Source of the DNA: Flavobacteriales bacterium
GTDB taxonomy: Bacteria > Bacteroidota > Bacteroidia > Flavobacteriales_E > Vicingaceae
Reading direction: 5' to 3'
DNA: 64,000 nucleotides
Assembly: GCA_905339165.1 (NCBI GenBank)
Contig: CAJPFH010000005.1
Span: 1 to 64,000, forward strand
The notes beneath the pieces were generated by a model, which worked only from the letters and a program-made list of their open reading frames with translations, was not told where the DNA came from and made no database searches. Position numbers and translations under genes: made by a program. Of this stretch, positions 1 to 64,000 are shown piece by piece; position 1 is the first letter of the stretch; each line of letters begins with the position of its first letter.

Positions 1-377
1 GGAGGAGCAATAGAGGCAAACACCTTGCTGGTGTAGGTAACAACAGCACTCGGGTTAATACCTGCGGAAAACCCTTGGTAAAAATCACCGGCAGGGGTAC
101 CGGAAGGGTGTGCCATAAAAAAACTGTTTTGGCTGCCCTTCCAATACAAGGCTGCATTTTTATCTAAAATAATGGCTTTGTTCCAGCCTTGGGCATTGGC
201 TAAGCCATTACCTATAATGTGCAAAGGAGCTTGGGGGTTGGAGGTGCCTATGCTGGCTTTATCGTAATCATTGGGGTCTAGGTAAATGCTACCTGGTGAA
301 CCTGGTAGCCACTGAGAAAAGGCAGATGAATATGCTATCAGACCAAATAGGGTGAATATAAATTTTAAAGTTCTCAT
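1..377 (-). CDS. Partial exported protein, function unknown (runs off left edge)
   Basis: The first 125 codons are inside the window and the frame stays open to the left edge, so the protein is truncated by the window and not necessarily in nature. It starts at the ATG ending at 377. A basic N-terminus and hydrophobic run (MRTLKFIFTLFGLIAYS) end in AFSQ, a typical signal peptidase I site. The visible mature part mentions no known catalytic motif. It contains NPQAPLHIIGNG followed by a segment resembling the modular exported tail-fibre-like proteins of Bacteroidota, but that likeness is weak. The neighbour at 390-1340 ends 12 bases upstream of this start, so the two are probably co-transcribed, both encoding exported proteins. 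Confidence 0.7.
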   Translation of the reverse strand, partial: MRTLKFIFTLFGLIAYSSAFSQWLPGSPGSIYLDPNDYDKASIGTSNPQAPLHIIGNGLANAQGWNKAIILDKNAALYWKGSQNSFFMAHPSGTPAGDFYQGFSAGINPSAVVTYTSKVFASIAP

Positions 378-389
378 AATTTAAGGTAT

Positions 390-1340
390 TTACCTTAAAA
401 GTGTAATGTTCCCAGAAAGTTTTTTTACGCTGTTGTTGTTTTTATTTTCAATAATAACCGTAGCAAAGTAAACTCCTTCACTGCAAGGAACCCCATCACA
501 ATTACCGTCCCAGCCTTTAAATTCATTTCCTGCTTCTAAAACAATTTTACCCCAGCGGTTATATACTTTAATTTCTAATACTTCCTGATTTCCTTCTATA
601 ATTCTAATAGGTTGCCATAAATCATTTATTCCATCATTGTTTGGTGTAAATACATTTGGCAAACTAATAAAAGGTTCAATGTTGAAACTATCAATATAGA
701 TGTATCCAAAATTAATAAATGAAGAGTTAGAGTCGAGAGTATGTAATTTATAATTAGACGAATCATCAATAAACCCTATAATCACCCATTCTTCACCTCC
801 TTTGGCAATGTAGTCTCCTTTAAATTCTTTCCATTCATCCGAAAAATAATTGCCTTGAGGATTTTTCCAATCAGGCTTCATAATCTGCCAAAGATATTTT
901 TCATATACAATAGAATCATTGACAAATTTCACGTTAATGCAATCGGTAGTATGAGTTAGAGAGGTACTGAAGTTAGACGCTTTAACATAGAATGAAAAAT
1001 AATATCTTTCACCAGTTATTAGAATCTTAGATATTTTCATTTGGACATATTCAGCATAGCCATTTGGTTCATAATTCATCCATGGATAAATTGCCAATAT
1101 AATACCAACGCATCCATTACCTTTATATGTTGAAGTATTTGGTAATGCACATTTATTGAAATAGTCGCTTGTAGAAATATTTTTTACTATAGGATTAAAA
1201 ATATTTTTACATTTTTCTATATATTCTATATTACTTGGGCACTCCCAATACTCTTCAAAATCTCCATTGAGGAGTAGGTTTTGGGCGGTAGTGGTAAAAG
1301 CAACACAACAGCCATAAAAAAACAATAAGGTTTTGTACAC
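390..1340 (-). CDS. Secreted protein with type IX secretion type B (gliding-motility CTD) sorting domain
   Basis: The 316-residue product has an N-terminal signal peptide (MYKTLLFFYGCC, cleavage after TTTAQ). Its C-terminal ~90 residues form the gliding motility-associated C-terminal domain: FTPNNDGINDLW, then KVYNRWGKIV, a GWDG turn and a SEGVYFATVII strand. In Bacteroidota this domain is the type B sorting signal for export through the type IX secretion system. The middle (about 20-225) has the pattern of a beta-sandwich, starting LLLNGDFEEYWECP, like carbohydrate-binding or galactose-binding-like modules in other T9SS cargo; this is inference. No catalytic residues are recognisable. It is probably a cell-surface or secreted adhesin-like protein. 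Confidence 0.85.
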   Translation of the reverse strand: MYKTLLFFYGCCVAFTTTAQNLLLNGDFEEYWECPSNIEYIEKCKNIFNPIVKNISTSDYFNKCALPNTSTYKGNGCVGIILAIYPWMNYEPNGYAEYVQMKISKILITGERYYFSFYVKASNFSTSLTHTTDCINVKFVNDSIVYEKYLWQIMKPDWKNPQGNYFSDEWKEFKGDYIAKGGEEWVIIGFIDDSSNYKLHTLDSNSSFINFGYIYIDSFNIEPFISLPNVFTPNNDGINDLWQPIRIIEGNQEVLEIKVYNRWGKIVLEAGNEFKGWDGNCDGVPCSEGVYFATVIIENKNNNSVKKLSGNITLLR

Positions 1341-1541
1341 TTTGATTAAGGTTGGTTACACATTGTTTTTTGTAAAGGTAGTAAAACTCTGCTTTGTTTC
1401 CCTTTTCAAGAAAGCAGGAAAAAGGTGGTGTGGAGGCTTGGCTTATTTATTCATAAGCACCTCCTTTCTTTTTTTAACACACCCCTTGCCCCTATTTTCG
1501 GCAAGCTCAATACAGTGTTTCAAGAGGGGAGAACAAAGAAC

Positions 1542-1565
1542 TAGCTTTGTAGCTTTGTAGCTTTG
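1542..1565 (+). repeat. Three exact tandem copies of TAGCTTTG
   Basis: The 8-base unit TAGCTTTG occurs three times head to tail at 1542-1549, 1550-1557 and 1558-1565, followed by TAGGG. Each unit matches the Bacteroidota -7 promoter consensus TAnnTTTG. No convincing gene follows on the plus strand, so this may be chance microsatellite expansion rather than a working promoter. Confidence 0.75.
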
Positions 1566-1630
1566 TAGGGCAATGTTCATGGCCTGCAAGTTAATAAGAT
1601 TTTTTAGAGGAGCAATTTTTTTTGCTTGTT

Positions 1631-1654
1631 CGTTATGGCGAGCGAAGCCATCTT
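1631..1654 (+). repeat. Possible remnant of a dispersed GCGAGCGAAGC-type repeat
   Basis: The segment contains GGCGAGCGAAGCCATC, which resembles a dispersed non-coding repeat of the general form CATTGCGAGCGAAGC...CAATC seen between genes in many bacteria. Only one copy is visible in this window, so calling it a repeat rests on recalled similarity. Confidence 0.35.
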
Positions 1655-1715
1655 TTGCTACGGAGTAAAAAGGAGTAAATTACTTTGGTCCCGCATACCT
1701 CGTAATGAGGGAAAA

Positions 1716-1912
1716 AAAAACTGTCACTTCGAGTTTCATTGTTCTCGATACACTCCGCTACTCGAACGGACAAAAAATAGAAACAAAAACTGTCACTTCA
1801 AGTAGCGAGGAACGAGTGTATCGAGAAAGACAGTTTTTGTCTCAATACCTTTATCAGTCCTCGATACGGTTTTATTCCGTTAACACTTCATTAAACCTAC
1901 TCGAACGGACAA
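1716..1912. repeat. Cluster of palindromic and direct repeats (REP-like)
   Basis: AAAAACTGTCACTTC occurs at 1716-1730 and again at 1786-1799, where the match is AAAAACTGTCACTT. CTACTCGAACGGACAA occurs at 1758-1773 and 1897-1912. TTCTCGATACACT (1742-1754) is the exact inverse of AGTGTATCGAGAA (1815-1827). CAAAAACTGTC (1784-1794) is the exact inverse of GACAGTTTTTG (1829-1839), so 1784-1839 can fold into one hairpin. The two halves read as inverted copies of one element, of the form CGAGTAGCGAGGAACGAG..TATCGAGAA. This pattern fits a dispersed palindromic element of Bacteroidota intergenic regions. Confidence 0.7.
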
Positions 1913-2072
1913 TCCATTTAAATAGTTGTTTTCTTCTTCATAAACGCATAAAGAAAGAGCAGAGAGTATGTTATCACCTTAATCTTTCATTTGAAAAACA
2001 GCTAATACGTTATTCAAATTGTAAACCACAGTGTATAAAATATTTTGAAAAAAAGGTTTTTTGAAGGTGTTT

Positions 2073-2663
2073 TTAAAACTTCCATAAGGCACTATACAAC
2101 TCGGAAGTGGGTAATCCCATTACATTAAAAAAGCAACCTTCAATTTTTTCAACTCCAATAAAACCAATCCATTCTTGTATACCGTAAGCCCCGGCTTTAT
2201 CGGTTGGGTTAAATTGGTTTGTGTAATATAAAATTTCGTTGGCAGATAAATTTTTAAACCAAACATTGGTACACGATGAAAAGGTGTAATTTTTTTCAAC
2301 AGAACATAAGGTTACTCCGGTATAAACGGTGTGCATACTACCTGATAGGAGTTGAAGCATTTCTATAGCTTCGGCTGTGTTTTTGGGTTTATTAAGAACT
2401 TTGTTGTGGAGCCAAACAATGGTGTCGGCAGTTATAATAATTTCATTTTTTTGCAATTCGTTAAAAAAAGTATCAGATTTTTTTTTGCTTAGAAATTCGG
2501 CTATTTCTCTTCCATTCAATTCTTGCGGAAAGCTTTCGTTAGTATCTTTTACTTTTGTAATAAAAGTTAAGCCCATTTCTTTTAAAAGCATACGTCTTCT
2601 GGGCGACTGAGAGGCTAGAATAAGGGTGTTGTTTTTCAGTTTTTCGGCTAAAGGATTAAGCAT
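2073..2663 (-). CDS. maf: Maf family nucleoside triphosphate pyrophosphatase (dTTP/UTP type)
   Basis: Maf proteins hydrolyse non-canonical or excess nucleoside triphosphates (dTTP, UTP, m5UTP) to the monophosphate. The sequence shows the phosphate-binding motif ASQSPRRRMLL near the N-terminus, the ADT motif (ITADTIV) in the middle and DKAGAYGIQE in the second half, which is typical of the YhdE/dTTP-UTP subgroup. The start at 2663 gives about 196 residues, the normal family length. An upstream in-frame ATG at 2708 would add 15 hydrophobic residues that overlap ubiA. The chosen ATG overlaps the ubiA stop by 8 bases (ATGCTTAA), suggesting translational coupling. Confidence 0.9.
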   Translation of the reverse strand: MLNPLAEKLKNNTLILASQSPRRRMLLKEMGLTFITKVKDTNESFPQELNGREIAEFLSKKKSDTFFNELQKNEIIITADTIVWLHNKVLNKPKNTAEAIEMLQLLSGSMHTVYTGVTLCSVEKNYTFSSCTNVWFKNLSANEILYYTNQFNPTDKAGAYGIQEWIGFIGVEKIEGCFFNVMGLPTSELYSALWKF

Positions 2664-3666
2664 ACAAGATAGTAAAATAAAAAACGGGTATATATAAAAT
2701 GCCTGCAATCATAACATATTTCAGGTATTTAGAAATAGCAGAATATTCCTTTTTTGTTCCTGCTTTTATGGTTTTATAGCTTATCCATAACAATGGAAGT
2801 TGTACAAAAAGGGCTGCATATAAAATAAAATATTTATTACCGGCAAGGTATTGTTGTTTTCCAACGTAGCTTAAAATAAAAACGCTGAGCAGTAAAAGAG
2901 CAACCATTAAATGGTTCGAAAACTTGTACCCGAATAAAATGGGTATAGTGCGACAATGATACTCTTTATCGCCTTCTAAATCTTCGCAGTCTTTACAAAT
3001 TTCGCGGGTAAAATTTAAAAGAAAGGCAAAAAGAGAATAACCACAAATCCAGTTGAAAATATTGCTTATACTGGTTTTATACTGATAAAAAAGCATGGTC
3101 AATTCATCTTCACTAAGTCCGGAACTAAAGGGCATTAACAGAGTATGAGCACGGGTATGTAAGAGTAATACATCGTAAAAACCGCCCATAAAGGGAACCA
3201 AGGCCGCCAGCAGAGCAACAATAAGATTGCCGGCAAAGGCTTGTTTTTTAAATGAAACAGAATAATACCAAAGCACCCCGGCTGTTATAAACTGAATAAA
3301 TACCAATTTAAAAAAAAGGATGCGGTATGATACATATGCGGCTAAAAGCAAAGCCACACAATTTATTACAATGTGTGCCCCCATAGCTACTCTTCTTTTA
3401 ATAAAGACCCCTACTACATTTTTTTGGGGATTATTGATGCGGTCTATTTTAATATCGAAATAATCGTTTATAATGTAACCCGATGCTGCAATCATTACCG
3501 TAGAAAGAGCTAAAAGGAAAAACAGCCAGTGACTAACCTGTAGGGAAAAATGGTTGATTTTAAGAAGAGGGAAAACAATGCCAAATCGTATAACATACAT
3601 GGTGGCCGCAATAATAAGCAAATTGGGCAGGCGTATAAGTTTTAAAAAAGGAAGTAAATACCTCAT
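2656..3666 (-). CDS. UbiA family prenyltransferase (likely geranylgeranylglycerol-phosphate geranylgeranyltransferase)
   Basis: This is a polytopic membrane prenyltransferase of about 336 residues. The first Asp-rich motif is NDYFDIKIDRINNPQK and the second is KDCEDLEGDKEY, which bind the prenyl diphosphate through Mg2+. Hydrophobic segments run through the whole chain. Bacteroidota homologues are usually annotated as geranylgeranylglycerol-phosphate transferases, but the sequence does not prove the acceptor, and a quinone pathway role is possible. The start at 3666 (MRYLLPFLKL) is preferred over 3681 because a perfect -7 box (TATTTTTG) sits just four bases upstream of it. It overlaps maf by 8 bases. 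Confidence 0.85.
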   Translation of the reverse strand: MRYLLPFLKLIRLPNLLIIAATMYVIRFGIVFPLLKINHFSLQVSHWLFFLLALSTVMIAASGYIINDYFDIKIDRINNPQKNVVGVFIKRRVAMGAHIVINCVALLLAAYVSYRILFFKLVFIQFITAGVLWYYSVSFKKQAFAGNLIVALLAALVPFMGGFYDVLLLHTRAHTLLMPFSSGLSEDELTMLFYQYKTSISNIFNWICGYSLFAFLLNFTREICKDCEDLEGDKEYHCRTIPILFGYKFSNHLMVALLLLSVFILSYVGKQQYLAGNKYFILYAALFVQLPLLWISYKTIKAGTKKEYSAISKYLKYVMIAGILYIPVFYFTILYA

Positions 3667-3670
3667 AGGC

Positions 3671-3678
3671 CAAAAATA
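3671..3678 (-). promoter_or_regulatory. Bacteroidota -7 element before ubiA-maf
   Basis: On the minus strand this reads TATTTTTG, a full match to TAnnTTTG, four bases before the ubiA ATG. No good -33 TTTG lies at the expected distance. If it is used, the message would have almost no leader. Confidence 0.45.
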
Positions 3679-3706
3679 CAAAAAGCAAAGCAGGTATAAT
3701 CCGAAT

Positions 3707-3721
3707 TTCCGTATTACGGAA
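3707..3721. terminator. Short hairpin at the end of the bat operon
   Basis: TTCCGT-ATT-ACGGAA is a perfect 6-bp inverted repeat with a three-base loop, immediately beyond the batE stop codon. There is no clean U-run, so it may be a weak terminator or an RNA-stabilising hairpin between batE and the ubiA promoter. Confidence 0.35.
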
Positions 3722-3722
3722 T

Positions 3723-4484
3723 TTAAATTTCAAGTACCCATTCTTTTTTTATCCAGCCTTTATTCCCGTTTGGTAGGGAAATAAACAGCCACCCGTTTTC
3801 TTCTTTTATTTTTAAAATTTTAGAACCTTCGTGTAGTACAAATAATTTTTTGGAATTATCGGCAGGAGCACTTAAAATATTACTTTTTGTGTTTTTAATG
3901 ATGGCGTATTGCTGGTTGGATAAAGTATTATATCTGGCGTACGATACTCCCTGTAATAATAGACCTGCAACGATACATAGCAAACAGGAGTAAAAACCCA
4001 CTTTGCGTATAACAATGATGTTAGAAAAAAGAAAGAGCAGAAAAAAAACAATGCTTCCAAACAAAAGAAAAATTCCTGTAATAGCCCATGTGTTATGGTG
4101 GTATAACATCAGAAAATCTTTAATCCATTTCTTTATAAAAAAATCGGGTATTTCCTGTATTTTATCTATGGTTTGCATATTGGCCAATTGCAGATTATGT
4201 AGGGCATCTTCGTAGTTGGGTTTTATTTTTACTGCTTTTTCATAATGGTAAATAGCGTAAGAGAGTTGTTGTATTTTAAAATAACAGTTTCCAATATTGT
4301 AATGAAGGGCTGCATTTTCCGGATATTGCAGAAGTAGTTTTTCATATAAATCTTTCGCTTCTTCATATTTGCCTTCGGAGTATAGTGTGGTGGCCTGTTG
4401 CAGCGTGTTCACTTGCTCTGCTAAACACAAATTGTTAAAGTAGAAAAGGGCTGAAAGCAGAAGAAAGAAGAATTTTATTTTCAT
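3723..4484 (-). CDS. batE: BatE: TPR and SH3-like domain aerotolerance protein
   Basis: Last gene of the Bat operon, 253 residues. It has a signal peptide or N-terminal anchor (ending NLCLAEQ), TPR repeats over about 25-100 (including GKYEEAKDLYEKLL and HYNIGNCYFKIQ), two close membrane segments around 132-180, and a C-terminal bacterial SH3-like domain ending GNKGWIKKEWV. This arrangement is that of BatE in Bacteroidota. TPR and SH3 parts suggest a scaffold role at the cytoplasmic membrane with the VWA proteins BatA and BatB. The start codon overlaps the batD stop by four bases (ATGA). Confidence 0.88.
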   Translation of the reverse strand: MKIKFFFLLLSALFYFNNLCLAEQVNTLQQATTLYSEGKYEEAKDLYEKLLLQYPENAALHYNIGNCYFKIQQLSYAIYHYEKAVKIKPNYEDALHNLQLANMQTIDKIQEIPDFFIKKWIKDFLMLYHHNTWAITGIFLLFGSIVFFLLFLFSNIIVIRKVGFYSCLLCIVAGLLLQGVSYARYNTLSNQQYAIIKNTKSNILSAPADNSKKLFVLHEGSKILKIKEENGWLFISLPNGNKGWIKKEWVLEI

Positions 4485-6292
4485 ACTTTATTTAATTTTT
4501 CTTCGAGTTCGTAAATGGTTTTTTTTGCTTTTTCGAGCAAAGCTGAATTATTTACCGATGAAAGAGGGGCAAAGCGAGCCATTTCGCAATCGTTTATTAA
4601 TTCAGAGGTGGCGGTTAAAAGTGTTGAACCCATATTTTTTTCGCTTAGTTTTTCTGAAATTAAATCTAAGGTTAAATGAGAAAACGGGATTTTAAGTTTA
4701 TCGGAAAAATAATTAAAAATACCTTTAGAGAGTGCTTCGTAAAACAATTGGGTTTCGTTTTTTTGGAGATGCAGGGTTGCAGTAGAAAGATATTTTTTGG
4801 CAAGTTTTGCTGCATTTCTGCTTTTTACATCCCACGTATTTTTGTTTCGTTCGGCATTTTTCCGGTAGGCTAAAAAGACAAGTAAAAGCAGTATAAATGG
4901 AGAAATGACTAAGGCAAAATAGAGAGGGCTAGAAAGAAATGGATTTTTGTTTTCAAGTAAAATATTTTGTTCGATAAACCGAATGTCATTGTCTAAAATA
5001 GTAATATCTTTTTTATTTGCAGCATTGAAAGAAACCACATTGTTTTTTTCGTCTGATTTTTCAACCTCTATCTGAAAAGCATCGGAAACATGGGTGTTGT
5101 ATTTTTTTGTGTTTAAATCGAAATACGAAAACGAAACAGGTGGAATGGTATAGTTTCCTGCCTCTCGTGGAATTACAATGTAATGATATTCTCTGCTTCC
5201 TGTTAAGGTATTGTTTTTAGCCGAAACATTATCTTTCATTTCAGGATCATACACTTCAAACTCTTCGGGAAAATCGGGTTTTATATTTTCCAATAATTTA
5301 ATGTTTCCGCTTCCGTTTATTTTTATTTTAACATCGATAGCTTCGTCTTGTTTAACCTTGGTTTTACTAATATTTACATCGAGTAAAAAAATACCCACAG
5401 CACCGTTAAATAACGGAGGTTTATTGGCTTCGGGCAAAGGCAATATTTTAATTGTTTTTTTATTGCTCTTAATGTTGTATTTTATGTTTTCATACGAGCC
5501 AAAAAACTGGTCGAATAAGGAATTAGATCGTTTATTAGATCGCTGTTGAATCGTAATATCCATTTCCATTACATCGAGTTCAATATTGCCGCTACGCTGA
5601 GGGAATAATAGGGAACGCTTCAGTTCGGCCACGTTGTAGCGTTGCCCGTTTACCACTTCGGTTTGCCATGCGGTTTGGTCATTAATATCTTTCAGTTCGT
5701 AGCTCCAAAAACCGTTTAAATCGGGCATTTTTTTTAGGTCGTTATCTACAATATTTACACGGGTATAAATTTTATACGAAGCCACAATGGGTTCACCAAC
5801 ATGGGCCGAATTTTTATCGGTGCTTATTTGTAAAAAAATGTAATCGGAGATATTTTCTCCCTCTGTTTTTTTTGTGGTTTCTTGTTGTTGATTTTGCTGG
5901 TATTGCTGAGGAACCGGCTGCCCTTTTATAACGGTAATTTTAAGAGAATTGCTTTCCAGTACTTCGTTGCTTACTTTTATTTTAGCAGGGGGAATAGTAA
6001 ACTCGCCTTCTTTTACAGCAAGCAGATAATACGAATATGAGATTGAAGCCGACATGCTTCCGTTAATCCAACTCATACTGCTCGATTGATTGGGTCCTGA
6101 TAAAACTCTAAAATCTTTAAAATCGGGAGGAGTGAATTGGGAGCCGTTTGCATTTAGGGTATATTCTACTTTAAACTGCTGTGAGGTGGCTACCTGAGTG
6201 TGACTTGTTTTTGCCGTGAAAGAATGGTTCTGGGCCTTAGCCTGAAAGAATAAAGGCAAAAACAGAAAGGTATATATTATTTTTCTTACCAT
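4481..6292 (-). CDS. batD: BatD: oxygen-tolerance membrane protein
   Basis: 603 residues. A signal peptide (ending FFQAKAQ) is followed by a large periplasmic region of repeated beta-sandwich modules (for example PPDFKDFRVLSGPNQS and FPEEFEVYDPEMKDN), one transmembrane segment near 455-475 (FALVISPFILLLLVFLAYRK) and a cytoplasmic helical tail. This is the BatD family architecture. In the family model the periplasmic part works with BatA/BatB in envelope stress or oxygen tolerance; the molecular task is not established. It lies four bases after batC and overlaps batE by four bases. Confidence 0.88.
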   Translation of the reverse strand: MVRKIIYTFLFLPLFFQAKAQNHSFTAKTSHTQVATSQQFKVEYTLNANGSQFTPPDFKDFRVLSGPNQSSSMSWINGSMSASISYSYYLLAVKEGEFTIPPAKIKVSNEVLESNSLKITVIKGQPVPQQYQQNQQQETTKKTEGENISDYIFLQISTDKNSAHVGEPIVASYKIYTRVNIVDNDLKKMPDLNGFWSYELKDINDQTAWQTEVVNGQRYNVAELKRSLLFPQRSGNIELDVMEMDITIQQRSNKRSNSLFDQFFGSYENIKYNIKSNKKTIKILPLPEANKPPLFNGAVGIFLLDVNISKTKVKQDEAIDVKIKINGSGNIKLLENIKPDFPEEFEVYDPEMKDNVSAKNNTLTGSREYHYIVIPREAGNYTIPPVSFSYFDLNTKKYNTHVSDAFQIEVEKSDEKNNVVSFNAANKKDITILDNDIRFIEQNILLENKNPFLSSPLYFALVISPFILLLLVFLAYRKNAERNKNTWDVKSRNAAKLAKKYLSTATLHLQKNETQLFYEALSKGIFNYFSDKLKIPFSHLTLDLISEKLSEKNMGSTLLTATSELINDCEMARFAPLSSVNNSALLEKAKKTIYELEEKLNKV

Positions 6293-6296
6293 ATTT

Positions 6297-7004
6297 TTAC
6301 CAGTCTTTTTCTATTTTTCCTGTAGAAACTTTTACTTTTTCTCGATTTACTTTTTCCTGTACGTTTTTTTCTTCGTTGTTGGCAGCCTCTAATAAACGCT
6401 GTGCATCTTGTTTATTCATTTTATTGGATTGGGGCTGTTGTTCTTTTTTATTTTTGTTTTGTTCCTTATTCTCATTTTGGTTGTTGTCATTATTTTCTTT
6501 TTTGTTATCTTCCTTTTTGTCGTTTTTGTTTTGTTCTTTATTTTCTTTGTTTTCTTTGTTTTCCTGATTATTATTTTGTTGCTGTTGAAGCATTTTTTGA
6601 GATAAAGCTAGGTTGTATCGGGTATCTTCATCATCAGGGTTTAAGCGTAAACTTTGTTTGTAAGCATCAATACTTTCTTTGAATTGTTTCTTTTTAAAGA
6701 ATGTATTGCCTAAATTATGATAACTTTTTGCTTTTTCTGTATCGTTTAGTTTCGCTTCTTTGTGTTGCTGGTAGAAGGTATTGGCTTCATCGTATTTCCC
6801 TTGTTTATAAAGGGCATTTCCTAAATTAAAGGCCGCTTGTGGCGAGGTGTTGTTTTTATTGAGAGCTTCTCTGTATTGAGTTTCGGCTTCGGAAAAACTT
6901 CCTTTGTCATACGCTTTGTTTCCCTCTCGTATATTGTATTTTTCTTTCTGAGCTGTAAGGAAAAGGGGAATAAAAAACAATATGTATATGAGATTTCGTA
7001 TCAT
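6297..7004 (-). CDS. batC: BatC: TPR protein with a low-complexity N/K/E/Q tail
   Basis: 235 residues with a signal peptide (FFIPLFLTAQ) and TPR repeats over roughly 20-135 (AAFNLGNALYKQGKYDEAN, SYHNLGNTFFKK). These are followed by a tail of about 60 residues made almost only of Asn, Lys, Glu and Gln, then a short mixed C-terminus. The TPRs are expected to hold the Bat complex together. The low-complexity tail creates long spurious open frames on the opposite strand, which are not genes. ATG overlaps the batB stop (ATGA). Confidence 0.85.
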   Translation of the reverse strand: MIRNLIYILFFIPLFLTAQKEKYNIREGNKAYDKGSFSEAETQYREALNKNNTSPQAAFNLGNALYKQGKYDEANTFYQQHKEAKLNDTEKAKSYHNLGNTFFKKKQFKESIDAYKQSLRLNPDDEDTRYNLALSQKMLQQQQNNNQENKENKENKEQNKNDKKEDNKKENNDNNQNENKEQNKNKKEQQPQSNKMNKQDAQRLLEAANNEEKNVQEKVNREKVKVSTGKIEKDW

Positions 7005-8035
7005 TTTTTTTCAAATAATTTATGGGTATTCCATTTTAGGTATTTGCGAGTAGTAATAAGCCATTCCAGCACTATAAAAAAGATGGCACATGCTAAAAAG
7101 ATTTGAAAACGGTCTTCGTAATCGGTGTACATAGTACTGCTTAATTCGGCTTTTTCTAGGTTTTGAATTTCACTTAGGATAAAAGAAAGACCTGCATTAG
7201 AGTTGGTTGCTCTAATATAGGCACCATTTCCTGCTGCCGCAATTTCCTGTAGCATTTTTTCGTTTAGTTTGGTAATAATGGTGTTTCCTTCTTTATCTGT
7301 TCTAAAGCCGGCTTGTTTTCCCAACTTATAGAGAGGAATAGGTGTCCCTCCGGGAGATCCAAAACCAATAGTGTGTACAACAACATTTTTGTTATAGGCT
7401 TCTTGCGATGCTTCTACAGCATTGTCTTCGTGGTTTTCTCCGTCAGAAATAATTACAATGGCTTTGCCGGAAGGGTTATCGTAGTGAAAAGATTCTAAAG
7501 CCAGTTCTATCGCAGAGCCTATTGCCGTGCCCTGTGTAGGAACTAAATGGGTGTTTATGGTATTTAAAAACATTTTTGCTGCGGCATAGTCCGATGTAAT
7601 AGGTAGTTGAGTATAAGCCTTACCTGCAAATACAATAATGCCGATTTTATCCCCTTGTAGTTTATCTACCATCTGCGATAAAGCTCTTTTAGCCATTTCG
7701 AGTCGGTTGGGTTGTAGGTCTTGAGCCAGCATACTGTTGGATACATCGAGGCATACCATCAGTTCGCTTCCTTTGCGTTTTACCTCTTCTAATTTAGTTC
7801 CTATTTGTGGGTTGATGAGAGTAAGAATCAAGAAAATAAAACTAAGTATTCGAAGAGTAAATTTCCAAACGATTTTACCGGGAGAGATGGTTTCGGTAAG
7901 TTTGAATATTACAGCAGAATCGCCCCATTTCAATAGGGCCTTTTTTCTCCAATTAAAATACTGCCAAAAGATTAAAAGCAATACAGGAATAAGAAGAAAT
8001 GCCCACCAATACTCAGTATTTTCGTATCGAATCAT
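7001..8035 (-). CDS. batB: BatB: VWA-domain membrane protein
   Basis: 344 residues. N-terminal membrane segments (about 10-27 and 55-75) lead into a von Willebrand factor A domain with the MIDAS sequence CLDVSNSMLAQD, a later threonine in TQGTAIGSA and the DGENHEDN loop. A C-terminal membrane helix lies around 310-330 (IFLACAIFFIVLEW). BatA and BatB are paralogous; here the MIDAS reads DVSNS, against DISGS in BatA. Overlaps batC and batA by four bases each (ATGA), consistent with one polycistronic message. Confidence 0.9.
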   Translation of the reverse strand: MIRYENTEYWWAFLLIPVLLLIFWQYFNWRKKALLKWGDSAVIFKLTETISPGKIVWKFTLRILSFIFLILTLINPQIGTKLEEVKRKGSELMVCLDVSNSMLAQDLQPNRLEMAKRALSQMVDKLQGDKIGIIVFAGKAYTQLPITSDYAAAKMFLNTINTHLVPTQGTAIGSAIELALESFHYDNPSGKAIVIISDGENHEDNAVEASQEAYNKNVVVHTIGFGSPGGTPIPLYKLGKQAGFRTDKEGNTIITKLNEKMLQEIAAAGNGAYIRATNSNAGLSFILSEIQNLEKAELSSTMYTDYEDRFQIFLACAIFFIVLEWLITTRKYLKWNTHKLFEKK

Positions 8036-9042
8036 GCTACCGTGCTTTTAAAGAAAAAATGTTTTAACATAAATTCGCTTAGCAGTATTATAAAACCAAT
8101 AAGTGCCGGCAGAAAAAATAATTCTGATTTTTTACGGTATTCGGTAACGGCAATTTTCGATTTTTCTAGCTGGTCTATTTCTTTATAAATTTCTCGCAGC
8201 TTTTCGTTATGTGTGGCTCTAAAATATTTTCCTCCGGTTAAATCGGCAATGGTTTTCATAGTTGGCTCGTCTATTCGCACTTCTACATTTTGGTAAGCAA
8301 CACCTCCAAAAGGAGTACGGTAGGGCATGGGAGCCATACCCATTTTTCCCACGCCAATGGTGTAGGTTCTTATACCAAATTCTTTGGCAATTTCGGCTGC
8401 GGTAATGGGGGGGATGGCTCCCCCTGTGTTTACGCCATCGGTAAGTAAAATAATTACTTTGCTTTTCGCTTCACTATCTTTTAACCGGTTTACGGCTGTG
8501 GCTAAACCCATTCCTATGGCTGTTCCATCTTCTATCATACCGTTTTGCACATCTTTAAAAAGATTTTTAAGTACATCGTGGTCGGTAGTAAGTGGACATT
8601 GGGTAAAACTTTCTCCGCTAAAAACAACCAGTCCAACGCGATCGTTGGGTCTGGAAGATATAAATTCTGTTGCTAGTTCTTTGGCTGCTTCGAGCCGATT
8701 GGGTTTAAAGTCTTTGGCTAACATACTACCCGAAATATCTAATGAAATGATTATATCAATTCCTTCTGTGGTAATGTTTTGCCAACTTAATGATGATTGG
8801 GGGCGGGCAAAAGCAAGAATTAAAAAGGCTAGAGCCACTCCTTTTAATACGGGCAGAGTATGATATATTATGGGCAACATTTGTTTTTTATTGCTTTTAA
8901 GTAGGGCAATGTTAGAGAAAGAGATTTCGCCCTGCATTTTTTTTCTTCGCCAAACCGAGTATATAGCGAGCAGTGGTAACAGCAATAGAAGCCATAGGTA
9001 TTCCGGATTTGCCCATTCAATATTTTTTAGGTTGGTAAGCAT
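8032..9042 (-). CDS. batA: BatA: VWA-domain membrane protein
   Basis: 336 residues with N-terminal membrane helices (about 12-27 and 60-80), a VWA domain carrying a complete MIDAS (LDISGSMLAKD, then EDGTAIGMG and LTDGVNTGG) and a C-terminal helix (LPALIGFIILLSEFML). In the family a metal ion at the MIDAS mediates protein contacts. It follows the BatD-like gene with a one-base TAATG overlap and overlaps batB by four bases. Confidence 0.9.
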   Translation of the reverse strand: MLTNLKNIEWANPEYLWLLLLLPLLAIYSVWRRKKMQGEISFSNIALLKSNKKQMLPIIYHTLPVLKGVALAFLILAFARPQSSLSWQNITTEGIDIIISLDISGSMLAKDFKPNRLEAAKELATEFISSRPNDRVGLVVFSGESFTQCPLTTDHDVLKNLFKDVQNGMIEDGTAIGMGLATAVNRLKDSEAKSKVIILLTDGVNTGGAIPPITAAEIAKEFGIRTYTIGVGKMGMAPMPYRTPFGGVAYQNVEVRIDEPTMKTIADLTGGKYFRATHNEKLREIYKEIDQLEKSKIAVTEYRKKSELFFLPALIGFIILLSEFMLKHFFFKSTVA

Positions 9043-9983
9043 TATTTTCCGGTAGTGTTAGTGATGTTTTCTAAAAAAGTGGTTTCATTAATAAAATCGA
9101 TAGCCAGTTGCATGCTGTTTTCGTTTTCGGCAGGTGTGGGTTTTTCTTTTGCAAACTTTACCATATCGGCAAGTATCAATATTTGTTTTAATTTATTTTT
9201 CGTTTGTTCGTTGGCTATTTTCAGACGAAGCAAGGATAGTGTTTCATCGGTAGTTTGCTCCATAGCTTCCATTTTAAAAACCTGTTCAATGTATATTCTT
9301 ATCACATCGGTAATTTCGGAGTAATACGTTTTAACATGCCCTTCTTGCCACAGTTTTTGTTCTTTTATTTTATTTAATTTTTCGAGTGCGGTAATATGTG
9401 CAGGAATGGTAATCTCGGGCTCTACCGTAATTTTAGGCTGGGGTTTTATTTTTTTCCAGTAGTTGATTATAAAAAACACAATGGCCAAAATGGCTGTTAT
9501 TCCTAAAAGATAATATTTATTGTTTTCTAGCCAATCCCACAAGTTAAATGGATAGCGGTAAACTTCTTTGATGTCTTTGATATCTGCACTGGTGTCTACT
9601 TCAACGGTGTTTACAGTGAGTAGAAGCGGGTTGCTTTCTATGGTATCTGTATTAGAAACAAAAGTAAAAGGAGGAATAACATGGTATCCGCTATCGAAAG
9701 ATGTAATAGAGTAGTGATAATAGAGAGTTTTAAGGGATAAATCATCGGAAAAAGAGGTGTCGGTTTTTAGTTTATTTAAAATTTCAACGTTGGAAGCAAT
9801 AGAATCTTTGGGTTCTGTAAAGATTATTTTGTTGGTAACCGGAAAAGTTATTTTAATTTCCAGATTTGCTTTTTCTCCAATCCGAATGGAGTTTGTGTCG
9901 AGCGTTAATTGTATGCTATTTTCTTGAGCCCGGTAGTTTCCGAGCGAAATAATGAATAAAAGAATACAAACAAAGCGTTTCAT
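9042..9983 (-). CDS. BatD-like single-span membrane protein of the Bat operon
   Basis: 313 residues. A signal peptide (FIISLGNYRAQ) is followed by a periplasmic beta-rich region (to about 150), one membrane helix near 158-174 (YLLGITAILAIVFFIINYW) and a charged helical cytoplasmic part of about 130 residues. The topology and the phrase HVIPPFTF resemble the BatD proteins, but it is half their length. A gene in this place between DUF58 and batA is common in Bacteroidota bat operons and is often left as hypothetical. The ATG overlaps the DUF58 stop by one base (TAATG), and the stop overlaps batA the same way. Confidence 0.75.
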   Translation of the reverse strand: MKRFVCILLFIISLGNYRAQENSIQLTLDTNSIRIGEKANLEIKITFPVTNKIIFTEPKDSIASNVEILNKLKTDTSFSDDLSLKTLYYHYSITSFDSGYHVIPPFTFVSNTDTIESNPLLLTVNTVEVDTSADIKDIKEVYRYPFNLWDWLENNKYYLLGITAILAIVFFIINYWKKIKPQPKITVEPEITIPAHITALEKLNKIKEQKLWQEGHVKTYYSEITDVIRIYIEQVFKMEAMEQTTDETLSLLRLKIANEQTKNKLKQILILADMVKFAKEKPTPAENENSMQLAIDFINETTFLENITNTTGK

Positions 9984-10858
9984 TATTTTCTGGTTTCTCT
10001 TTTTTTGAAAAGATTGATGAGCGGTTTTACATAATTTTCGTGAGTGGCTATGTGTGCCATATCAATTCCTGATTTTGTAAAAATATCTTTTAGTTGTTTT
10101 TCGTGTTTAAGGTAATTCACTTTCATTTGGTGTTGCCAATTTTTATCAGAAGTATTTATCCAGGTGATTTCACCGGTTTCTGAATCTTTAATGGGTACAA
10201 TACCAATCGAAGGAATTTCTTTTTCCGATGCATCGTAAATACGAAGTGCCACTAGATCGTGTTTTTTATTGGCTATTTTAAGGGCTTCATGAAAATTGGT
10301 ATCCATAAAATCGGAAAGCAAAAAAGTGGTGCTTCTTTTCTTTATTACATTGTTTAGGTATCGAAGAGCAAAACCAATATTGGTACTTTTGTTTTTAGGT
10401 TCAAAATTTAAGAGTTCACGAATAATCGTTAAAATATGGCTTTTTCCTTTTTTAGGAGGAATGAATTTTTCGATGATATCGCTGAAAAAGATAACCCCCA
10501 CTTTATCGTTATTTTGAATGGCAGAAAAAGCCAATACAGCACATATTTCGGTAATCAATTCTCGTTTAAATTGTTTTTTTGTTCCAAAGTTTTCAGAGCC
10601 GCTAATATCAACCATCAGCATAACGGTAAGTTCTCTCTCTTCTTCAAATACTTTAATATAGGGGTGGTTTAGGCGGGCGGTAACATTCCAGTCTATAGTT
10701 CTTATTTCGTCTCCGTATTGGTATTCGCGTACTTCACTAAAGGCCATTCCTCTTCCTTTAAAAGCAGAATGGTACTCGCCCGAAAAAATCTGATGACTCA
10801 GCCCTCGGGTTTTTATTTCAATTTTCCTTACCTTTTTTAATAGTTCGCTAGTTTCCAC
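9983..10858 (-). CDS. DUF58 domain protein (MoxR-associated VWA-like)
   Basis: 291 residues, soluble. The DUF58 signature is clear: VREYQYGDEIRTIDWNVTA at about 42-60, followed by a VWA-like core beginning MLMVDISGSENFG. DUF58 proteins are almost always encoded beside MoxR AAA ATPases and are thought to be their adaptor or substrate-side partner. Here it is 32 bases after moxR and overlaps the next gene by one base. Confidence 0.9.
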   Translation of the reverse strand: METSELLKKVRKIEIKTRGLSHQIFSGEYHSAFKGRGMAFSEVREYQYGDEIRTIDWNVTARLNHPYIKVFEEERELTVMLMVDISGSENFGTKKQFKRELITEICAVLAFSAIQNNDKVGVIFFSDIIEKFIPPKKGKSHILTIIRELLNFEPKNKSTNIGFALRYLNNVIKKRSTTFLLSDFMDTNFHEALKIANKKHDLVALRIYDASEKEIPSIGIVPIKDSETGEITWINTSDKNWQHQMKVNYLKHEKQLKDIFTKSGIDMAHIATHENYVKPLINLFKKRETRK

Positions 10859-10890
10859 TCTTGCCAGAATTAATACCTGTATTTGAATCG

Positions 10891-11925
10891 TTAGGGCACC
10901 TCTATTTTATTTAAGATACCGTTGATGATATCTTCTGAAGTAATATTTTCGGCTTCTGCTTCGTAAGAAAGACCTATTCTATGTCGCATTACATCATGGC
11001 AAATAGCTCGCACATCTTCCGGAATAACATATCCTCTGCGTTTAATAAAGGCATAGGCTTTAGAAGCAAGAGCCATATTGATGCTTGCGCGGGGTGAAGC
11101 TCCAAAGGTAATGAGTTGTTTATACTCAATTAATCCGTATTGTTCGGGAAAGCGGGTGGCGTAAACAATATCTACAATGTATTTCTCAATTTTCTCGTCC
11201 ATGTATACTTCTTTAACCAAGTCTCTTGCCTTTAAAATATCATTAGGGCTAATTACACGGCAGGGAAGTGGCATGCCTTCTTTAGAAATATTTTGCCGAA
11301 TAATAAATTTTTCGTCTTCCTTTTTAGGATAAGTCAACACTACTTTCAGCATAAAACGGTCAACCTGAGCTTCGGGAAGTGGGTATGTGCCTTCTTGTTC
11401 AATAGGATTTTGAGTGGCAAGTACCAAAAAGGGTTCCGGAAGTTTGTATGTATTTTCTCCAATGGTAATTTGTCTTTCTTGCATAGCCTCTAGGAGTGCA
11501 CTTTGAACTTTAGCGGGAGCACGGTTTATTTCATCGGCTAAAACAAAATTGGCAAAAATGGGACCTTGTTTCACCACAAATTGTTCTTGTTTTTGATTAT
11601 AAATCATAGTGCCAATTAAATCGGCAGGCAATAAATCTGGGGTAAACTGAATGCGGCTGAATTTGGCATCTACGCATTTTGCAAGTGTGTTTATGGCCAG
11701 TGTTTTTGCCAATCCGGGAACCCCTTCTAGTAAAATATGTCCGTTAGAAAGTAGGCCAATGAGCAAGCGTTCCAACATGTGCTTTTGCCCAATAATCACC
11801 TTGTCCATTTCGTTGCGGAGCAAATCTACAAAAGCACTTTCTCGTTCAATTTTTTCGTTTAGTAACCGAATATCAAACGCTGAATTGGGTTGAGTTGAAA
11901 TGTTAGAATTTCCAATGTTTTCCAT
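10891..11925 (-). CDS. moxR: MoxR family AAA+ ATPase
   Basis: 344 residues. Walker A is GVPGLAKTLA (about 74-83), Walker B is FVLADEINRAP, and the sensor region includes LVLATQNPIEQEGTYPLPEAQ. This is the MoxR group of AAA+ chaperone-like ATPases, which act with VWA proteins in complex maturation or stress tolerance. It is the first gene of an 8.2-kb minus-strand operon down to batE. A candidate promoter lies directly upstream, with the divergent GNAT gene beyond. Confidence 0.92.
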   Translation of the reverse strand: MENIGNSNISTQPNSAFDIRLLNEKIERESAFVDLLRNEMDKVIIGQKHMLERLLIGLLSNGHILLEGVPGLAKTLAINTLAKCVDAKFSRIQFTPDLLPADLIGTMIYNQKQEQFVVKQGPIFANFVLADEINRAPAKVQSALLEAMQERQITIGENTYKLPEPFLVLATQNPIEQEGTYPLPEAQVDRFMLKVVLTYPKKEDEKFIIRQNISKEGMPLPCRVISPNDILKARDLVKEVYMDEKIEKYIVDIVYATRFPEQYGLIEYKQLITFGASPRASINMALASKAYAFIKRRGYVIPEDVRAICHDVMRHRIGLSYEAEAENITSEDIINGILNKIEVP

Positions 11926-11943
11926 ATCTTATATTTAGGTTTC

Positions 11944-11951
11944 CAAAATTA
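11944..11951 (-). promoter_or_regulatory. Candidate -7 element for the moxR-bat operon
   Basis: Minus-strand TAATTTTG fits TAnnTTTG and ends 18 bases before the moxR ATG. A matching -33 TTTG is not seen at 19 bases, so support is from the -7 box and its position only. Confidence 0.4.
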
Positions 11952-12043
11952 GAGCGGCAGTGTGTTTTCTTTGATTTACACCTTGTTAAAAAATGTTAAG
12001 TTTTTAGGGTAATTTTAGACCACGTAAAAATGAAAACTTCTTT

Positions 12044-12487
12044 ATGAAAGGAATAAATATAATCAGAATAAAAAACAATGATGCGGAAGCCGAAGCCATG
12101 TTTCATATTCGGAGAAAAGTATTTGTAGAAGAGCAGTTGGTTTCCGAAACGGATGAATTTGACGAATTTGAAGAAATTTCAAATCATTATTTGTTATACC
12201 TGAATGAAAACCCGGTAGCTTGTGCCCGTTGGCGTGAAATAGAAAATAAAATAAAGCTGGAGCGTTTTGCTGTTCTGAAAGAGTACAGAAAACAAGGGCT
12301 TGGCGGACTAATTCTAGAACGTATTTTACAAGATATTTTATCTATTGGGAAACCTATTTATATGCATGCTCAAATTCATGCGGTACCCTTTTACGAAAAA
12401 TTTAATTTCATTAAAAAAGGCGAATTATTTACCGAATGTGGTATAGAGCATTTTACAATGTACTACCATGGAACAGATAACAATTAA
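12044..12487 (+). CDS. GNAT family N-acetyltransferase
   Basis: 147 residues. The acetyl-CoA binding loop YRKQGLGGLIL lies around 86-96, preceded by a beta strand ERFAVL and followed by a C-terminal half with AVPFYEKFNF, typical of small GNAT enzymes of the YjcF/ElaA type. The N-terminus RRKVFVEEQ.VSETDEFDEFE is characteristic of that group. The acceptor cannot be told. It is transcribed away from moxR and is 64 bases upstream of the rimB-like gene. Confidence 0.88.
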   Translation: MKGINIIRIKNNDAEAEAMFHIRRKVFVEEQLVSETDEFDEFEEISNHYLLYLNENPVACARWREIENKIKLERFAVLKEYRKQGLGGLILERILQDILSIGKPIYMHAQIHAVPFYEKFNFIKKGELFTECGIEHFTMYYHGTDNN

Positions 12488-12551
12488 GTTTATTTTAATC
12501 GAAAAAATAACAAAAGGATAAATTACACTATTTTAGCCTTGTTAAAATAAA

Positions 12552-13022
12552 ATGGCAAAAAAACAAGCATTAAAGCAAACCATAGGTAGAGCCGAAAGTG
12601 TAGACTTGCCCGATATAGGCTTGAATGGTTTAGAAGCTAAAGTAGATACTGGAGCCTATTCTTGCTCTATTCATTGCCATTCGGTTGAGAAAATAGAAAG
12701 AGAGGGCAAAGAATTTATACGGGTAACATTTATTCATCCGTCCGATAAAAGTAAAAAAGAGAAAGTAATTATCTTCGATACTTTTTCGGTAAAACGAATT
12801 AAAAATTCGTTTGGACATTCCGAAAAACGCTTCATGATAAAAACCAATTTGGAAATATTTGGCAAGAAATACCTTACTGAATTTTCCTTATCGAACCGAG
12901 AAAACTTGCGTTTTCCATTATTGGTAGGCCGTAAATTTTTAAAAGCCCGATTTGTGGTTGATGTTTCAAAATACAATCAATCACTAAAATTTATTAAGAG
13001 AAAAAAAAAGTATAATCTATAA
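12552..13022 (+). CDS. RimB-like retropepsin-type protease (PF05618, DUF785)
   Basis: 156 residues. It contains the aspartic-protease-like motif VDTGAYS at about 31-37 and the family-typical [16 protein letters not shown] near the C-terminus. Members are often named ATP-dependent zinc protease, a misleading label. In Pseudomonas the homologue RimB acts with RimK on glutamate tails added to ribosomal protein S6. The gene is 10 bases upstream of rimK here, which supports that role by context. Confidence 0.82.
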
Positions 13023-13032
13023 ATTTTTATTT

Positions 13033-13947
13033 ATGAAAATTGCTGTATTATCACGTAATTCCAAGTTGTATTCAACCAAACGAATAGTGGAAGCAGGGAA
13101 GTTACGTGGGCACGAAATGATAGTAGTAGATCACTTAAAATGCGATATTGTAATAGAACAAAAAAGACCTGCTATCTTTTATAAGGGAGCATACTTAACC
13201 GACATTGATGCCGTAATACCCAGAATCGGGGCTTCGGTTACATTTTTTGGTTCGGCTGTAGTAAGGCAGTTTGAAATGATGAAAGTATTTAGTGCAGTAG
13301 AATCTCAGGCCCTGATGCGATCAAGAGACAAGCTTCGCAGTTTGCAGATCCTTTCGAGGGCAGGCCTTGGAATGCCCAAAACAGTTTTTACCAACTACTC
13401 AAAAGATGTTGATGAAATAATAGATTTCTTGGGCGGAGCTCCCGTGGTTATTAAATTATTGGAAGGCACCCAAGGGTTGGGTGTGGTGCTGGCCGAAAAT
13501 AAAAACGCAGCGAACTCGGTGTTAGAGGCATTTAATGGCTTAAAGGCTAGAGTCATTGTTCAGGAATTTGTAAAGGAAGCAAAAGGGGCCGATATTAGGG
13601 CGTTTGTGGTAGATGGAAGAGTGGTGGGAGCCATGAAAAGACAAGCCAAAGAGGGAGAATTTAGATCTAATTTACACAGAGGAGGGAAAGCCAATTTAAT
13701 ACAACTGAGCAGAAAAGAAAAAGCAGCCGCTATCAAAGCGGCTAGAGTGTTAGGTTTAAGCATTGCCGGGGTAGATATGTTACAATCTAAGCGAGGACCT
13801 CTTATTATTGAGGTAAACTCTTCGCCCGGGTTAGAAGGAATAGAAGGAGCTACAGAAGTAGATATTGCTGGCGAAATTATTCAGTATATAGAAAGAAACG
13901 TACAAACCCGAAAAAAGAAAATTCAAAAAGATAGGGTAAATGCTTAG
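13033..13947 (+). CDS. rimK: RimK: ribosomal protein S6--L-glutamate ligase
   Basis: 304 residues, ATP-grasp fold. It begins [17 protein letters not shown] as RimK proteins do, has the glycine-rich loop [29 protein letters not shown], and the metal-binding end [17 protein letters not shown]. It adds glutamate residues to the C-terminus of S6. Compared with E. coli RimK (300 residues) it is full length with a basic C-terminal extension. It follows the RimB-like gene by 10 bases, and its stop lies only six bases from the convergent trmD stop. Confidence 0.93.
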
Positions 13948-13953
13948 GTTCGT

Positions 13954-14628
13954 TTAGTCTAATAAATCGGGCCTCCGGTTCTTTGTACGCTCTATCGATT
14001 TTCCCATTTTCCACTTTTCAATTTCTTTAAAATTTCCGGAGAGAAGAATTTTCGGCACTTCTAGTCCTTTATATTGAGCCGGACGGGTATAAACAGGAGC
14101 AGAGAGTAAGCCATCTTGAAAGGAATCAGTTAGTGCCGAACTTTCATCATTCAACACTCCCGGAATGAGGCGTATAATGGCATCACAAAGTATAGCAGCA
14201 GGTAATTCTCCACCGGTAAGTACATAATCGCCAATAGATATTTCTTTTGTAATAAAAAGTTCTCTGGCTCTTTCATCTATGCCTTTGTAGTGACCGGCAA
14301 GAATGATAATGTTTTGGAGGATAGAAAGCTGATTAGCTGTTGGTTGATTCAGTAATTCTCCATCGGGACACATGTAAATAATTTCATCGTAATGGCGCTG
14401 ATTTTTTAAATATGAAATGCAGGCGTCAATAGGCTCTATGCACATTACCATTCCCGCTTCACCACCAAACGCATAATCATCAACTTTTTTGTGTTTATCC
14501 GTTGAATAATCGCGCAGATTATGTACATAAATTTCAGCCAGCCCTTTTTCTTTAGCCCTATGAATAATAGACACATCAAAAGGTCCTTTTAACAATTCGG
14601 GGTGAATGGTTATTACATCTATACGCAT
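13954..14628 (-). CDS. trmD: TrmD: tRNA (guanine37-N1)-methyltransferase
   Basis: 224 residues, the usual length. It shows [13 protein letters not shown] at the start, the trefoil-knot S-adenosylmethionine site including [10 protein letters not shown] and [14 protein letters not shown], and [16 protein letters not shown]. It methylates G37 of tRNAs reading CNN codons to prevent +1 frameshifts. In many bacteria trmD sits with rpsP-rimM-rplS; here it is alone. A perfect -7 box lies five bases before the ATG. Confidence 0.95.
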
Positions 14629-14633
14629 CGATG

Positions 14634-14641
14634 CAAAGGTA
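14634..14641 (-). promoter_or_regulatory. -7 element for trmD, nearly touching the start codon
   Basis: Minus-strand TACCTTTG is a full match to TAnnTTTG and is five bases from the trmD ATG. With the usual start point a few bases after this box, the mRNA would be leaderless or nearly so. No TTG is found at the -33 spacing. Confidence 0.5.
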
Positions 14642-14711
14642 GAAGAAATATATTTTTTTCGAGGTGATTAGTGAAAGAAGAAACAAAAGGATATTAAAAT
14701 ATGTTAATTTA

Positions 14712-14741
14712 TTGTGTTTTCTGCTAAATAAACGAATTTTG
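14712..14741 (+). promoter_or_regulatory. Candidate promoter for the outer membrane receptor-like gene
   Basis: TTG (14712-14714), 19 bases, then GAATTTTG (14734-14741), one mismatch to TAnnTTTG. The spacing is that expected for the Bacteroidota primary sigma factor. The -7 box ends five bases before the TTG start codon. Confidence 0.45.
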
Positions 14742-14746
14742 TTTCC

Positions 14747-17311
14747 TTGCTAAAAAAAGATAAAATAGTTGTTTTGTTTGCCTTTGTGTTTGTTGCATTA
14801 ACACGAGGTTTGTATGCTCAGGCTCAAAACCAGACCAAAGGGCGATTCTATGGTAAAGTAATAGATGCCAGCACAGGCAAAGGTATGGAATTTGCCACTA
14901 TCAGACTAAATAAAGAGGTATTTGACACACTAACCAAGGTAAAAAAAGAAGAACTGGTAACCGGTGTTATTTCTCAGGTAAACGGAGAGTTTACTATAGA
15001 AAATGTTCCTTTATTAGGGCAGTATGTGGTTATTGTTTCTGCTATTGGGTATCAGACTAAATCGATTAAAGCAAACTTTCCTAAACCTCAGCAGGGGAAA
15101 CCCTTCGTTCCCGAAAAAGATTTAGGAAATATTGTTATTGGTCAGGATACGGTTGTATTGCAAGAATTAGTGGTAGAAGGCAAAGAGCCTCAGTACATCA
15201 TGGCTATAGATAAAAAGATTTTTACGGTAGGCGATAATTTGCTTAGCGAAGGAGCCACCGCACAAGAAGCCCTAAAAACAATACCTTCGGTAGATGTAGA
15301 TATGGACGGAAATGTTACGCTGCGAAATTCCTCGCCTCAGATTTTTGTTGATGGAAAACTTTCTACGCTTACCTTAGAACAAATCCCTGCCGATGCCATT
15401 CAAAGTATCGAGGTAATCACTAACCCTTCAGCGAAATACGATGCTTCGGGCGGAATGGGGGGGATTATAAATATTGTATTAAAAAAAGACAGACGAATTG
15501 GTTTTAACGGAAGCATTAGAGCAGGAATAGATATGCGAGGAAGAGTGAATGCCGGAGGAAATCTAAATATACGTGAGGGAAAATTTAATTTTTTTGTAGG
15601 AGCGAATTTAAGACAATCCAAATCCATAGGATACAACGAAACGCTTCGTAAAAACTATTTTTCACTACCGAACACAAACATTTTTCAAGATAATAATTCC
15701 GTTATTGATAGAACTTTTTTAAGTGGAAACGCAGGAGTAGATTATTTTATTAATAATAGAAGTACGCTTACGCTCACTCAATCTTTTTTTGGGGGAGATG
15801 TGAGCTTCATCGATGAATTAAATTCTTTAACCGATACCCTATTTTCTGGAAGTACGCATTCTTCTTCAACCATTAGAAATTCCGATGCAGAAAGGCATTT
15901 CAGAAGTTATACTTCTTCGGTATTGTTTAAACAACTTTTTCCGAAAGAAGGCCAAGAACTTACAGCCGATGTAAATTATAGTCTGAATAATGTAAACAAT
16001 GGGGGCGATTTTAAAACGCAACTGTATAATGCCGAAAAACTGGCAGTAGGAAACCCTTCAATCCAGCAGCAGGTAGGAGAAAGCAACAACACATTTATTG
16101 CGGCACAATCCGATTTTATAAACCCCGTTTCAGATAAAATAAAAATAGAATCGGGAGTGCGTTTCAGTTTCAGAGATTTTTTCAGTAAAAATGAAAACTA
16201 TACTTGGAATGAAGGGCTTCAGCAATTCGATTTACAAAGGAGTTTTACTAATAATTATAAATTTACCGATCAAATCTATGCCGCCTATAGCACCTTTACT
16301 CATCAACTCGGAAAATTCGGATATCAGGCAGGCTTAAGAGTAGAGAGTTCTGATTATCTTGGTACTCTTATAGAAACCGGACAAAAATTTAAAGTATCTT
16401 TTCCAATCAGTATTTTCCCTACAGCTTTTGTAGATTACAAATTAAATGATAAGGATAATTTACAATTGAATTATTCTCGCAGAGTAAACCGCCCGGGCTT
16501 TTTTAATCTGTTACCGTTTGTTGATTACACCGACTCATTAAATCTTAGCAGAGGAAATCCTTCTCTGAAACCGGAATTTACAAACTCGTTAGAGTTGTCG
16601 TATTTAAATGCCTACGGAAAAGGTAATAGTTTTTTATTTTCTGTTTATTTTAAAAATACCACCCATTTAATAACCCGTTATCAGGTAGCAGAATTTAACG
16701 AGGTATTAAATAGGGTAGTAATAATGAATACCTATGCGAATGCAAATAATGCTTACGCCACAGGAGTAGATATTACGAATAAATTTAAATTTTATAAATG
16801 GTGGGATGCTACCTTAAATTTCAATTTGTTTCAATCAATAATTAGTGCAGAAAATATCGAATTGAATTTAACCAATAAAATGCTAAGTTATTTTACAAAA
16901 ATTAATACCAACTTTAGGTTTCCCAAAAACTTTAGTTTACAGTTGAGCGGTAGTTATAACTCTCCCAGAGCACTTCAGCAGTCGAGCAGCGGAATGGATA
17001 GGGGAGGCTGGGGTGGTAATACCGCATCTAGTGCACAAGGGTATACCAAAGAATTTTATGAGGTAGAAGTGGCTGTTAAAAAAGATTTTCTTAAGAATAA
17101 AGAGGCTTCAATAACTTTTTCGGTTTCCGATGCGTTTAAAACAAGGGCAACCAATAGCATTTCGGAAAGCACCTACTTTTATCAGGAAAGCTATCGCATT
17201 CGCGACCAGCAATTTTTTCGTTTAAATCTTAGTTATCGTTTCGGTAAATTCGATTCTTCTATTTTCAGAAGAAAAAATACCCGTTCTGAATCGGGCGGAA
17301 TGGAGATGTAA
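14747..17311 (+). CDS. Outer membrane beta-barrel protein, CarboxypepD_reg / TonB-receptor-like (PF14905 type)
   Basis: 854 residues. A signal peptide (VFVALTRGLYAQAQ) is followed by a carboxypeptidase-regulatory-like domain (about 32-110, GRFYGKVIDASTGKGMEFATIRL), a plug-like domain (about 150-240, containing EALKTIPSVDVDMDGNVTLR and GGMGGIINIVLKK) and a long beta-barrel with RVNRPGFFNLLPF and NPSLKPEF. This is the outer-membrane-beta-barrel receptor family common in Bacteroidota; the ligand is unknown. The start is a TTG: an in-frame TAA lies five codons upstream and the next ATG would lose the signal peptide. Its stop abuts the convergent gene with no base between. Confidence 0.88.
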   Translation: MLKKDKIVVLFAFVFVALTRGLYAQAQNQTKGRFYGKVIDASTGKGMEFATIRLNKEVFDTLTKVKKEELVTGVISQVNGEFTIENVPLLGQYVVIVSAIGYQTKSIKANFPKPQQGKPFVPEKDLGNIVIGQDTVVLQELVVEGKEPQYIMAIDKKIFTVGDNLLSEGATAQEALKTIPSVDVDMDGNVTLRNSSPQIFVDGKLSTLTLEQIPADAIQSIEVITNPSAKYDASGGMGGIINIVLKKDRRIGFNGSIRAGIDMRGRVNAGGNLNIREGKFNFFVGANLRQSKSIGYNETLRKNYFSLPNTNIFQDNNSVIDRTFLSGNAGVDYFINNRSTLTLTQSFFGGDVSFIDELNSLTDTLFSGSTHSSSTIRNSDAERHFRSYTSSVLFKQLFPKEGQELTADVNYSLNNVNNGGDFKTQLYNAEKLAVGNPSIQQQVGESNNTFIAAQSDFINPVSDKIKIESGVRFSFRDFFSKNENYTWNEGLQQFDLQRSFTNNYKFTDQIYAAYSTFTHQLGKFGYQAGLRVESSDYLGTLIETGQKFKVSFPISIFPTAFVDYKLNDKDNLQLNYSRRVNRPGFFNLLPFVDYTDSLNLSRGNPSLKPEFTNSLELSYLNAYGKGNSFLFSVYFKNTTHLITRYQVAEFNEVLNRVVIMNTYANANNAYATGVDITNKFKFYKWWDATLNFNLFQSIISAENIELNLTNKMLSYFTKINTNFRFPKNFSLQLSGSYNSPRALQQSSSGMDRGGWGGNTASSAQGYTKEFYEVEVAVKKDFLKNKEASITFSVSDAFKTRATNSISESTYFYQESYRIRDQQFFRLNLSYRFGKFDSSIFRRKNTRSESGGMEM

Positions 17312-18148
17312 TTATTTATATTCTTGAATATACGAGTCAAAAAGCTTTAATAACTCTTTTGTTTTATTACCTATTTTTCCTTTTGAAAATAGCTGGTTGT
17401 TTATATTTGTAACGGGTAATACTTTTTTGGTAGTACCGGTTAAAAATACTTCTTCTGCTTCTAAGAGCTCCTTTTTGCTAATTTCTCGTTCTTCTACGGT
17501 AAATTTATTTTGGGCAAGTTCCAACACTACTTTGCGAGTAACTCCATGCAGTATATTTTTTTGGGGAGTAACAAGTGTATTTCCGTTAATAATAAAAATG
17601 TTGTTTCGAGAGGTTTCTAATACCTTCCCTCTGTAACAGTAAAGTACATCATACACATCATTCATTTTCTTTTCTTTTCGCAGTTTTATTACATGTGCGT
17701 AGTTATTGGTTTTAATGTGTGGCTGGTAACGTATAAAATTTTCGGTAATTATTTTCACCCCTTTTTGGTATTGTTCATTAACCAAAGGTTGAAACATTTC
17801 TGAACTTATAATTAAATTAGATTTATCCGGTGTAATGCCATCTTTTGTGTATCCTCCGGTAAGGAGTAATCTTATACCTATATTGGGTAAATTCGTTAAC
17901 CGGTTTAGTTGATGTAAAATTTCTACTAATTCTGTTTTTAAAACGGGGTTATGTATATGCATTTCTGATGCGGAGAAGAGAAATCGCTCGGCATAATTTT
18001 CCACCCGGAAAAGAGTTTTATTATACGAACGCAGATAATCGAAAACAGCGTATGCACGGTACAAACCTAAATCATTTACTTTTAATAAAGGAGAGTTTCC
18101 TCTGTAAAATTTACCGTTTAAATAGGAATGTAAAACCAACTGCGACAT
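17312..18148 (-). CDS. Aminotransferase class IV (branched-chain / D-amino acid / ADC lyase fold)
   Basis: 278 residues, fold-type IV PLP enzyme. The PLP lysine is probably the one in PHIKTNNYAHVIK, and the class signature is VLETSRNNIFIINGNTLVTP followed by ILHGVTRKVV. Substrate assignment among branched-chain aminotransferase, D-amino acid aminotransferase and aminodeoxychorismate lyase is uncertain. A second member, IlvE, is encoded 3 kb away, so this one is less likely to be the main branched-chain enzyme. Confidence 0.85.
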   Translation of the reverse strand: MSQLVLHSYLNGKFYRGNSPLLKVNDLGLYRAYAVFDYLRSYNKTLFRVENYAERFLFSASEMHIHNPVLKTELVEILHQLNRLTNLPNIGIRLLLTGGYTKDGITPDKSNLIISSEMFQPLVNEQYQKGVKIITENFIRYQPHIKTNNYAHVIKLRKEKKMNDVYDVLYCYRGKVLETSRNNIFIINGNTLVTPQKNILHGVTRKVVLELAQNKFTVEEREISKKELLEAEEVFLTGTTKKVLPVTNINNQLFSKGKIGNKTKELLKLFDSYIQEYK

Positions 18149-18159
18149 GTTATAAATTT

Positions 18160-19572
18160 TTAGTGTGATTCCACCCTATCATCGTAATTTATGCCTTGTT
18201 GCTTAAGAATTGAGCGTACTTTCCAACCATAAAATGCCAAATAAATAAAACAGACAACAGGAATAATATATGATAGATGAATACTCGTATTATCGGCTAC
18301 AATTCCTTGCAGAGGTGGAAGTATGGCTCCTCCAAGTATCATCATAATAAGCAGAGATGAGGCTTGGTTGGTGTATTTCCCTAGTCCTGCTAATGATAAA
18401 GAAAATATACAAGGCCACATTACCGAACAAAATAAACCCCCGCTAATAAAAGCATAGAGGGCTATTTTTCCTGAACTGAATAAGCCTGTTAGCATTAAAA
18501 GGGTGGCAATGCTTCCAAACAACATCATGGTTTTAGCAGGTTTTTGAGCACTTAGGTAAAATCCTGCAATAAGAATTAGAACAAACGGAAAGTAGAAAAG
18601 CAAATCGGTAAGAGGGCTGCCCTTAATATAGTTTACTAAAAGAATAACAGAATATGCCATCAAGGGCATTATGGTTGTTAATATCATTTTAGTTTGCTTA
18701 GAAAGAGAAAAAGCAGAAATCGCTCCGGCCCATCGGCCAATCATTAAACTGCCCCAGTAAAGCGAAATAAAATGTACCGTTTGAGTATGTGGTAAACCTA
18801 ATATTTTCGCATTTTCCATTAGAGCTGGTAAATTGCTTTGGATACTTACTTCTACTCCCACGTAAATAAATATAGCTAACATTCCCAGCAGTAATTGCGG
18901 ATATTTTAGTGCTCCCATGTTTTTCTCCAATACTTCGTTACTGGTAACAGCCGGTAATTTTAAAATGCCAAGCAATAGAGCAAAAAGAATAAACGCAAAA
19001 CTTAATATGGCATATGGAAGTTTTACGCCTTCAACCCCCATAGATACAGGATTTTCGCCACTTATATTTCCAAAAATTGTAAAACTTACCAACAACGGAC
19101 CAATGGTGGTGCCAAAAGAGTTAATTCCTCCGGCAAGGTTAATGCGGTGAGAACCTGTTTCAGGACTTCCCAAAGCAATAATATACGGATTTGCCACAAT
19201 TTGCTGAAGAGCAAAACCTAGCCCTACAACAAATAACGAAGTAAGCATTAAAATAAATGAGTGCATATTGGCTGCCGGAATAAATCCCATGGCTCCAATA
19301 GCCGAAATTAATAGGCCTGTAATGAGGCCTTTTTTATAGCCAATTTTATTCAGGGGGTCACCCAAACTGTAAGATACGAGAAAGTAGAAAAGGGAACCGA
19401 TAAAATAAGCTGCGTAAAATGCCAAATCAACTAATTGCGATTGAAATTGTGTAAGGGTAAAACTTTTTTTGAATAAACCAATTAAAACAGTGTTTGATGC
19501 AGCTACAAATCCCCAAAAGAAGAAAACGGAAATTAATGTAATAAGAGCGGTGTAGTTTGTTTTTGATTGCAT
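18160..19572 (-). CDS. Sugar MFS transporter (FucP family)
   Basis: About 470 residues with twelve expected membrane helices. The N-terminal sequence YTALITLISVFFFWGFVAASN and the block ALQQIVANPYIIALGSPETGSHRINLAGGI (quoted in parts: QQIVANPYI, INLAGGINSFGTTIGP) are typical of the fucose/glucose-galactose permease family. The start at 19572 (MQSKTNYTAL) is preferred; the upstream ATG at 19608 adds 12 residues unlike the family. It lies 11 bases after the aminotransferase stop in map order, so the two may be one transcript with this gene first. Confidence 0.88.
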   Translation of the reverse strand: MQSKTNYTALITLISVFFFWGFVAASNTVLIGLFKKSFTLTQFQSQLVDLAFYAAYFIGSLFYFLVSYSLGDPLNKIGYKKGLITGLLISAIGAMGFIPAANMHSFILMLTSLFVVGLGFALQQIVANPYIIALGSPETGSHRINLAGGINSFGTTIGPLLVSFTIFGNISGENPVSMGVEGVKLPYAILSFAFILFALLLGILKLPAVTSNEVLEKNMGALKYPQLLLGMLAIFIYVGVEVSIQSNLPALMENAKILGLPHTQTVHFISLYWGSLMIGRWAGAISAFSLSKQTKMILTTIMPLMAYSVILLVNYIKGSPLTDLLFYFPFVLILIAGFYLSAQKPAKTMMLFGSIATLLMLTGLFSSGKIALYAFISGGLFCSVMWPCIFSLSLAGLGKYTNQASSLLIMMILGGAILPPLQGIVADNTSIHLSYIIPVVCFIYLAFYGWKVRSILKQQGINYDDRVESH

Positions 19573-19662
19573 ATTTTTTTTAACGAATGTAAAAAATAGG
19601 CAAATCAAATTGCATTTTATAAAAAGAACTTATTAACCTTTTGATTTAAATAACTTTTACCA

Positions 19663-20982
19663 TTAAATCTTTTCTCGGTAGAGAAACTTTTTTTGAAGTG
19701 TTTCTTGCGGGCGGTAGGTGTAGTACACATAGCCTCCTTTTATCTTTATTTTTTCCACATATTTAAAGTGTAATTTTTTTGTATGTGTAATTCTTCCGGT
19801 ATAAAGGTTAATTTGTTTTAAATAGTAATATCCATTTTTTTGATAAAGAGCATAGATATCACTGGTTTCATCATCTTTCAGCACTTGTTTTTTCCATTCT
19901 TTCCACTGTTGTGGTTGGTGGTAATTGATGGGTGTTTTTTGAACCAATACGGTATCGTTTATGTATTTGAAAATATGGTGTTCGTAATGGTCGAAAATAT
20001 GAATGGTGTCGTTTATTATAAAAAGAGGAGCATAGATTGGGTTGTACATAAAATCATTGGCAAAACCTGTCATAATAGCGGCAACATCGTATTTGCTCAT
20101 TCCCTTTATACGTTGTGCCATGTTTAATGCATAGGCTTTTTCGGCATTGTTTAATTTGTAATATTCAAAGTGGTATTGCCAGTCTTGGTCTTTGTCTTTT
20201 ATGCTTTTAATTTCTTTTAAAAAGGAATGGTGTGTATCGAAAGCATAATATTTAAAATGAGGAAAAATTTTATTGAAATCGCTAAATAAAATATGTTCAT
20301 TCAGTGTATCAATGCAGGGTTTTATTAAGTCGATAAAATCATTAACCGGAAGTTCTTTTAAATAAAAATCATTACCTGAAAAATCAATTTTATATACATT
20401 GTTTTTACATAACACATTTATATTCCCAAGGTAATCGCGGTAAAGCTCTTGTGCTTCACCAGGTATAAAATGACGAGAAATGATGCTTTCATTTTCATCT
20501 ACTAAAAGGATTTCGCTTTCTTTATTTAACCTTTTTTCATAGGCAAGAAATATAAATTTGTTTTCATAAAAATCATAATCGTAAATACTAATCTTAGTGC
20601 TACTGAAAATAGTATCGGGAGTGTAGGTGTCTGAAACTGTAACTTCCGGAAGAGTATACTCTTTTTCTTCTAAATAAATGGGAATAAAAAGAGTGTCGTT
20701 TTCTGTTTTTTCTAAGTCTATACCGGTAAATTTTTTATTGTAAGCAAGATGAGAAAATGAAAGGGTATAATTTGTTTTTTTCCAAACACTAAAACAAAAT
20801 TGCCCTTGTTGGTTTGAGGTAGTGGCAATATTTCGTCCCTGCAAAGAGATATGCACACCCTCTATAGGCTTGTTGTTTTTAAGCGAGTAAACACTGCCAC
20901 AAACAAATACTTTGTTTTGTGCCTTTATTGAAATGAAGCAAGAAAATAAAAGCAGAAAAGAAAGTAGAAAAAAGCGTTTCAT
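19663..20982 (-). CDS. Exported protein: CarboxypepD_reg-like domain plus probable beta-propeller, no barrel
   Basis: About 439 residues from the ATG at 20982 (MKRFFLLSFLLLFSC), which gives a proper signal peptide; the ORF start at 21015 does not. Residues about 20-110 form a carboxypeptidase-regulatory-like domain (CGSVYSLKNNKPIEGVHISLQG), ending in TLPEVTVSD, the phrase that normally leads into a TonB plug. Instead of plug and barrel the chain continues with repeated short strands that look like beta-propeller blades (FIFLAYEKRL, NINVLCKNNVYKID). Function unknown. Confidence 0.75.
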   Translation of the reverse strand: MKRFFLLSFLLLFSCFISIKAQNKVFVCGSVYSLKNNKPIEGVHISLQGRNIATTSNQQGQFCFSVWKKTNYTLSFSHLAYNKKFTGIDLEKTENDTLFIPIYLEEKEYTLPEVTVSDTYTPDTIFSSTKISIYDYDFYENKFIFLAYEKRLNKESEILLVDENESIISRHFIPGEAQELYRDYLGNINVLCKNNVYKIDFSGNDFYLKELPVNDFIDLIKPCIDTLNEHILFSDFNKIFPHFKYYAFDTHHSFLKEIKSIKDKDQDWQYHFEYYKLNNAEKAYALNMAQRIKGMSKYDVAAIMTGFANDFMYNPIYAPLFIINDTIHIFDHYEHHIFKYINDTVLVQKTPINYHQPQQWKEWKKQVLKDDETSDIYALYQKNGYYYLKQINLYTGRITHTKKLHFKYVEKIKIKGGYVYYTYRPQETLQKKFLYREKI

Positions 20983-21043
20983 AAAACAATGATGAAAATA
21001 CATGGATAATTCCACATTGTTTGCAGTTTTAAATGTAAAAGAA

Positions 21044-22117
21044 TTACACTATTTTCATTATCCAATTAAAAATATCCGGTTCAGTTCCGCGTTTAATACG
21101 GTCTAGATATTGGCCTAATTTGTTAGAGAGTTCTCTGTTTTCTATGGGAGGTAATTCGTAATCGATTCCGTTAAAATGTATTTTTTTAATTTGAGCAATA
21201 GTAGCCGCTGTTCCTGAGCCAAAAGCATCTTTTAGAGTGCCGTTTTGTATAGCCTCTATTACTTCCTGCACACTCACTCTTTTCTCTTCAATGGGAATTC
21301 CCCAATGATTAGCAATGTGAATAATACTATCGCGTGTTACACCGGGAAGGGTTGTTTTTCTTTCCAAAGAAGGGGTAATGAGTTTATTGTTGATGTGAAA
21401 AAAAACATTCATCGTTCCGGATTCTTCAATGTATTTATGCTCAATAGCATCTGTCCAAACCAATTGGTGATATCCTTTTAATTGACCTTGTTTGGCCGGA
21501 TAAAGAGCCGCTCCATAGTTTCCGGCTGCTTTGGCAAAGCCTACGCCTCCATCGGCTGCCCTAGAATATTCGGTTTCTATTTTTACATTTACGGGTTCTC
21601 CGTAGTAGGAACCCACAGGAGAGGTAATAATCATAAATGTGTATTCTTCAGCAGGCCTCACTCCTAAAACGGGTTCTGAAGCAAATATAAAAGGGCGAAT
21701 GTATAGCGAAGCTCCTTCTTGTGTAGGCACCCAGTTTTTATCTATTTGTAAAAGCCGGGTAAGAGCTTCCATAAAAAGATCTTCAGGAATTTCCGGAATA
21801 CACATTCTTTTGGCCGAAATATTTATCCGCTTAGCATTTTCGTATGGCCTAAAAACCAATACTTCCCCTTGCTTGTTTTTATAGGCTTTCATTCCTTCAA
21901 AAATAGCTTGCCCATAGTGTAAGGCCGCACAGGCAGGGCTTATCGAAATATTTCCATAGGGCACAATTTGCAGTTCCTCCCATTGCCCGTTGGCATAATG
22001 GGCCATAAACATGTGGTCTGAAAAATGTTTCCCAAACTTGATATTATTAAAATCTACTGAATCTATCTTAGATGTAGTGGTTTTTTCTATGCTAATTTTC
22101 GCAGTTTCTCCAATCAT
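21044..22117 (-). CDS. ilvE: Branched-chain-amino-acid aminotransferase
   Basis: 357 residues, type-II BCAT (eukaryote-like length). It shows PACAALHYGQAIFEGMKAYK, RPFIFASEPVLGVRP, the PLP lysine in GFAKAAGNYGAALYPAKQ and EESGTMNVFF followed by TLPGVTRDSII. It transfers the amino group between Leu/Ile/Val and 2-oxoglutarate. It stands alone, with about 120 bases to purC upstream; no ilv genes are nearby. Confidence 0.93.
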   Translation of the reverse strand: MIGETAKISIEKTTTSKIDSVDFNNIKFGKHFSDHMFMAHYANGQWEELQIVPYGNISISPACAALHYGQAIFEGMKAYKNKQGEVLVFRPYENAKRINISAKRMCIPEIPEDLFMEALTRLLQIDKNWVPTQEGASLYIRPFIFASEPVLGVRPAEEYTFMIITSPVGSYYGEPVNVKIETEYSRAADGGVGFAKAAGNYGAALYPAKQGQLKGYHQLVWTDAIEHKYIEESGTMNVFFHINNKLITPSLERKTTLPGVTRDSIIHIANHWGIPIEEKRVSVQEVIEAIQNGTLKDAFGSGTAATIAQIKKIHFNGIDYELPPIENRELSNKLGQYLDRIKRGTEPDIFNWIMKIV

Positions 22118-22235
22118 TGTCGATTAATTTCCTTTAAAATTAGGAATAATGAAACTTATATGCAAAAAAATATAGATGTAATCTCATTTTTTGCAGATTA
22201 ACAGAGTTTTATAAGTGTTGCAGGGTTGAGAATAA

Positions 22236-23183
22236 TTACAACGATGATAAAGCTTTTAAGATATTATTTTCTATTCTGTTGTAAATAGTAGAAATATCTG
22301 CTCTCTGAAAATTTTCACCTATAATTTTTTCATACAATTCTATATACCTTTCCGAGATATTGGAAATAATTTCATCTGTCATTTCGGGAATTTCTTGTCC
22401 CTCTTTCCCCTGAAAGTTATTTGCAATAAGCCATTCGCGAACAAATTCTTTAGAGAGTTGCTTCTGTTTCTCTCCATTCTTCTGGCGTTCTTCGTAACCT
22501 TCTTTATAGAAGTATCGACTAGAATCGGGGGTATGAATTTCATCTATTAAATAGATTTTACCATCATCGGTTTTTCCAAATTCGTATTTTGTATCCACTA
22601 AAATTAATCCGCGTTCGGAAGCCATTTCGGTACCTTTTTTAAAAAGGGCGTAGGTGTATTTTTCTAATTGCTCGTAATCCTGAGAAGTAACAATGCCCTG
22701 TTCCAAAATTTTTTCTTTAGAAATATCTTCATCGTGCCCTACCGATTCTTTAGTGGTGGGGGTAATGATGGGAGCAGGGAAGGGGTCATTCTCTTTTAAG
22801 CCATCAGGAAGAGTTATACCGCACAAGGTGCGTTTTCCTTGTGTGTATTCTCTGTATGCATGGCCGGCTAGGTATCCTCTAATAACCATTTCAACTTTAA
22901 AGGGCGTACACATTTTTCCAATGGTAACATTGGGGTCTGGAACTGCAACCACCCAATTAGGAACAATGTGTGAGGTGGCCTGTAAAAACTTGGCTGCAAT
23001 TTGATTAAGTACTTGCCCTTTGTAAGGTATGGGTTTGGGCAATACTACATCAAACGCTGAAATACGGTCGCTAACCACCATCACTAAATAGGCGTTATTA
23101 ATGGTGTAAACATCTCGTACTTTGCCTCTGTAAAAAGCGGTTTGTTGGGGTAGTTGAAAATGAGTTTGTGAAATGGCGTTCAT
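22236..23183 (-). CDS. purC: Phosphoribosylaminoimidazole-succinocarboxamide synthase (SAICAR synthetase)
   Basis: 315 residues, long form. Motifs include [52 protein letters not shown] and [13 protein letters not shown]. It condenses CAIR with aspartate in purine synthesis. It begins 12 bases after the phoH stop on the same strand, so phoH-purC is probably one operon. Confidence 0.95.
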
Positions 23184-23195
23184 AGAATGAGGATT

Positions 23196-24146
23196 TTACT
23201 TTTTATTGTTTTTTTGGTAGGCAAGAATAATATCTTTTACTAAATGGTGACGGATTACGTCTTTTTCATCGAAATAAATAAAATCGATACCGGCAATATT
23301 TTTTAAAATTTTAATTGAGTGAATTAGTCCTGATGGAGAGTGTTTGGGTAAATCCACTTGGGTAATATCGCCCGTAATTAGAAACTTTGCCGATTGTCCC
23401 ATACGGGTTAAAAACATTTTAAATTGTGATTCGGTGGCATTTTGGGCTTCATCTAAAATGACAAACGCTTGGTCTAAAGTTCTGCCTCGCATAAAAGCCA
23501 AGGGGGCAATTTGAATAAATCCGTTAGCAATTAAATCGTTTAGTTTGTCGGCCGGAAGCATATCACGGAGTGCATCATAAAGAGGCTGAAGGTAGGGATC
23601 TAACTTATCTTTCACATCACCAGGAAGAAAGCCTAAGTTCTCTCCCGCTTCTACGGCCGGCCGGGTAAGAATAATTCGCTTTACCTGTTTTTCTTTAAAT
23701 GCTTTTACAGCCATAGCAACCGCAGTATAGGTTTTACCGGTTCCGGCAGGGCCAATGGCAAAGACCATGTCGTTGTTTTTAATACTCTGAACAAGTTTAC
23801 GTTGGTTGGCTGTGCGGGCTTTTACAATAATTCCCGAATTGCCGTACAAAATAACTTCATGATCGTAACTAAGGTTTTCTGTACCGGTTTGGTTTGATTC
23901 TTCAAGAACCTGCCAAATATTATTTTCGTTTAGTTGTTTGTATTTAAGCAGGTGTTGTATGAGTAATTGGAGTTTTAGTTCAAAAGCTGTAATGGTTTTG
24001 GAATGGCCAATTACTTTTAGTTCGTCTCCACGTGCAATCATTTTAAGAGAAGGGAAATGTTTTTTAATTTGTTCTAGTTTTTTATCATTTATTCCGTACA
24101 AATCGATTGGATCCACCTCGTTTATCACAAATATTTTTTCGCTCAA
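23196..24146 (-). CDS. phoH: PhoH family ATPase / ribonuclease
   Basis: About 316 residues. Walker A GPAGTGKTYTAV and Walker B FVILDEAQNATESQ are clear, with RPAVEAGENLGFLPGD between them, and an N-terminal KH-like part (RGDELKVIGHSKT). PhoH proteins are ATP-binding and probably act in RNA metabolism. I chose a TTG start at 24146 because the product then begins SEKIFVINEVDP like related proteins. A GTG at 24176 would add ten residues and cannot be excluded. Confidence 0.88.
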   Translation of the reverse strand: MSEKIFVINEVDPIDLYGINDKKLEQIKKHFPSLKMIARGDELKVIGHSKTITAFELKLQLLIQHLLKYKQLNENNIWQVLEESNQTGTENLSYDHEVILYGNSGIIVKARTANQRKLVQSIKNNDMVFAIGPAGTGKTYTAVAMAVKAFKEKQVKRIILTRPAVEAGENLGFLPGDVKDKLDPYLQPLYDALRDMLPADKLNDLIANGFIQIAPLAFMRGRTLDQAFVILDEAQNATESQFKMFLTRMGQSAKFLITGDITQVDLPKHSPSGLIHSIKILKNIAGIDFIYFDEKDVIRHHLVKDIILAYQKNNKK

Positions 24147-24187
24147 TTTTGCTTTTTTTATTATCGTTAGAGCCACGAAATTATTGC

Positions 24188-24195
24188 TATTTTTG
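24188..24195 (+). promoter_or_regulatory. -7 element before the SAM-hydroxide adenosyltransferase gene
   Basis: TATTTTTG matches TAnnTTTG and leaves a leader of about 35 bases before the ATG at 24235. The expected -33 position has only GTTAG. Confidence 0.45.
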
Positions 24196-24234
24196 CGTGA
24201 ATTAATCGTATGTTAATAATTATTAATTAATAAG

Positions 24235-25002
24235 ATGTCTGTTATTACCCTTACTTCCGATTTAGGCACAAAAGATTACTATGTGGGAGTTCTAAAAGGT
24301 GCTATACTGAAGCATTGCAGACACGCAAATATTATAGATATTACACACGAAGTGCCTCCGTTTGATGTTATTAAAACCGCTATTATTGTTCAAAATTTTT
24401 ATACTTTTTATTCCGAAGGTACTATTCATGTAATAGCGGTTGGTTCGGGCAATAAAAACGAAAGTCGTTTACTTGCAGCACAGTATAATGGGCACTATTT
24501 TCTGGTTCCGGATAATGGCTTGTTGTCCTTGTTTTTAAATGAGCCACCACAACAAGTGGTAGAGCTTCATTCTTCTTTTTCCGAAACCAGAAAAATTAAA
24601 ATTTCATTGGGAACGGCCGCAGGATTGTTGGCTTCAGGAAAGAAGTTGAACGATATTGGCATGGAGGTACAAAGTATAGTAGAAAAGTCATATTTTAAGG
24701 CTGTTAATCAAGATGATTTTATAAGTGGAAATGTATTTTATATAGATTATTTTGGGAATGTAATCACAAATATTACAAAGGAATTATTCGATTTACATGG
24801 TAAAGGCCGCAACTTTATAATAAACCTCAGGCAAGATAGTATAGAATCTATCATGAATGTAAATTATTACGAAATGCCGGAAGGCGAGAAATTAGCCATG
24901 TTTACCAATAAAGGATTTTTGAAAATAGCGATCAATAAAGGAAATGCATCTCGTTTATTGGGCTTACCGCTAGGAACTGCTGTAAGAATTGATTTTATAT
25001 GA
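24235..25002 (+). CDS. S-adenosyl-L-methionine hydroxide adenosyltransferase (DUF62)
   Basis: 255 residues. Family motifs are TLTSDLGTKDYYVG at the N-terminus, DITHEVPPFDV, VPDNGLLS and YIDYFGNVITNI. The fluorinase/chlorinase relatives use halide; this branch hydrolyses SAM with hydroxide to adenosine and methionine. The next gene overlaps its stop by four bases, so the two are translationally coupled. Confidence 0.88.
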   Translation: MSVITLTSDLGTKDYYVGVLKGAILKHCRHANIIDITHEVPPFDVIKTAIIVQNFYTFYSEGTIHVIAVGSGNKNESRLLAAQYNGHYFLVPDNGLLSLFLNEPPQQVVELHSSFSETRKIKISLGTAAGLLASGKKLNDIGMEVQSIVEKSYFKAVNQDDFISGNVFYIDYFGNVITNITKELFDLHGKGRNFIINLRQDSIESIMNVNYYEMPEGEKLAMFTNKGFLKIAINKGNASRLLGLPLGTAVRIDFI

Positions 25003-25292
25003 TAACACGTTTAGTAAAGATGACTTTTTTGCCCGAAAAGGTTGAAACTTTTTTGCGGGTTTTTAACGATAGCAAAGGTAAAATAAGAGCCTTTGAAGGA
25101 GTAAAGCATTTAGAGTTATTACGAGATAAAAATAATACTCATATTCTTTTTACCTATAGTATATGGGAAAATGAAATTTGTTTGGAAAACTATAGAAATT
25201 CCGATTTATTCAAAACCACTTGGTTAAAAACAAAGATATTATTTAGTGCTCCACCTGAAGTGTGGACATTACATTCCGAGTATAAGATTTAG
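24999..25292 (+). CDS. Antibiotic biosynthesis monooxygenase (ABM)-fold small protein
   Basis: 97 residues, one ferredoxin-like ABM domain: TRLVKMTFLPEKVETFLRVF at the start, FEGVKHLELLRD, and TYSIWENEICLENYRNSDLF. Such proteins act as small monooxygenases or heme-binding proteins, but many are uncharacterised. It overlaps the SAM-hydroxide adenosyltransferase by ATGA. Confidence 0.75.
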   Translation: MITRLVKMTFLPEKVETFLRVFNDSKGKIRAFEGVKHLELLRDKNNTHILFTYSIWENEICLENYRNSDLFKTTWLKTKILFSAPPEVWTLHSEYKI

Positions 25293-25416
25293 TTGTGCTT
25301 TTTTCTATAATTTTTAACGGGAAACTACCGAATTGGAATAGTGAAAGCCAGCAAGTAGAGTAAATAAATAGGGCGTTCAAAAATAAAATGTATAGAATAT
25401 CTAAATCTATTAAAGT

Positions 25417-27852
25417 TTAAGAAAAATCTATAGCCTCTTTTACTTTCTCTTTGGTAAGAGCTTTTGAAATGACTTCGTGCATATTTTTTACGTACTGAAA
25501 TTTTAGTCCTTTCAAATAAGAGGGTTTAATTTCAAGTATATCTTTTTTATTCTCTTCGGATAAAATAATTTCGGTAATACCGGCTCTGCGGGCTGCCAGT
25601 ATTTTTTCTTTAATACCGCCTACGGCAAGTACTCTTCCACGCAAGGTTATTTCACCTGTCATTGCCAGTTTGGATTTTACTTTGCGTTGGGTAAATGCCG
25701 AAACCAAAGCAGTAAGCATGGTAATACCGGCCGAAGGACCGTCTTTTGGAGTAGCTCCTTCAGGAACGTGTACATGAACATCCCAAGTATCAAAGATAGC
25801 GGGTTTAATATTCAATTTTTTGGCATTTGCTTTTATGTACTGCAGAGCAATCATTGCCGATTCTTTCATTACTTCACCAAGGTTTCCGGTAAGTGTAAGT
25901 TTCCCCTTCCCTTTACTAAGGCTTACTTCAATAAAAAGGATATCGCCACCCACGCTAGTCCAAGCAAGGCCGGTAACTACGCCTGCCACATCGTTTCCTT
26001 GATATTTATCTAGGGAGTGTCCGGGTCCAAGTATTTTGTCTACAGCACTCAGGGTAATTTCTGACTTTTTATTTTCTTTCATGGCAATATTTTTTGCCAC
26101 ATGCCGAACGATTTTAGCTATTTTTTTCTCTAGCAAGCGAACTCCGGATTCCCGAGTGTGTTCGATAGCAATTTTTTCAAGAACCGCATCACTCAATTTA
26201 ATATCACTTTGTTTTATTCCATGTTCTTTTATCAGCTTAGGAATAAGGTGATGTTTTGCAATTTGTAATTTTTCTTCAATGGTGTAGCCATTTATCTCAA
26301 TGATTTCCATTCGGTCTCGAAGGGCGGGGTGTATTGAAGAAAGGCTGTTGGCGGTGGCTAAAAAAAGCACTTTAGATAAATCGTAATCGAGTTCTAAAAA
26401 GTTATCGTAAAAAGTATTGTTTTGTTCGGGGTCTAGTACTTCGAGTAGAGCAGAAGAGGGGTCGCCATGAAAATCGTTTCCTACTTTATCTATTTCATCT
26501 AAAACAAATACAGGGTTAGATGTTCCGGCTTTTTTCATGTTTTGTAATATTCTTCCGGGCATGGCTCCTATGTAAGTTTTACGATGCCCGCGTATTTCGG
26601 CTTCATCTTTCAATCCACCCAACGACATGCGAATGTATTTTCTGCCAAGAGCCTCCGCCACACTTTTTCCAAGCGAGGTTTTACCAACTCCGGGAGGCCC
26701 GTATAAGCATAAAATGGGGGCTTTCATATCGCCTTTTAGTTTAAGTACGGCAAGGTGTTCTATTATTCTTTCTTTTACTTTTTCTAAGCCGTAGTGGTCT
26801 CGGTTTAATATTTTTTGGGCTTTTTTTAAGTCGAAAATATCTTTCGAATAACTTTCCCAAGGCAAATCCAATAAGGTTTCAATATAATTCACCTGTATGG
26901 AGTATTCGGCTGCCATTGGATTCATGCGTTGCAGCTTTTCAATTTCTTTTTCGAAGCGTTTTTTAGCCTCTGCCGGCCATTTCTTTTTTTCGGCTTTTTC
27001 TTTAAATTCTTTTATTTCTATTTCTTGCGGGCTTCCTCCTAATTCTTCCTGAATCATTCGCATTTGCTGATGCAGAAAATATTCACGCTGTTGTTTGTCT
27101 ATATCGGTTCTAACTCTCGATTGAATGTCGCTCTTTAATTGCAGCATTTGAAGTTCTTTGCTCATGTGCGATATAAGCATATTGGCTTTTTGAAGAACAT
27201 CGCTTACTTCAAGCAATTGTTGCTTAAAAGAAACTTCTGCATTCATGTTAGAGGCGATGAAGTTTATTAAAAACACAGGGCTTTCTATGTTTTTAATGGC
27301 AATATTTGCTTCGGAGGGAATGTGCGGAGAGAGTTGAATGATTTGCAGAGCCATATCTTTGATGGAAGATACAATGGCTTCGAATTCTTTAGTAGTGGGT
27401 AAGGCTGGCTGAGCAATGGGTATAATTTCAGCTTTTAGATAGGGGTCTTTTTGTATAATTTTTACTAGCTGGAATCTTCTTTTTCCCTGAATGATTACGG
27501 TGGTATTTCCATCGGGCATGCGGAATATTCTGAGAATATGTGCCACGGTGCCTATTGTATTTAGTTCTTCAAACGAGGGATCTTCAACTTTATCGTCTTT
27601 CTGCGATACTACGCCAATGGTTTTATTGCCGGTATGGGCATCTCTTAATAGTTTTATAGATTTATCTCTTCCTACGGTAATAGGAATAACAACGCCAGGA
27701 AAAAGCACTGTATTTCTTAGGGGTAAAATTGGCAGTTCGGCAGGCATTTGCTCTGCATTCATTTGTTCTTCCTCTTCGTTAGTCATTAAAGGAATAAACT
27801 CTGTATCTTCTTCTAATGCACTGCTTAAATATATAGTTTGTTTATTTTTCAT
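25417..27852 (-). CDS. lon: Lon ATP-dependent protease
   Basis: 811 residues. N-terminal LAN domain (LPLRNTVLFPGVV onward, about 40-240), coiled coil, AAA+ domain with Walker A GPPGVGKTS and Walker B VFVLDEIDKVG, and the proteolytic domain with serine 707 (KDGPSAGIT) and lysine 750 (GGIKEK), the Ser-Lys dyad. It degrades misfolded and regulatory proteins. Its upstream gap to the GlmU-like gene (86 bases) holds an 8-bp inverted repeat but no clear -7 box. Confidence 0.96.
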   Translation of the reverse strand: MKNKQTIYLSSALEEDTEFIPLMTNEEEEQMNAEQMPAELPILPLRNTVLFPGVVIPITVGRDKSIKLLRDAHTGNKTIGVVSQKDDKVEDPSFEELNTIGTVAHILRIFRMPDGNTTVIIQGKRRFQLVKIIQKDPYLKAEIIPIAQPALPTTKEFEAIVSSIKDMALQIIQLSPHIPSEANIAIKNIESPVFLINFIASNMNAEVSFKQQLLEVSDVLQKANMLISHMSKELQMLQLKSDIQSRVRTDIDKQQREYFLHQQMRMIQEELGGSPQEIEIKEFKEKAEKKKWPAEAKKRFEKEIEKLQRMNPMAAEYSIQVNYIETLLDLPWESYSKDIFDLKKAQKILNRDHYGLEKVKERIIEHLAVLKLKGDMKAPILCLYGPPGVGKTSLGKSVAEALGRKYIRMSLGGLKDEAEIRGHRKTYIGAMPGRILQNMKKAGTSNPVFVLDEIDKVGNDFHGDPSSALLEVLDPEQNNTFYDNFLELDYDLSKVLFLATANSLSSIHPALRDRMEIIEINGYTIEEKLQIAKHHLIPKLIKEHGIKQSDIKLSDAVLEKIAIEHTRESGVRLLEKKIAKIVRHVAKNIAMKENKKSEITLSAVDKILGPGHSLDKYQGNDVAGVVTGLAWTSVGGDILFIEVSLSKGKGKLTLTGNLGEVMKESAMIALQYIKANAKKLNIKPAIFDTWDVHVHVPEGATPKDGPSAGITMLTALVSAFTQRKVKSKLAMTGEITLRGRVLAVGGIKEKILAARRAGITEIILSEENKKDILEIKPSYLKGLKFQYVKNMHEVISKALTKEKVKEAIDFS

Positions 27853-27901
27853 AATGTGATAATCGCTTAGTCAGGTTATTTATTTAGGCATCAGTCAATA
27901 G

Positions 27902-27937
27902 ATATGCCAAGAGGAGTTAGCAGTAAAAATGGCATAT
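27902..27937. promoter_or_regulatory. Inverted repeat ATATGCCA..TGGCATAT upstream of lon
   Basis: Perfect 8-bp arms at 27902-27909 and 27930-27937, separated by 20 bases; a further GGCAT at 27887-27891 forms an additional half-site. There is no U-run, so it does not look like a terminator for the preceding gene. An operator for lon control is possible but unproved. Confidence 0.35.
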
Positions 27938-27938
27938 T

Positions 27939-29135
27939 TTAGGGTTTCCTGAATTTTTTTGTGTCATTAAAAATTTGGGTAAATATTTTCTTTTCCTCAT
28001 CGGTTAGAGATAGTCTTCTTCTTTCCATCATTTTATTGGCTGACTCTATGGCTTTTTGCAGATCAAACTCTTCATTCAGGTGTGTTCCTCCCCAAAAAAA
28101 GGAGGGAATATGTTTTGGGGGGAAATCTCCTCCGAAAATATTGGAACTCACACCCACTACAGTGCCTGTATTAAACATAGTGTTTATGCCTGATTTAGAA
28201 AAATCGCCCATCGTTAATCCGCAAAACTGATGAGGTGTTTTTGTTATTTTTTCATCTTCATAGTTCCAAACACTAACCGAGCCGTAATTGTTTTTGAGGT
28301 TAGAGGTATTCGTGTCGGCTCCAAGGTTGCACCACTCTCCAATTACTGAATTTCCTACAAAACCATCGTGTGCTTTGTTAGAGTATGCAAAGAATACAGA
28401 ATTGGTTATTTCGCCACCCACTTTGCAGTGTGGCCCAATGGTGGTAGGGCCGTATATTTTGCTTCCCATTTTTAATACGGCATCATTGCAAAGGGCAAAA
28501 GGCCCTCTGATTAGAGAGCCTTCCATAATCTCTGCATTTTTCCCGATATAAACAGGCCCCGTTTTAGTGTTTATGGTAGCATATTCTACCTTAGCTCCTT
28601 CTTCTACAAAAAGGGCATTACCAAGAATGTGATTACTTGCCGAAAGCCTCTTTGATTTTTGATTTTTTTTAATAAACTCAAAATCGAGTTCTATCGCTTT
28701 TTCGTTTAAGTGAAAAATATCCCAAGTGTGCTTTATCAGAATGGGAGTAGATAGGGTATTTTGTTTCGATAAATTGGCTTTTTCTACAGGGATTTTTTGG
28801 TTTACTAATGCTGAAAGTTTTTCAGAAGAGATATGGCAGGCGAGGAATTCTTCTTCACTAAATAAGAGGGTGTTTTCTGATAGTTTTTTGATTTCGTTTA
28901 CTAGCTCTATTGTAGGTAATAAACTTGCGTTTATTAAAATATTTTTTGCTTCAATCTTTATAGGGTATTTTTCGGAAAGATACGCTTGGGTATGGGTTGA
29001 TGAAGTGGTATTGAAAACCGCTTCCCATTTTTCGCGTATGGTTTTTATGCCTATGCGAATATCGGCAACAGGTTTTGTATATACTAAAGGAAGTAGTTGG
29101 TTCCTATGAGTGGGGTCTGTTAATATCAGGTTCAA
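27939..29135 (-). CDS. GlmU-like protein: degenerate nucleotidyltransferase with left-handed beta-helix
   Basis: 398 residues. The C-terminal half has hexapeptide repeats (PVYIGKNAEIMEGSLIRGPF, GPTTIGPHCKVGGEI, GDFSKSGINTMFNTGTVVG), a left-handed beta helix as in GlmU. The N-terminus reads MNLILTDPTHRNQLLPLVYTKP (start MNLILTDPT..), without the LAAGxGTRM nucleotide-binding loop of true nucleotidyltransferases. A PVADIRIGIKTIREKWE block follows instead. Homologues in Bacteroidota are annotated as putative sugar nucleotidyltransferases; the reaction is not established. It lies upstream of lon and divergent from the PASTA gene. Confidence 0.82.
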   Translation of the reverse strand: MNLILTDPTHRNQLLPLVYTKPVADIRIGIKTIREKWEAVFNTTSSTHTQAYLSEKYPIKIEAKNILINASLLPTIELVNEIKKLSENTLLFSEEEFLACHISSEKLSALVNQKIPVEKANLSKQNTLSTPILIKHTWDIFHLNEKAIELDFEFIKKNQKSKRLSASNHILGNALFVEEGAKVEYATINTKTGPVYIGKNAEIMEGSLIRGPFALCNDAVLKMGSKIYGPTTIGPHCKVGGEITNSVFFAYSNKAHDGFVGNSVIGEWCNLGADTNTSNLKNNYGSVSVWNYEDEKITKTPHQFCGLTMGDFSKSGINTMFNTGTVVGVSSNIFGGDFPPKHIPSFFWGGTHLNEEFDLQKAIESANKMMERRRLSLTDEEKKIFTQIFNDTKKFRKP

Positions 29136-29155
29136 TGTATCTGTAGTTTAGATTT

Positions 29156-29163
29156 CAAAAATA
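29156..29163 (-). promoter_or_regulatory. Candidate -7 element for the GlmU-like gene
   Basis: Minus-strand TATTTTTG, 20 bases before the ATG at 29135. A -33 match is not evident. Confidence 0.4.
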
Positions 29164-29282
29164 AGAAGAATAGAACGATTATTTATCATTGAAAATTATT
29201 GAATAGGCGAAATACGTAAACACTCATGTTTATTGTCAATCGCAATTTTATGTTGGGGTATTATGGGTAATTTAAATTAGGG

Positions 29283-29290
29283 TATATTTG
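29283..29290 (+). promoter_or_regulatory. Candidate -7 element for the PASTA gene
   Basis: TATATTTG, a full match to TAnnTTTG, ends 13 bases before the ATG at 29304, predicting a leader of under ten bases. The -33 region is poor. Confidence 0.45.
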
Positions 29291-29303
29291 CTTTTTATCA
29301 TTT

Positions 29304-30128
29304 ATGTCGTATTTTAAGAGAATGCTTAAAAATCCCCTTCTGCGGAATATGCTGCTGATGTTCGTGATATCGGTATTCGTTATTTGGGCTATTTTCTTTT
29401 TTATAAATATGTATACTCAACATGGCGAAACAGTAACGGTGCCCGAGTTATACGGAATTAAAACTACAGAGATAGAAACGTATCTGGCAGAAAGAAACAT
29501 GTCGGTTAAAATCATTGATTCTATATACGATAATAAACGAGAGCGAGGCGTAGTATTAGAACAAGATCCTTTGCCCGATGCTCAAGTAAAAAAAGGCCGA
29601 ACCATTTATGTTACGGTAAATGCCTTTAATCCTAGCAGTATTCCAATGCCAACACTGGTAGATTTATCTCAGCGCCAAGCCTTGGCTGTTCTGGAAAGCT
29701 ATGGATTAAAATTGGGTAGTATGAGTTATATTCCCGATGCATGCAGAAATTGTGTGTTAAAACAGTTGCATAAAGGAAGGGATATACAGCCAGGAAGCCC
29801 AATAGAAAAAGGGAGTAGAATAGATTTGGTATTAGGCAAAGGAGAGTCTGACGAAAAAGTGATTGTGCCGAATTTACTGGGGCTTACCTTATCGCAGGCA
29901 ATAAATATGTTGCAAGCAGCGTTTCTGAATATTGGTTCAGAAATGTACGATCAAACTATTCAAACTCCGGCAGATTCTGTTCGGGCAAGGGTTTATAAAC
30001 AAAGTCCTATGTATATGCCCGATTATCCTGTTGGTTTAGGTTCGGCAGTAGATTTATGGCTAACTTTAGATACTAATTTAGTAAAACAAAATGCTTTAGA
30101 TACCAACGAAGATGATTTCAATGATTAA
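29304..30128 (+). CDS. Membrane-anchored PASTA domain protein
   Basis: 274 residues. A short cytoplasmic N-terminus and one membrane helix (about 15-37, MLLMFVISVFVIWAIFFF) are followed by three PASTA repeats: about 39-106 (starting ETVTVPELYGI), 110-183 (IPMPTLVDLSQRQAL) and 187-260 (VIVPNLLGLTLSQAI). PASTA domains elsewhere bind muropeptides and are fused to Ser/Thr kinases or penicillin-binding proteins; here neither partner is present. Repeat 2 holds a CxxC (CRNC), an unusual insertion. The next gene overlaps by 8 bases. Confidence 0.88.
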   Translation: MSYFKRMLKNPLLRNMLLMFVISVFVIWAIFFFINMYTQHGETVTVPELYGIKTTEIETYLAERNMSVKIIDSIYDNKRERGVVLEQDPLPDAQVKKGRTIYVTVNAFNPSSIPMPTLVDLSQRQALAVLESYGLKLGSMSYIPDACRNCVLKQLHKGRDIQPGSPIEKGSRIDLVLGKGESDEKVIVPNLLGLTLSQAINMLQAAFLNIGSEMYDQTIQTPADSVRARVYKQSPMYMPDYPVGLGSAVDLWLTLDTNLVKQNALDTNEDDFND

Positions 30129-31998
30129 AAAAAGTGTATTTCCTCTCGTATTGTTTATTTCCTCTTTTTGTTATGCTCAGGAATTTATTACAGATTCCTT
30201 ATTCTCTAATGCTTTTCTGTACAATTATTTTAAAACGTATTTAGAGCCATTGCAAAACCAATCGGATACCGTTGTGGAACCATCGCCCTTTCTTACGCCT
30301 TTAGAACTGCCTTTTTTCGATGATTTTTCGCAAAGCAATGGTTTTCCTTATCCCGATGGAAAAAAATGGAAAAACAGAAATGTATTTATTAATTCTACCT
30401 ATCCTGTAAATCCTATAAACATTGGAGTAGCCACTTTTGACGGACTGAAAGAAAACGGTTTGCCATACAATAACAGCACACAAACGGCATGGGGTATTGC
30501 CGATTATTTAACTTCTTTGCCCATCGATTTGTCGGTAGTATTACCCAACGATAGCGTGTATTTTACTTTTTATTTCCAGCCACAAGGACTAGGAAACGCA
30601 CCTGAAACAAAAGATTCTTTGGTATTGGAGTTTTATAATGCTACCGATAGTTCTTGGCATTGGCGTTGGAGTGCTGCCGGCTCGTCTCTGAAATCTTTTA
30701 AACAGGTGCACTTATATGTAGATACATTATTCTACGATTCGCATTTTCAGTTTCGTTTTAGAAACTATGCCACTCTCTCCGGCAATGTAGATCATTGGCA
30801 TTTAGATCATGTTTATCTAAACCAAGGAAGAACATACAACGATACCTCCTTTAACGATGTGGCGGTAATGCATATTTCTACCTCATTACTAGATAAATAT
30901 TATGCAATGCCTTGGAGGCATTACAAAGCAGATACTTCGGCCAACATGCGATTATCAACAGCAATGCGTATTCGAAACAATTCGGCTGTAACACAAAATG
31001 TATTTTACCGTTTTAAAATAAATGATGAAACCAATACACAGCAAGGAATACATCCATCTGCCCCTGGAAATTTTTTCATCATCAATCCCTATCAAATTTA
31101 TTCTTTAACATTACCCATTTTAGATAATCCGTTTACTTTTCATTTTCCGGCAGGAAATACAAATTGCCAAACTTATTTTCCGGTTTATCAGTATTTTCAT
31201 TTAGGAAGTGGACCTGATTTTTCAATAAGGAATGACACCTCTCTTTACTTTCAGCATTTCGGAAATTATTATGCTTACGATGATGGATCGGCAGAGGCAG
31301 CATGGGGAGTGCAAGGAGCCGGAACAAAAGTAGCTCTTGAGTTTACGCCCGAAATTGCCGATACACTTTCGGGGGTTGATTTATATTTCAACCCTTATGT
31401 TACCAATACTACCAATTTTATTTTTAGGCTTACGGTATGGTCATCGTTAATCCCTGAAGTAAAACTCTATGAAGAGAATGTCGTGTCGTATCCTCAATAC
31501 GGAAATATAAATTATTTTCATCGGTATCATTTTTCATCGCCCATAGTGGTAAATGGCACGTTTTATATTGGTTGGTCTAAAATATCGGAAGACCCATTAA
31601 ATGTAGGTTTTGATTACAATTTGTTAAATAACAACAAACTTTGGTACAATGCCGGCCAGGGATGGACAACCAGTTCATTCCAAGGCTCTGCAATGATACG
31701 CCCTGTTTTTGGTTCATGTAATGATGTTTTTACTGGAGAAGAAAATGTTGAAACAGTCAATCGAAAGGTTTCTGTTTTCCCCAATCCTGCAAATGATTAT
31801 ATAAATGTAGTAACTTCGGAAAAAGAGGAATTGTTTATTCAAATTTTTGATGTTACCGGCAAAATAGTAATTGCTCAGTCTTTCAAACAATATATTTCTA
31901 TCAATGTAAATCATTTGCACAATGGTATTATGTTACTACGCATCACTGATAATATGGGTAATGTGTACGCTACAGAGCGAATGGTTATTGCCAAATAA
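30121..31998 (+). CDS. Secreted protein with type IX secretion type A sorting domain
   Basis: About 625 residues from the ATG at 30121 (MIKKSVFPLVLFISSFCYAQ). The signal peptide is followed by beta-sandwich modules (FDDFSQSNGFPYPDGKKW and later NYYAYDDGSAEAAWGV). The C-terminus is the T9SS type A sorting domain: VSVFPNPANDYINV, IFDVTGKIV, LHNGIMLLRI. It is probably displayed on or released from the cell surface. The start overlaps the PASTA stop (ATGATTAA), so secretion cargo and PASTA protein are translationally coupled. No catalytic motif is seen. Confidence 0.87.
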   Translation: MIKKSVFPLVLFISSFCYAQEFITDSLFSNAFLYNYFKTYLEPLQNQSDTVVEPSPFLTPLELPFFDDFSQSNGFPYPDGKKWKNRNVFINSTYPVNPINIGVATFDGLKENGLPYNNSTQTAWGIADYLTSLPIDLSVVLPNDSVYFTFYFQPQGLGNAPETKDSLVLEFYNATDSSWHWRWSAAGSSLKSFKQVHLYVDTLFYDSHFQFRFRNYATLSGNVDHWHLDHVYLNQGRTYNDTSFNDVAVMHISTSLLDKYYAMPWRHYKADTSANMRLSTAMRIRNNSAVTQNVFYRFKINDETNTQQGIHPSAPGNFFIINPYQIYSLTLPILDNPFTFHFPAGNTNCQTYFPVYQYFHLGSGPDFSIRNDTSLYFQHFGNYYAYDDGSAEAAWGVQGAGTKVALEFTPEIADTLSGVDLYFNPYVTNTTNFIFRLTVWSSLIPEVKLYEENVVSYPQYGNINYFHRYHFSSPIVVNGTFYIGWSKISEDPLNVGFDYNLLNNNKLWYNAGQGWTTSSFQGSAMIRPVFGSCNDVFTGEENVETVNRKVSVFPNPANDYINVVTSEKEELFIQIFDVTGKIVIAQSFKQYISINVNHLHNGIMLLRITDNMGNVYATERMVIAK

Positions 31999-32004
31999 AA
32001 GGAA

Positions 32005-33048
32005 GTGATTTTAGATTCAGAATGGCCCGAAGAAGGGCAGGAGCAAGAACAAGAACTTTTTGAACATCACCATATTGTAGTAGATAAGGGGCAAGGATTA
32101 CTTCGTATCGACAAATTTTTACTAACTCGTTTGCCCGATGTTTCCCGAACAAAAATTCAGCAAGCTGCCGATGCCGGAAATATTTTAGTAAACCAAAAGC
32201 CTGTAAAATCTAATTATAAAGTAAAGCCTAGCGATACCATTTCCATTGTGTTACCCTACCCACCACACGAACTGGAACTAATCCCTCAGAATATACCAAT
32301 TGATATTCTATACGAAGACGAACATCTTTTGGTCTTAAATAAAGCAGCCGGAATGGTGGTACACCCGGGTTATGGTAATTACACGGGTACTTTAGTAAAT
32401 GCTTTAATTTATCATTTTGAAAATTTGCCCGGATTGAAATCCGAAATTCCTCGTCCGGGTTTGGTACATCGCTTAGATAAAAATACCACCGGTATAATGG
32501 TAATTGCAAAATCGGAAATTGCATTAAACAAGTTGGCAAAACAATTTTTCGACAGAACCATTCAACGGCATTATAATGCTTTAGTATGGGGCGATGTAAA
32601 AGAAGATGAAGGAACCATAACCGGTAATATTGCCAGAAGCATAAAAGACAGAAAAGTGTTTGATGTTTTTACCGATGAAACAATAGGTAAACACGCTATT
32701 ACGCATTATAAAGTATTGGAACGATTTGGCTACGTAACACTGGTACAGTGTAAATTAGAAACCGGTAGAACCCACCAAATACGTGTGCACATGAGGCACA
32801 TCGGACACCCGTTGTTTAATGATTTTGAATATGGGGGAGATAAAATATTAAAAGGTACCACCTTTGCCAAGTACAAACAGTTTATAGAAAATTGTTTTGA
32901 AATATTGCCCCGTCAGGCTTTGCACGCACGCACTTTAGGATTTATACACCCAGCCACCAATAAAGAAATATTTTTTGAATCGGAATTGCCCAATGATATG
33001 CAAATGGTAATTGATAAATGGAAAAAATATACACAAGAGGGCAATTGA
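32005..33048 (+). CDS. RluD/RluC family pseudouridine synthase
   Basis: 347 residues. An N-terminal S4 RNA-binding domain (about 30-90, LLRIDKFLLTRLPDVSR) precedes the catalytic domain with the active-site aspartate in RPGLVHRLDKNTTGIMV and TGRTHQIRVHMRHIGHP. It modifies uridines in rRNA, most likely 23S. The start is a GTG at 32005, six bases after the preceding stop. The extra acidic N-terminus (EEGQEQEQELFEHH) is a feature of this copy. Confidence 0.92.
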   Translation: MILDSEWPEEGQEQEQELFEHHHIVVDKGQGLLRIDKFLLTRLPDVSRTKIQQAADAGNILVNQKPVKSNYKVKPSDTISIVLPYPPHELELIPQNIPIDILYEDEHLLVLNKAAGMVVHPGYGNYTGTLVNALIYHFENLPGLKSEIPRPGLVHRLDKNTTGIMVIAKSEIALNKLAKQFFDRTIQRHYNALVWGDVKEDEGTITGNIARSIKDRKVFDVFTDETIGKHAITHYKVLERFGYVTLVQCKLETGRTHQIRVHMRHIGHPLFNDFEYGGDKILKGTTFAKYKQFIENCFEILPRQALHARTLGFIHPATNKEIFFESELPNDMQMVIDKWKKYTQEGN

Positions 33049-33098
33049 CAAATTGGTGTTTCAAAGAAAAAATACGAGTAACTTTACAAAAAAAAGAT

Positions 33099-33419
33099 AT
33101 GGCTGTTGTTCTAACTACCGATATAGATTTTGAAAAAACAATATCGGAAAACGAAAAAGTAATTGTAAAATTTTATGCCGACTGGTGTGGAAGTTGTAAG
33201 CTATTTGCTCCCAAATTCAGAAGGCTTTCGGAAGACGATCGTTTTTCCGGTATTGTGTTCATAGACATAAATGCAGAAACAAATGAAAACGCCCGAAAGG
33301 TGGCAGGGGTAGATAATTTGCCTTTTTTTGCTACTTTTAGAGGTGGTGTATTGCAACATGCAAGTGCCTCGTCAAAAGAAGAAGTGGTGGTAGAAATGTT
33401 AGAAAATCTAAAAAAATAA
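33099..33419 (+). CDS. Thioredoxin family protein
   Basis: About 106 residues from the ATG at 33099. The active site is DWCGSCKLFAPKF (CxxC with Gly-Ser), and the cis-proline stretch is GVDNLPFFATF. The residue before the second cysteine is Ser rather than the Pro of classical thioredoxin. An upstream ATG at 33018 lies inside the pseudouridine synthase gene and would add 27 residues not typical of the family. It is followed after 10 bases by a conserved small protein. Confidence 0.9.
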   Translation: MAVVLTTDIDFEKTISENEKVIVKFYADWCGSCKLFAPKFRRLSEDDRFSGIVFIDINAETNENARKVAGVDNLPFFATFRGGVLQHASASSKEEVVVEMLENLKK

Positions 33420-33429
33420 AACACATAAA

Positions 33430-33672
33430 ATGCACATTCCTTCCATAAAAAAACTAATAGAAACCTATGATTTACCTCAACTTCAGGAAGCTGAAGTTGC
33501 TTTATTGGAAGAAGGTAAACCGGAAATAATCATTGAGGGAGCAGACGAAGGGGAGCAGTTAACTCATGTTATGGCTGCTATTTGGATAAAAAACGAGATG
33601 AACGAAAAAAGTATTCCTTTCGTAAATGCTCTAAGGGAATACACCCAGCGGGTAAGAAATTCTATTAGTTAA
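33430..33672 (+). CDS. Small conserved protein, DUF6952-like
   Basis: 80 residues, acidic and helical, begins MHIPSIKKLIETYDLPQLQ. In Flavobacteriales a small protein of this length often follows a thioredoxin gene, and this one is in the same place, but my family assignment rests on recall of that context. No cysteines are present. Function unknown. Its stop is nine bases from the convergent phosphatase gene. Confidence 0.65.
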   Translation: MHIPSIKKLIETYDLPQLQEAEVALLEEGKPEIIIEGADEGEQLTHVMAAIWIKNEMNEKSIPFVNALREYTQRVRNSIS

Positions 33673-33681
33673 CTTTCGGAG

Positions 33682-35715
33682 TTAAATTTTTACTCCTATT
33701 AAGAGTACATCATCTACTTGGTCGTAATCTTTTTTCCATTGGTAGAAAGTATTTTCAATAATTTGCAACTGTTCGTTTATTTCTTTATGGGCAATAGAAG
33801 TTAATAAGTTACGAAGAGGTTTATACATAAATTTCTTTCCCTTTGTTCCTCCCATTTGGTCAGCATATCCATCAGAAAAAATATATACGCAATCACCTTT
33901 TTTTAATTTAAATGTATGGTTTGTATAAATGTCTATGATGCCGTCCGAATTAATACCAATAGGAGATTTATCTGCTTTTGTTTCCAGTAATTCAATCCCC
34001 TTTTCACCGGTAGTAACAATGTATAATGGGTTTTGCACACCGGCATATTGCAATTCTAATGTATTTGGATTAAAGCAGCATAATGCAAGGTCCATTCCAT
34101 CTTTAACTTTACTTCCATAGTCCGACTGGCGAAGCGTTTTATTTACGCCCCAGTCTAAAAAACCTAAAATTTCGGAAGGAGTGGTTTTGCCTTTTTCGTG
34201 AACAGCTTGTGAAATAAGATTAAAGCCCAACACACTCATCATGGCTCCAGGAACACCATGCCCGGTGCAGTCTACAGCCGCAAAATAGATAGAATCATTC
34301 ACTTTATCTACCCAATAAAAATCTCCACTAACAATATCTTTTGGTTTGTAAAAAATAAAGCTATTGGGCAATATTTCATTTACAAAGTTTGTGGGAGGAA
34401 GTATGGCTTCTTGTATTCTTTTAGCGTAATTGATAGAATCTGTAATTTCCTTTTTCTGGAGTAATATTTCCGAGTTTTTTAAGGTGAGTTCTTGGTTCGT
34501 TTTATTTCTAGCTTTATAACGTTGGTAAAATAATCCACCTGAAATAAGCAGTAATAGGATAATAAAACTAGAAGAAAGAAGTAACATTTTATTAGTATGG
34601 TTTTGCAACTCGCTTATTTCCTGTTCTTTTTTTAAAAGATCTATTTCTTTTAAACTTTGGTAATTTTTATATTTTGTTTCAGATTCAGATAGTTTTTCAG
34701 CGAGATCGCTGTTGAATAGGCTATCATTTTTGTTTTCGTATTTTATCCGAATCTCGTATGCTTCTTTGTATTTCCCAAGTAGATAGTACGTGTTAGATAG
34801 TTCTTTGTATATGCTACTTAACAGTTTAGTGGTGCTGTTACTGGATATTTTTTCCTTTGTATTGTTTTTTTCGGCCAATTCCCAGTTTACTAGTGCAGTG
34901 TTTAACAGATCTTCTGCTTTTTTATAGTCTTTTTTATAATTATATACTTCGGCTAAATTTAAACTGTTTAATGCAATGCTAAAAGGGTCATTGTTTTTTA
35001 CGGCAAACTCTAACGCTTTATTCGTGTAAGCTATGGCTGAATCATATTTTTGGTAGATGATATAAAGTGTGGCCATATTTCCGTGTAAAATGGCTATTCC
35101 ATATTCAAAATTCTCTTCTTTGAATATGGCTAATGCTTCATTAAAGGCGTCCTCTGCTTTTTGGTATTCTTTAGTATGTTTATAAGAGATAAATAGATTA
35201 TTTAATAAACGGGCAAGATTTGTTTTGTCGTTTTTTTTTCTCAAAATATCGGCCGATTTTTCATGGTAGAATGTGGCATCTTTATGCAAGTTTAACTGAG
35301 AATAACACATTCCAATATCATTGTACAATCTCGTGGTATTTCCAATAGTTCTATTCGATTCTATGTAATACGTTTCTGCTTTTAAATAATTTTCAATGGC
35401 ATCAACATACATTTGGTAGGTATGGTAGCAGGAGCCCAAAATATTATAAGATCTTGCTAATCCATAATCATACTTTAATTTAGAAGATAGTATTCTGGCC
35501 TCTTCGGCAAATTCAACGCATTTGCTGAAATTATTAGGCATATATGTTTTTGCGATTTGATTGAGAGTTTTTACTTTAAATGTATCATTTTTATGGTGTT
35601 GAAGATCCTTAAACAAACTGTCTAATGTTTTGTCTTGAGCTTTTGCCGTAAATAATGATAAGCAGGCGAGCAGGCTGGCAAAAAACAAGGGTATATTAAT
35701 AGGTGTTTTTTTCAT
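33682..35715 (-). CDS. TPR-containing membrane SpoIIE/PP2C-type protein phosphatase
   Basis: 677 residues. A signal peptide (FTAKAQ) is followed by TPR repeats over about 30-330 (YDYGLARSYNILGSCY, KEYQKAEDAFNEAL), one membrane helix near 372-392 (LLLSSSFIILLLLISGGLF), a coiled coil and a PP2C SpoIIE domain (about 440-677). The metal sites are seen in SGDFYWVDKV, AAVDCTGHGVPGAMM, YIFSDGYADQMGG and the final DDVLLIG. These enzymes dephosphorylate STAS antagonists or other regulators; a periplasmic TPR sensor would pass a signal across the membrane. The ATG overlaps the preceding phosphodiesterase stop by four bases. Confidence 0.9.
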   Translation of the reverse strand: MKKTPINIPLFFASLLACLSLFTAKAQDKTLDSLFKDLQHHKNDTFKVKTLNQIAKTYMPNNFSKCVEFAEEARILSSKLKYDYGLARSYNILGSCYHTYQMYVDAIENYLKAETYYIESNRTIGNTTRLYNDIGMCYSQLNLHKDATFYHEKSADILRKKNDKTNLARLLNNLFISYKHTKEYQKAEDAFNEALAIFKEENFEYGIAILHGNMATLYIIYQKYDSAIAYTNKALEFAVKNNDPFSIALNSLNLAEVYNYKKDYKKAEDLLNTALVNWELAEKNNTKEKISSNSTTKLLSSIYKELSNTYYLLGKYKEAYEIRIKYENKNDSLFNSDLAEKLSESETKYKNYQSLKEIDLLKKEQEISELQNHTNKMLLLSSSFIILLLLISGGLFYQRYKARNKTNQELTLKNSEILLQKKEITDSINYAKRIQEAILPPTNFVNEILPNSFIFYKPKDIVSGDFYWVDKVNDSIYFAAVDCTGHGVPGAMMSVLGFNLISQAVHEKGKTTPSEILGFLDWGVNKTLRQSDYGSKVKDGMDLALCCFNPNTLELQYAGVQNPLYIVTTGEKGIELLETKADKSPIGINSDGIIDIYTNHTFKLKKGDCVYIFSDGYADQMGGTKGKKFMYKPLRNLLTSIAHKEINEQLQIIENTFYQWKKDYDQVDDVLLIGVKI

Positions 35716-36206
35716 TTAGAGCCTAATTCTATTACATCAAGATTAGTAATTTTTTCTTTATCTACACAAAACCGAACCAATGTTTTTACTTTATGAATTC
35801 CGTAGTTGCCTGCTGCTCCAGGATTAATATGCAATAGATTCAGTTTTTTATCGTATATCACTTTTAAAATATGCGAATGCCCACAAATAAACAATTGGGG
35901 AGGATTAAGAAAAAGTTCGAGTTTTACGTATTTTGAATAATTGCCCGGATACCCACCTATGTGTGTAATCCAAATATTTATTTCTTCGCAGGTAAAACGC
36001 AGGTGTTGTTTAAATTGTTTACGTATCTCTGCCCCATCTATATTTCCGTAAACCGCTTTAACAGGTGCAAATGTTGATAAGCTATCTGTAACACTTATAT
36101 TTCCGATGTCTCCGGCATGCCATATTTCATCAGACTCCTTAGCGTATTTCTCAATTTTAGAATCTAAGTAAGAGTGAGTATCCGAAAGCAGTAAAATTTT
36201 TTTCAC
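35712..36206 (-). CDS. YfcE/MJ0936-family metallophosphoesterase
   Basis: 164 residues. Metal-binding motifs of the calcineurin-like family are all present: LLSDTHSYLD, HAGDIGN, YGNIDG and ICGHSHI. Homologues hydrolyse phosphodiester bonds in model substrates; the natural substrate is unknown. Start is GTG at 36206. It overlaps the TPR phosphatase gene (ATGA). Confidence 0.88.
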   Translation of the reverse strand: MKKILLLSDTHSYLDSKIEKYAKESDEIWHAGDIGNISVTDSLSTFAPVKAVYGNIDGAEIRKQFKQHLRFTCEEINIWITHIGGYPGNYSKYVKLELFLNPPQLFICGHSHILKVIYDKKLNLLHINPGAAGNYGIHKVKTLVRFCVDKEKITNLDVIELGSK

Positions 36207-36269
36207 AGGGTATTCGCAAATTATTTTTTTAAAAGTATATATTTTAAAGCAATACTGTAAGCAAAAAGG

Positions 36270-36277
36270 TAATTTTG
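36270..36277 (+). promoter_or_regulatory. Candidate -7 element for truA
   Basis: TAATTTTG, full match to TAnnTTTG, 15 bases before the truA ATG. No -33 TTTG at 19 bases. Confidence 0.4.
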
Positions 36278-36292
36278 ATGCCTTAAGAAATT

Positions 36293-37057
36293 ATGAAAAG
36301 ATTTTTTCTGGAAATTTCGTATGAAGGAACGGCTTACCATGGTTGGCAGATGCAGGCTAATGCTCATAGTGTACAGGCTGAAATAAATAAAGCTCTTTCT
36401 ACCATTTTAAAAGAAGAAATTAATATTGTTGGAGCAGGAAGAACCGATACCGGAGTGCATGCCAAACAGATGTTTGCTCATTTCGATTCCTCAACAGTAT
36501 TAGATTTAAACATTCTTTTGTTTCGCCTTAATTGCGTTACCCCTCCCGATATTTCTTTTGCCTCTGTTTTTCAGGTAAAGGAAAATACCCATGCTCGTTT
36601 TGACGCTCTTTCCAGAACGTACGAATACCACTATATCTTCAAAAAAAATCCTTTTTTAAAAAATCAGGCAGCTCGTTTACATTTTAAACCCGACCTTACC
36701 GTGTTGAACAATACTTCAAAAATTCTGTTTAGCTACAACGATTTTACTTCGTTTAGTAAAACCGGTACACAAGTAAAAACAAATATTTGCAACATCATGG
36801 AGGCATATTGGGAATACAGAAGTCCCGAACATCTTGTTTTTACAATAAAAGCCAATCGCTTTTTACGAAACATGGTGCGAGCGATAACCGGCACCATAAT
36901 ACAAGTGGCTGCAGAAAAAATTACTACTGATGATTTTAAAAAAATTATAGAAAGCAAAAGCCGAAGGCAAGCCGGTGATTCGGTGCATGCCTGCGGATTG
37001 TATTTAACCCAAATAGAATATCCTGAACATATTGTAAATTTGAAACATGAGCGATAA
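36293..37057 (+). CDS. truA: TruA: tRNA pseudouridine(38-40) synthase
   Basis: 254 residues, family-typical length. The catalytic aspartate is in GAGRTDTGVHAKQ (about residue 54), with RFDALSRTYEYHYIF and RFLRNMVRAITGT later. It modifies uridines at 38-40 of the anticodon arm. The stop overlaps the next gene by 11 bases. Confidence 0.94.
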   Translation: MKRFFLEISYEGTAYHGWQMQANAHSVQAEINKALSTILKEEINIVGAGRTDTGVHAKQMFAHFDSSTVLDLNILLFRLNCVTPPDISFASVFQVKENTHARFDALSRTYEYHYIFKKNPFLKNQAARLHFKPDLTVLNNTSKILFSYNDFTSFSKTGTQVKTNICNIMEAYWEYRSPEHLVFTIKANRFLRNMVRAITGTIIQVAAEKITTDDFKKIIESKSRRQAGDSVHACGLYLTQIEYPEHIVNLKHER

Positions 37058-38816
37058 GCAGGGAGTTACAGGAAAAGCATTCGACATACCCCTACTTCTT
37101 AGGGTGCTATCTTATGTAAGGCCCTATAAAAGGGCTTTTTATTTTACTACTTTACTAACGGTAATTCTTGCCTTTTTTGCTCCTATTCGTCCGTGGCTTA
37201 TTAAATATACCATTGATAAGCCTATAGCAGAGGGAGATATGCAACATCTGATACTTTTTACCATTTTAATGGTGGCGCTTCTTGTTATAGAATCGGTGAT
37301 GCAATTTTATCAAACGTATTCCGCAAACAAATTAGGGCAAGATGTGATAAAAGATTTGCGAATACAATTGTTCAGACATATTTTGAGCTTTCGTTTAAAA
37401 TATTTCGACCGCACACCCATCGGTACCTTAGTAACCCGTACGGTTTCTGATATAGAAACTATCTCGGATGTTTTTGCTCAAGGTATTATTGTAATTATTG
37501 GAGATATACTTCAACTTCTCGTTGTGATAATCTTTATGTTTTTATCTGATTGGAAACTTACTCTAATTAGTTTGATTCCTGTTCCCCTTTTAGTAATTGC
37601 TACCTTCCTTTTTAAAAAGGTTATAAAATCAGCTTTTCAAGAAGTGAGAACCCATGTGGCTCGCCTAAATGCCTTCGTGCAGGAGCATGTTACTGGAATG
37701 AGTATTGTGCAGATATTTAACAGAGAGAAGGTTGAAATGGAAAAATTTAAAGAGATTAATAAAAATCACATGAAGGCCCATATTAAAACCATTTGGGCTT
37801 ATTCTGTGTTTTTTCCGGTGGTAGAACTTCTTGCTGCTTTATCTCTGGCTTTGCTGGTATGGTGGGGAACAAAAGGAGTGGTAGAGGGTTACACCAGTTT
37901 TGGAAATTTAGTGGCATTTATTTTATACATATATATGTTGTACCGCCCCATTCGTATGCTTGCCGATAGGTTTAACACCCTACAAATGGGAATGGTTAGT
38001 TCAGAGCGTGTTTTTAAAGTGCTAGATACCAAAGAAGAAATAAAAAATTCAGGAACATTGAGTTCAGAAAATATTCAAGGAGAAATTGAATTTAAAAACG
38101 TATGGTTTGCTTATAACAAAGAAGAGTTTGTACTAAAAGATATTTCCTTTAGAGCCGAAAAAGGAAAAACGCTGGCTTTGATAGGAGCTACCGGAGCAGG
38201 AAAAACTTCTGTAATAAGTTTACTCGGCAGATTTTACGAATACAATCAGGGAGAAATTTTAATAGACGGGAAAAATATCAGAGAATACGAATTGCATTCT
38301 TACCTTTCTTCATTAGCCTTGGTACCACAGGAGGTATTTTTATTTTCCGATACTATTTATAATAATATTACACTAAACAATTCAGAAATTCCCATTGAAG
38401 AAGTTCAGGAAGCGGCTAAAAAAGTGGGAGCTCATGAATTCATTATGAAATTACCTGAAAATTATTTTTTTAATGTTCGAGAAAGGGGGGCTATGCTTTC
38501 GGTAGGGCAACGCCAACTAATTGCTTTTATTAGAGCATACGTTCATAAACCCAAAATACTGATTTTAGACGAAGCGACTTCTAGCATTGATACCGATTCA
38601 GAAAATCTTATACAACACGCCACTAAAGTGATTACTCAAAACAGAACATCTATAATTGTGGCACACCGCTTATCCACCATACAAAATGCCGATAAAATTC
38701 TGGTGTTCGATCATGGTAAAATAGTTGAAGAAGGAAATCATCTTTCTTTATTGAATAAAGAAGAAGGCTATTACAGAAAACTTTATGAGCTGCAATTTAA
38801 AAACAGCGAAGTCTAA
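37047..38816 (+). CDS. ABC exporter, fused membrane and ATPase domains (MsbA-like)
   Basis: 589 residues. A six-helix transmembrane domain (about 25-310) and an ATP-binding domain follow: Walker A IGATGAGKTS, Q-loop LVPQEVFLFSD, signature LSVGQRQLIAF (the usual LSGGQ is changed to LSVGQ), Walker B ILILDEATSSID and the switch IVAHRLSTI. Homodimers of this type move lipids or hydrophobic molecules outward; the substrate is unknown. It overlaps truA by 11 bases. A hairpin plus T-run lies about 75 bases inside the coding region. Confidence 0.92.
   Translation: MSDKQGVTGKAFDIPLLLRVLSYVRPYKRAFYFTTLLTVILAFFAPIRPWLIKYTIDKPIAEGDMQHLILFTILMVALLVIESVMQFYQTYSANKLGQDVIKDLRIQLFRHILSFRLKYFDRTPIGTLVTRTVSDIETISDVFAQGIIVIIGDILQLLVVIIFMFLSDWKLTLISLIPVPLLVIATFLFKKVIKSAFQEVRTHVARLNAFVQEHVTGMSIVQIFNREKVEMEKFKEINKNHMKAHIKTIWAYSVFFPVVELLAALSLALLVWWGTKGVVEGYTSFGNLVAFILYIYMLYRPIRMLADRFNTLQMGMVSSERVFKVLDTKEEIKNSGTLSSENIQGEIEFKNVWFAYNKEEFVLKDISFRAEKGKTLALIGATGAGKTSVISLLGRFYEYNQGEILIDGKNIREYELHSYLSSLALVPQEVFLFSDTIYNNITLNNSEIPIEEVQEAAKKVGAHEFIMKLPENYFFNVRERGAMLSVGQRQLIAFIRAYVHKPKILILDEATSSIDTDSENLIQHATKVITQNRTSIIVAHRLSTIQNADKILVFDHGKIVEEGNHLSLLNKEEGYYRKLYELQFKNSEV
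37118..37145 (+). terminator. Terminator-like hairpin inside the ABC exporter gene
   Basis: AAGGCCCT (37118-37125) pairs with AGGGCTTT (37131-37138) including one G-T pair, with a five-base loop, followed by TTATTTT. Its position early in the coding sequence could attenuate read-through from truA, or be chance. Confidence 0.3.
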
Positions 38817-38823
38817 CGATGAC

Positions 38824-39840
38824 CTACTTTTTTTGAATGGTTTTTTTTAACTCTTCACTTATAAACTCTGCTATTTCTCCGTTTGGAGTGGTATAAATAA
38901 TATAAACACTCATGTTTTTTTCTTTTTCTAAAAAGGCAAGTGTTTTTTCTAAGCCCATTACCATAAAAGCGGTGGCATAGGCATCGGCATCAATACATGT
39001 ATTAGTTACAACCGTTACACTTAAAAGACTGTTTTCTGCAGGATATCCTGTAATAGGATTTATAGTGTGTGAATACTTTTTTCCATTTTTAATGTAGAAT
39101 TTACGATAGTTTCCGGAGGTAGCCATAGCCTTATCAGTGAGTGATATTATGGTAGAGAGTTCTCTTTTATTACTGTTTTCAATAGGTTTGTCTATGCCAA
39201 TTTTCCAATCTTCGCCATTTGCATTTTTACCTTTTGTTTTTATTTCTCCTCCAATCTCTACCATGTAATGGATTATATTGTTTTTTTCTAAATAATCTGC
39301 AATAAGATCAACACTATATCCTTGGGCAATGGCATTAAAATCTAATTGAATACCGGGCATTTTTTTGTACAAGAAAAGGTTTTCTTTTAGCTCCGTATTA
39401 TCTAGTCCTACTAAATGCCGCAGGCTATCAATTATTAAACTGTCGTTTATGGCAATGGTATCTTTGCCGAAGCCCCATGCATTTACAAGCGGAGCTACGG
39501 TGGGGTCAAAAAGTCCGTTTGTTTGTCGGTAAATGATGATTGATTTTTTATAAACTTCAGCCAATAAAGGGTCAACAACCAGACCGGAGTCGGATTGGTT
39601 AAACTTGGAAATAGTCGAATTGGGTTTATAGGTTGACATGGATAAATCAATAGCCATCAAAAGAGAATCTAACTGTGTTTGCAGGCTTACCGAATGCCCG
39701 ATGTAGGTAATGTGGTAGGTGGTGCCTTGTGCATAGCCTTGCAGTTTTACTTCTGTGGGGGCATTATTACATGAGGTTAGTAAGAATGAAAGAATAAACA
39801 GAGTATAATAGCAACCTTTTGATTTTAGTTTTTTTTGCAT
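38824..39840 (-). CDS. apbE: ApbE family FAD:protein FMN transferase
   Basis: 338 residues. It has an N-terminal lipoprotein-type signal (FLLTSC followed by NNAPTEV). The family features AQGTTYHITY, LDFNAIAQGYSVD, GGEIKTKGKN and the metal-site end DADAYATAFMVMG are present. It attaches FMN to target flavoproteins outside the cytoplasmic membrane, for example in Na+-pumping NADH:quinone reductase. It is the last gene of the pyrR operon, four bases after rnz. Confidence 0.92.
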   Translation of the reverse strand: MQKKLKSKGCYYTLFILSFLLTSCNNAPTEVKLQGYAQGTTYHITYIGHSVSLQTQLDSLLMAIDLSMSTYKPNSTISKFNQSDSGLVVDPLLAEVYKKSIIIYRQTNGLFDPTVAPLVNAWGFGKDTIAINDSLIIDSLRHLVGLDNTELKENLFLYKKMPGIQLDFNAIAQGYSVDLIADYLEKNNIIHYMVEIGGEIKTKGKNANGEDWKIGIDKPIENSNKRELSTIISLTDKAMATSGNYRKFYIKNGKKYSHTINPITGYPAENSLLSVTVVTNTCIDADAYATAFMVMGLEKTLAFLEKEKNMSVYIIYTTPNGEIAEFISEELKKTIQKK

Positions 39841-39844
39841 ATTT

Positions 39845-40759
39845 CTAGTCTATAAGAAAAACATTGCCTTCGTTGGCTAGTTCCGTGTTTTCAAATACTT
39901 CTTTGGCTTCGGCAAGTAATGTTTGAAGATTACTATATCGATTCGAAAAATGCCCGATAATTAATTTTTTTACTTCGGCATTTTTAGCAATTTGTGCTGC
40001 TTGTTTGGCCGTAGAGTGAAAGGTGGTTTTTGCTCTTTCTTCTTGTTCATTGGCAAATGTAGCTTCGTGATACAGTAAATTAACTTTTTTGATTTGTTCG
40101 GCAAGGGAAGGCAAATAGGCTGTATCGGAGCAGTAAGCGTAGCCGAGTGAAGGTGGTGCATCAAAAGTGAGAATGTTATTTTTAATTATTTCCTCTTCCG
40201 TTTTTTTATAGTCTTTTCCTAATTTCAATTCGTTGTAAAATTCAAGCGGGATATTATGAGCCATGCAAGTGATTTTGTTTATTTTTTTTGCTTTTCTTTT
40301 TTCTTTAAACAAAAATCCGGTGCAAGGTATTCTGTGGTTTAGAATGAGGGTAGAAACGGTAATGTTTTTATCTTCATAAATGATTTCAGTTTTTTTTGGG
40401 TTAATGGAATAGAAATTTAACTTAAAACGCAAGGTGGTATCTGAAACCTTAAATTGCAAATCAATTATTTCTTTTAGTTCGGCAGGAGCATATAAATTTA
40501 TCTCCGTTTGTCGTCCCAGTAAGTGCATGGTAGAGAGTAGCCCGATTAATCCCAGATAATGGTCGCCATGCAGGTGACTAATAAAAATACATTTAATACG
40601 TTGAATTTTGACTCCGTATTTTCGTAAACGATTTTGAGTTCCCTCTCCGCAATCTATAAGAAACAAGTTTTCGTTGCAATTTAAAATTTGTGCAGAATGA
40701 TTTCTGTTAAGTGCGGGCGAAGCGGAAGAAGAACCCAATATAGTAACGCTAAGTGGCAT
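39845..40759 (-). CDS. rnz: Ribonuclease Z (tRNA 3-prime processing endonuclease)
   Basis: 304 residues, metallo-beta-lactamase fold. The zinc motif is ISHLHGDHYLG; later metal ligands are in YCSDTAYLP and KLIIGHFSNRY. It cuts the 3-prime trailer of tRNA precursors. It follows the STAS gene by one base and precedes apbE by four bases. Confidence 0.93.
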   Translation of the reverse strand: MPLSVTILGSSSASPALNRNHSAQILNCNENLFLIDCGEGTQNRLRKYGVKIQRIKCIFISHLHGDHYLGLIGLLSTMHLLGRQTEINLYAPAELKEIIDLQFKVSDTTLRFKLNFYSINPKKTEIIYEDKNITVSTLILNHRIPCTGFLFKEKRKAKKINKITCMAHNIPLEFYNELKLGKDYKKTEEEIIKNNILTFDAPPSLGYAYCSDTAYLPSLAEQIKKVNLLYHEATFANEQEERAKTTFHSTAKQAAQIAKNAEVKKLIIGHFSNRYSNLQTLLAEAKEVFENTELANEGNVFLID

Positions 40760-40760
40760 T

Positions 40761-41147
40761 TTATTCGGGCAAGTCTTCTCCTAAATCTCTTTCTACTTCT
40801 TCCATAAATATAAAATCTATGGCTTCGTTAAGAGTTGGAGTAATGTTTAAGATGTTTTCGAGTTGTGAAATACGGATTAGTTTTTTTACAGATTCTTGTA
40901 AGCAAGCCACCACAAAAGTGCCTTTATTTTCTTTACACAAACGGTGTGTAATTAATATGGCACTAAGCCCCGATGAGTCGCAAAAACGGGTATTGGATAA
41001 ATCAAAAATAATGTTTCTGAACCCCTCCGAACCCAGCAAAACAATCTGGGCTTTTAATGCGGGGGCGTTGTGTGTATCGAGTTTTTCGATTTCTGTTTTT
41101 ACGATGGCGTAATTTTCTGATTTATTAATTGAAAAAGGTGTTTCCAT
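40761..41147 (-). CDS. STAS domain anti-sigma factor antagonist
   Basis: About 128 residues from the ATG at 41147 (METPFSINKSENY). This start is seven bases after the pyrB stop; the upstream ATG at 41189 lies inside pyrB. The STAS signature is IIFDLSNTRFCDSSGLSAILI, where the serine of DSSG is the site normally phosphorylated by an anti-sigma kinase. It ends with an acidic tail (EEVERDLGEDLPE). No kinase partner is in the window. It lies between pyrB and rnz in one operon. Confidence 0.88.
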   Translation of the reverse strand: METPFSINKSENYAIVKTEIEKLDTHNAPALKAQIVLLGSEGFRNIIFDLSNTRFCDSSGLSAILITHRLCKENKGTFVVACLQESVKKLIRISQLENILNITPTLNEAIDFIFMEEVERDLGEDLPE

Positions 41148-41154
41148 AGTTTTA

Positions 41155-42099
41155 TCACAATGTTGCAGTAGGTTTTGTTTTTCCGGCAAGCAGGTAAAGA
41201 ACAGCCATGCGTATAGCTACTCCGTTTTCAACTTGATTTAAGATGATAGAGTGTTTGCTGTCGGCTACATCGCTGGTTATTTCTACCCCTCTGTTAATAG
41301 GCCCCGGATGCATTATAAGAATTTCTTTATTTAGTTTATTTACTTTTTGAAGGGTTAAACCGTATAACATGCTGTATTCACGGAGAGAAGGGAAGTATTT
41401 TATTTGCTGACGTTCTAATTGAATACGAAGCATCATAGCTACATCGCACCATTGAAGAGCTTTATTTAAATCGGTTTCTGTTTCTACTTGCAAAGAACTA
41501 ATATATTTGGGAAGTAGAGTAGAGGGGCCACAAACTTTTACGTTTGCTCCTAGTTTTTGGAGGCAAAAGATGTTAGACAAGGCTACTCTGGAATGAAGAA
41601 TGTCTCCAACAATTAAAATGTTTTTGTCTTTTAACGTCCCTAATTTTTCTCTTATGGAGTAGGCGTCTAACAATGCTTGTGTAGGGTGTTCGTGAGCTCC
41701 GTCTCCGGCATTTATAATGGTTGCATTTACATTTCTGGATAGAAAGGCAGCCGCACCTGCATTGGGGTGTCGCATCACCAACATATCTACCTTCATAGAT
41801 AAGATGTTGTTTACAGTATCTATTAGTGTTTCTCCTTTTGATACAGAGGAAGATGAAGATGAAAAATTGATGATGTCGGCAGAGAGGCGTTTTTCTGCTA
41901 ATTCAAAAGAAAGTTTAGTTCGTGTAGAGTTTTCAAAAAATAGGTTGCAAATGGTAATGTCGCGTAATGAAGGTACTTTTTTAATGGGTCGGTTTATAAT
42001 TTCTTTGAAATTGTCGGCCGTATTAAAAATAAGTTCTATATCGTCTTTTATAAGGTCTTTAATTCCCAGAAGATGGTTTACGCTTAGTTTATTCATCAC
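41155..42099 (-). CDS. pyrB: Aspartate carbamoyltransferase catalytic chain
   Basis: 314 residues. The carbamoyl-phosphate site ENSTRTKLSFELAEK, the SSSSSVSKGETLIDTV loop, HPTQALLDAYSIRE and MHPGPINRGVEI are present. It makes N-carbamoyl-aspartate, the first committed step of pyrimidine synthesis. No pyrI regulatory chain follows, as is usual for PyrB of the B. subtilis type. The ATG overlaps the pyrR stop by four bases. Confidence 0.95.
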   Translation of the reverse strand: MMNKLSVNHLLGIKDLIKDDIELIFNTADNFKEIINRPIKKVPSLRDITICNLFFENSTRTKLSFELAEKRLSADIINFSSSSSSVSKGETLIDTVNNILSMKVDMLVMRHPNAGAAAFLSRNVNATIINAGDGAHEHPTQALLDAYSIREKLGTLKDKNILIVGDILHSRVALSNIFCLQKLGANVKVCGPSTLLPKYISSLQVETETDLNKALQWCDVAMMLRIQLERQQIKYFPSLREYSMLYGLTLQKVNKLNKEILIMHPGPINRGVEITSDVADSKHSIILNQVENGVAIRMAVLYLLAGKTKPTATL

Positions 42100-42638
42100 T
42101 TTTGCGAGTATAAAAGTATTTGGTCTTTTTTATCGGTTTCTTTCCATTGTACGAGTACTCTTTCTGATTCAATGGTATCTACTTTTTTGCCAACATAGTT
42201 AGCCTGAATGGGTAGATGCCTGGTAAAACGCCTGTCTATAAGAACTAATAATTCTACCAACGAAGGGCGACCAAAGGCGAGCATAGCGTCTAATCCGGCT
42301 CTAATGGTGCGTCCGGTATATAATACATCATCGATTAGGATTACTTTTTTTCCTTCTAAGATGAAATCTATTTCGGTTGGGGTTGGGATCAAAACGCTTT
42401 CTCTTCTTCTAAAATCGTCTCGGTGAAAGGTAATATCTATTTTTCCCTTTTCAATTTTTTTATTACCTGTAATTGTAGTGAGATAAGTATGTATGCGTTG
42501 GGCTACAAAGATGCCTCTGGGTTGCAAGCCTAAAATGGCTGTGTTTGAAAAGTTTCCATGGTTTTCTACAAGTTCGTAGCAGAGTCGTTGTAAAGTAAAC
42601 TCTAATTCCTTGCTGTTTAATATTACTCGTTCTTTCAT
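42096..42638 (-). CDS. pyrR: PyrR: pyr operon regulator / uracil phosphoribosyltransferase
   Basis: 180 residues. The PRPP-binding loop is VILIDDVLYTGRTIRAGLDA and the N-terminal block is LRYELVENHG-like (RLCYELVENHGN). PyrR binds pyr mRNA in Bacillus to control attenuation and also has UPRTase activity. Here the leader between the -7 box and ATG is only about 12 bases, leaving no room for a leader-encoded attenuator. Regulation may be different or absent. Confidence 0.93.
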   Translation of the reverse strand: MKERVILNSKELEFTLQRLCYELVENHGNFSNTAILGLQPRGIFVAQRIHTYLTTITGNKKIEKGKIDITFHRDDFRRRESVLIPTPTEIDFILEGKKVILIDDVLYTGRTIRAGLDAMLAFGRPSLVELLVLIDRRFTRHLPIQANYVGKKVDTIESERVLVQWKETDKKDQILLYSQK

Positions 42639-42650
42639 AAAATACCTCTA

Positions 42651-42658
42651 CAAATATA
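42651..42658 (-). promoter_or_regulatory. -7 element for the pyrR-pyrB-STAS-rnz-apbE operon
   Basis: Minus-strand TATATTTG, full match to TAnnTTTG, 12 bases before the pyrR ATG. It lies after the rpsA terminator, so the operon can start independently of rpsA. Confidence 0.55.
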
Positions 42659-42686
42659 AAAGTTTTTTTTCAGCTTAATAGGAAAT

Positions 42687-42716
42687 AAAAAGCCCGACAA
42701 GTTTGTCGGGCTTTTT
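42687..42716 (-). terminator. Intrinsic terminator after rpsA
   Basis: AAGCCCGACAA and TTGTCGGGCTT form a perfect stem around a very short loop (42690-42713), extended by A/T pairs, with a T-rich run on the downstream side. On the minus strand it follows the rpsA stop by about 22 bases. The symmetry would also let it act on the other strand. It is the only strong intrinsic terminator I see in the window. Confidence 0.85.
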
Positions 42717-42737
42717 ATAAAGTTATTTTTAGGAATT

Positions 42738-44540
42738 TTATTCACCTTTTTCTCCTTTTTCCATTTCTTTTTTCAGTTTGGCTAGTCCATCGAGATCGCC
42801 AAGTGTTGTTTTTTCAACATTTTCCTGAACTTTTTTTACCGCTTTTTTAGTTTCCTTTTCTTTCGCTTTTACTTCTTCTACTTCTTTTTTCTTTTCTTCT
42901 TCAATCACTTCACGTACTATATGGCTATGAGAAACCACTATTTTTCGATTCGTTTTATTGAATTCTAATACACGGAAAAGAAGTTTTTCGTCAACCTTGG
43001 CCTCCGAGTTATCTGCTTTTAGAATATTTTTTCTTGAGCAGAAACCTTCTACGCCATAAGGTAAAGAAACGGTTACCCCCCCTTTGTTATTTATATCTGT
43101 AATGGTTCCTTCGTGCTCGGAGTTAAGAGTAAATACGGTTTCAAAAACATCCCAAGGGTTTTCCTCTAGTTGTTTATGACCAAGTTTTAATCTACGGTTG
43201 TCTTTATCTATTTCTAAAATAATAACGTCCATAGAATCGCCCATTTTAGTAAGCTCTGATGGATGATTTATTTTTTTACTCCAGGATAAGTCTGAAATGT
43301 GTACTAATCCGTCTACTCCAGATTCTAACTCAACAAAAACGCCAAAGTCGGAAATGTTTGTTACTTTACCGGTATGTTTAGATTCTACAGGATATTTTTT
43401 CTCAATATCTTGCCATGGGTCTGGTGTAAGCTGCTTAATACCCAGTGACATTTTTCTCTCTTCTTTATCTAAAGAAAGAATAAGAGCTTCTACATCTTGC
43501 CCTACTTTGAAAAATTCCTGAGCAGGTTTTAAGTGGTTGCTCCATGTTATTTCCGACACGTGTATTAAACCTTCAATGCCCGGTTGAATTTCTACAAACG
43601 CACCATAATCGGCAACTACCACCACTTTTCCTGTAACTTTTTCTCCTACTTTCAAATTTTCATCGAGAGATTCCCAAGGGTGGGGCTGTAATTGTTTTAC
43701 GCCTAGAGCAATTCGTTTTTTATCGTCATCAAAATCTAAAATAACCACATTAATTTTAGAATCGAGTTGAACAATTTCCTCTGGGTGCGTAATTCTACCC
43801 CAAGATAAATCGGTAATATGGATTAAACCATCAACTCCGCCTAGGTCAATAAATACTCCGTAAGAAGTAATGTTTTTAACAGTACCTTCAAGCACTTGGC
43901 CTTTTTCAAGTTTGCCAATAATTTGTTTTTTCTGTTCTTCTAACTCGGCTTCAATAAGAGCTTTATGCGAAACTACTACGTTTCTGAATTCAGGGTTTAT
44001 TTTTACTACTTTAAAATCCATTGTTTTCCCTACAAACACATCATAGTCGCGTATGGGTTTTACGTCAATCTGGGAGCCTGGCAGGAATGCCTCAATACCG
44101 AAAACATCTACAATTAATCCGCCTTTTGTGCGGCATTTAACATAGCCTTTTATAATTTCTTCGGAGTTAAGAGCTTCATTCACTCGGTCCCAAGCTTTCA
44201 TGGAACGAGCCTTTTTGTGAGAAAGAATAAGTTGCCCGTTTTTATCTTCTTGCGATTCAATAAAAACCTCAATTTGGTCGCCTACTTTAATATCTGGGTT
44301 GTAACGCACTTCAGAAAGCGGAATAACAGCTTCTGATTTATACCCGATATTCACTACAATATCGCGATTGTTTTTTGCTACAATAGTGCCTATTATTACA
44401 TCGTGTGCAGTAATTGACGTTAGCGTGTTGTTGTAAACGCCTTCCATTTGCTGGCGTTCGTTTTTGGAATAAGTAGTATCATACTTTCCAAGATGATCCC
44501 AATCAAAACTTTCTAATGGGGTAATTTTTTTTTCAGACAT
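42738..44540 (-). CDS. rpsA: 30S ribosomal protein S1
   Basis: 600 residues with six S1 domains: about 47-112, 128-195, 208-280, 295-368, 381-454 and 467-538. They are recognised by repeats such as GVFIDLGGVDGLIHITDLSW and GAFVEIQPGIEGLIHVSEI. A Lys/Glu-rich coiled tail follows (EEEKKKEVEEVKAKEKETKK). S1 helps place mRNA on the 30S subunit. Promoter and terminator both flank it, so it is likely monocistronic. Confidence 0.95.
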   Translation of the reverse strand: MSEKKITPLESFDWDHLGKYDTTYSKNERQQMEGVYNNTLTSITAHDVIIGTIVAKNNRDIVVNIGYKSEAVIPLSEVRYNPDIKVGDQIEVFIESQEDKNGQLILSHKKARSMKAWDRVNEALNSEEIIKGYVKCRTKGGLIVDVFGIEAFLPGSQIDVKPIRDYDVFVGKTMDFKVVKINPEFRNVVVSHKALIEAELEEQKKQIIGKLEKGQVLEGTVKNITSYGVFIDLGGVDGLIHITDLSWGRITHPEEIVQLDSKINVVILDFDDDKKRIALGVKQLQPHPWESLDENLKVGEKVTGKVVVVADYGAFVEIQPGIEGLIHVSEITWSNHLKPAQEFFKVGQDVEALILSLDKEERKMSLGIKQLTPDPWQDIEKKYPVESKHTGKVTNISDFGVFVELESGVDGLVHISDLSWSKKINHPSELTKMGDSMDVIILEIDKDNRRLKLGHKQLEENPWDVFETVFTLNSEHEGTITDINNKGGVTVSLPYGVEGFCSRKNILKADNSEAKVDEKLLFRVLEFNKTNRKIVVSHSHIVREVIEEEKKKEVEEVKAKEKETKKAVKKVQENVEKTTLGDLDGLAKLKKEMEKGEKGE

Positions 44541-44634
44541 TTTTTTATAATTTGTATCCTGTTTTCGGGTTCGGCATAAAACAGAAGAGGTTTTTAATAA
44601 CTACCACACCGAAAAGGTAGCTTTTTAAGGGCTG

Positions 44635-44665
44635 CAAATGTCGTTAAAATTTGTTGAGAAACAAA
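44635..44665 (-). promoter_or_regulatory. Promoter of rpsA
   Basis: On the minus strand TTTG (44665-44662), exactly 19 bases, then GACATTTG (44642-44635), one mismatch to TAnnTTTG. The predicted leader before the ATG at 44540 is about 85-90 bases, unusually long for this window. Confidence 0.6.
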
Positions 44666-44673
44666 ATTAGGGG

Positions 44674-45732
44674 TTATTTTTTTCTGAGGGTAGGCAGATA
44701 TAGGAATAAAAATATAAAAATGATGTAGGCAACATCAACCAATATTAGAAGGGAGAGAGAGCCTGATGTTGATAAAACCTGTAAGAAAGCGAGTACATTA
44801 GCTATCAAAGAAATTGAAAACAATAATAAGCCAATTTTATTATCAGAAAAACCTTTATACGAAAGGTGATGTGTGGTATGGTCTTTCCCGCCTATAAACG
44901 GAGATTTCCCTTTTCTAATTCTGTTAATAAATACCGTAGTGGTATCGGTTATCGGTACTATGAATGACAAAATAAAGCTAAGCCATTGGGTATTGTTTAG
45001 GAAGGATGTGTTTTCGGTCGGATTTTTGGAAAAAAAAAGAATACTTAATCCGGCTAAACTAACGCCCAAAAATTGGCTACCGGTATCGCCCATAAACATT
45101 TTTGAGGGATATTTATTAAACAGAAGAAAACTTAATAGAATACCCAGTAACCCAATAATTATAAATGTAAATACGGTAATAGAGGATTGTATAAAAATAT
45201 TTATGGCTATAAAATGCATACAAATGCTAATAGAAATAAGGGTGGTAATACCATCCATATTATCGAGCATATTTAATGAATTCATTAAACCTACTACCCA
45301 AAGTGCCGTAATGAGATAGTTGAGCCAAATGTCTTCAAAGAATGGAATATAGAGTTGATGGTAAATAAGCACAAAGGCACATATTAGTTGAGAAACAAAT
45401 TTTAGCAGGGGCTTTGTATTATAGGCGTCATCGGCAAGGCCCATTAAAAAGGCTAGCGAAGAGGCAATAATTAATCCTCTTAGTTGAATATTTATTTCGG
45501 TATAACCGAAGTTGAATAAAAGGAAATAAGAAGCCACAGAAATTAAAAAAGCAATATAAAATCCAATCCCGCCAAGAGCCGGTTTTTGTTCATTGCTCCA
45601 GCGAATCAGTGTTTCATCGGTATTGCGAATTCCAAGGTTTCTTGAAAATTTTAATAGGATGGTGTAAATAATATAACCAAACGATAAAATACCGATAAAA
45701 AATAAAAGTAGTTTAAGAACGGAGAAACTCAT
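44674..45732 (-). CDS. WecA/MraY-like UDP-sugar:undecaprenyl-phosphate sugar-1-phosphate transferase
   Basis: 352 residues, about ten membrane helices. Signature elements of the PNPT superfamily are GLADDAYNTKP, NSLNMLDNMDGITT, FMGDTGSQFLGV and GKDHTTHHLSY. It loads the first sugar-phosphate onto the lipid carrier for polysaccharide or O-antigen synthesis. The exact sugar is not known. It is the last gene of the polysaccharide operon, three bases after rfbC. Confidence 0.88.
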   Translation of the reverse strand: MSFSVLKLLLFFIGILSFGYIIYTILLKFSRNLGIRNTDETLIRWSNEQKPALGGIGFYIAFLISVASYFLLFNFGYTEINIQLRGLIIASSLAFLMGLADDAYNTKPLLKFVSQLICAFVLIYHQLYIPFFEDIWLNYLITALWVVGLMNSLNMLDNMDGITTLISISICMHFIAINIFIQSSITVFTFIIIGLLGILLSFLLFNKYPSKMFMGDTGSQFLGVSLAGLSILFFSKNPTENTSFLNNTQWLSFILSFIVPITDTTTVFINRIRKGKSPFIGGKDHTTHHLSYKGFSDNKIGLLLFSISLIANVLAFLQVLSTSGSLSLLILVDVAYIIFIFLFLYLPTLRKK

Positions 45733-45735
45733 TGT

Positions 45736-46278
45736 TTAGAAAGGTAAATCTATTTGGTTAAGTAACGCACCAAGCTTATCTTTCTCTGAAATAATAGGAT
45801 TTCGTTCATGCCAATCGATGTCGATTATAGGATCATTCCATAGAATACAGCGTTCACTCTCTTTCACGTAGAAATTACTACATTTATATACAAATACGGT
45901 ATCATTTTCTTTGGCGATAAATCCATGGGCAAATCCTTCCGGAATGTATAGCATGGTTTTATTCGTTTCATTTAGTTCTATGGAGAAGTATTGTCCGTAG
46001 GTATCGGATTTTTTTCTGATATCAACTGCTACATCAAGCACTGAGCCTTTTATAACACGCACCAACTTTGCCTGAGAATAGGGGGGGATTTGAAAGTGAA
46101 GTCCTCGCAATACGCTCTTATGTGAAATGGATTGATTGTCTTGAACAAATTTAATATCAATTCCATTTTGAGCAAAAAAAAATTCGTTATACGATTCAAA
46201 AAAACATCCTCTGTCATCTTCAAAAACAGAAGGTTGTATAACAACTAAATCTTTTATAGGAGTGAGGGTAAATTTCAT
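45736..46278 (-). CDS. rfbC: dTDP-4-dehydrorhamnose 3,5-epimerase
   Basis: 180 residues, RmlC cupin fold. Motifs: FFESYNEFFF, VLRGLHFQIPP, KLVRVIKGSVLDVAVDIR and YIPEGFAHGFIA. It makes dTDP-4-keto-L-rhamnose. RmlA, RmlB and RmlD are not in the window. It is two bases after wzc and three before the initiating transferase. Confidence 0.93.
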   Translation of the reverse strand: MKFTLTPIKDLVVIQPSVFEDDRGCFFESYNEFFFAQNGIDIKFVQDNQSISHKSVLRGLHFQIPPYSQAKLVRVIKGSVLDVAVDIRKKSDTYGQYFSIELNETNKTMLYIPEGFAHGFIAKENDTVFVYKCSNFYVKESERCILWNDPIIDIDWHERNPIISEKDKLGALLNQIDLPF

Positions 46279-46280
46279 GA

Positions 46281-48716
46281 TTATTTTCTTCTGAAAAATC
46301 GTTTAAAAACACCGGATTGTTCCTGTGTATCGTCAACATAATAATCGTTGGTATAACTGCTATTGTACCCATAATTGTATCCTTTTCCGTAATAGGATTT
46401 ATTTATATTTACCCCGTTAATTACGACACAAAGGTTTTTTATTTTGTTGGTGTAGTATAATTTTTCGGCATTTTTCACAAATATGCGTTTTGAATAATCG
46501 GCTCTAAATACGTATATCGGATAGTCGGCTTTCTGCATCAATGAAAGGCCATCGGTTACCAATCCTATGGGTGGATTATCAATAATAACGTAATCATACT
46601 CTTTTTTCAAGCTTTCTAGTAATTCATTAATATTTCCATTTAAAATTAATTCCGAAGGATTAGGAGGAATGGGTCCGGCAGTAATGAAGTCTAAGTTTTC
46701 GAGTAAACTTTTGTTAATACAGTTCTTATAGTTTTCGGTCTTAATTAAGATGCTGCTCATTCCTTTGGTGTTATCCACTCCAAAACCTACGTGAATTTTT
46801 GGTTTTCGCATATCCATATCTAGTATAATTACCTTTTTGCCCGAAAAAGCAAAGATGCCCCCAATATTAATGGATATAAAAGTTTTTCCTTCGCCAGAAA
46901 TAGTGGAAGTGATGGCTATTATTTTAGGTCCTTCGGCTGAAGAGATAAATTGAAGATTGGAACGCACATTGCGGAACGATTCGGCAATCAAGGATTTTGG
47001 GTTTTGGTTTACAATCAATTGAGAAACGGGCATTTCTTTTTTATAGTTGGGTATACCACCCAGTACGTATAATGGGGCATTCAGTGTTTTTTCTAACTCA
47101 CCCATTGAACTTATGGTACGGTAAAACAGATATCTTATTAATACGAACAATATGCTTATTACCAAACCGCAGGTAAAAAAAGTAATAATTACTATGTTTT
47201 TTTTGGGAGATATTGGAACCGCAGAAATCTGTGCATTTTCGAGTATTATATGTTGTGGCACAAAGCCTGCTTCGGATATAGAGAATTCCGTTTTCTTTTC
47301 TAGTAATAGTGAAAAGAATTTTTCATCAATAGAAGACATTCGTTGCAGGCGAGCGTATTCCAATTCTTTTTCCGGTATGTTTAAAAATTTATTTTGAATG
47401 TTACCGGCCTTAGAAACAAGTTCTTGTTTTTTAGAAAAAAGTTTTTGCCGTAAAGAAGTAATGGTTTCCGTTAATAGTTTGCGGTGTAACGCTATTTGTT
47501 GATCTATTACTTTAACGGCCTCGTAGCCGGCAGTTGTCTCTTGCAGCGTTCTTTGTCTTTTTAAGGATAACTCTTTTAATGGAGCAATATAGGTGGTAAT
47601 GCTTGTTTCGTATTCTGTGCCTGCTAAAATGGGAAGCAAGGCTTCTACTTCCATTTCATTTTTACCGCTATTTATTTTGGTTTCTATTTCTTTAAGCACA
47701 TTGAGTTGTAAATCTAAGTCTATAATTTCGTTTTCGAATCGGTTTAGTTTATCAAGGTAGAGAGAAGCAAACTGATCTACATCTGATAAATTGTTTTGCT
47801 TTTTATATTGTTGCAGGTTGGTTTCAGAGAGTTTTAATCGATTGTATGCCAAATCCAGTTGTATTTCTATAAATTCTAGCACTTTTCTAGAGCTTTGGCT
47901 TCTTTTTTCTACATCGTATAATTTAAATTCATTGGCAAGTGTTTCGGCAATATCCTTGGCTTTCGTTGAATTATTATCGCGGAAACTTATTTGAATGGTT
48001 TGGGCCGAAGGGTTTATTAGGGTGATATTCAGGTTAGATATGCACTTATCTACCATTGCAGAAGGGGTGTTAATAATAAAAGTAAACTCTTGTTGCTTTA
48101 ATTGATTTTGCATATCTACAACAGTGGAGTAGTTGTTTATTTTTATTTTAAATACTCCTCCCTCTAATTCAATTTTTTCCGGACTAAATTCTTTTTCAAG
48201 CAAGGTGCCGTTCTTTGTGTAAGTAAGGCTTAGCAGGTTTTCATTAATAACCGTAAAATGGAAAGGTTTGTTGTACAGAGTAGAATCGGCAATTTCGTAT
48301 TCAACCGTAAAAGGAGAATTTTTATACAATTCGTACGATAAGAATTGTCCCTTGTTAAAGTAGCTTACCTCTAAAGGCAATTTTTTTAATGCTCTTTCGA
48401 GTAAAAATTTAGATTTTAAAAACTCTACTTCGGCTTGTATATCGTTTTTTTCAAATGGATTTTCTACCGATAGCACCTGTTGTGCCGCATTGTTGGAAAC
48501 GATTTGAATGATGGTACTCGATTCGTAAACAGGTACAGTATATCGAAGATAAATAAGCCCTGAAATTACAGATACAAATAAAAAAAGCAGTACCCAACCT
48601 ATACTCTTGTCAGCAACCAAAAGTAATCGCTGAAAATCTAGGTCGGAAGATAGGCTATTTACAATTTCAGTATCTTCAACTGGTTTTGGATTGTTCAACT
48701 CTTCGTTGAATTTCAT
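46281..48716 (-). CDS. wzc: Wzc-type polysaccharide co-polymerase and tyrosine autokinase
   Basis: 811 residues. An N-terminal Wzz domain with membrane helices near 38-57 and 508-530 and a long periplasmic coiled coil precede the BY-kinase domain (about 580-760). Walker A is STISGEGKTF, A' is ILDMDMRKPK and Walker B is YVIIDNPPIGL. The C-terminus has a tyrosine cluster (SYYGKGYNYGYNSSY and further) for autophosphorylation. It controls chain length and export together with the wza product, encoded four bases upstream. Confidence 0.94.
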   Translation of the reverse strand: MKFNEELNNPKPVEDTEIVNSLSSDLDFQRLLLVADKSIGWVLLFLFVSVISGLIYLRYTVPVYESSTIIQIVSNNAAQQVLSVENPFEKNDIQAEVEFLKSKFLLERALKKLPLEVSYFNKGQFLSYELYKNSPFTVEYEIADSTLYNKPFHFTVINENLLSLTYTKNGTLLEKEFSPEKIELEGGVFKIKINNYSTVVDMQNQLKQQEFTFIINTPSAMVDKCISNLNITLINPSAQTIQISFRDNNSTKAKDIAETLANEFKLYDVEKRSQSSRKVLEFIEIQLDLAYNRLKLSETNLQQYKKQNNLSDVDQFASLYLDKLNRFENEIIDLDLQLNVLKEIETKINSGKNEMEVEALLPILAGTEYETSITTYIAPLKELSLKRQRTLQETTAGYEAVKVIDQQIALHRKLLTETITSLRQKLFSKKQELVSKAGNIQNKFLNIPEKELEYARLQRMSSIDEKFFSLLLEKKTEFSISEAGFVPQHIILENAQISAVPISPKKNIVIITFFTCGLVISILFVLIRYLFYRTISSMGELEKTLNAPLYVLGGIPNYKKEMPVSQLIVNQNPKSLIAESFRNVRSNLQFISSAEGPKIIAITSTISGEGKTFISINIGGIFAFSGKKVIILDMDMRKPKIHVGFGVDNTKGMSSILIKTENYKNCINKSLLENLDFITAGPIPPNPSELILNGNINELLESLKKEYDYVIIDNPPIGLVTDGLSLMQKADYPIYVFRADYSKRIFVKNAEKLYYTNKIKNLCVVINGVNINKSYYGKGYNYGYNSSYTNDYYVDDTQEQSGVFKRFFRRK

Positions 48717-48720
48717 TTTT

Positions 48721-49482
48721 TTAATTTAATCGTGTTATTACTAAGTATAGCGTTACTACACTAACCAGTAAACTAATAACAGGTGAAGCCTCTCGTACAG
48801 CTTGCCTTACGGTATTGCTGCGAGGTTCTACATAAATTACATCGTTGGGTTGAAGTAATATATTGGCAGCTTCAATTCCTTCAAGGGTGTTTAGGTTAAA
48901 TAAAAATACTTGCTGATTTTTAGATTCTCCACGCACCAATTTTACTTGTTTTGCTTTTCCATTTTCTGTAATACCTCCGGCTAAGGCCACCCCTTCAACT
49001 AAGGAGATATTGTTGTTTTCTAGAGGGATTACTTTAGCCGCACCCCCGTTACCCGGAAAAACGAGTATGCGTTTATTTGTTACATTTAGTATTACAAAGG
49101 GAGAAATGTAATATTTGGAATATAAATCTTGTAATAGAAATTCTGCTTCGCGCAGTGTTTTACCTTTAATATCTACCCTGCCTATTATGGGCAACTTTAC
49201 CTGTCCATCAAATTCTACTCTGTAAGTAAAAGCATCAGAGGCTGTATTCATAATTCGGTCGTTGTCTAACGAGTATAAATCTATGAGTTTAAAACCATCG
49301 TTGGTGTAAAGCCTAAAGTCAAGAATGTCGTTGGGAACAATTTTATATTCCAACTCCGGATTGCTGGGAGGGGTGGCAAATACGTAATTTTTTTTAGTTC
49401 TGTACATGCGGCTCGAGTTGAAATTACAACTGCTGAATAAAAACGATAAAATAATAAGAGCAGGTATATATAATTTATTCAT
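48721..49482 (-). CDS. wza: Wza-type polysaccharide export lipoprotein
   Basis: 253 residues. The lipoprotein signal (ILSFLFSSC) is followed by the Poly_export domain (YKIVPNDILDFRLY onward), an SLBB domain (GVALAGGITENGKAK, QPNDVIYVEPR) and a C-terminal membrane-like segment (VISLLVSVVTLYLV). It is the outer membrane channel of capsule/EPS export. It precedes wzc by four bases. Confidence 0.9.
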   Translation of the reverse strand: MNKLYIPALIILSFLFSSCNFNSSRMYRTKKNYVFATPPSNPELEYKIVPNDILDFRLYTNDGFKLIDLYSLDNDRIMNTASDAFTYRVEFDGQVKLPIIGRVDIKGKTLREAEFLLQDLYSKYYISPFVILNVTNKRILVFPGNGGAAKVIPLENNNISLVEGVALAGGITENGKAKQVKLVRGESKNQQVFLFNLNTLEGIEAANILLQPNDVIYVEPRSNTVRQAVREASPVISLLVSVVTLYLVITRLN

Positions 49483-49498
49483 AACGGTTAGCTTAACA

Positions 49499-49506
49499 CA
49501 AAGCTA
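49499..49506 (-). promoter_or_regulatory. Candidate internal promoter before wza
   Basis: Minus-strand TAGCTTTG fits TAnnTTTG and lies 16 bases before the wza ATG, in the 67-base gap after the glycosyltransferase gene. This gap is the only real break in the polysaccharide operon. Confidence 0.45.
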
Positions 49507-49549
49507 TTAAAAATATGCGGAAAATATAAATGATGTAAAGGTAAAGCGT

Positions 49550-50734
49550 TTAGTTTTTTTCGTTTAAAAGAGAAAAGTAAAGTTGTTTTGTGTCATTTGC
49601 AAGGCGTTGGAAAGTGTAGTTTTTATACACAAAGTCCCAGCTTTTTAAGCCCATTTTTTTTCTAAGTTCTTCCGATTCTGCCAGTAGTAAGAGTTTTTCC
49701 GCAAACTGTGCCTTGTTATTAGAAGGAGTTAAAAAGGCTGTTTCGTTTTCTAACACAATATTTTCTATACCTCCTACATTGGTGCTTACAATTGGCTTAG
49801 AAGCTGCCTGTGCTTCGATTAAACTAACCGGAGTACCTTCGTTGAAAGAGGTTAATGCAATAATATCCATCCCTGCATTTACTTCATCTATCTCTTTTAA
49901 CCACGAAGTAAAAGTTATAGAAGAGGGTTGAGAAGTATTTGAATACGCAATATTCTGAGATTGGCAGTAGTCTTCTAATTCTTTTCTTAATTCCCCATTG
50001 CCAACAATAAATGCTCTTATTTTTTGCGTTGTTTTTCCATTCATTATTTTTATTGCATCTATAAATAATTTATGATTTTTAATAGGAACCAATCGCCCTA
50101 CAATTCCTATTGCTATTTCATCTTCTGAAATGTTCCATCTTTTTCGAAAAAGAGATCTCTTTTCTTCCTTATTGGTATTAAACTTATCCAGTTCAAAACC
50201 TAATGGAATGATATGTGTCTTTTCGGGCGTGCAAATACGATAAATATTGCAAAGCTCGTGTTTTTGTTTTTCGCTGATGGCAATAATGGCACTACTTTTT
50301 TGAGCAGCGTATCTTTCTAATTTTTGATAAATCTCCGATTTTGCTTTTCCAAAATACGAATGAAATACGTGTCCATGAAAAGTGTGAATAATAACGGGGA
50401 CTTGCATCGCAGAAGCCGCCATTCGTCCTAATAAACCCGATTTTGATGCGTGGGTGTGAACAATATCGGGTTTAAAATCTTTTATAATCTTTTTAATGGT
50501 TTGGTAGGCCTTATAATCATTGAAGGGTGATATTTCTCGTTTCATTTCAGGAATGATGAGGGGGGTTAATCCTAATCTATCGGTAATGTGCATAGACGAT
50601 TCTTCATGCTCGTCTATTGCCCCACCTACCAGCAATGTTTCAAAATCGGGAGCTAAATATTTGGTTAAGTAGGCTGCGTTGTAAGTAGGGCCTCCCAAGT
50701 TAAACCGATTGAGTATGCGTAACACTTTAGGCAT
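49550..50734 (-). CDS. Glycosyltransferase family 4
   Basis: About 394 residues from the ATG at 50734 (MPKVLRILNRFNLGGPTYN). Two Rossmann domains; the donor site shows GIVGRLVPIKNH and SFNEGTPVSLIEAQAASKPIV (shown in pieces: FNEGTPVSLIEAQ), the E-x7-E motif of GT4. It adds a sugar to the growing repeat unit. The start overlaps the asnB stop by 8 bases (ATGCCTAA). Confidence 0.9.
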   Translation of the reverse strand: MPKVLRILNRFNLGGPTYNAAYLTKYLAPDFETLLVGGAIDEHEESSMHITDRLGLTPLIIPEMKREISPFNDYKAYQTIKKIIKDFKPDIVHTHASKSGLLGRMAASAMQVPVIIHTFHGHVFHSYFGKAKSEIYQKLERYAAQKSSAIIAISEKQKHELCNIYRICTPEKTHIIPLGFELDKFNTNKEEKRSLFRKRWNISEDEIAIGIVGRLVPIKNHKLFIDAIKIMNGKTTQKIRAFIVGNGELRKELEDYCQSQNIAYSNTSQPSSITFTSWLKEIDEVNAGMDIIALTSFNEGTPVSLIEAQAASKPIVSTNVGGIENIVLENETAFLTPSNNKAQFAEKLLLLAESEELRKKMGLKSWDFVYKNYTFQRLANDTKQLYFSLLNEKN

Positions 50735-52625
50735 TGCTGTAGTTTTTTTTGTGCCAGTAGCGAAATACAATAATAGCCCATGCTATAGCCGGGGTGTTTT
50801 CCGGGTTAAAGGAAAAGAGTTTTTGTTTTATTTTTTTTATTTCAGGCACATTGAATATATTTTCGTTTTCAATTTCTTTTGTATTCAGCCATTCGTTTTG
50901 CACCTTTTCTTTTAAGATGTGAGTAAGCCAAAAGTGTAAAGGTATTTCAAATCCTTTTTTAGACCGTAGATAAACCGCAGGTGGTAAAATTTCTTTGAAA
51001 GTTTCTGTTAAGATGATTTTTCGTTGATGCCTATTTAATTTGTAGTGAGCAGGTAGGCTGTTTACAAAATCTACTAAGCGATAATCTAAAAAAGGAGTTC
51101 TAACTTCAACGCTGTTAGCCATGCTCATTCTATCTACTTTGGTAAGCATATCGCCCGGAAGTACCATCTGTTGGTCGGCAAGTAATATCTCATTAAACCC
51201 CGCATGATTGAGGTGTGGCAGGTAGTTATTTTTTCGATTTTTAACGAATACTTCTTCTTGTTTTGGTGTAAAGTAAGAAGGACTTAAAAGTTTCTCAACC
51301 GGATAATTATTTCCAGCCCATTGCCAATATCTATCTTGAGTAGTAAGGTGAATACTTTGGGCAAGCTTTGTGGCTTGTCGAATTTTGTTGGTAAAAGAAT
51401 TGTTTCTCGATTTTGGCAATAATTTTAAAAAAGGTAATAGCAGAGTGCTAAATTTTTCAGCCAAATGTAGATTCTGTATCTTGTATTCAGCCTGATGTTT
51501 TAGGTATCCTGCGAAAAGTTCATCAGCTCCGTCTCCAGATAAGGCTACTGTAACGTGTTTTTTTACTTCATGGCAAAGGACGTAAACAGCAATTGCAGAC
51601 GAATCGGCAAAAGGTTCGGAAAGGTTATCTAATACTTTTTGAAAGGCTTCGGAAACCTTATCGTTATCTACGCTTATTACCGTGTGTTCGGTTTGATGCA
51701 TTTTACTAACGGCCAGTGCATATTCGGTTTCGTTGAAAAATGGTTGGTTTTTAAATTCTACCGAAAAAGTTTTTAATTTACTTGTGTTTTTTGCAGCCAG
51801 TGCAGTTATGATAGAAGAGTCTATTCCCCCACTTAAAAAACAACCTAGTGGCACATCGCTAACCAAACGAATTTTTACTGCATCTTCCAGCAATTCTTTA
51901 ACTTTTTGTTTCGCTTCGTTGAAAGGAGTAGGAGGAGTCTTCTTGTTTTGTTTTTTTAGGCTATAGTAAGTATTTTTTATTAGTGTGCTATTTTCTATAC
52001 AGAGGTATTTGCCCGGTTCTAGTTTAAATACATTTTCGTAGATGCTGTATGGTTGAGGAATATAATTAAGATGCAGATACGTGCGGAGGCTTAGTTTGTC
52101 TATTTCATTTTGAGGGTTAAAAATTTCTAATGCTTTTAATTCTGATGAAAATACGAAATGATTATTTTGAAAAGTATAATAAAACGGTTTTACTCCGTAG
52201 CGGTCGGTGGCAGCAAATAGGCTGTTGTGTTGGGTATCATAAATGCAAAAAGAAAAAAATCCATTGAGTTTGCTAAGGCAATTGCTTCCTTCAGAAATAT
52301 AAAGGTTTAATAAAACTTCCGTATCGCTTTGGGTTGAAAATGTTATTCCTATATCGGTTAGCGAATTTCTTAGTTCTCTGAAGTTGAATATTTCGCCATT
52401 AAAAACTATGAGGTAGCGGCCGGAAGCATCGGAAAAAGGCTGGTTTGCACTTTCGTTTGTATCTATAATAGCTAAGCGGGTATGGCAAAGAATAGTATGT
52501 GTGTCTTTAAAATAAGCTTTATGGTTTGGCCCGCGGTGTTGCATTGAATTTAAAACCTGCTCACCTCTTTCAAACACAGAAGAGTTCAGAGGAGTAGTAC
52601 TGTATACACCGGCAATACCACACAT
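50727..52625 (-). CDS. asnB: Asparagine synthase (glutamine-hydrolysing), polysaccharide-locus copy
   Basis: 632 residues. The N-terminal glutaminase starts MCGIAGVYS with the catalytic Cys2, and the synthetase domain carries SGGIDSSIITAL and LSGDGADELFAGY. Both halves therefore look active. AsnB-type enzymes in polysaccharide loci often amidate sugar acids or other precursors rather than making asparagine. Which of these holds here cannot be told. Three bases separate it from the patatin-like gene, and the GT4 gene overlaps by 8. Confidence 0.93.
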   Translation of the reverse strand: MCGIAGVYSTTPLNSSVFERGEQVLNSMQHRGPNHKAYFKDTHTILCHTRLAIIDTNESANQPFSDASGRYLIVFNGEIFNFRELRNSLTDIGITFSTQSDTEVLLNLYISEGSNCLSKLNGFFSFCIYDTQHNSLFAATDRYGVKPFYYTFQNNHFVFSSELKALEIFNPQNEIDKLSLRTYLHLNYIPQPYSIYENVFKLEPGKYLCIENSTLIKNTYYSLKKQNKKTPPTPFNEAKQKVKELLEDAVKIRLVSDVPLGCFLSGGIDSSIITALAAKNTSKLKTFSVEFKNQPFFNETEYALAVSKMHQTEHTVISVDNDKVSEAFQKVLDNLSEPFADSSAIAVYVLCHEVKKHVTVALSGDGADELFAGYLKHQAEYKIQNLHLAEKFSTLLLPFLKLLPKSRNNSFTNKIRQATKLAQSIHLTTQDRYWQWAGNNYPVEKLLSPSYFTPKQEEVFVKNRKNNYLPHLNHAGFNEILLADQQMVLPGDMLTKVDRMSMANSVEVRTPFLDYRLVDFVNSLPAHYKLNRHQRKIILTETFKEILPPAVYLRSKKGFEIPLHFWLTHILKEKVQNEWLNTKEIENENIFNVPEIKKIKQKLFSFNPENTPAIAWAIIVFRYWHKKNYSNA

Positions 52626-52628
52626 AAC

Positions 52629-54935
52629 TTATTCGGGTGTTTTATTTTGCAGTAATAACAAGAGGGTGTCTAATGATGCTTTATTTTCGGGTAGTGATAC
52701 GGAACTAATAACCTGCCGTTTTTCTTTTCCTGTTAAATGAAAACTAAGAGAAATTTTATCAGTCGGATTATTTTTAAGATAAAGGTTTAGTACGTTAAAA
52801 TGATTGGGATACCAACTTCCTGAGTAATGCAACAAATCATCGTTGTTATAGTCTTGTATTACAAAAATATTTTCGTATAAGCTGCCCAATGGACTCATCA
52901 ACGATTGCATAATAGTACGTTGAGAAAAATTGGTTTCGGAATGTGTTCCTTTATGGGTATCTCTTATATTTATAAGAATAACGCCTCCGGTGTGTTGTAT
53001 TAACCAATCTTTAAATGTGTGAATAAATTTGGTACATACGGAAATACCAAAATTATCTCGCATGCCGGCATCCATTACCTGAATAGAAGGGTAGGTGGGT
53101 AAGTGGGTACTCGGAAGAATGTATGGAAAAGTGGCATTCATGCGTAAAACGCTTGAAAAACGAATATTTCCCGCCTCTTGTTTTTTTAATAAATGAGAAA
53201 AATCGATACAATCGCTCACGGTACCTTCGTTGGCTTGATTACGTTGATTTCGGCACAAGTAAGATACCGGCTGTGCCGAGATAAGTAATCGCCTCGATTC
53301 GTTGATAATGGTTGGAGCAAAAACCATCATGGGTACTTGCGACTTATACTCAACTAATGAATAATCGCTGAGTTTTTTTTCAAAGATATTGTTTGTATTT
53401 TTTAATAGTTGTTTCTCGAAAGCGTAAGCTCTGTCTTTGGTGTATGTTTCGTTATGGTAATTAAAACTTTGAAGCCTTAAAAGAATATCGTTGGTGGCAA
53501 TGGTAAAAATTATGGGGTTAAGAAGGTCTTTCGCAACATTAGTTTTTAACGAATCATGATACAAGTTAAATGAACTATTTTTTAGCTTTTGCAGATATAA
53601 TTCTCTGAAATAAGCTGCTCCAATCATGCCTCCCGAAGAACCGCTTATTAGTTGCGTATGTTTCATTAATTGTCCATTTAACATACTGTCTAAATATTGT
53701 AGCATATGAAATGTCCATAGGGTGGAGCGCATGCCACCTCCACTACAGTTTATAAAAATCATTTTTGGCTTACTGTTCTCAGGAAATTTTTTTCTCCAGT
53801 TTTCCAGTATATCCAGTGTGTTATTATAATCGTTATGGTTATCATATTCATCGTAGGCAATTTCGTTTATCCTTTTTTCGGAATACGGGCTTAAATCGTA
53901 TTCCTTGTAACTTAAGCCATAGGCTTTGGTTTGGTAGTTAAAAAAATCGAATTGAGATAAGTAATTAATCAAAGCTAAGCCTGCAATAAGAGCAAAGGTT
54001 GACCATCCTTTTATCCAAGAATGCAGGGCACTGGAAATCATTATAAAAAGAGTAAACAAAAGCAAAATACTTGCTCCAGCGGGAAGTAAAAAAATGGGAA
54101 CTTCTTTAAATGCTCCAATTATAACCAATGAAATAATTACGACTACCTGATAAAGAGAGGCATTCATATGGTTTTGAGTGAATATTTTTTTTAAGGTTTG
54201 TTCATCGTAATGCATCATAGAACGAGCTAAAGAAATGCGAAAGGGAGTGTGCAGGTAGGTTTCTATATACCGCTGGTTGCGGGTAGAGAAATTAAACCAT
54301 TTTATTCCTTTATGCAAGGGTATTCGCATAGGGTCTATGTGGGTTCGGGATACTTTTGATTTTCTGGTTTTAACAATTTCCTGTTCATTGATAGAACTTA
54401 AATTTTTGTTGGTTGTAATAAAATATGAAAGGGTTATGATGATATTTAAAGCGTATCCGACAATAAATGCAAGTAAATTAGATATAATTTGAATTTGAGA
54501 AAACTGTTCGCTATTATGTTGAAACTTTGCCGAGTGATAAAGGAAAAGGAGTATATACACAAAGGGAATGAATGAATTATTCAGTGAATATTTATAGAAA
54601 GGCCTTGCCAATGTGGCTATAAAAGGAAAACGAAAACCGTTCATAATGTAACTGGCAATTTGAAATGCCATTACAAATCCTCCAAAAGCAAAACCTAAAA
54701 TCGCAAAAGATTTATAGTCTACTTGATTTAGATACTCCGGCCCCAGAAATAGGTAGGGGATGCCGTATTTTGTGCCAAAAGCCGAAAAAGTATATCCGAA
54801 TAACAGCAGCCAGTAAACAAGTAATAATAAATTTTTTTTAAGGTGGAGAAATAGTAGTTGAAGCGGAAAAAAGTAAAATATTTTTCTGAATAAAATTTTG
54901 TATTTATCTGCGGCAGCGTTCATCTGTAAATGCAA
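52629..54935 (-). CDS. Polytopic membrane protein with C-terminal patatin-like phospholipase domain
   Basis: 768 residues. The N-terminal ~340 residues carry several membrane helices in two blocks (about 30-180 and 260-330) with a cytoplasmic region between. The C-terminal domain shows patatin features: the glycine-rich oxyanion loop NCSGGGMRSTLW, nucleophile elbow ISGSSGGMIGA (GxSxG) and the aspartate motif MDAGMRDNFG, giving a Ser-Asp dyad. It is therefore a probable lipid acyl hydrolase tied to the membrane. An ATG at 54923 (MNAAADKYK) is an equally likely start. It is three bases upstream of asnB and seems to be the first gene of the polysaccharide operon. Confidence 0.85.
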   Translation of the reverse strand: MHLQMNAAADKYKILFRKIFYFFPLQLLFLHLKKNLLLLVYWLLLFGYTFSAFGTKYGIPYLFLGPEYLNQVDYKSFAILGFAFGGFVMAFQIASYIMNGFRFPFIATLARPFYKYSLNNSFIPFVYILLFLYHSAKFQHNSEQFSQIQIISNLLAFIVGYALNIIITLSYFITTNKNLSSINEQEIVKTRKSKVSRTHIDPMRIPLHKGIKWFNFSTRNQRYIETYLHTPFRISLARSMMHYDEQTLKKIFTQNHMNASLYQVVVIISLVIIGAFKEVPIFLLPAGASILLLFTLFIMISSALHSWIKGWSTFALIAGLALINYLSQFDFFNYQTKAYGLSYKEYDLSPYSEKRINEIAYDEYDNHNDYNNTLDILENWRKKFPENSKPKMIFINCSGGGMRSTLWTFHMLQYLDSMLNGQLMKHTQLISGSSGGMIGAAYFRELYLQKLKNSSFNLYHDSLKTNVAKDLLNPIIFTIATNDILLRLQSFNYHNETYTKDRAYAFEKQLLKNTNNIFEKKLSDYSLVEYKSQVPMMVFAPTIINESRRLLISAQPVSYLCRNQRNQANEGTVSDCIDFSHLLKKQEAGNIRFSSVLRMNATFPYILPSTHLPTYPSIQVMDAGMRDNFGISVCTKFIHTFKDWLIQHTGGVILINIRDTHKGTHSETNFSQRTIMQSLMSPLGSLYENIFVIQDYNNDDLLHYSGSWYPNHFNVLNLYLKNNPTDKISLSFHLTGKEKRQVISSVSLPENKASLDTLLLLLQNKTPE

Positions 54936-54981
54936 TACATGGTTTGTTTTACGGATAAACGGACATTTGGTTAATTATTAA

Positions 54982-56676
54982 CTAAATTTTGGAAGATACA
55001 AAATCCATGGTTTGTTTTTCTAATTGCAATGCTTTCTGATGGATTTCTTTAGCTTTTTCAGATGTTTGTTTCACAAATTCAGCATCATCAAAACCCTTCA
55101 TATTTATGCGTACATTCAGGTACGCTCCTTCTACAGCTGTTCTGGCACACAATATTCCCACGGCAGCATCGCTCAGCGAACTTTCCATTCCTTCTTTTAC
55201 CATACGTTCCATCACTTCCATACTGTTATATGCGGTTTCCATGGCTTTTAAAGGAATTTCAATGGCATAGCGGGTGGCCTGAGCAATGGCTTTTTTCCTT
55301 GCTTCTTTTTCTTCATCGGTTGTTTTAGGTAATTGGTGTGCTACCATGATTTCATTAAAAGCTTTCGTATCCTCATCAACTAAAAACAGTAAATCGTTGT
55401 AGTATTTTTTTCCCTTCTCTGCCCAGTCAGAAAAATATTCCCATTTATCGTCCCACCCTCTTTTGTGTGAAGAAAGATTGGCTACCATGGTTCCTAGCGC
55501 AGCCCCTAAAGCACCCACATAGGCCGAAATAGAGCCTCCTCCAGGAGCAGGTGAATCGGCTGCTGTTTCAATAGTAAATTGTGTAAGTGATAAATCAACT
55601 AATCTTTTTTCGGTTTTTTCTTCTAACAAGTATTCAATTATTTTTTCATTTGGATTGAATGGAGAAAGTTCATCTAATCCTAACGAGCGTACAGCTATTT
55701 TTATAAGTTCGGCATCAGATACACCTGTAGAACGTTGTTGTTTTTTTAAAAAGTACTTACCCGCATCGAGCATAGATTTTAAGGGCACTAGACCCACTAG
55801 TTCGGACCCTGTAACGCGAAGTCCCCGCTCCGAGGCTTTTTTACAAGCTTCTTCAAAAGCAATATGCATGGGTGTTATGGAGATATTGTTTAAGTTTAAT
55901 GATACTTGAGCTATTCCGTATTCTTCGATATACCAACCTATTCCTTTTACTGCTTTTAGAGTTCCGGGAGTGGTTTCAGGTTCTCCCTTTTCATTTAGCA
56001 CAATTTTTCCAGTAAGCGGGTTTCCCTCTCTTTTTATTCTGCCTTTTTCTCTAATGTCAAAGGCAACTGAATTCGCTCTGCGAGTGGAAGTAGTGTTTAA
56101 GTTTATGTTGTAGGCCACCAAAAAATCGCGGGCTCCAATGGCTGTGGCTCCGGTAGTACGAATGCGATTGTTAAATTCGCTAGGCCCGAAATCGGGTTTC
56201 CATCCCACAGAACTTATTTTTTGAGGTAAACCCTCATATTCTCCGGCACGGCAGTTAGCCAAGTTTTTTCTTTTTTCTTCTTGGGCTGCGTTTTCGTAAA
56301 GATACACTGGTATACCTAATTCATGGCCCACTCTTTTTCCTAGTTTCTTGGCAAATTCAGCGGTTTCTTCCATACTTATACCCGAAACAGGTACCAATGG
56401 ACATACATCTGTTGCCCCCATGCGAGGATGCTCGCCTTTATGGACACTCATATCAATTAATTCGGCTGCCTTTTTTATTAGTCTGAACGCGGCTTCGCAA
56501 ACTGCTTCTGGTTCTCCCACAAAAGTAATTACGGTACGATTAGTTGCTTTTCCTGCATCTACGTCTAATACTCTAATGCCTTCTACATTTTGAGCCGCAT
56601 TAACTATTTCCTGAATTTTATTTTTATCGTTACCTTCACTGATGTTAGGGACACATTCGATTATTGATTTGCTCAT
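54982..56676 (-). CDS. ftcD: Fused glutamate formimidoyltransferase / formimidotetrahydrofolate cyclodeaminase
   Basis: 564 residues. The N-terminal part (about 1-300) is FtcD-like: ECVPNISEGNDKNKI, HKGEHPRMGATDVCPLVPV and VAYNINLNT. The C-terminal part (about 360-560) is the cyclodeaminase with SPAPGGGSISAYVGALGAAL. Together they move the formimino group of formiminoglutamate (histidine breakdown) to folate and release ammonia. The two-domain fusion is the animal arrangement, and is also found in some bacteria. No hut genes are near. Confidence 0.93.
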   Translation of the reverse strand: MSKSIIECVPNISEGNDKNKIQEIVNAAQNVEGIRVLDVDAGKATNRTVITFVGEPEAVCEAAFRLIKKAAELIDMSVHKGEHPRMGATDVCPLVPVSGISMEETAEFAKKLGKRVGHELGIPVYLYENAAQEEKRKNLANCRAGEYEGLPQKISSVGWKPDFGPSEFNNRIRTTGATAIGARDFLVAYNINLNTTSTRRANSVAFDIREKGRIKREGNPLTGKIVLNEKGEPETTPGTLKAVKGIGWYIEEYGIAQVSLNLNNISITPMHIAFEEACKKASERGLRVTGSELVGLVPLKSMLDAGKYFLKKQQRSTGVSDAELIKIAVRSLGLDELSPFNPNEKIIEYLLEEKTEKRLVDLSLTQFTIETAADSPAPGGGSISAYVGALGAALGTMVANLSSHKRGWDDKWEYFSDWAEKGKKYYNDLLFLVDEDTKAFNEIMVAHQLPKTTDEEKEARKKAIAQATRYAIEIPLKAMETAYNSMEVMERMVKEGMESSLSDAAVGILCARTAVEGAYLNVRINMKGFDDAEFVKQTSEKAKEIHQKALQLEKQTMDFVSSKI

Positions 56677-56701
56677 TTGAATGCAAGTATAATTTAGACC
56701 G

Positions 56702-56709
56702 CAAATCTA
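56702..56709 (-). promoter_or_regulatory. Candidate -7 element for ftcD
   Basis: Minus-strand TAGATTTG, a full match to TAnnTTTG, 25 bases before the ftcD ATG. The -33 region has TTTA at an imperfect distance. Confidence 0.45.
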
Positions 56710-56863
56710 ACTATTTGGGCTGTGTAAATTTGTTATTTGCAGAGTTTATTTTTATCTCCAAAAACACAAAGAATTTTGGAAGAAAGATATTCATTTTGAT
56801 ACCCAAAGTAAGGGAGGGTATAAATACCTAAGAAAATGATAAATAAACTCTTTCTTAATCTGA

Positions 56864-57973
56864 CTAGTCTATTTTAATTTTTGTACCGGTAGATTTGGGT
56901 GGTATTTTATTGTTTTTATCTCGCTGGTTTTTATCTTTATTTTTTTCGTCTCCAACCGATTTTATTTTAAATTCATTTTCATCTTCCTTTTTTTCTTTTT
57001 TATCTTCTAGTTCTTTTGCTTCCCCTGTTGCTTTCTCTTCCATTTTCTTTTTTTCTTCTGCCATTTTTTTAGCTTCTTCTTCTTTTCTTTTTTTCTCAGC
57101 ATCTAATGCTTCTCTCTTAGCGTCTTCTTCGTTTTTCGCTCTTGCTTCAAGAATGTTTCTTATTTCTTTTAATTTATTTTTAGGCTCGTCTTCGTTAGGA
57201 AAAAGGGCTAAGGCTTGCTTATAATTTTCTTTAGCATTTTCATAGTCTTGTTTTTTAAATGCTGCTAATCCGGTAGACAAATACTGTTCATATTGAGATT
57301 TTTTTATTTTTTCTTCAGCCAGTTTTTTCTTTTCTGCCTCTTCGGCTGCTTTCTTAGCAGCAACTTCTTCGGCTAATCGTTTTGCTTCTGCTTCCTCAGC
57401 TGCTTTCTTGGCAGCGGCTTCTTCGGCCAGTCGTTTTGCTTCTGCCTCCTCAGCTTTTCTTTTAGCTTCATCAATTTTAGTTTGAGTATCAAATTGAGCC
57501 ATCATTTTATCCAATTTCGCTTTTATACTATTCGTATAAGCTAAGTCCCAATCTAGCTTTCCTGTAGATTTTTGATATTTTGCTTTTCCAATAGGATTGT
57601 TTTCTAAAAGAGAAAAATCCATCCCTTTTTGGTCTTCAAATAAAGTCATCTCAATAAACATGTTATTAACCGACTTATGATCTTCTTCAGGAATAGAAGC
57701 TGTTTGAACAAGAACTTTTTTAGAAACAAAGCCCGGTTTCGAAAAAATAATCATGTAATCGGAACCTAGTGGAGTTTGAAATTTAAACTTTCCGCTGCTT
57801 GTTGTTACGAATGTGGCAAAAGGTAATTTATCCTGTTCTACAGTAATGGTAACCCCGTCCAGTTTTTTTTCACTGACAAAGTGTTTTACTACCCCATCTA
57901 CACTTATTGAAACTTGAGAATACATGGGCTTTATAAGGCCGAGAAGCAGACATAAAAAGATGATTTTTTTCAT
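56864..57973 (-). CDS. Exported coiled-coil / TPR protein with CarboxypepD_reg-like N-terminus
   Basis: About 369 residues from the ATG at 57973 (MKKIIFLCLLLGLIKPMYSQ), a good signal peptide. Residues about 20-105 resemble a carboxypeptidase-regulatory-like domain (VSISVDGVVKHFVSEKKLDG, FKFQTPLGSDYMIIFSKPGF). A long Ala/Glu/Lys coiled coil follows (about 160-215, built on an 18-residue repeat), then a TPR-like block (LAAFKKQDYENAKENYKQAL), a second charged coil and a very basic tail. It looks like a periplasmic or outer-membrane-associated scaffold; the function is unknown. Confidence 0.78.
   Translation of the reverse strand: MKKIIFLCLLLGLIKPMYSQVSISVDGVVKHFVSEKKLDGVTITVEQDKLPFATFVTTSSGKFKFQTPLGSDYMIIFSKPGFVSKKVLVQTASIPEEDHKSVNNMFIEMTLFEDQKGMDFSLLENNPIGKAKYQKSTGKLDWDLAYTNSIKAKLDKMMAQFDTQTKIDEAKRKAEEAEAKRLAEEAAAKKAAEEAEAKRLAEEVAAKKAAEEAEKKKLAEEKIKKSQYEQYLSTGLAAFKKQDYENAKENYKQALALFPNEDEPKNKLKEIRNILEARAKNEEDAKREALDAEKKRKEEEAKKMAEEKKKMEEKATGEAKELEDKKEKKEDENEFKIKSVGDEKNKDKNQRDKNNKIPPKSTGTKIKID
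57333..57458. repeat. 54-base tandem repeat inside the coiled-coil gene
   Basis: The unit beginning TCTGC(C/T)TC(T/C)TC recurs at 57333, 57387 and 57441, exactly 54 bases apart, with the last copy partial. Each unit encodes 18 residues of the AEEAEAKRLAEEAAAKKA type, so copy number changes keep the frame. Confidence 0.8.
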
Positions 57974-58035
57974 AGGACTCAAAATTAATAATTAATGATG
58001 TAAATCAGTGCATTATATATAAAATCAGAAAATAC

Positions 58036-58043
58036 TATTTTTG
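58036..58043 (+). promoter_or_regulatory. Candidate -7 element for the yajQ gene
   Basis: TATTTTTG, full match to TAnnTTTG, 16 bases before the ATG at 58060. Confidence 0.45.
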
Positions 58044-58059
58044 AACAAAATCAAAACTT

Positions 58060-58551
58060 ATGCCTTCATTCGATATTGTTTCAAAAGTAGATATTCAGAA
58101 ATTAGACAATGCAGTAAATGTGGTAAAGAAAGAATTGCTTACTCGCTATGATTTTAAGGGGACAGAAACTTTGGTAGAACTAGATAAAAAAAATACTTTG
58201 CTTTTGGTCTCTACCACTCACAGCATGGGTACTGGAGCAATCGTAGATATTATTATAAGCAGAAGCATGAAACAAGGATTAGATGCTCGCTGTTTTGATT
58301 TTTCAAAAGAAGAATACCCTTCAGGAAGGGTTATAAAGAAAGATATTCCGGTAAAAAATGGGATAGAGAGAGAAACAGCAAAGAAAATTGTGAAAATAAT
58401 AAAAGATTCAGGAGCTAAAGTTCAGCCGTCTATAATGGACGATATGATAAGAGTAAGCGGAAAGAAAATAGACGATTTGCAGACTGTAATTGGTCTTTTA
58501 AGAGGAGATAATACTATAGAGATTCCTCTGCAGTTCGAAAACTTTAAGTAA
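58060..58551 (+). CDS. yajQ: YajQ family nucleotide-binding protein
   Basis: 163 residues, full length. The N-terminus MPSFDIVSKVDIQKLDNAVN, the block RYDFKGTETLVELD and the C-terminal IRVSGKKIDDLQTVIGLL are diagnostic. Members bind cyclic di-GMP in Xanthomonas and GTP/ATP in E. coli; the partner here is unknown. Eleven bases separate its stop from the convergent small membrane gene. Confidence 0.92.
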   Translation: MPSFDIVSKVDIQKLDNAVNVVKKELLTRYDFKGTETLVELDKKNTLLLVSTTHSMGTGAIVDIIISRSMKQGLDARCFDFSKEEYPSGRVIKKDIPVKNGIERETAKKIVKIIKDSGAKVQPSIMDDMIRVSGKKIDDLQTVIGLLRGDNTIEIPLQFENFK

Positions 58552-58562
58552 TAGCAAAAGGA

Positions 58563-58688
58563 TTAAAAAAACATACCGCGACTATTGATATCGTGGTTTT
58601 GCGAATGATTGATATAGCCGGTTTTTCCCCCTCTTAGTAAAACTACAACGAGAGCAAAAACAATAACAATGATTCCAATTAGTAACAT
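58563..58688 (-). CDS. Small membrane protein, 41 residues
   Basis: This ORF is too short for the usual cutoffs but has a textbook promoter (TTTG, 19 bases, TACATTTG) ending about 28 bases before its ATG. It reads MLLIGIIVIVFALVVVLL for the first 18 residues, one hydrophobic helix. A basic/glycine turn (RGGKTG) and a polar tail (YINHSQNHDINSRGMFF) follow. I infer an inner-membrane single-span peptide with the tail in the cytoplasm under the positive-inside rule. I do not know a family. Confidence 0.68.
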   Translation of the reverse strand: MLLIGIIVIVFALVVVLLRGGKTGYINHSQNHDINSRGMFF

Positions 58689-58716
58689 AAAAACTATTTT
58701 TGACTGTTTAACGGGA

Positions 58717-58747
58717 CAAATGTACTAAAAGTTTCGATAAATTCAAA
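58717..58747 (-). promoter_or_regulatory. Consensus Bacteroidota promoter of the small membrane gene
   Basis: On the minus strand TTTG (58747-58744), exactly 19 bases, then TACATTTG (58724-58717): both elements fit the consensus with the right spacing. The transcript should begin near 58710 and give a leader of about 20 bases. This is the best promoter by consensus in the window. Confidence 0.7.
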
Positions 58748-58769
58748 TAAAATATAGATTAATTTTTTC

Positions 58770-59276
58770 ATGAAAACAATCTTTCTTTTACGTCATGCCA
58801 AATCAGACTGGTCTAACAAAGAGCTTTTAGACTACAACCGCCCTTTGAATAATAGAGGACTAAAAGACGCATCGTTTATGAGTAAGCTATTAAAAGATAA
58901 ACTTTCTTTTATAGAAGCGGTATACAGTAGTACGGCTACTAGAGCAGAGCAAACAACCCATTTTTTTGCAAAGGAATTTGGGATAAAAAAAGAGGATGTA
59001 TACTGGAAAAAAGAGATATACGACTATCATTACGAAATGCAAAAACTTATACGCATTCTTTTAACTATTGAAAATAGATTTCAACAAGTATTGTTTGTAG
59101 GGCATAATCCGGGAATAAGCGAAATGGCTTTCTACTTATGTGGAGAACCATGTATTACAATGCCAACATGTTGTATTCTGAAAATAGAATTACAAATAAA
59201 CCATTGGGAAGAAATTAGTGCCAATTGCGGAAATTATATTTTTCAGGAATACCCTAAAAAATATAAAAATAAGTAA
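58770..59276 (+). CDS. sixA: SixA-like phosphohistidine phosphatase (histidine phosphatase superfamily)
   Basis: 168 residues. The RHG-type motif is FLLRHAKSDWSN with His8, and the second histidine is in VGHNPGISEMA. SixA removes phosphate from phosphohistidine in signalling proteins, for example the PTS-Ntr component NPr in E. coli; the target here is unknown. It is divergent from the small membrane gene. Confidence 0.85.
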   Translation: MKTIFLLRHAKSDWSNKELLDYNRPLNNRGLKDASFMSKLLKDKLSFIEAVYSSTATRAEQTTHFFAKEFGIKKEDVYWKKEIYDYHYEMQKLIRILLTIENRFQQVLFVGHNPGISEMAFYLCGEPCITMPTCCILKIELQINHWEEISANCGNYIFQEYPKKYKNK

Positions 59277-59283
59277 GCTATTG

Positions 59284-60171
59284 CTAACAAAACGAATTAG
59301 ATACCACTAACTCCTTGTTTCCTTGAGTATAGGCATAAAACCCTTCGCCAGACTTAACTCCCAATCTGCCGGCTGTTACCATATTTACTAATAGGGGACA
59401 GGGGGAGTATTTGGGATTGCCGAAACCTTTGTACATTACCTCTAATATAGAAAGACATACATCTAAACCAATAAAATCGGCTAATTGTAATGGCCCCATG
59501 GGATGAGCCATACCTAATTTCATCACATGGTCTATTTCGGCCACTCCGGCCACTCCTTCGTAGAGGGTATAAATACTTTCGTTTATCATGGGCATTAGAA
59601 TTCGATTTGCAACAAAGCCTGGATAATCGTTTACTTCTACCGGAGTTTTATTTAGCTTTTTAGCAAGTTCCATGATGGTAGAAGTAACTTCGTCCGAGGT
59701 GGCATAACCTCTTATTATTTCTACCAGTTTCATAACAGGTACAGGATTCATAAAGTGCATGCCTATTACTTTTTCGGCACGCTTTGTTACTGAAGCTATT
59801 TTAGTTATTGAGATAGAAGATGTATTTGAGGCAAGTATGGTATCCGGCTTACAAATAGCATCTAATTCTTTAAAAATAGAGAGTTTAATTTCTGTATTTT
59901 CGGTGGCAGCTTCTATTACTAAATCAGTATTTTCAACTCCATTTTTAATAGAGGTGAATGTTTTTATATTATTGATTGTGCTTGTCTTATCAGTTTCTAG
60001 AATATTTCCTTTAGAAATCATCCTATCCAAATTTTTAGAAATTGTAGCTAAGCCTTTTTCTATTGCTTTTTCAGAAAGATCTATCATGGCTACATTAAAA
60101 CCATTTTGTGCAAATACATGCACAATACCATTTCCCATTGTGCCTGCTCCAATTACTGCTATATTTTTCAT
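59284..60171 (-). CDS. 3-hydroxybutyryl-CoA dehydrogenase
   Basis: 295 residues. Rossmann loop GAGTMGNGIVHVFA, the active region FMNPVPVMKLVEIIRG and NDYPGFVANRILMPMI with the C-terminal domain. It interconverts 3-hydroxybutyryl-CoA and acetoacetyl-CoA, with NAD(H) or NADP(H). No other beta-oxidation or butyrate genes are near; it stands alone. Confidence 0.92.
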   Translation of the reverse strand: MKNIAVIGAGTMGNGIVHVFAQNGFNVAMIDLSEKAIEKGLATISKNLDRMISKGNILETDKTSTINNIKTFTSIKNGVENTDLVIEAATENTEIKLSIFKELDAICKPDTILASNTSSISITKIASVTKRAEKVIGMHFMNPVPVMKLVEIIRGYATSDEVTSTIMELAKKLNKTPVEVNDYPGFVANRILMPMINESIYTLYEGVAGVAEIDHVMKLGMAHPMGPLQLADFIGLDVCLSILEVMYKGFGNPKYSPCPLLVNMVTAGRLGVKSGEGFYAYTQGNKELVVSNSFC

Positions 60172-60194
60172 TTTTTTGTGTTTAAATTTAATTG

Positions 60195-60202
60195 CAAAAG
60201 TA
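60195..60202 (-). promoter_or_regulatory. Candidate -7 element for the 3-hydroxybutyryl-CoA dehydrogenase gene
   Basis: Minus-strand TACTTTTG, full match to TAnnTTTG, 23 bases before the ATG. Confidence 0.45.
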
Positions 60203-60226
60203 AATAATAGAAATAAATAATAACCC

Positions 60227-61645
60227 CTATTTTCCGCTACCTTTTAAAACTATGAGGATTGTATAAATGAGTATTTTAAAATCAACGAGCAGCGACATGT
60301 TTTCTATATATAAAATATCGTATTTAAGTCTTTCTATCATTTGTTCAACATTCTCGGCATAACCGTACTTTACCTGTCCCCAAGAGGTAATTCCAGGACG
60401 AACTTTTAACAAGTGTCTGAAATGAGGGGCTCGTTCGGTAATTTGGTTAATATAGAATTGTCTTTCTGGTCTTGGCCCCACTAAGGACATTTCTCCAATT
60501 AATACGTTGAAAAACTGAGGTATTTCATCTAGTCTTATTTTACGCATAAATTTTCCGAAAGGAGTGATTCTATTATCGTTTACACTTGATAATGCCGGTC
60601 CGTTTTTCTCGGCATCAATAAACATAGACCTGAACTTAAATATATTAAAAGGTTTTCCGTGATGCCCAATTCTTTCTTGAACGTAAAAAATAGGACCTTT
60701 AGAAGTAAGTTTTATCGCTAAAGCAGTAAAAAGATATACCGGTGAAAAAACAATTAATACAAACATTGAAAAAAATATGTCTATCAAGCGTTTAACCGAT
60801 TGTTGCCAAGGGGGCATTATCTCGGCATTAATTACAATGAGGGGAGCTCCAAATATGGCCGACATTTTAACCGAACCGGACAATATATCGTACATACCCG
60901 GAATTATTTTTATTAAGACTCCTGACCCTTCTAACTCGTTTATAATTCGCCATAAGTCTTTATGCTCAGAGGATTCTATAGCAATAATTACCTCTTCAAT
61001 TTTATTTTCTTCTACTACTTTTCTTAAGTCTTTGCAATTACCTAAGTGGGGTAAATAAGGGCTTAAAAGATGTTTTTCTTGTTCGTCTTTAACATGAGTA
61101 AAGCCAATAAATTTATTTCCCCATGATTTTTTTTCGCCTTTCATTTCCTTGTAAAGATTCAACGCTCTTTCGTTAGATCCTATGAGTAAGGTGTTAAACC
61201 CTATTTGCCTGTTTTGAATACGCTTTACAGTATGTGTGGTAAGTATAACCCGAAACAAGAAGGTAAGAAAGAAGTGTAAAGAAAATAGAAAAATAAACGA
61301 TTGATAATAGTTTTTATAGTTGGCAACCGTGTCGTCTAAAATAAAAAAGAAGAAGATAATAAGAATACCAATTAATGAGATAAATAGAGTTTGTCCTAGT
61401 TCTTTTAATCTAGACTTTCGGTAAATATTTTTATACGTTCCGCTAATCGCATACAAACCAAGCCATAGTAATGGAATAAACACAAGTCCTACGTAAAAAT
61501 TGGTATCAAATTCAAGAGGTATTTCTATTCCGAATTTTTGTTGTTCGGGAACGGTTTTTCTGTATATATAAAAAAACGCCCAAGCAGAAAAAGCACTAAA
61601 GTAGTCTAATAAAACATATTTTAATACCTGCCATTTTTTGTTCAT
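60227..61645 (-). CDS. Polyprenyl glycosylphosphotransferase (sugar transferase, WcaJ/PglC-like)
   Basis: 472 residues. Four or five N-terminal membrane helices, a nucleotide-binding-like region (FNTLLIGSNERALNLYKEM) and a catalytic bacterial sugar-transferase domain with KLTSKGPIFYVQERIG, KFRSMFIDAEKNGPA, IRLDEIPQFFNVLIGEMSLVG and GPRPERQFY. It starts EPS synthesis by putting a sugar-phosphate on undecaprenyl phosphate. It begins on the same base where the lipoprotein gene ends. Confidence 0.92.
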   Translation of the reverse strand: MNKKWQVLKYVLLDYFSAFSAWAFFYIYRKTVPEQQKFGIEIPLEFDTNFYVGLVFIPLLWLGLYAISGTYKNIYRKSRLKELGQTLFISLIGILIIFFFFILDDTVANYKNYYQSFIFLFSLHFFLTFLFRVILTTHTVKRIQNRQIGFNTLLIGSNERALNLYKEMKGEKKSWGNKFIGFTHVKDEQEKHLLSPYLPHLGNCKDLRKVVEENKIEEVIIAIESSEHKDLWRIINELEGSGVLIKIIPGMYDILSGSVKMSAIFGAPLIVINAEIMPPWQQSVKRLIDIFFSMFVLIVFSPVYLFTALAIKLTSKGPIFYVQERIGHHGKPFNIFKFRSMFIDAEKNGPALSSVNDNRITPFGKFMRKIRLDEIPQFFNVLIGEMSLVGPRPERQFYINQITERAPHFRHLLKVRPGITSWGQVKYGYAENVEQMIERLKYDILYIENMSLLVDFKILIYTILIVLKGSGK

Positions 61646-62499
61646 CAGAAAGAAATAAGTTTGATGTTATCCATGTAAATATTGGCAGGAGAATCGGTTG
61701 AATTTCTATTTAATCCAAAAAAAATTAAAATAGGTGAATTGGGTTTTAATGCCACTTTTTCAGTAAGATTAATATATATCTTATTCCATGTTTCTGTTGG
61801 ATTTAAATACACCAAGGAATGTTGATTGGCGGGGGCGGGATAGTCGAAATAAATACCAACAATAAGGATTTGGTCTATTTTATAATTAAGCTCTAAAAAA
61901 ACAGGTTTTTGAGAACGTGGGATATTGATTTGAATAGGGGATATGGCTTCAAATTTTAGTGTAGAATTATGCAAATAGGCGGCTCCGGAAGAAGTGCCTT
62001 CAAAGGCTAAAGGGGTGGTTACTATTTTAAACGAGGTATCGCTATCATTTGAATAGGTAAATGAAATTCCTGCTAGGTCAAAATCTTCTGTCCAATGAAA
62101 AATTGTTTCAGGCCTGTATGTAAACAATGGCTTTATATCAATCGTTTTATTTTTTTCTAAATCAATATATTGCGAGTATTCAGTATAAAAAGGATAGGCC
62201 GTTCTTGTATTAGCTATTCCATTAACTTTAATACCTGCTTTTATGGTTATTTTGTGATTACCTTGTTTCAGAATGGGGATTTTTACAGGTAGCTCAAATG
62301 CTCCAATAAAATCATCGTTTAAATAGACCCATATGTCGGTGATTTTGTGTGAGGCAGAGCCTTGCGTTTGATAATTAGTGTTCACAAAAACACTATCTAT
62401 AGAGAGGTAGGCCGGAATATCGGCTTCGATTTTAGATTTAGAACATCCCCAAACGAAAAATTCTAATAGAAACAGAAAGAAATACATTTTTTTGCCCAT
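61645..62499 (-). CDS. Lipoprotein with beta-sandwich domains, function unknown
   Basis: About 284 residues. Starting at 62499 gives MGKKMYFFLFLLEFFVWGCS, a lipobox before Cys. The mature part looks like beta-sandwich material (GNHKITIKAGIKVNG, RSQKPVFLELNYKID, LIFFGLNRNSTDSPANIYMDN). No enzyme motif is seen. It is coupled to the sugar transferase gene by a one-base overlap, so it may be an envelope component of the same polysaccharide pathway. Confidence 0.75.
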   Translation of the reverse strand: MGKKMYFFLFLLEFFVWGCSKSKIEADIPAYLSIDSVFVNTNYQTQGSASHKITDIWVYLNDDFIGAFELPVKIPILKQGNHKITIKAGIKVNGIANTRTAYPFYTEYSQYIDLEKNKTIDIKPLFTYRPETIFHWTEDFDLAGISFTYSNDSDTSFKIVTTPLAFEGTSSGAAYLHNSTLKFEAISPIQINIPRSQKPVFLELNYKIDQILIVGIYFDYPAPANQHSLVYLNPTETWNKIYINLTEKVALKPNSPILIFFGLNRNSTDSPANIYMDNIKLISF

Positions 62500-62557
62500 A
62501 AACGCTCGCAAATCTGACCCGTTAACGCTGCAAAAATAAGATTATTGTTTAAACATG

Positions 62558-63550
62558 TTATTCTTCTGCCGAATGAGCTGTAACTTTTAGTTTTTCAATT
62601 ATTTGGATAGCTACTCGAAGGGCGTTTACGCCATCATGCAGGGTAACAGGAGGAGTGGTATTGTTAGCGATAGAAAGGGCGAAATGAGAAAGTTCCTCCT
62701 TAATAGAATTAATGGCTTCTATTTTAGGGCTTTCGAAATAAATTTGTTTCTTTCCTTTTTCGTTGCCAAGGTCTATGGTAATTGAAAGTGGATCGATCTC
62801 ATTTTTAGATACATTTTTAAGTTTAACAATACTCACTTCTTTATCTAAAAAATCAACAGAAATGTATGCATCTCGCTGAAAAAAACGAGATTTTCGCATA
62901 TTTTTAAGAGAAATACGGCTGGCTGTAAGATTTGCCACACATCCGTTATCAAATTCTATTCGGGCATTAGCAATGTCTGGCGTATCGCTCACTACAGCTA
63001 CCCCACTGGCACTTATTCTGCGAATGTTTGATTTAACAATACTAAGCACTACGTCTATATCATGAATCATTAAATCTAATACGACCGAAACATCTGTTCC
63101 TCTAGGATTAAACTGGGCTAAGCGGTGTGTTTCTATAAACATTGGCTCCGTACAATATGCCGAAGCAGCCAAAAATGCCGGATTAAAACGCTCCACATGA
63201 CCAACCTGCACTTTTACATTTGCTTCTAGTGCAATGCGAAGCAAGGATTTCCCCTCATCAATGGTGGCGGTAACGGGTTTTTCTATAAATAAGTGCTTGG
63301 ATTTTTTTAATGCAAGCTTTGCATATTCAAAATGGTAAATTGTAGGAGTAACAATATCTACGGCATCAACCTGTTCTATTAATTCTTCTACGGTATCAAA
63401 ACTTCTGATATTAAATTCATCGGATACATTCTTTCTTACCAACTCGTTACTATCATAAAAGCCCACCAATTGGAATAACTCAACTTCTTTCAGTAAACGC
63501 AAATGAATCTTACCTAAATGCCCAACTCCTACAACACCTATTTTTATCAT
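62558..63550 (-). CDS. Gfo/Idh/MocA family oxidoreductase
   Basis: 330 residues. The Rossmann loop is GVVGVGHLGKIHLRLL and the family EKP motif is HLFIEKPVTATIDEG, with a C-terminal alpha/beta domain. Related enzymes oxidise the C3 position of UDP-N-acetyl sugars or act on other sugars. The adjacent lipoprotein and polyprenyl transferase genes suggest a sugar-nucleotide role in surface polysaccharide. Confidence 0.88.
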   Translation of the reverse strand: MIKIGVVGVGHLGKIHLRLLKEVELFQLVGFYDSNELVRKNVSDEFNIRSFDTVEELIEQVDAVDIVTPTIYHFEYAKLALKKSKHLFIEKPVTATIDEGKSLLRIALEANVKVQVGHVERFNPAFLAASAYCTEPMFIETHRLAQFNPRGTDVSVVLDLMIHDIDVVLSIVKSNIRRISASGVAVVSDTPDIANARIEFDNGCVANLTASRISLKNMRKSRFFQRDAYISVDFLDKEVSIVKLKNVSKNEIDPLSITIDLGNEKGKKQIYFESPKIEAINSIKEELSHFALSIANNTTPPVTLHDGVNALRVAIQIIEKLKVTAHSAEE

Positions 63551-63569
63551 AAAAAATGAAAATTAGAAA

Positions 63570-63577
63570 CAAAAATA
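63570..63577 (-). promoter_or_regulatory. Candidate -7 element for the Gfo/Idh gene
   Basis: Minus-strand TATTTTTG, full match to TAnnTTTG, 19 bases before the ATG at 63550. No -33 TTG at 19 bases. Confidence 0.4.
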
Positions 63578-63705
63578 CAAGTTCACTCATTTTATAAAGT
63601 AAAGAAAGTATTCTTGTTATCAACAAATAGGTATTGATAATAGGAAAAGAAACGGCATAATATAAACGGTATTATTCTTTTCTTTTGTACTCGGAAAAAA
63701 CGAAG

Positions 63706-64000
63706 ATGGAAGATAATTATAAACACAAAGGCCTGCGAAAAAAATTAGCTGAAATTATAAAGAACAAAGGAATACTCAATAGTGCAGTATTAGAAGCTAT
63801 AGAAACGGTTCCCCGTCATTTATTTTTTTCCGATTCAGCCTTTGCATATATTCACGCCTACGATGATAAAGCTTTTCCGATTGGTTCCGGACAAACTATT
63901 TCGCAACCTTATACAGTAGCATTACAAACCGAATTATTAGAGTTGAACTCAGGCGAAAAAGTGCTTGAAATTGGCACAGGTTCAGGTTATCAAACTGCCG
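63706..64000 (+). CDS. pcm: Protein-L-isoaspartate O-methyltransferase, 3-prime end outside window
   Basis: The first 98 codons are visible. The frame includes [42 protein letters not shown] and the SAM-binding start [13 protein letters not shown], as in Pcm. It methylates isoaspartyl residues to begin repair of damaged proteins. The ATG at 63706 gives a normal N-terminus. The gene runs off the right edge, so completeness is unknown. Confidence 0.9.

Follow-up and report, generated by a model that had tools for sequence, protein, structure and literature searches.

Does the short space between yajQ and sixA in this stretch of Bacteroidota DNA (the window, 64,000 nucleotides in full) hold a gene for a small membrane peptide, and if so, with which partner would the peptide act? 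An initial annotation had placed a 41-residue peptide gene between the two, and both the direct reading of the sequence and the Pfam matches of the flanks bear this out. The locus comprises the following features:

58060..58551, plus strand: yajQ (DUF520), convergent neighbour of the peptide gene (Pfam YajQ/DUF520, E 1.7e-55)
58563..58688, minus strand: 41-codon gene for a predicted single-span membrane peptide (from sequence, dN/dS, homologues and predicted helix)
58717..58724, minus strand: -7 promoter box TACATTTG, a TAnnTTTG conserved in homologues
58734..58737, no strand: sole remaining TCGA box of this promoter region, lying 13 bases before the -7 box, counterpart of a phased array in other genera
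58744..58747, minus strand: -33-like TTTG, separated from the -7 box by 19 bases, absent from the sister genome G001
58770..59276, plus strand: sixA-like histidine phosphatase gene, divergent from the peptide gene at a distance of 81 bases, conserved syntenic partner

The peptide frame runs on the minus strand from an ATG at 58688 to a TAA at 58565-58563, is preceded by an in-frame stop codon and translates as MLLIGIIVIVFALVVVLLRGGKTGYINHSQNHDINSRGMFF. A search of the source genome gave no further match to the peptide. The divergent phosphatase matches Pfam His_Phos_1 (E 3.6e-9), and its top NCBIfam model is sixA, with 57 bits vs a cut-off of 74.5. On the other side, yajQ runs towards the peptide gene, and 11 bases separate the two stop codons (58549-58565); a simple scan found no terminator-like hairpin between these stops.

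We compared the frame with that of a sister genome of the same genus (G001), which carries the same gene at the same place with 40 of 41 residues identical. Nine sense codons differ between the two genomes, eight of them silently and one with an exchange of V to I; the stop codon is TAA in one genome of the pair and TGA in the other. Loss of the frame in relatives had been named in advance as one observation that would speak against a gene, and the comparison of these codons gave the opposite result: the frame is retained in G001. Because nearly all codon changes are silent (dN 0.011, dS 0.37), the frame is almost certainly translated. The neighbouring genes gave a dN of 0.084 and a dS of 0.41 (sixA) and a dN of 0.032 and a dS of 0.29 (yajQ); constraint at the protein level thus looks tighter on the peptide than on either neighbour, as far as a short gene and one genome pair allow such a comparison. 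In pairs of homologues from other genera, dN is again well below dS (e.g., 0.10 vs 1.4). The codon comparisons show strong purifying selection on the peptide gene (58563-58688), and, judged from sequence, it is very nearly certain that this minus-strand frame is a real gene.

When 60 relatives were searched with the single sequence, only the sister genome rose above noise. Reading the sixA neighbourhoods of the relatives revealed peptides of 46-50 residues upstream, in the same slot and on the same strand, and a profile search found such peptides beside sixA and divergent from it in 22 genomes of four genera (g1, g4, g5, and g13), eight of which (G013, G017, G022, G024, G029, G034, G060, and G068) had been lacking from the profile seed. 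Next to sixA, the slot is the same in all 22 genomes, whereas yajQ is adjacent only in this genus. Most members share a consensus consisting of M-I, a hydrophobic helix, LRGEGxSYGK, a basic stretch, and a DKN[FY]FL end. Copies away from sixA occur in G005 (no sixA), G064 (truncated, no sixA), G007 (at a locus of its own), and tentatively G016. In a class-level sample of 395 genomes, homologues were found only within the same taxonomic family and none outside of it, and Pfam, NCBIfam, PHROGs, and PDB gave no convincing family or solved structure matching the peptide or its homologues.

With a profile built without the window's genus, the window peptide reached 8 bits, the second-best score among 1784 window frames; when helix and tail were shuffled separately, 246 of 5000 shuffled sequences scored as high. 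Because this left-out-genus score is weak, slot, layout, and promoter carry as much weight as sequence in assigning the window peptide to the family. Since slot, strand, distance to sixA, helix start, tail pattern, and promoter all agree, orthology with the sixA-divergent peptides is very probable, although sequence alone does not prove it. The gene status of the frame is independent of this membership. A gene located about 80-100 bp head-to-head with sixA, the arrangement that marks the family, is also present in the window (81 bases). The peptide thus very probably belongs to a small, apparently unnamed family that is new, although its kind is known.

This kind is that of the small single-span membrane proteins. 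The gene is protein-coding and, with 41 codons, remains under about 50 residues; its product is predicted to be located in the membrane. Residues 2-18 are hydrophobic or small throughout, and AlphaFold2 predicted a helix over residues 2-37 (pLDDT about 88 over residues 1-20), long enough for one membrane span. The homologues have the same layout, with a single helix at the extreme N-terminus, a glycine/basic turn, a polar tail, and an end with an aromatic/leucine motif. The net charge of the tail is +1 to +5 in 22 of the 24 members and 0 in two. The window peptide ends in SRGMFF, unlike DKN[FY]FL, although sixA is present. Single-span helices can be oriented by the positive-inside rule. Because a single helix is predicted and the tail is weakly basic, we infer from this rule a single inner-membrane helix in N-out/C-in orientation, the conserved tail of which would lie in the cytoplasm.

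Upstream of the gene, the minus strand reads TTTG (58747-58744), 19 bases, TACATTTG (58724-58717), 28 bases, and the ATG, which confirms the elements and distances given in the initial annotation. In the promoter map of F. psychrophilum, the -7 consensus is TAnnTTTG and leaders are typically short, with a median of 24 bp (PMC9723704). Like Flavobacterium sigma-A promoters, TACATTTG is spaced from the ATG in keeping with such short leaders, and the flavobacterial consensus position would place the transcript start at about 58710 (PMC9723704). The promoter match alone proves nothing, because TTTG-N19-TAnnTTTG is not enriched genome-wide (35 matches in the 3.16 Mb genome vs 42 for a reversed control pattern); its weight comes from conservation. 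TAnnTTTG is found 34-42 bases upstream of the ATG in 23 of the 24 homologues, and in about 14 of them a TTG lies 18-20 bases further upstream. In G001, the -7 box reads TACCTTTG and the -33 TTTG is gone. Hence, the description as a "textbook Bacteroidota promoter" applies to the conserved -7 box, but not to the -33 element, which is lost in the closest relative. The more general claim, that a small membrane peptide is encoded here and has a promoter of its own, finds strong support in the codon-level selection, the same-slot homologues in other genera, and the conservation of the -7 box. Inside the peptide leader, TATTTTTG on the plus strand (58695-58702) could be a -7 box of sixA; G001 reads TCTTTTTG at this site, which is not conserved.

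In the three other genera, the whole spacer between the peptide gene and sixA is filled by an array of TCGA boxes phased at 19-21 bp on the peptide -7 box. Of 21 promoters, 20 have a TCGA at -53, 20 at -32, and all 21 at -13, counted from the -7 box. Additional boxes occur at about +8, where most read TAGAYGAA, and in some promoters also at +29. At the window frequency of TCGA (0.002 per base), the chance expectation for a single position, allowing one base of play, is <1%, but the promoters are related by descent. The exact pattern TCGAYAAA-N5-TAWWTTTG gave at most two matches per genome in twelve genomes, mostly at the peptide-sixA locus, and a control pattern with the spacing between TCGA and the -7 box shifted by one missed the peptide promoters. 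In the window's genus, the -13 box is present and the -53 and -32 boxes are absent. The array of the three genera distinguishes their promoters from those described for Flavobacterium in PMC9723704, the main text of which is without TCGA. We infer that it could be an operator for a regulator shared by the peptide gene and sixA. TCGA-pair sites elsewhere did not form a consistent regulon, no regulator of the boxes was identified, and a literature search for TCGATAAA-type operators yielded nothing relevant. A second promoter of this type, TCGATAAA-N5-TATATTTG-TCGA, was observed in G061 (contig C42; L153:1209-1530, identical to L107), upstream of a short hydrophobic frame (MDEGIITGIVTTVILGGIMILLYVNSKKHD...) that adjoins an ABC-type ATPase gene.

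The initial view that no partner is visible was too pessimistic. The sole constant neighbour of the peptide gene is sixA, located head-to-head in the 22 genomes of all four genera, and no gene of a membrane complex is constant. G005 (L081), G064 (L080), and G016 (L084) match no SixA by protein or model; they possess the peptide, in G016 tentatively, with a changed or truncated tail, and the incomplete genomes G065 and G066 contain neither peptide nor sixA. SixA is the first candidate partner because of the fixed divergent pairing, this joint absence, and the altered tails without SixA. Three findings run counter to such a link: most other genera have SixA without a detectable peptide, G005 has kept the peptide without sixA, and the tail of the window peptide itself departs from the family pattern. 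That SixA is indeed the partner is a tentative and rather doubtful proposal.

Alternatively, a larger membrane complex (transporter, oxidase, or sensor kinase) unrelated to SixA could have the peptide as a small accessory subunit or modulator, and the divergent arrangement would only reflect shared promoter space. Many characterised single-span peptides act in this way, such as MgrB on PhoQ (PMC8404706), and the peptide of G005 without sixA as well as that of G007, where SixA is encoded elsewhere, would be in agreement with it. But the one constant neighbour is sixA and not any gene of a complex, and genomes that lack SixA show an altered tail motif; we consider this a serious possibility, albeit not a probable one. 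Size and single hydrophobic helix also resemble, for example, DinQ (PMC3567139), as would be expected if the peptide were the hydrophobic toxin of a type I toxin-antitoxin system, silenced by antisense RNA. Such a toxin is quite improbable, given the lack of any other genomic match, the stable chromosomal slot in four genera, and the conserved tail motif; moreover, no RNA family match exceeded the gathering score and no antisense gene was found. The idea of a chance open frame within a conserved regulatory or RNA region could draw on the shortness of the frame, the AT-richness of the window, and the lack of genome-wide enrichment of the promoter pattern. We give it hardly any credence, since nearly all changes are silent, the frame is kept across species, protein motifs are conserved while the DNA diverges, and homologues occupy the same slot.

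Because protein and promoter are both conserved, the peptide probably has a regulatory or anchoring role at the membrane. The best explanation overall, towards which we lean with slightly better than even confidence, is a small peptide of the inner membrane (N-out/C-in) with such a role, which is co-controlled with sixA and contacts a partner by its tail. The peptide would be transcribed from its own sigma-A promoter, and the DNA-binding protein governing this promoter would also cover that of sixA. The product would insert into the inner membrane as one helix with the N-terminus outside, and its tail would contact a cytoplasmic or membrane partner, with SixA as the first candidate. A more specific version, which we regard as unlikely, has a dedicated peptide controlling or anchoring the phosphohistidine phosphatase SixA via its cytoplasmic tail, and an oligomeric regulator, bound to the TCGA array with its boxes two helical turns apart, switching both genes. 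If true, SixA in these Bacteroidota would be a phosphatase under membrane control; a literature search on SixA in Bacteroidetes gave nothing relevant on its control in this phylum.

Small membrane proteins are often overlooked by gene finders and family libraries. Because of its protein-level selection, fixed slot, conserved -7 box, and the operator-like array in relatives, the peptide locus makes small-protein regulation in uncultured Bacteroidota accessible to concrete tests and offers a candidate partner for SixA. With its helix followed by a polar tail, the peptide is like FixQ (PF05545), SecG (PF03840), and other small membrane subunits, and single homologues match the FixQ and SecG Pfam models marginally (E about 0.02-0.04). 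Unlike for these subunits, there are no neighbouring oxidase or translocase genes, and different homologues match different models. We rejected an identity with FixQ or SecG: homologues reach about 14-15 bits vs curated cut-offs of 29-31, and the window peptide has no Pfam match. YohP, MgrB, and DinQ are stress-linked single-span small membrane proteins of E. coli (PMC7549839, PMC8404706, PMC3567139). The peptide differs from them by its phylum, its divergent orientation to sixA, and the aromatic/leucine motif at the end of its tail, and no sequence relation to them was found. Like these three proteins, it combines a length of around 50 residues or fewer with one (predicted) helix, its own promoter, and no catalytic domain (PMC7549839, PMC8404706, PMC3567139).
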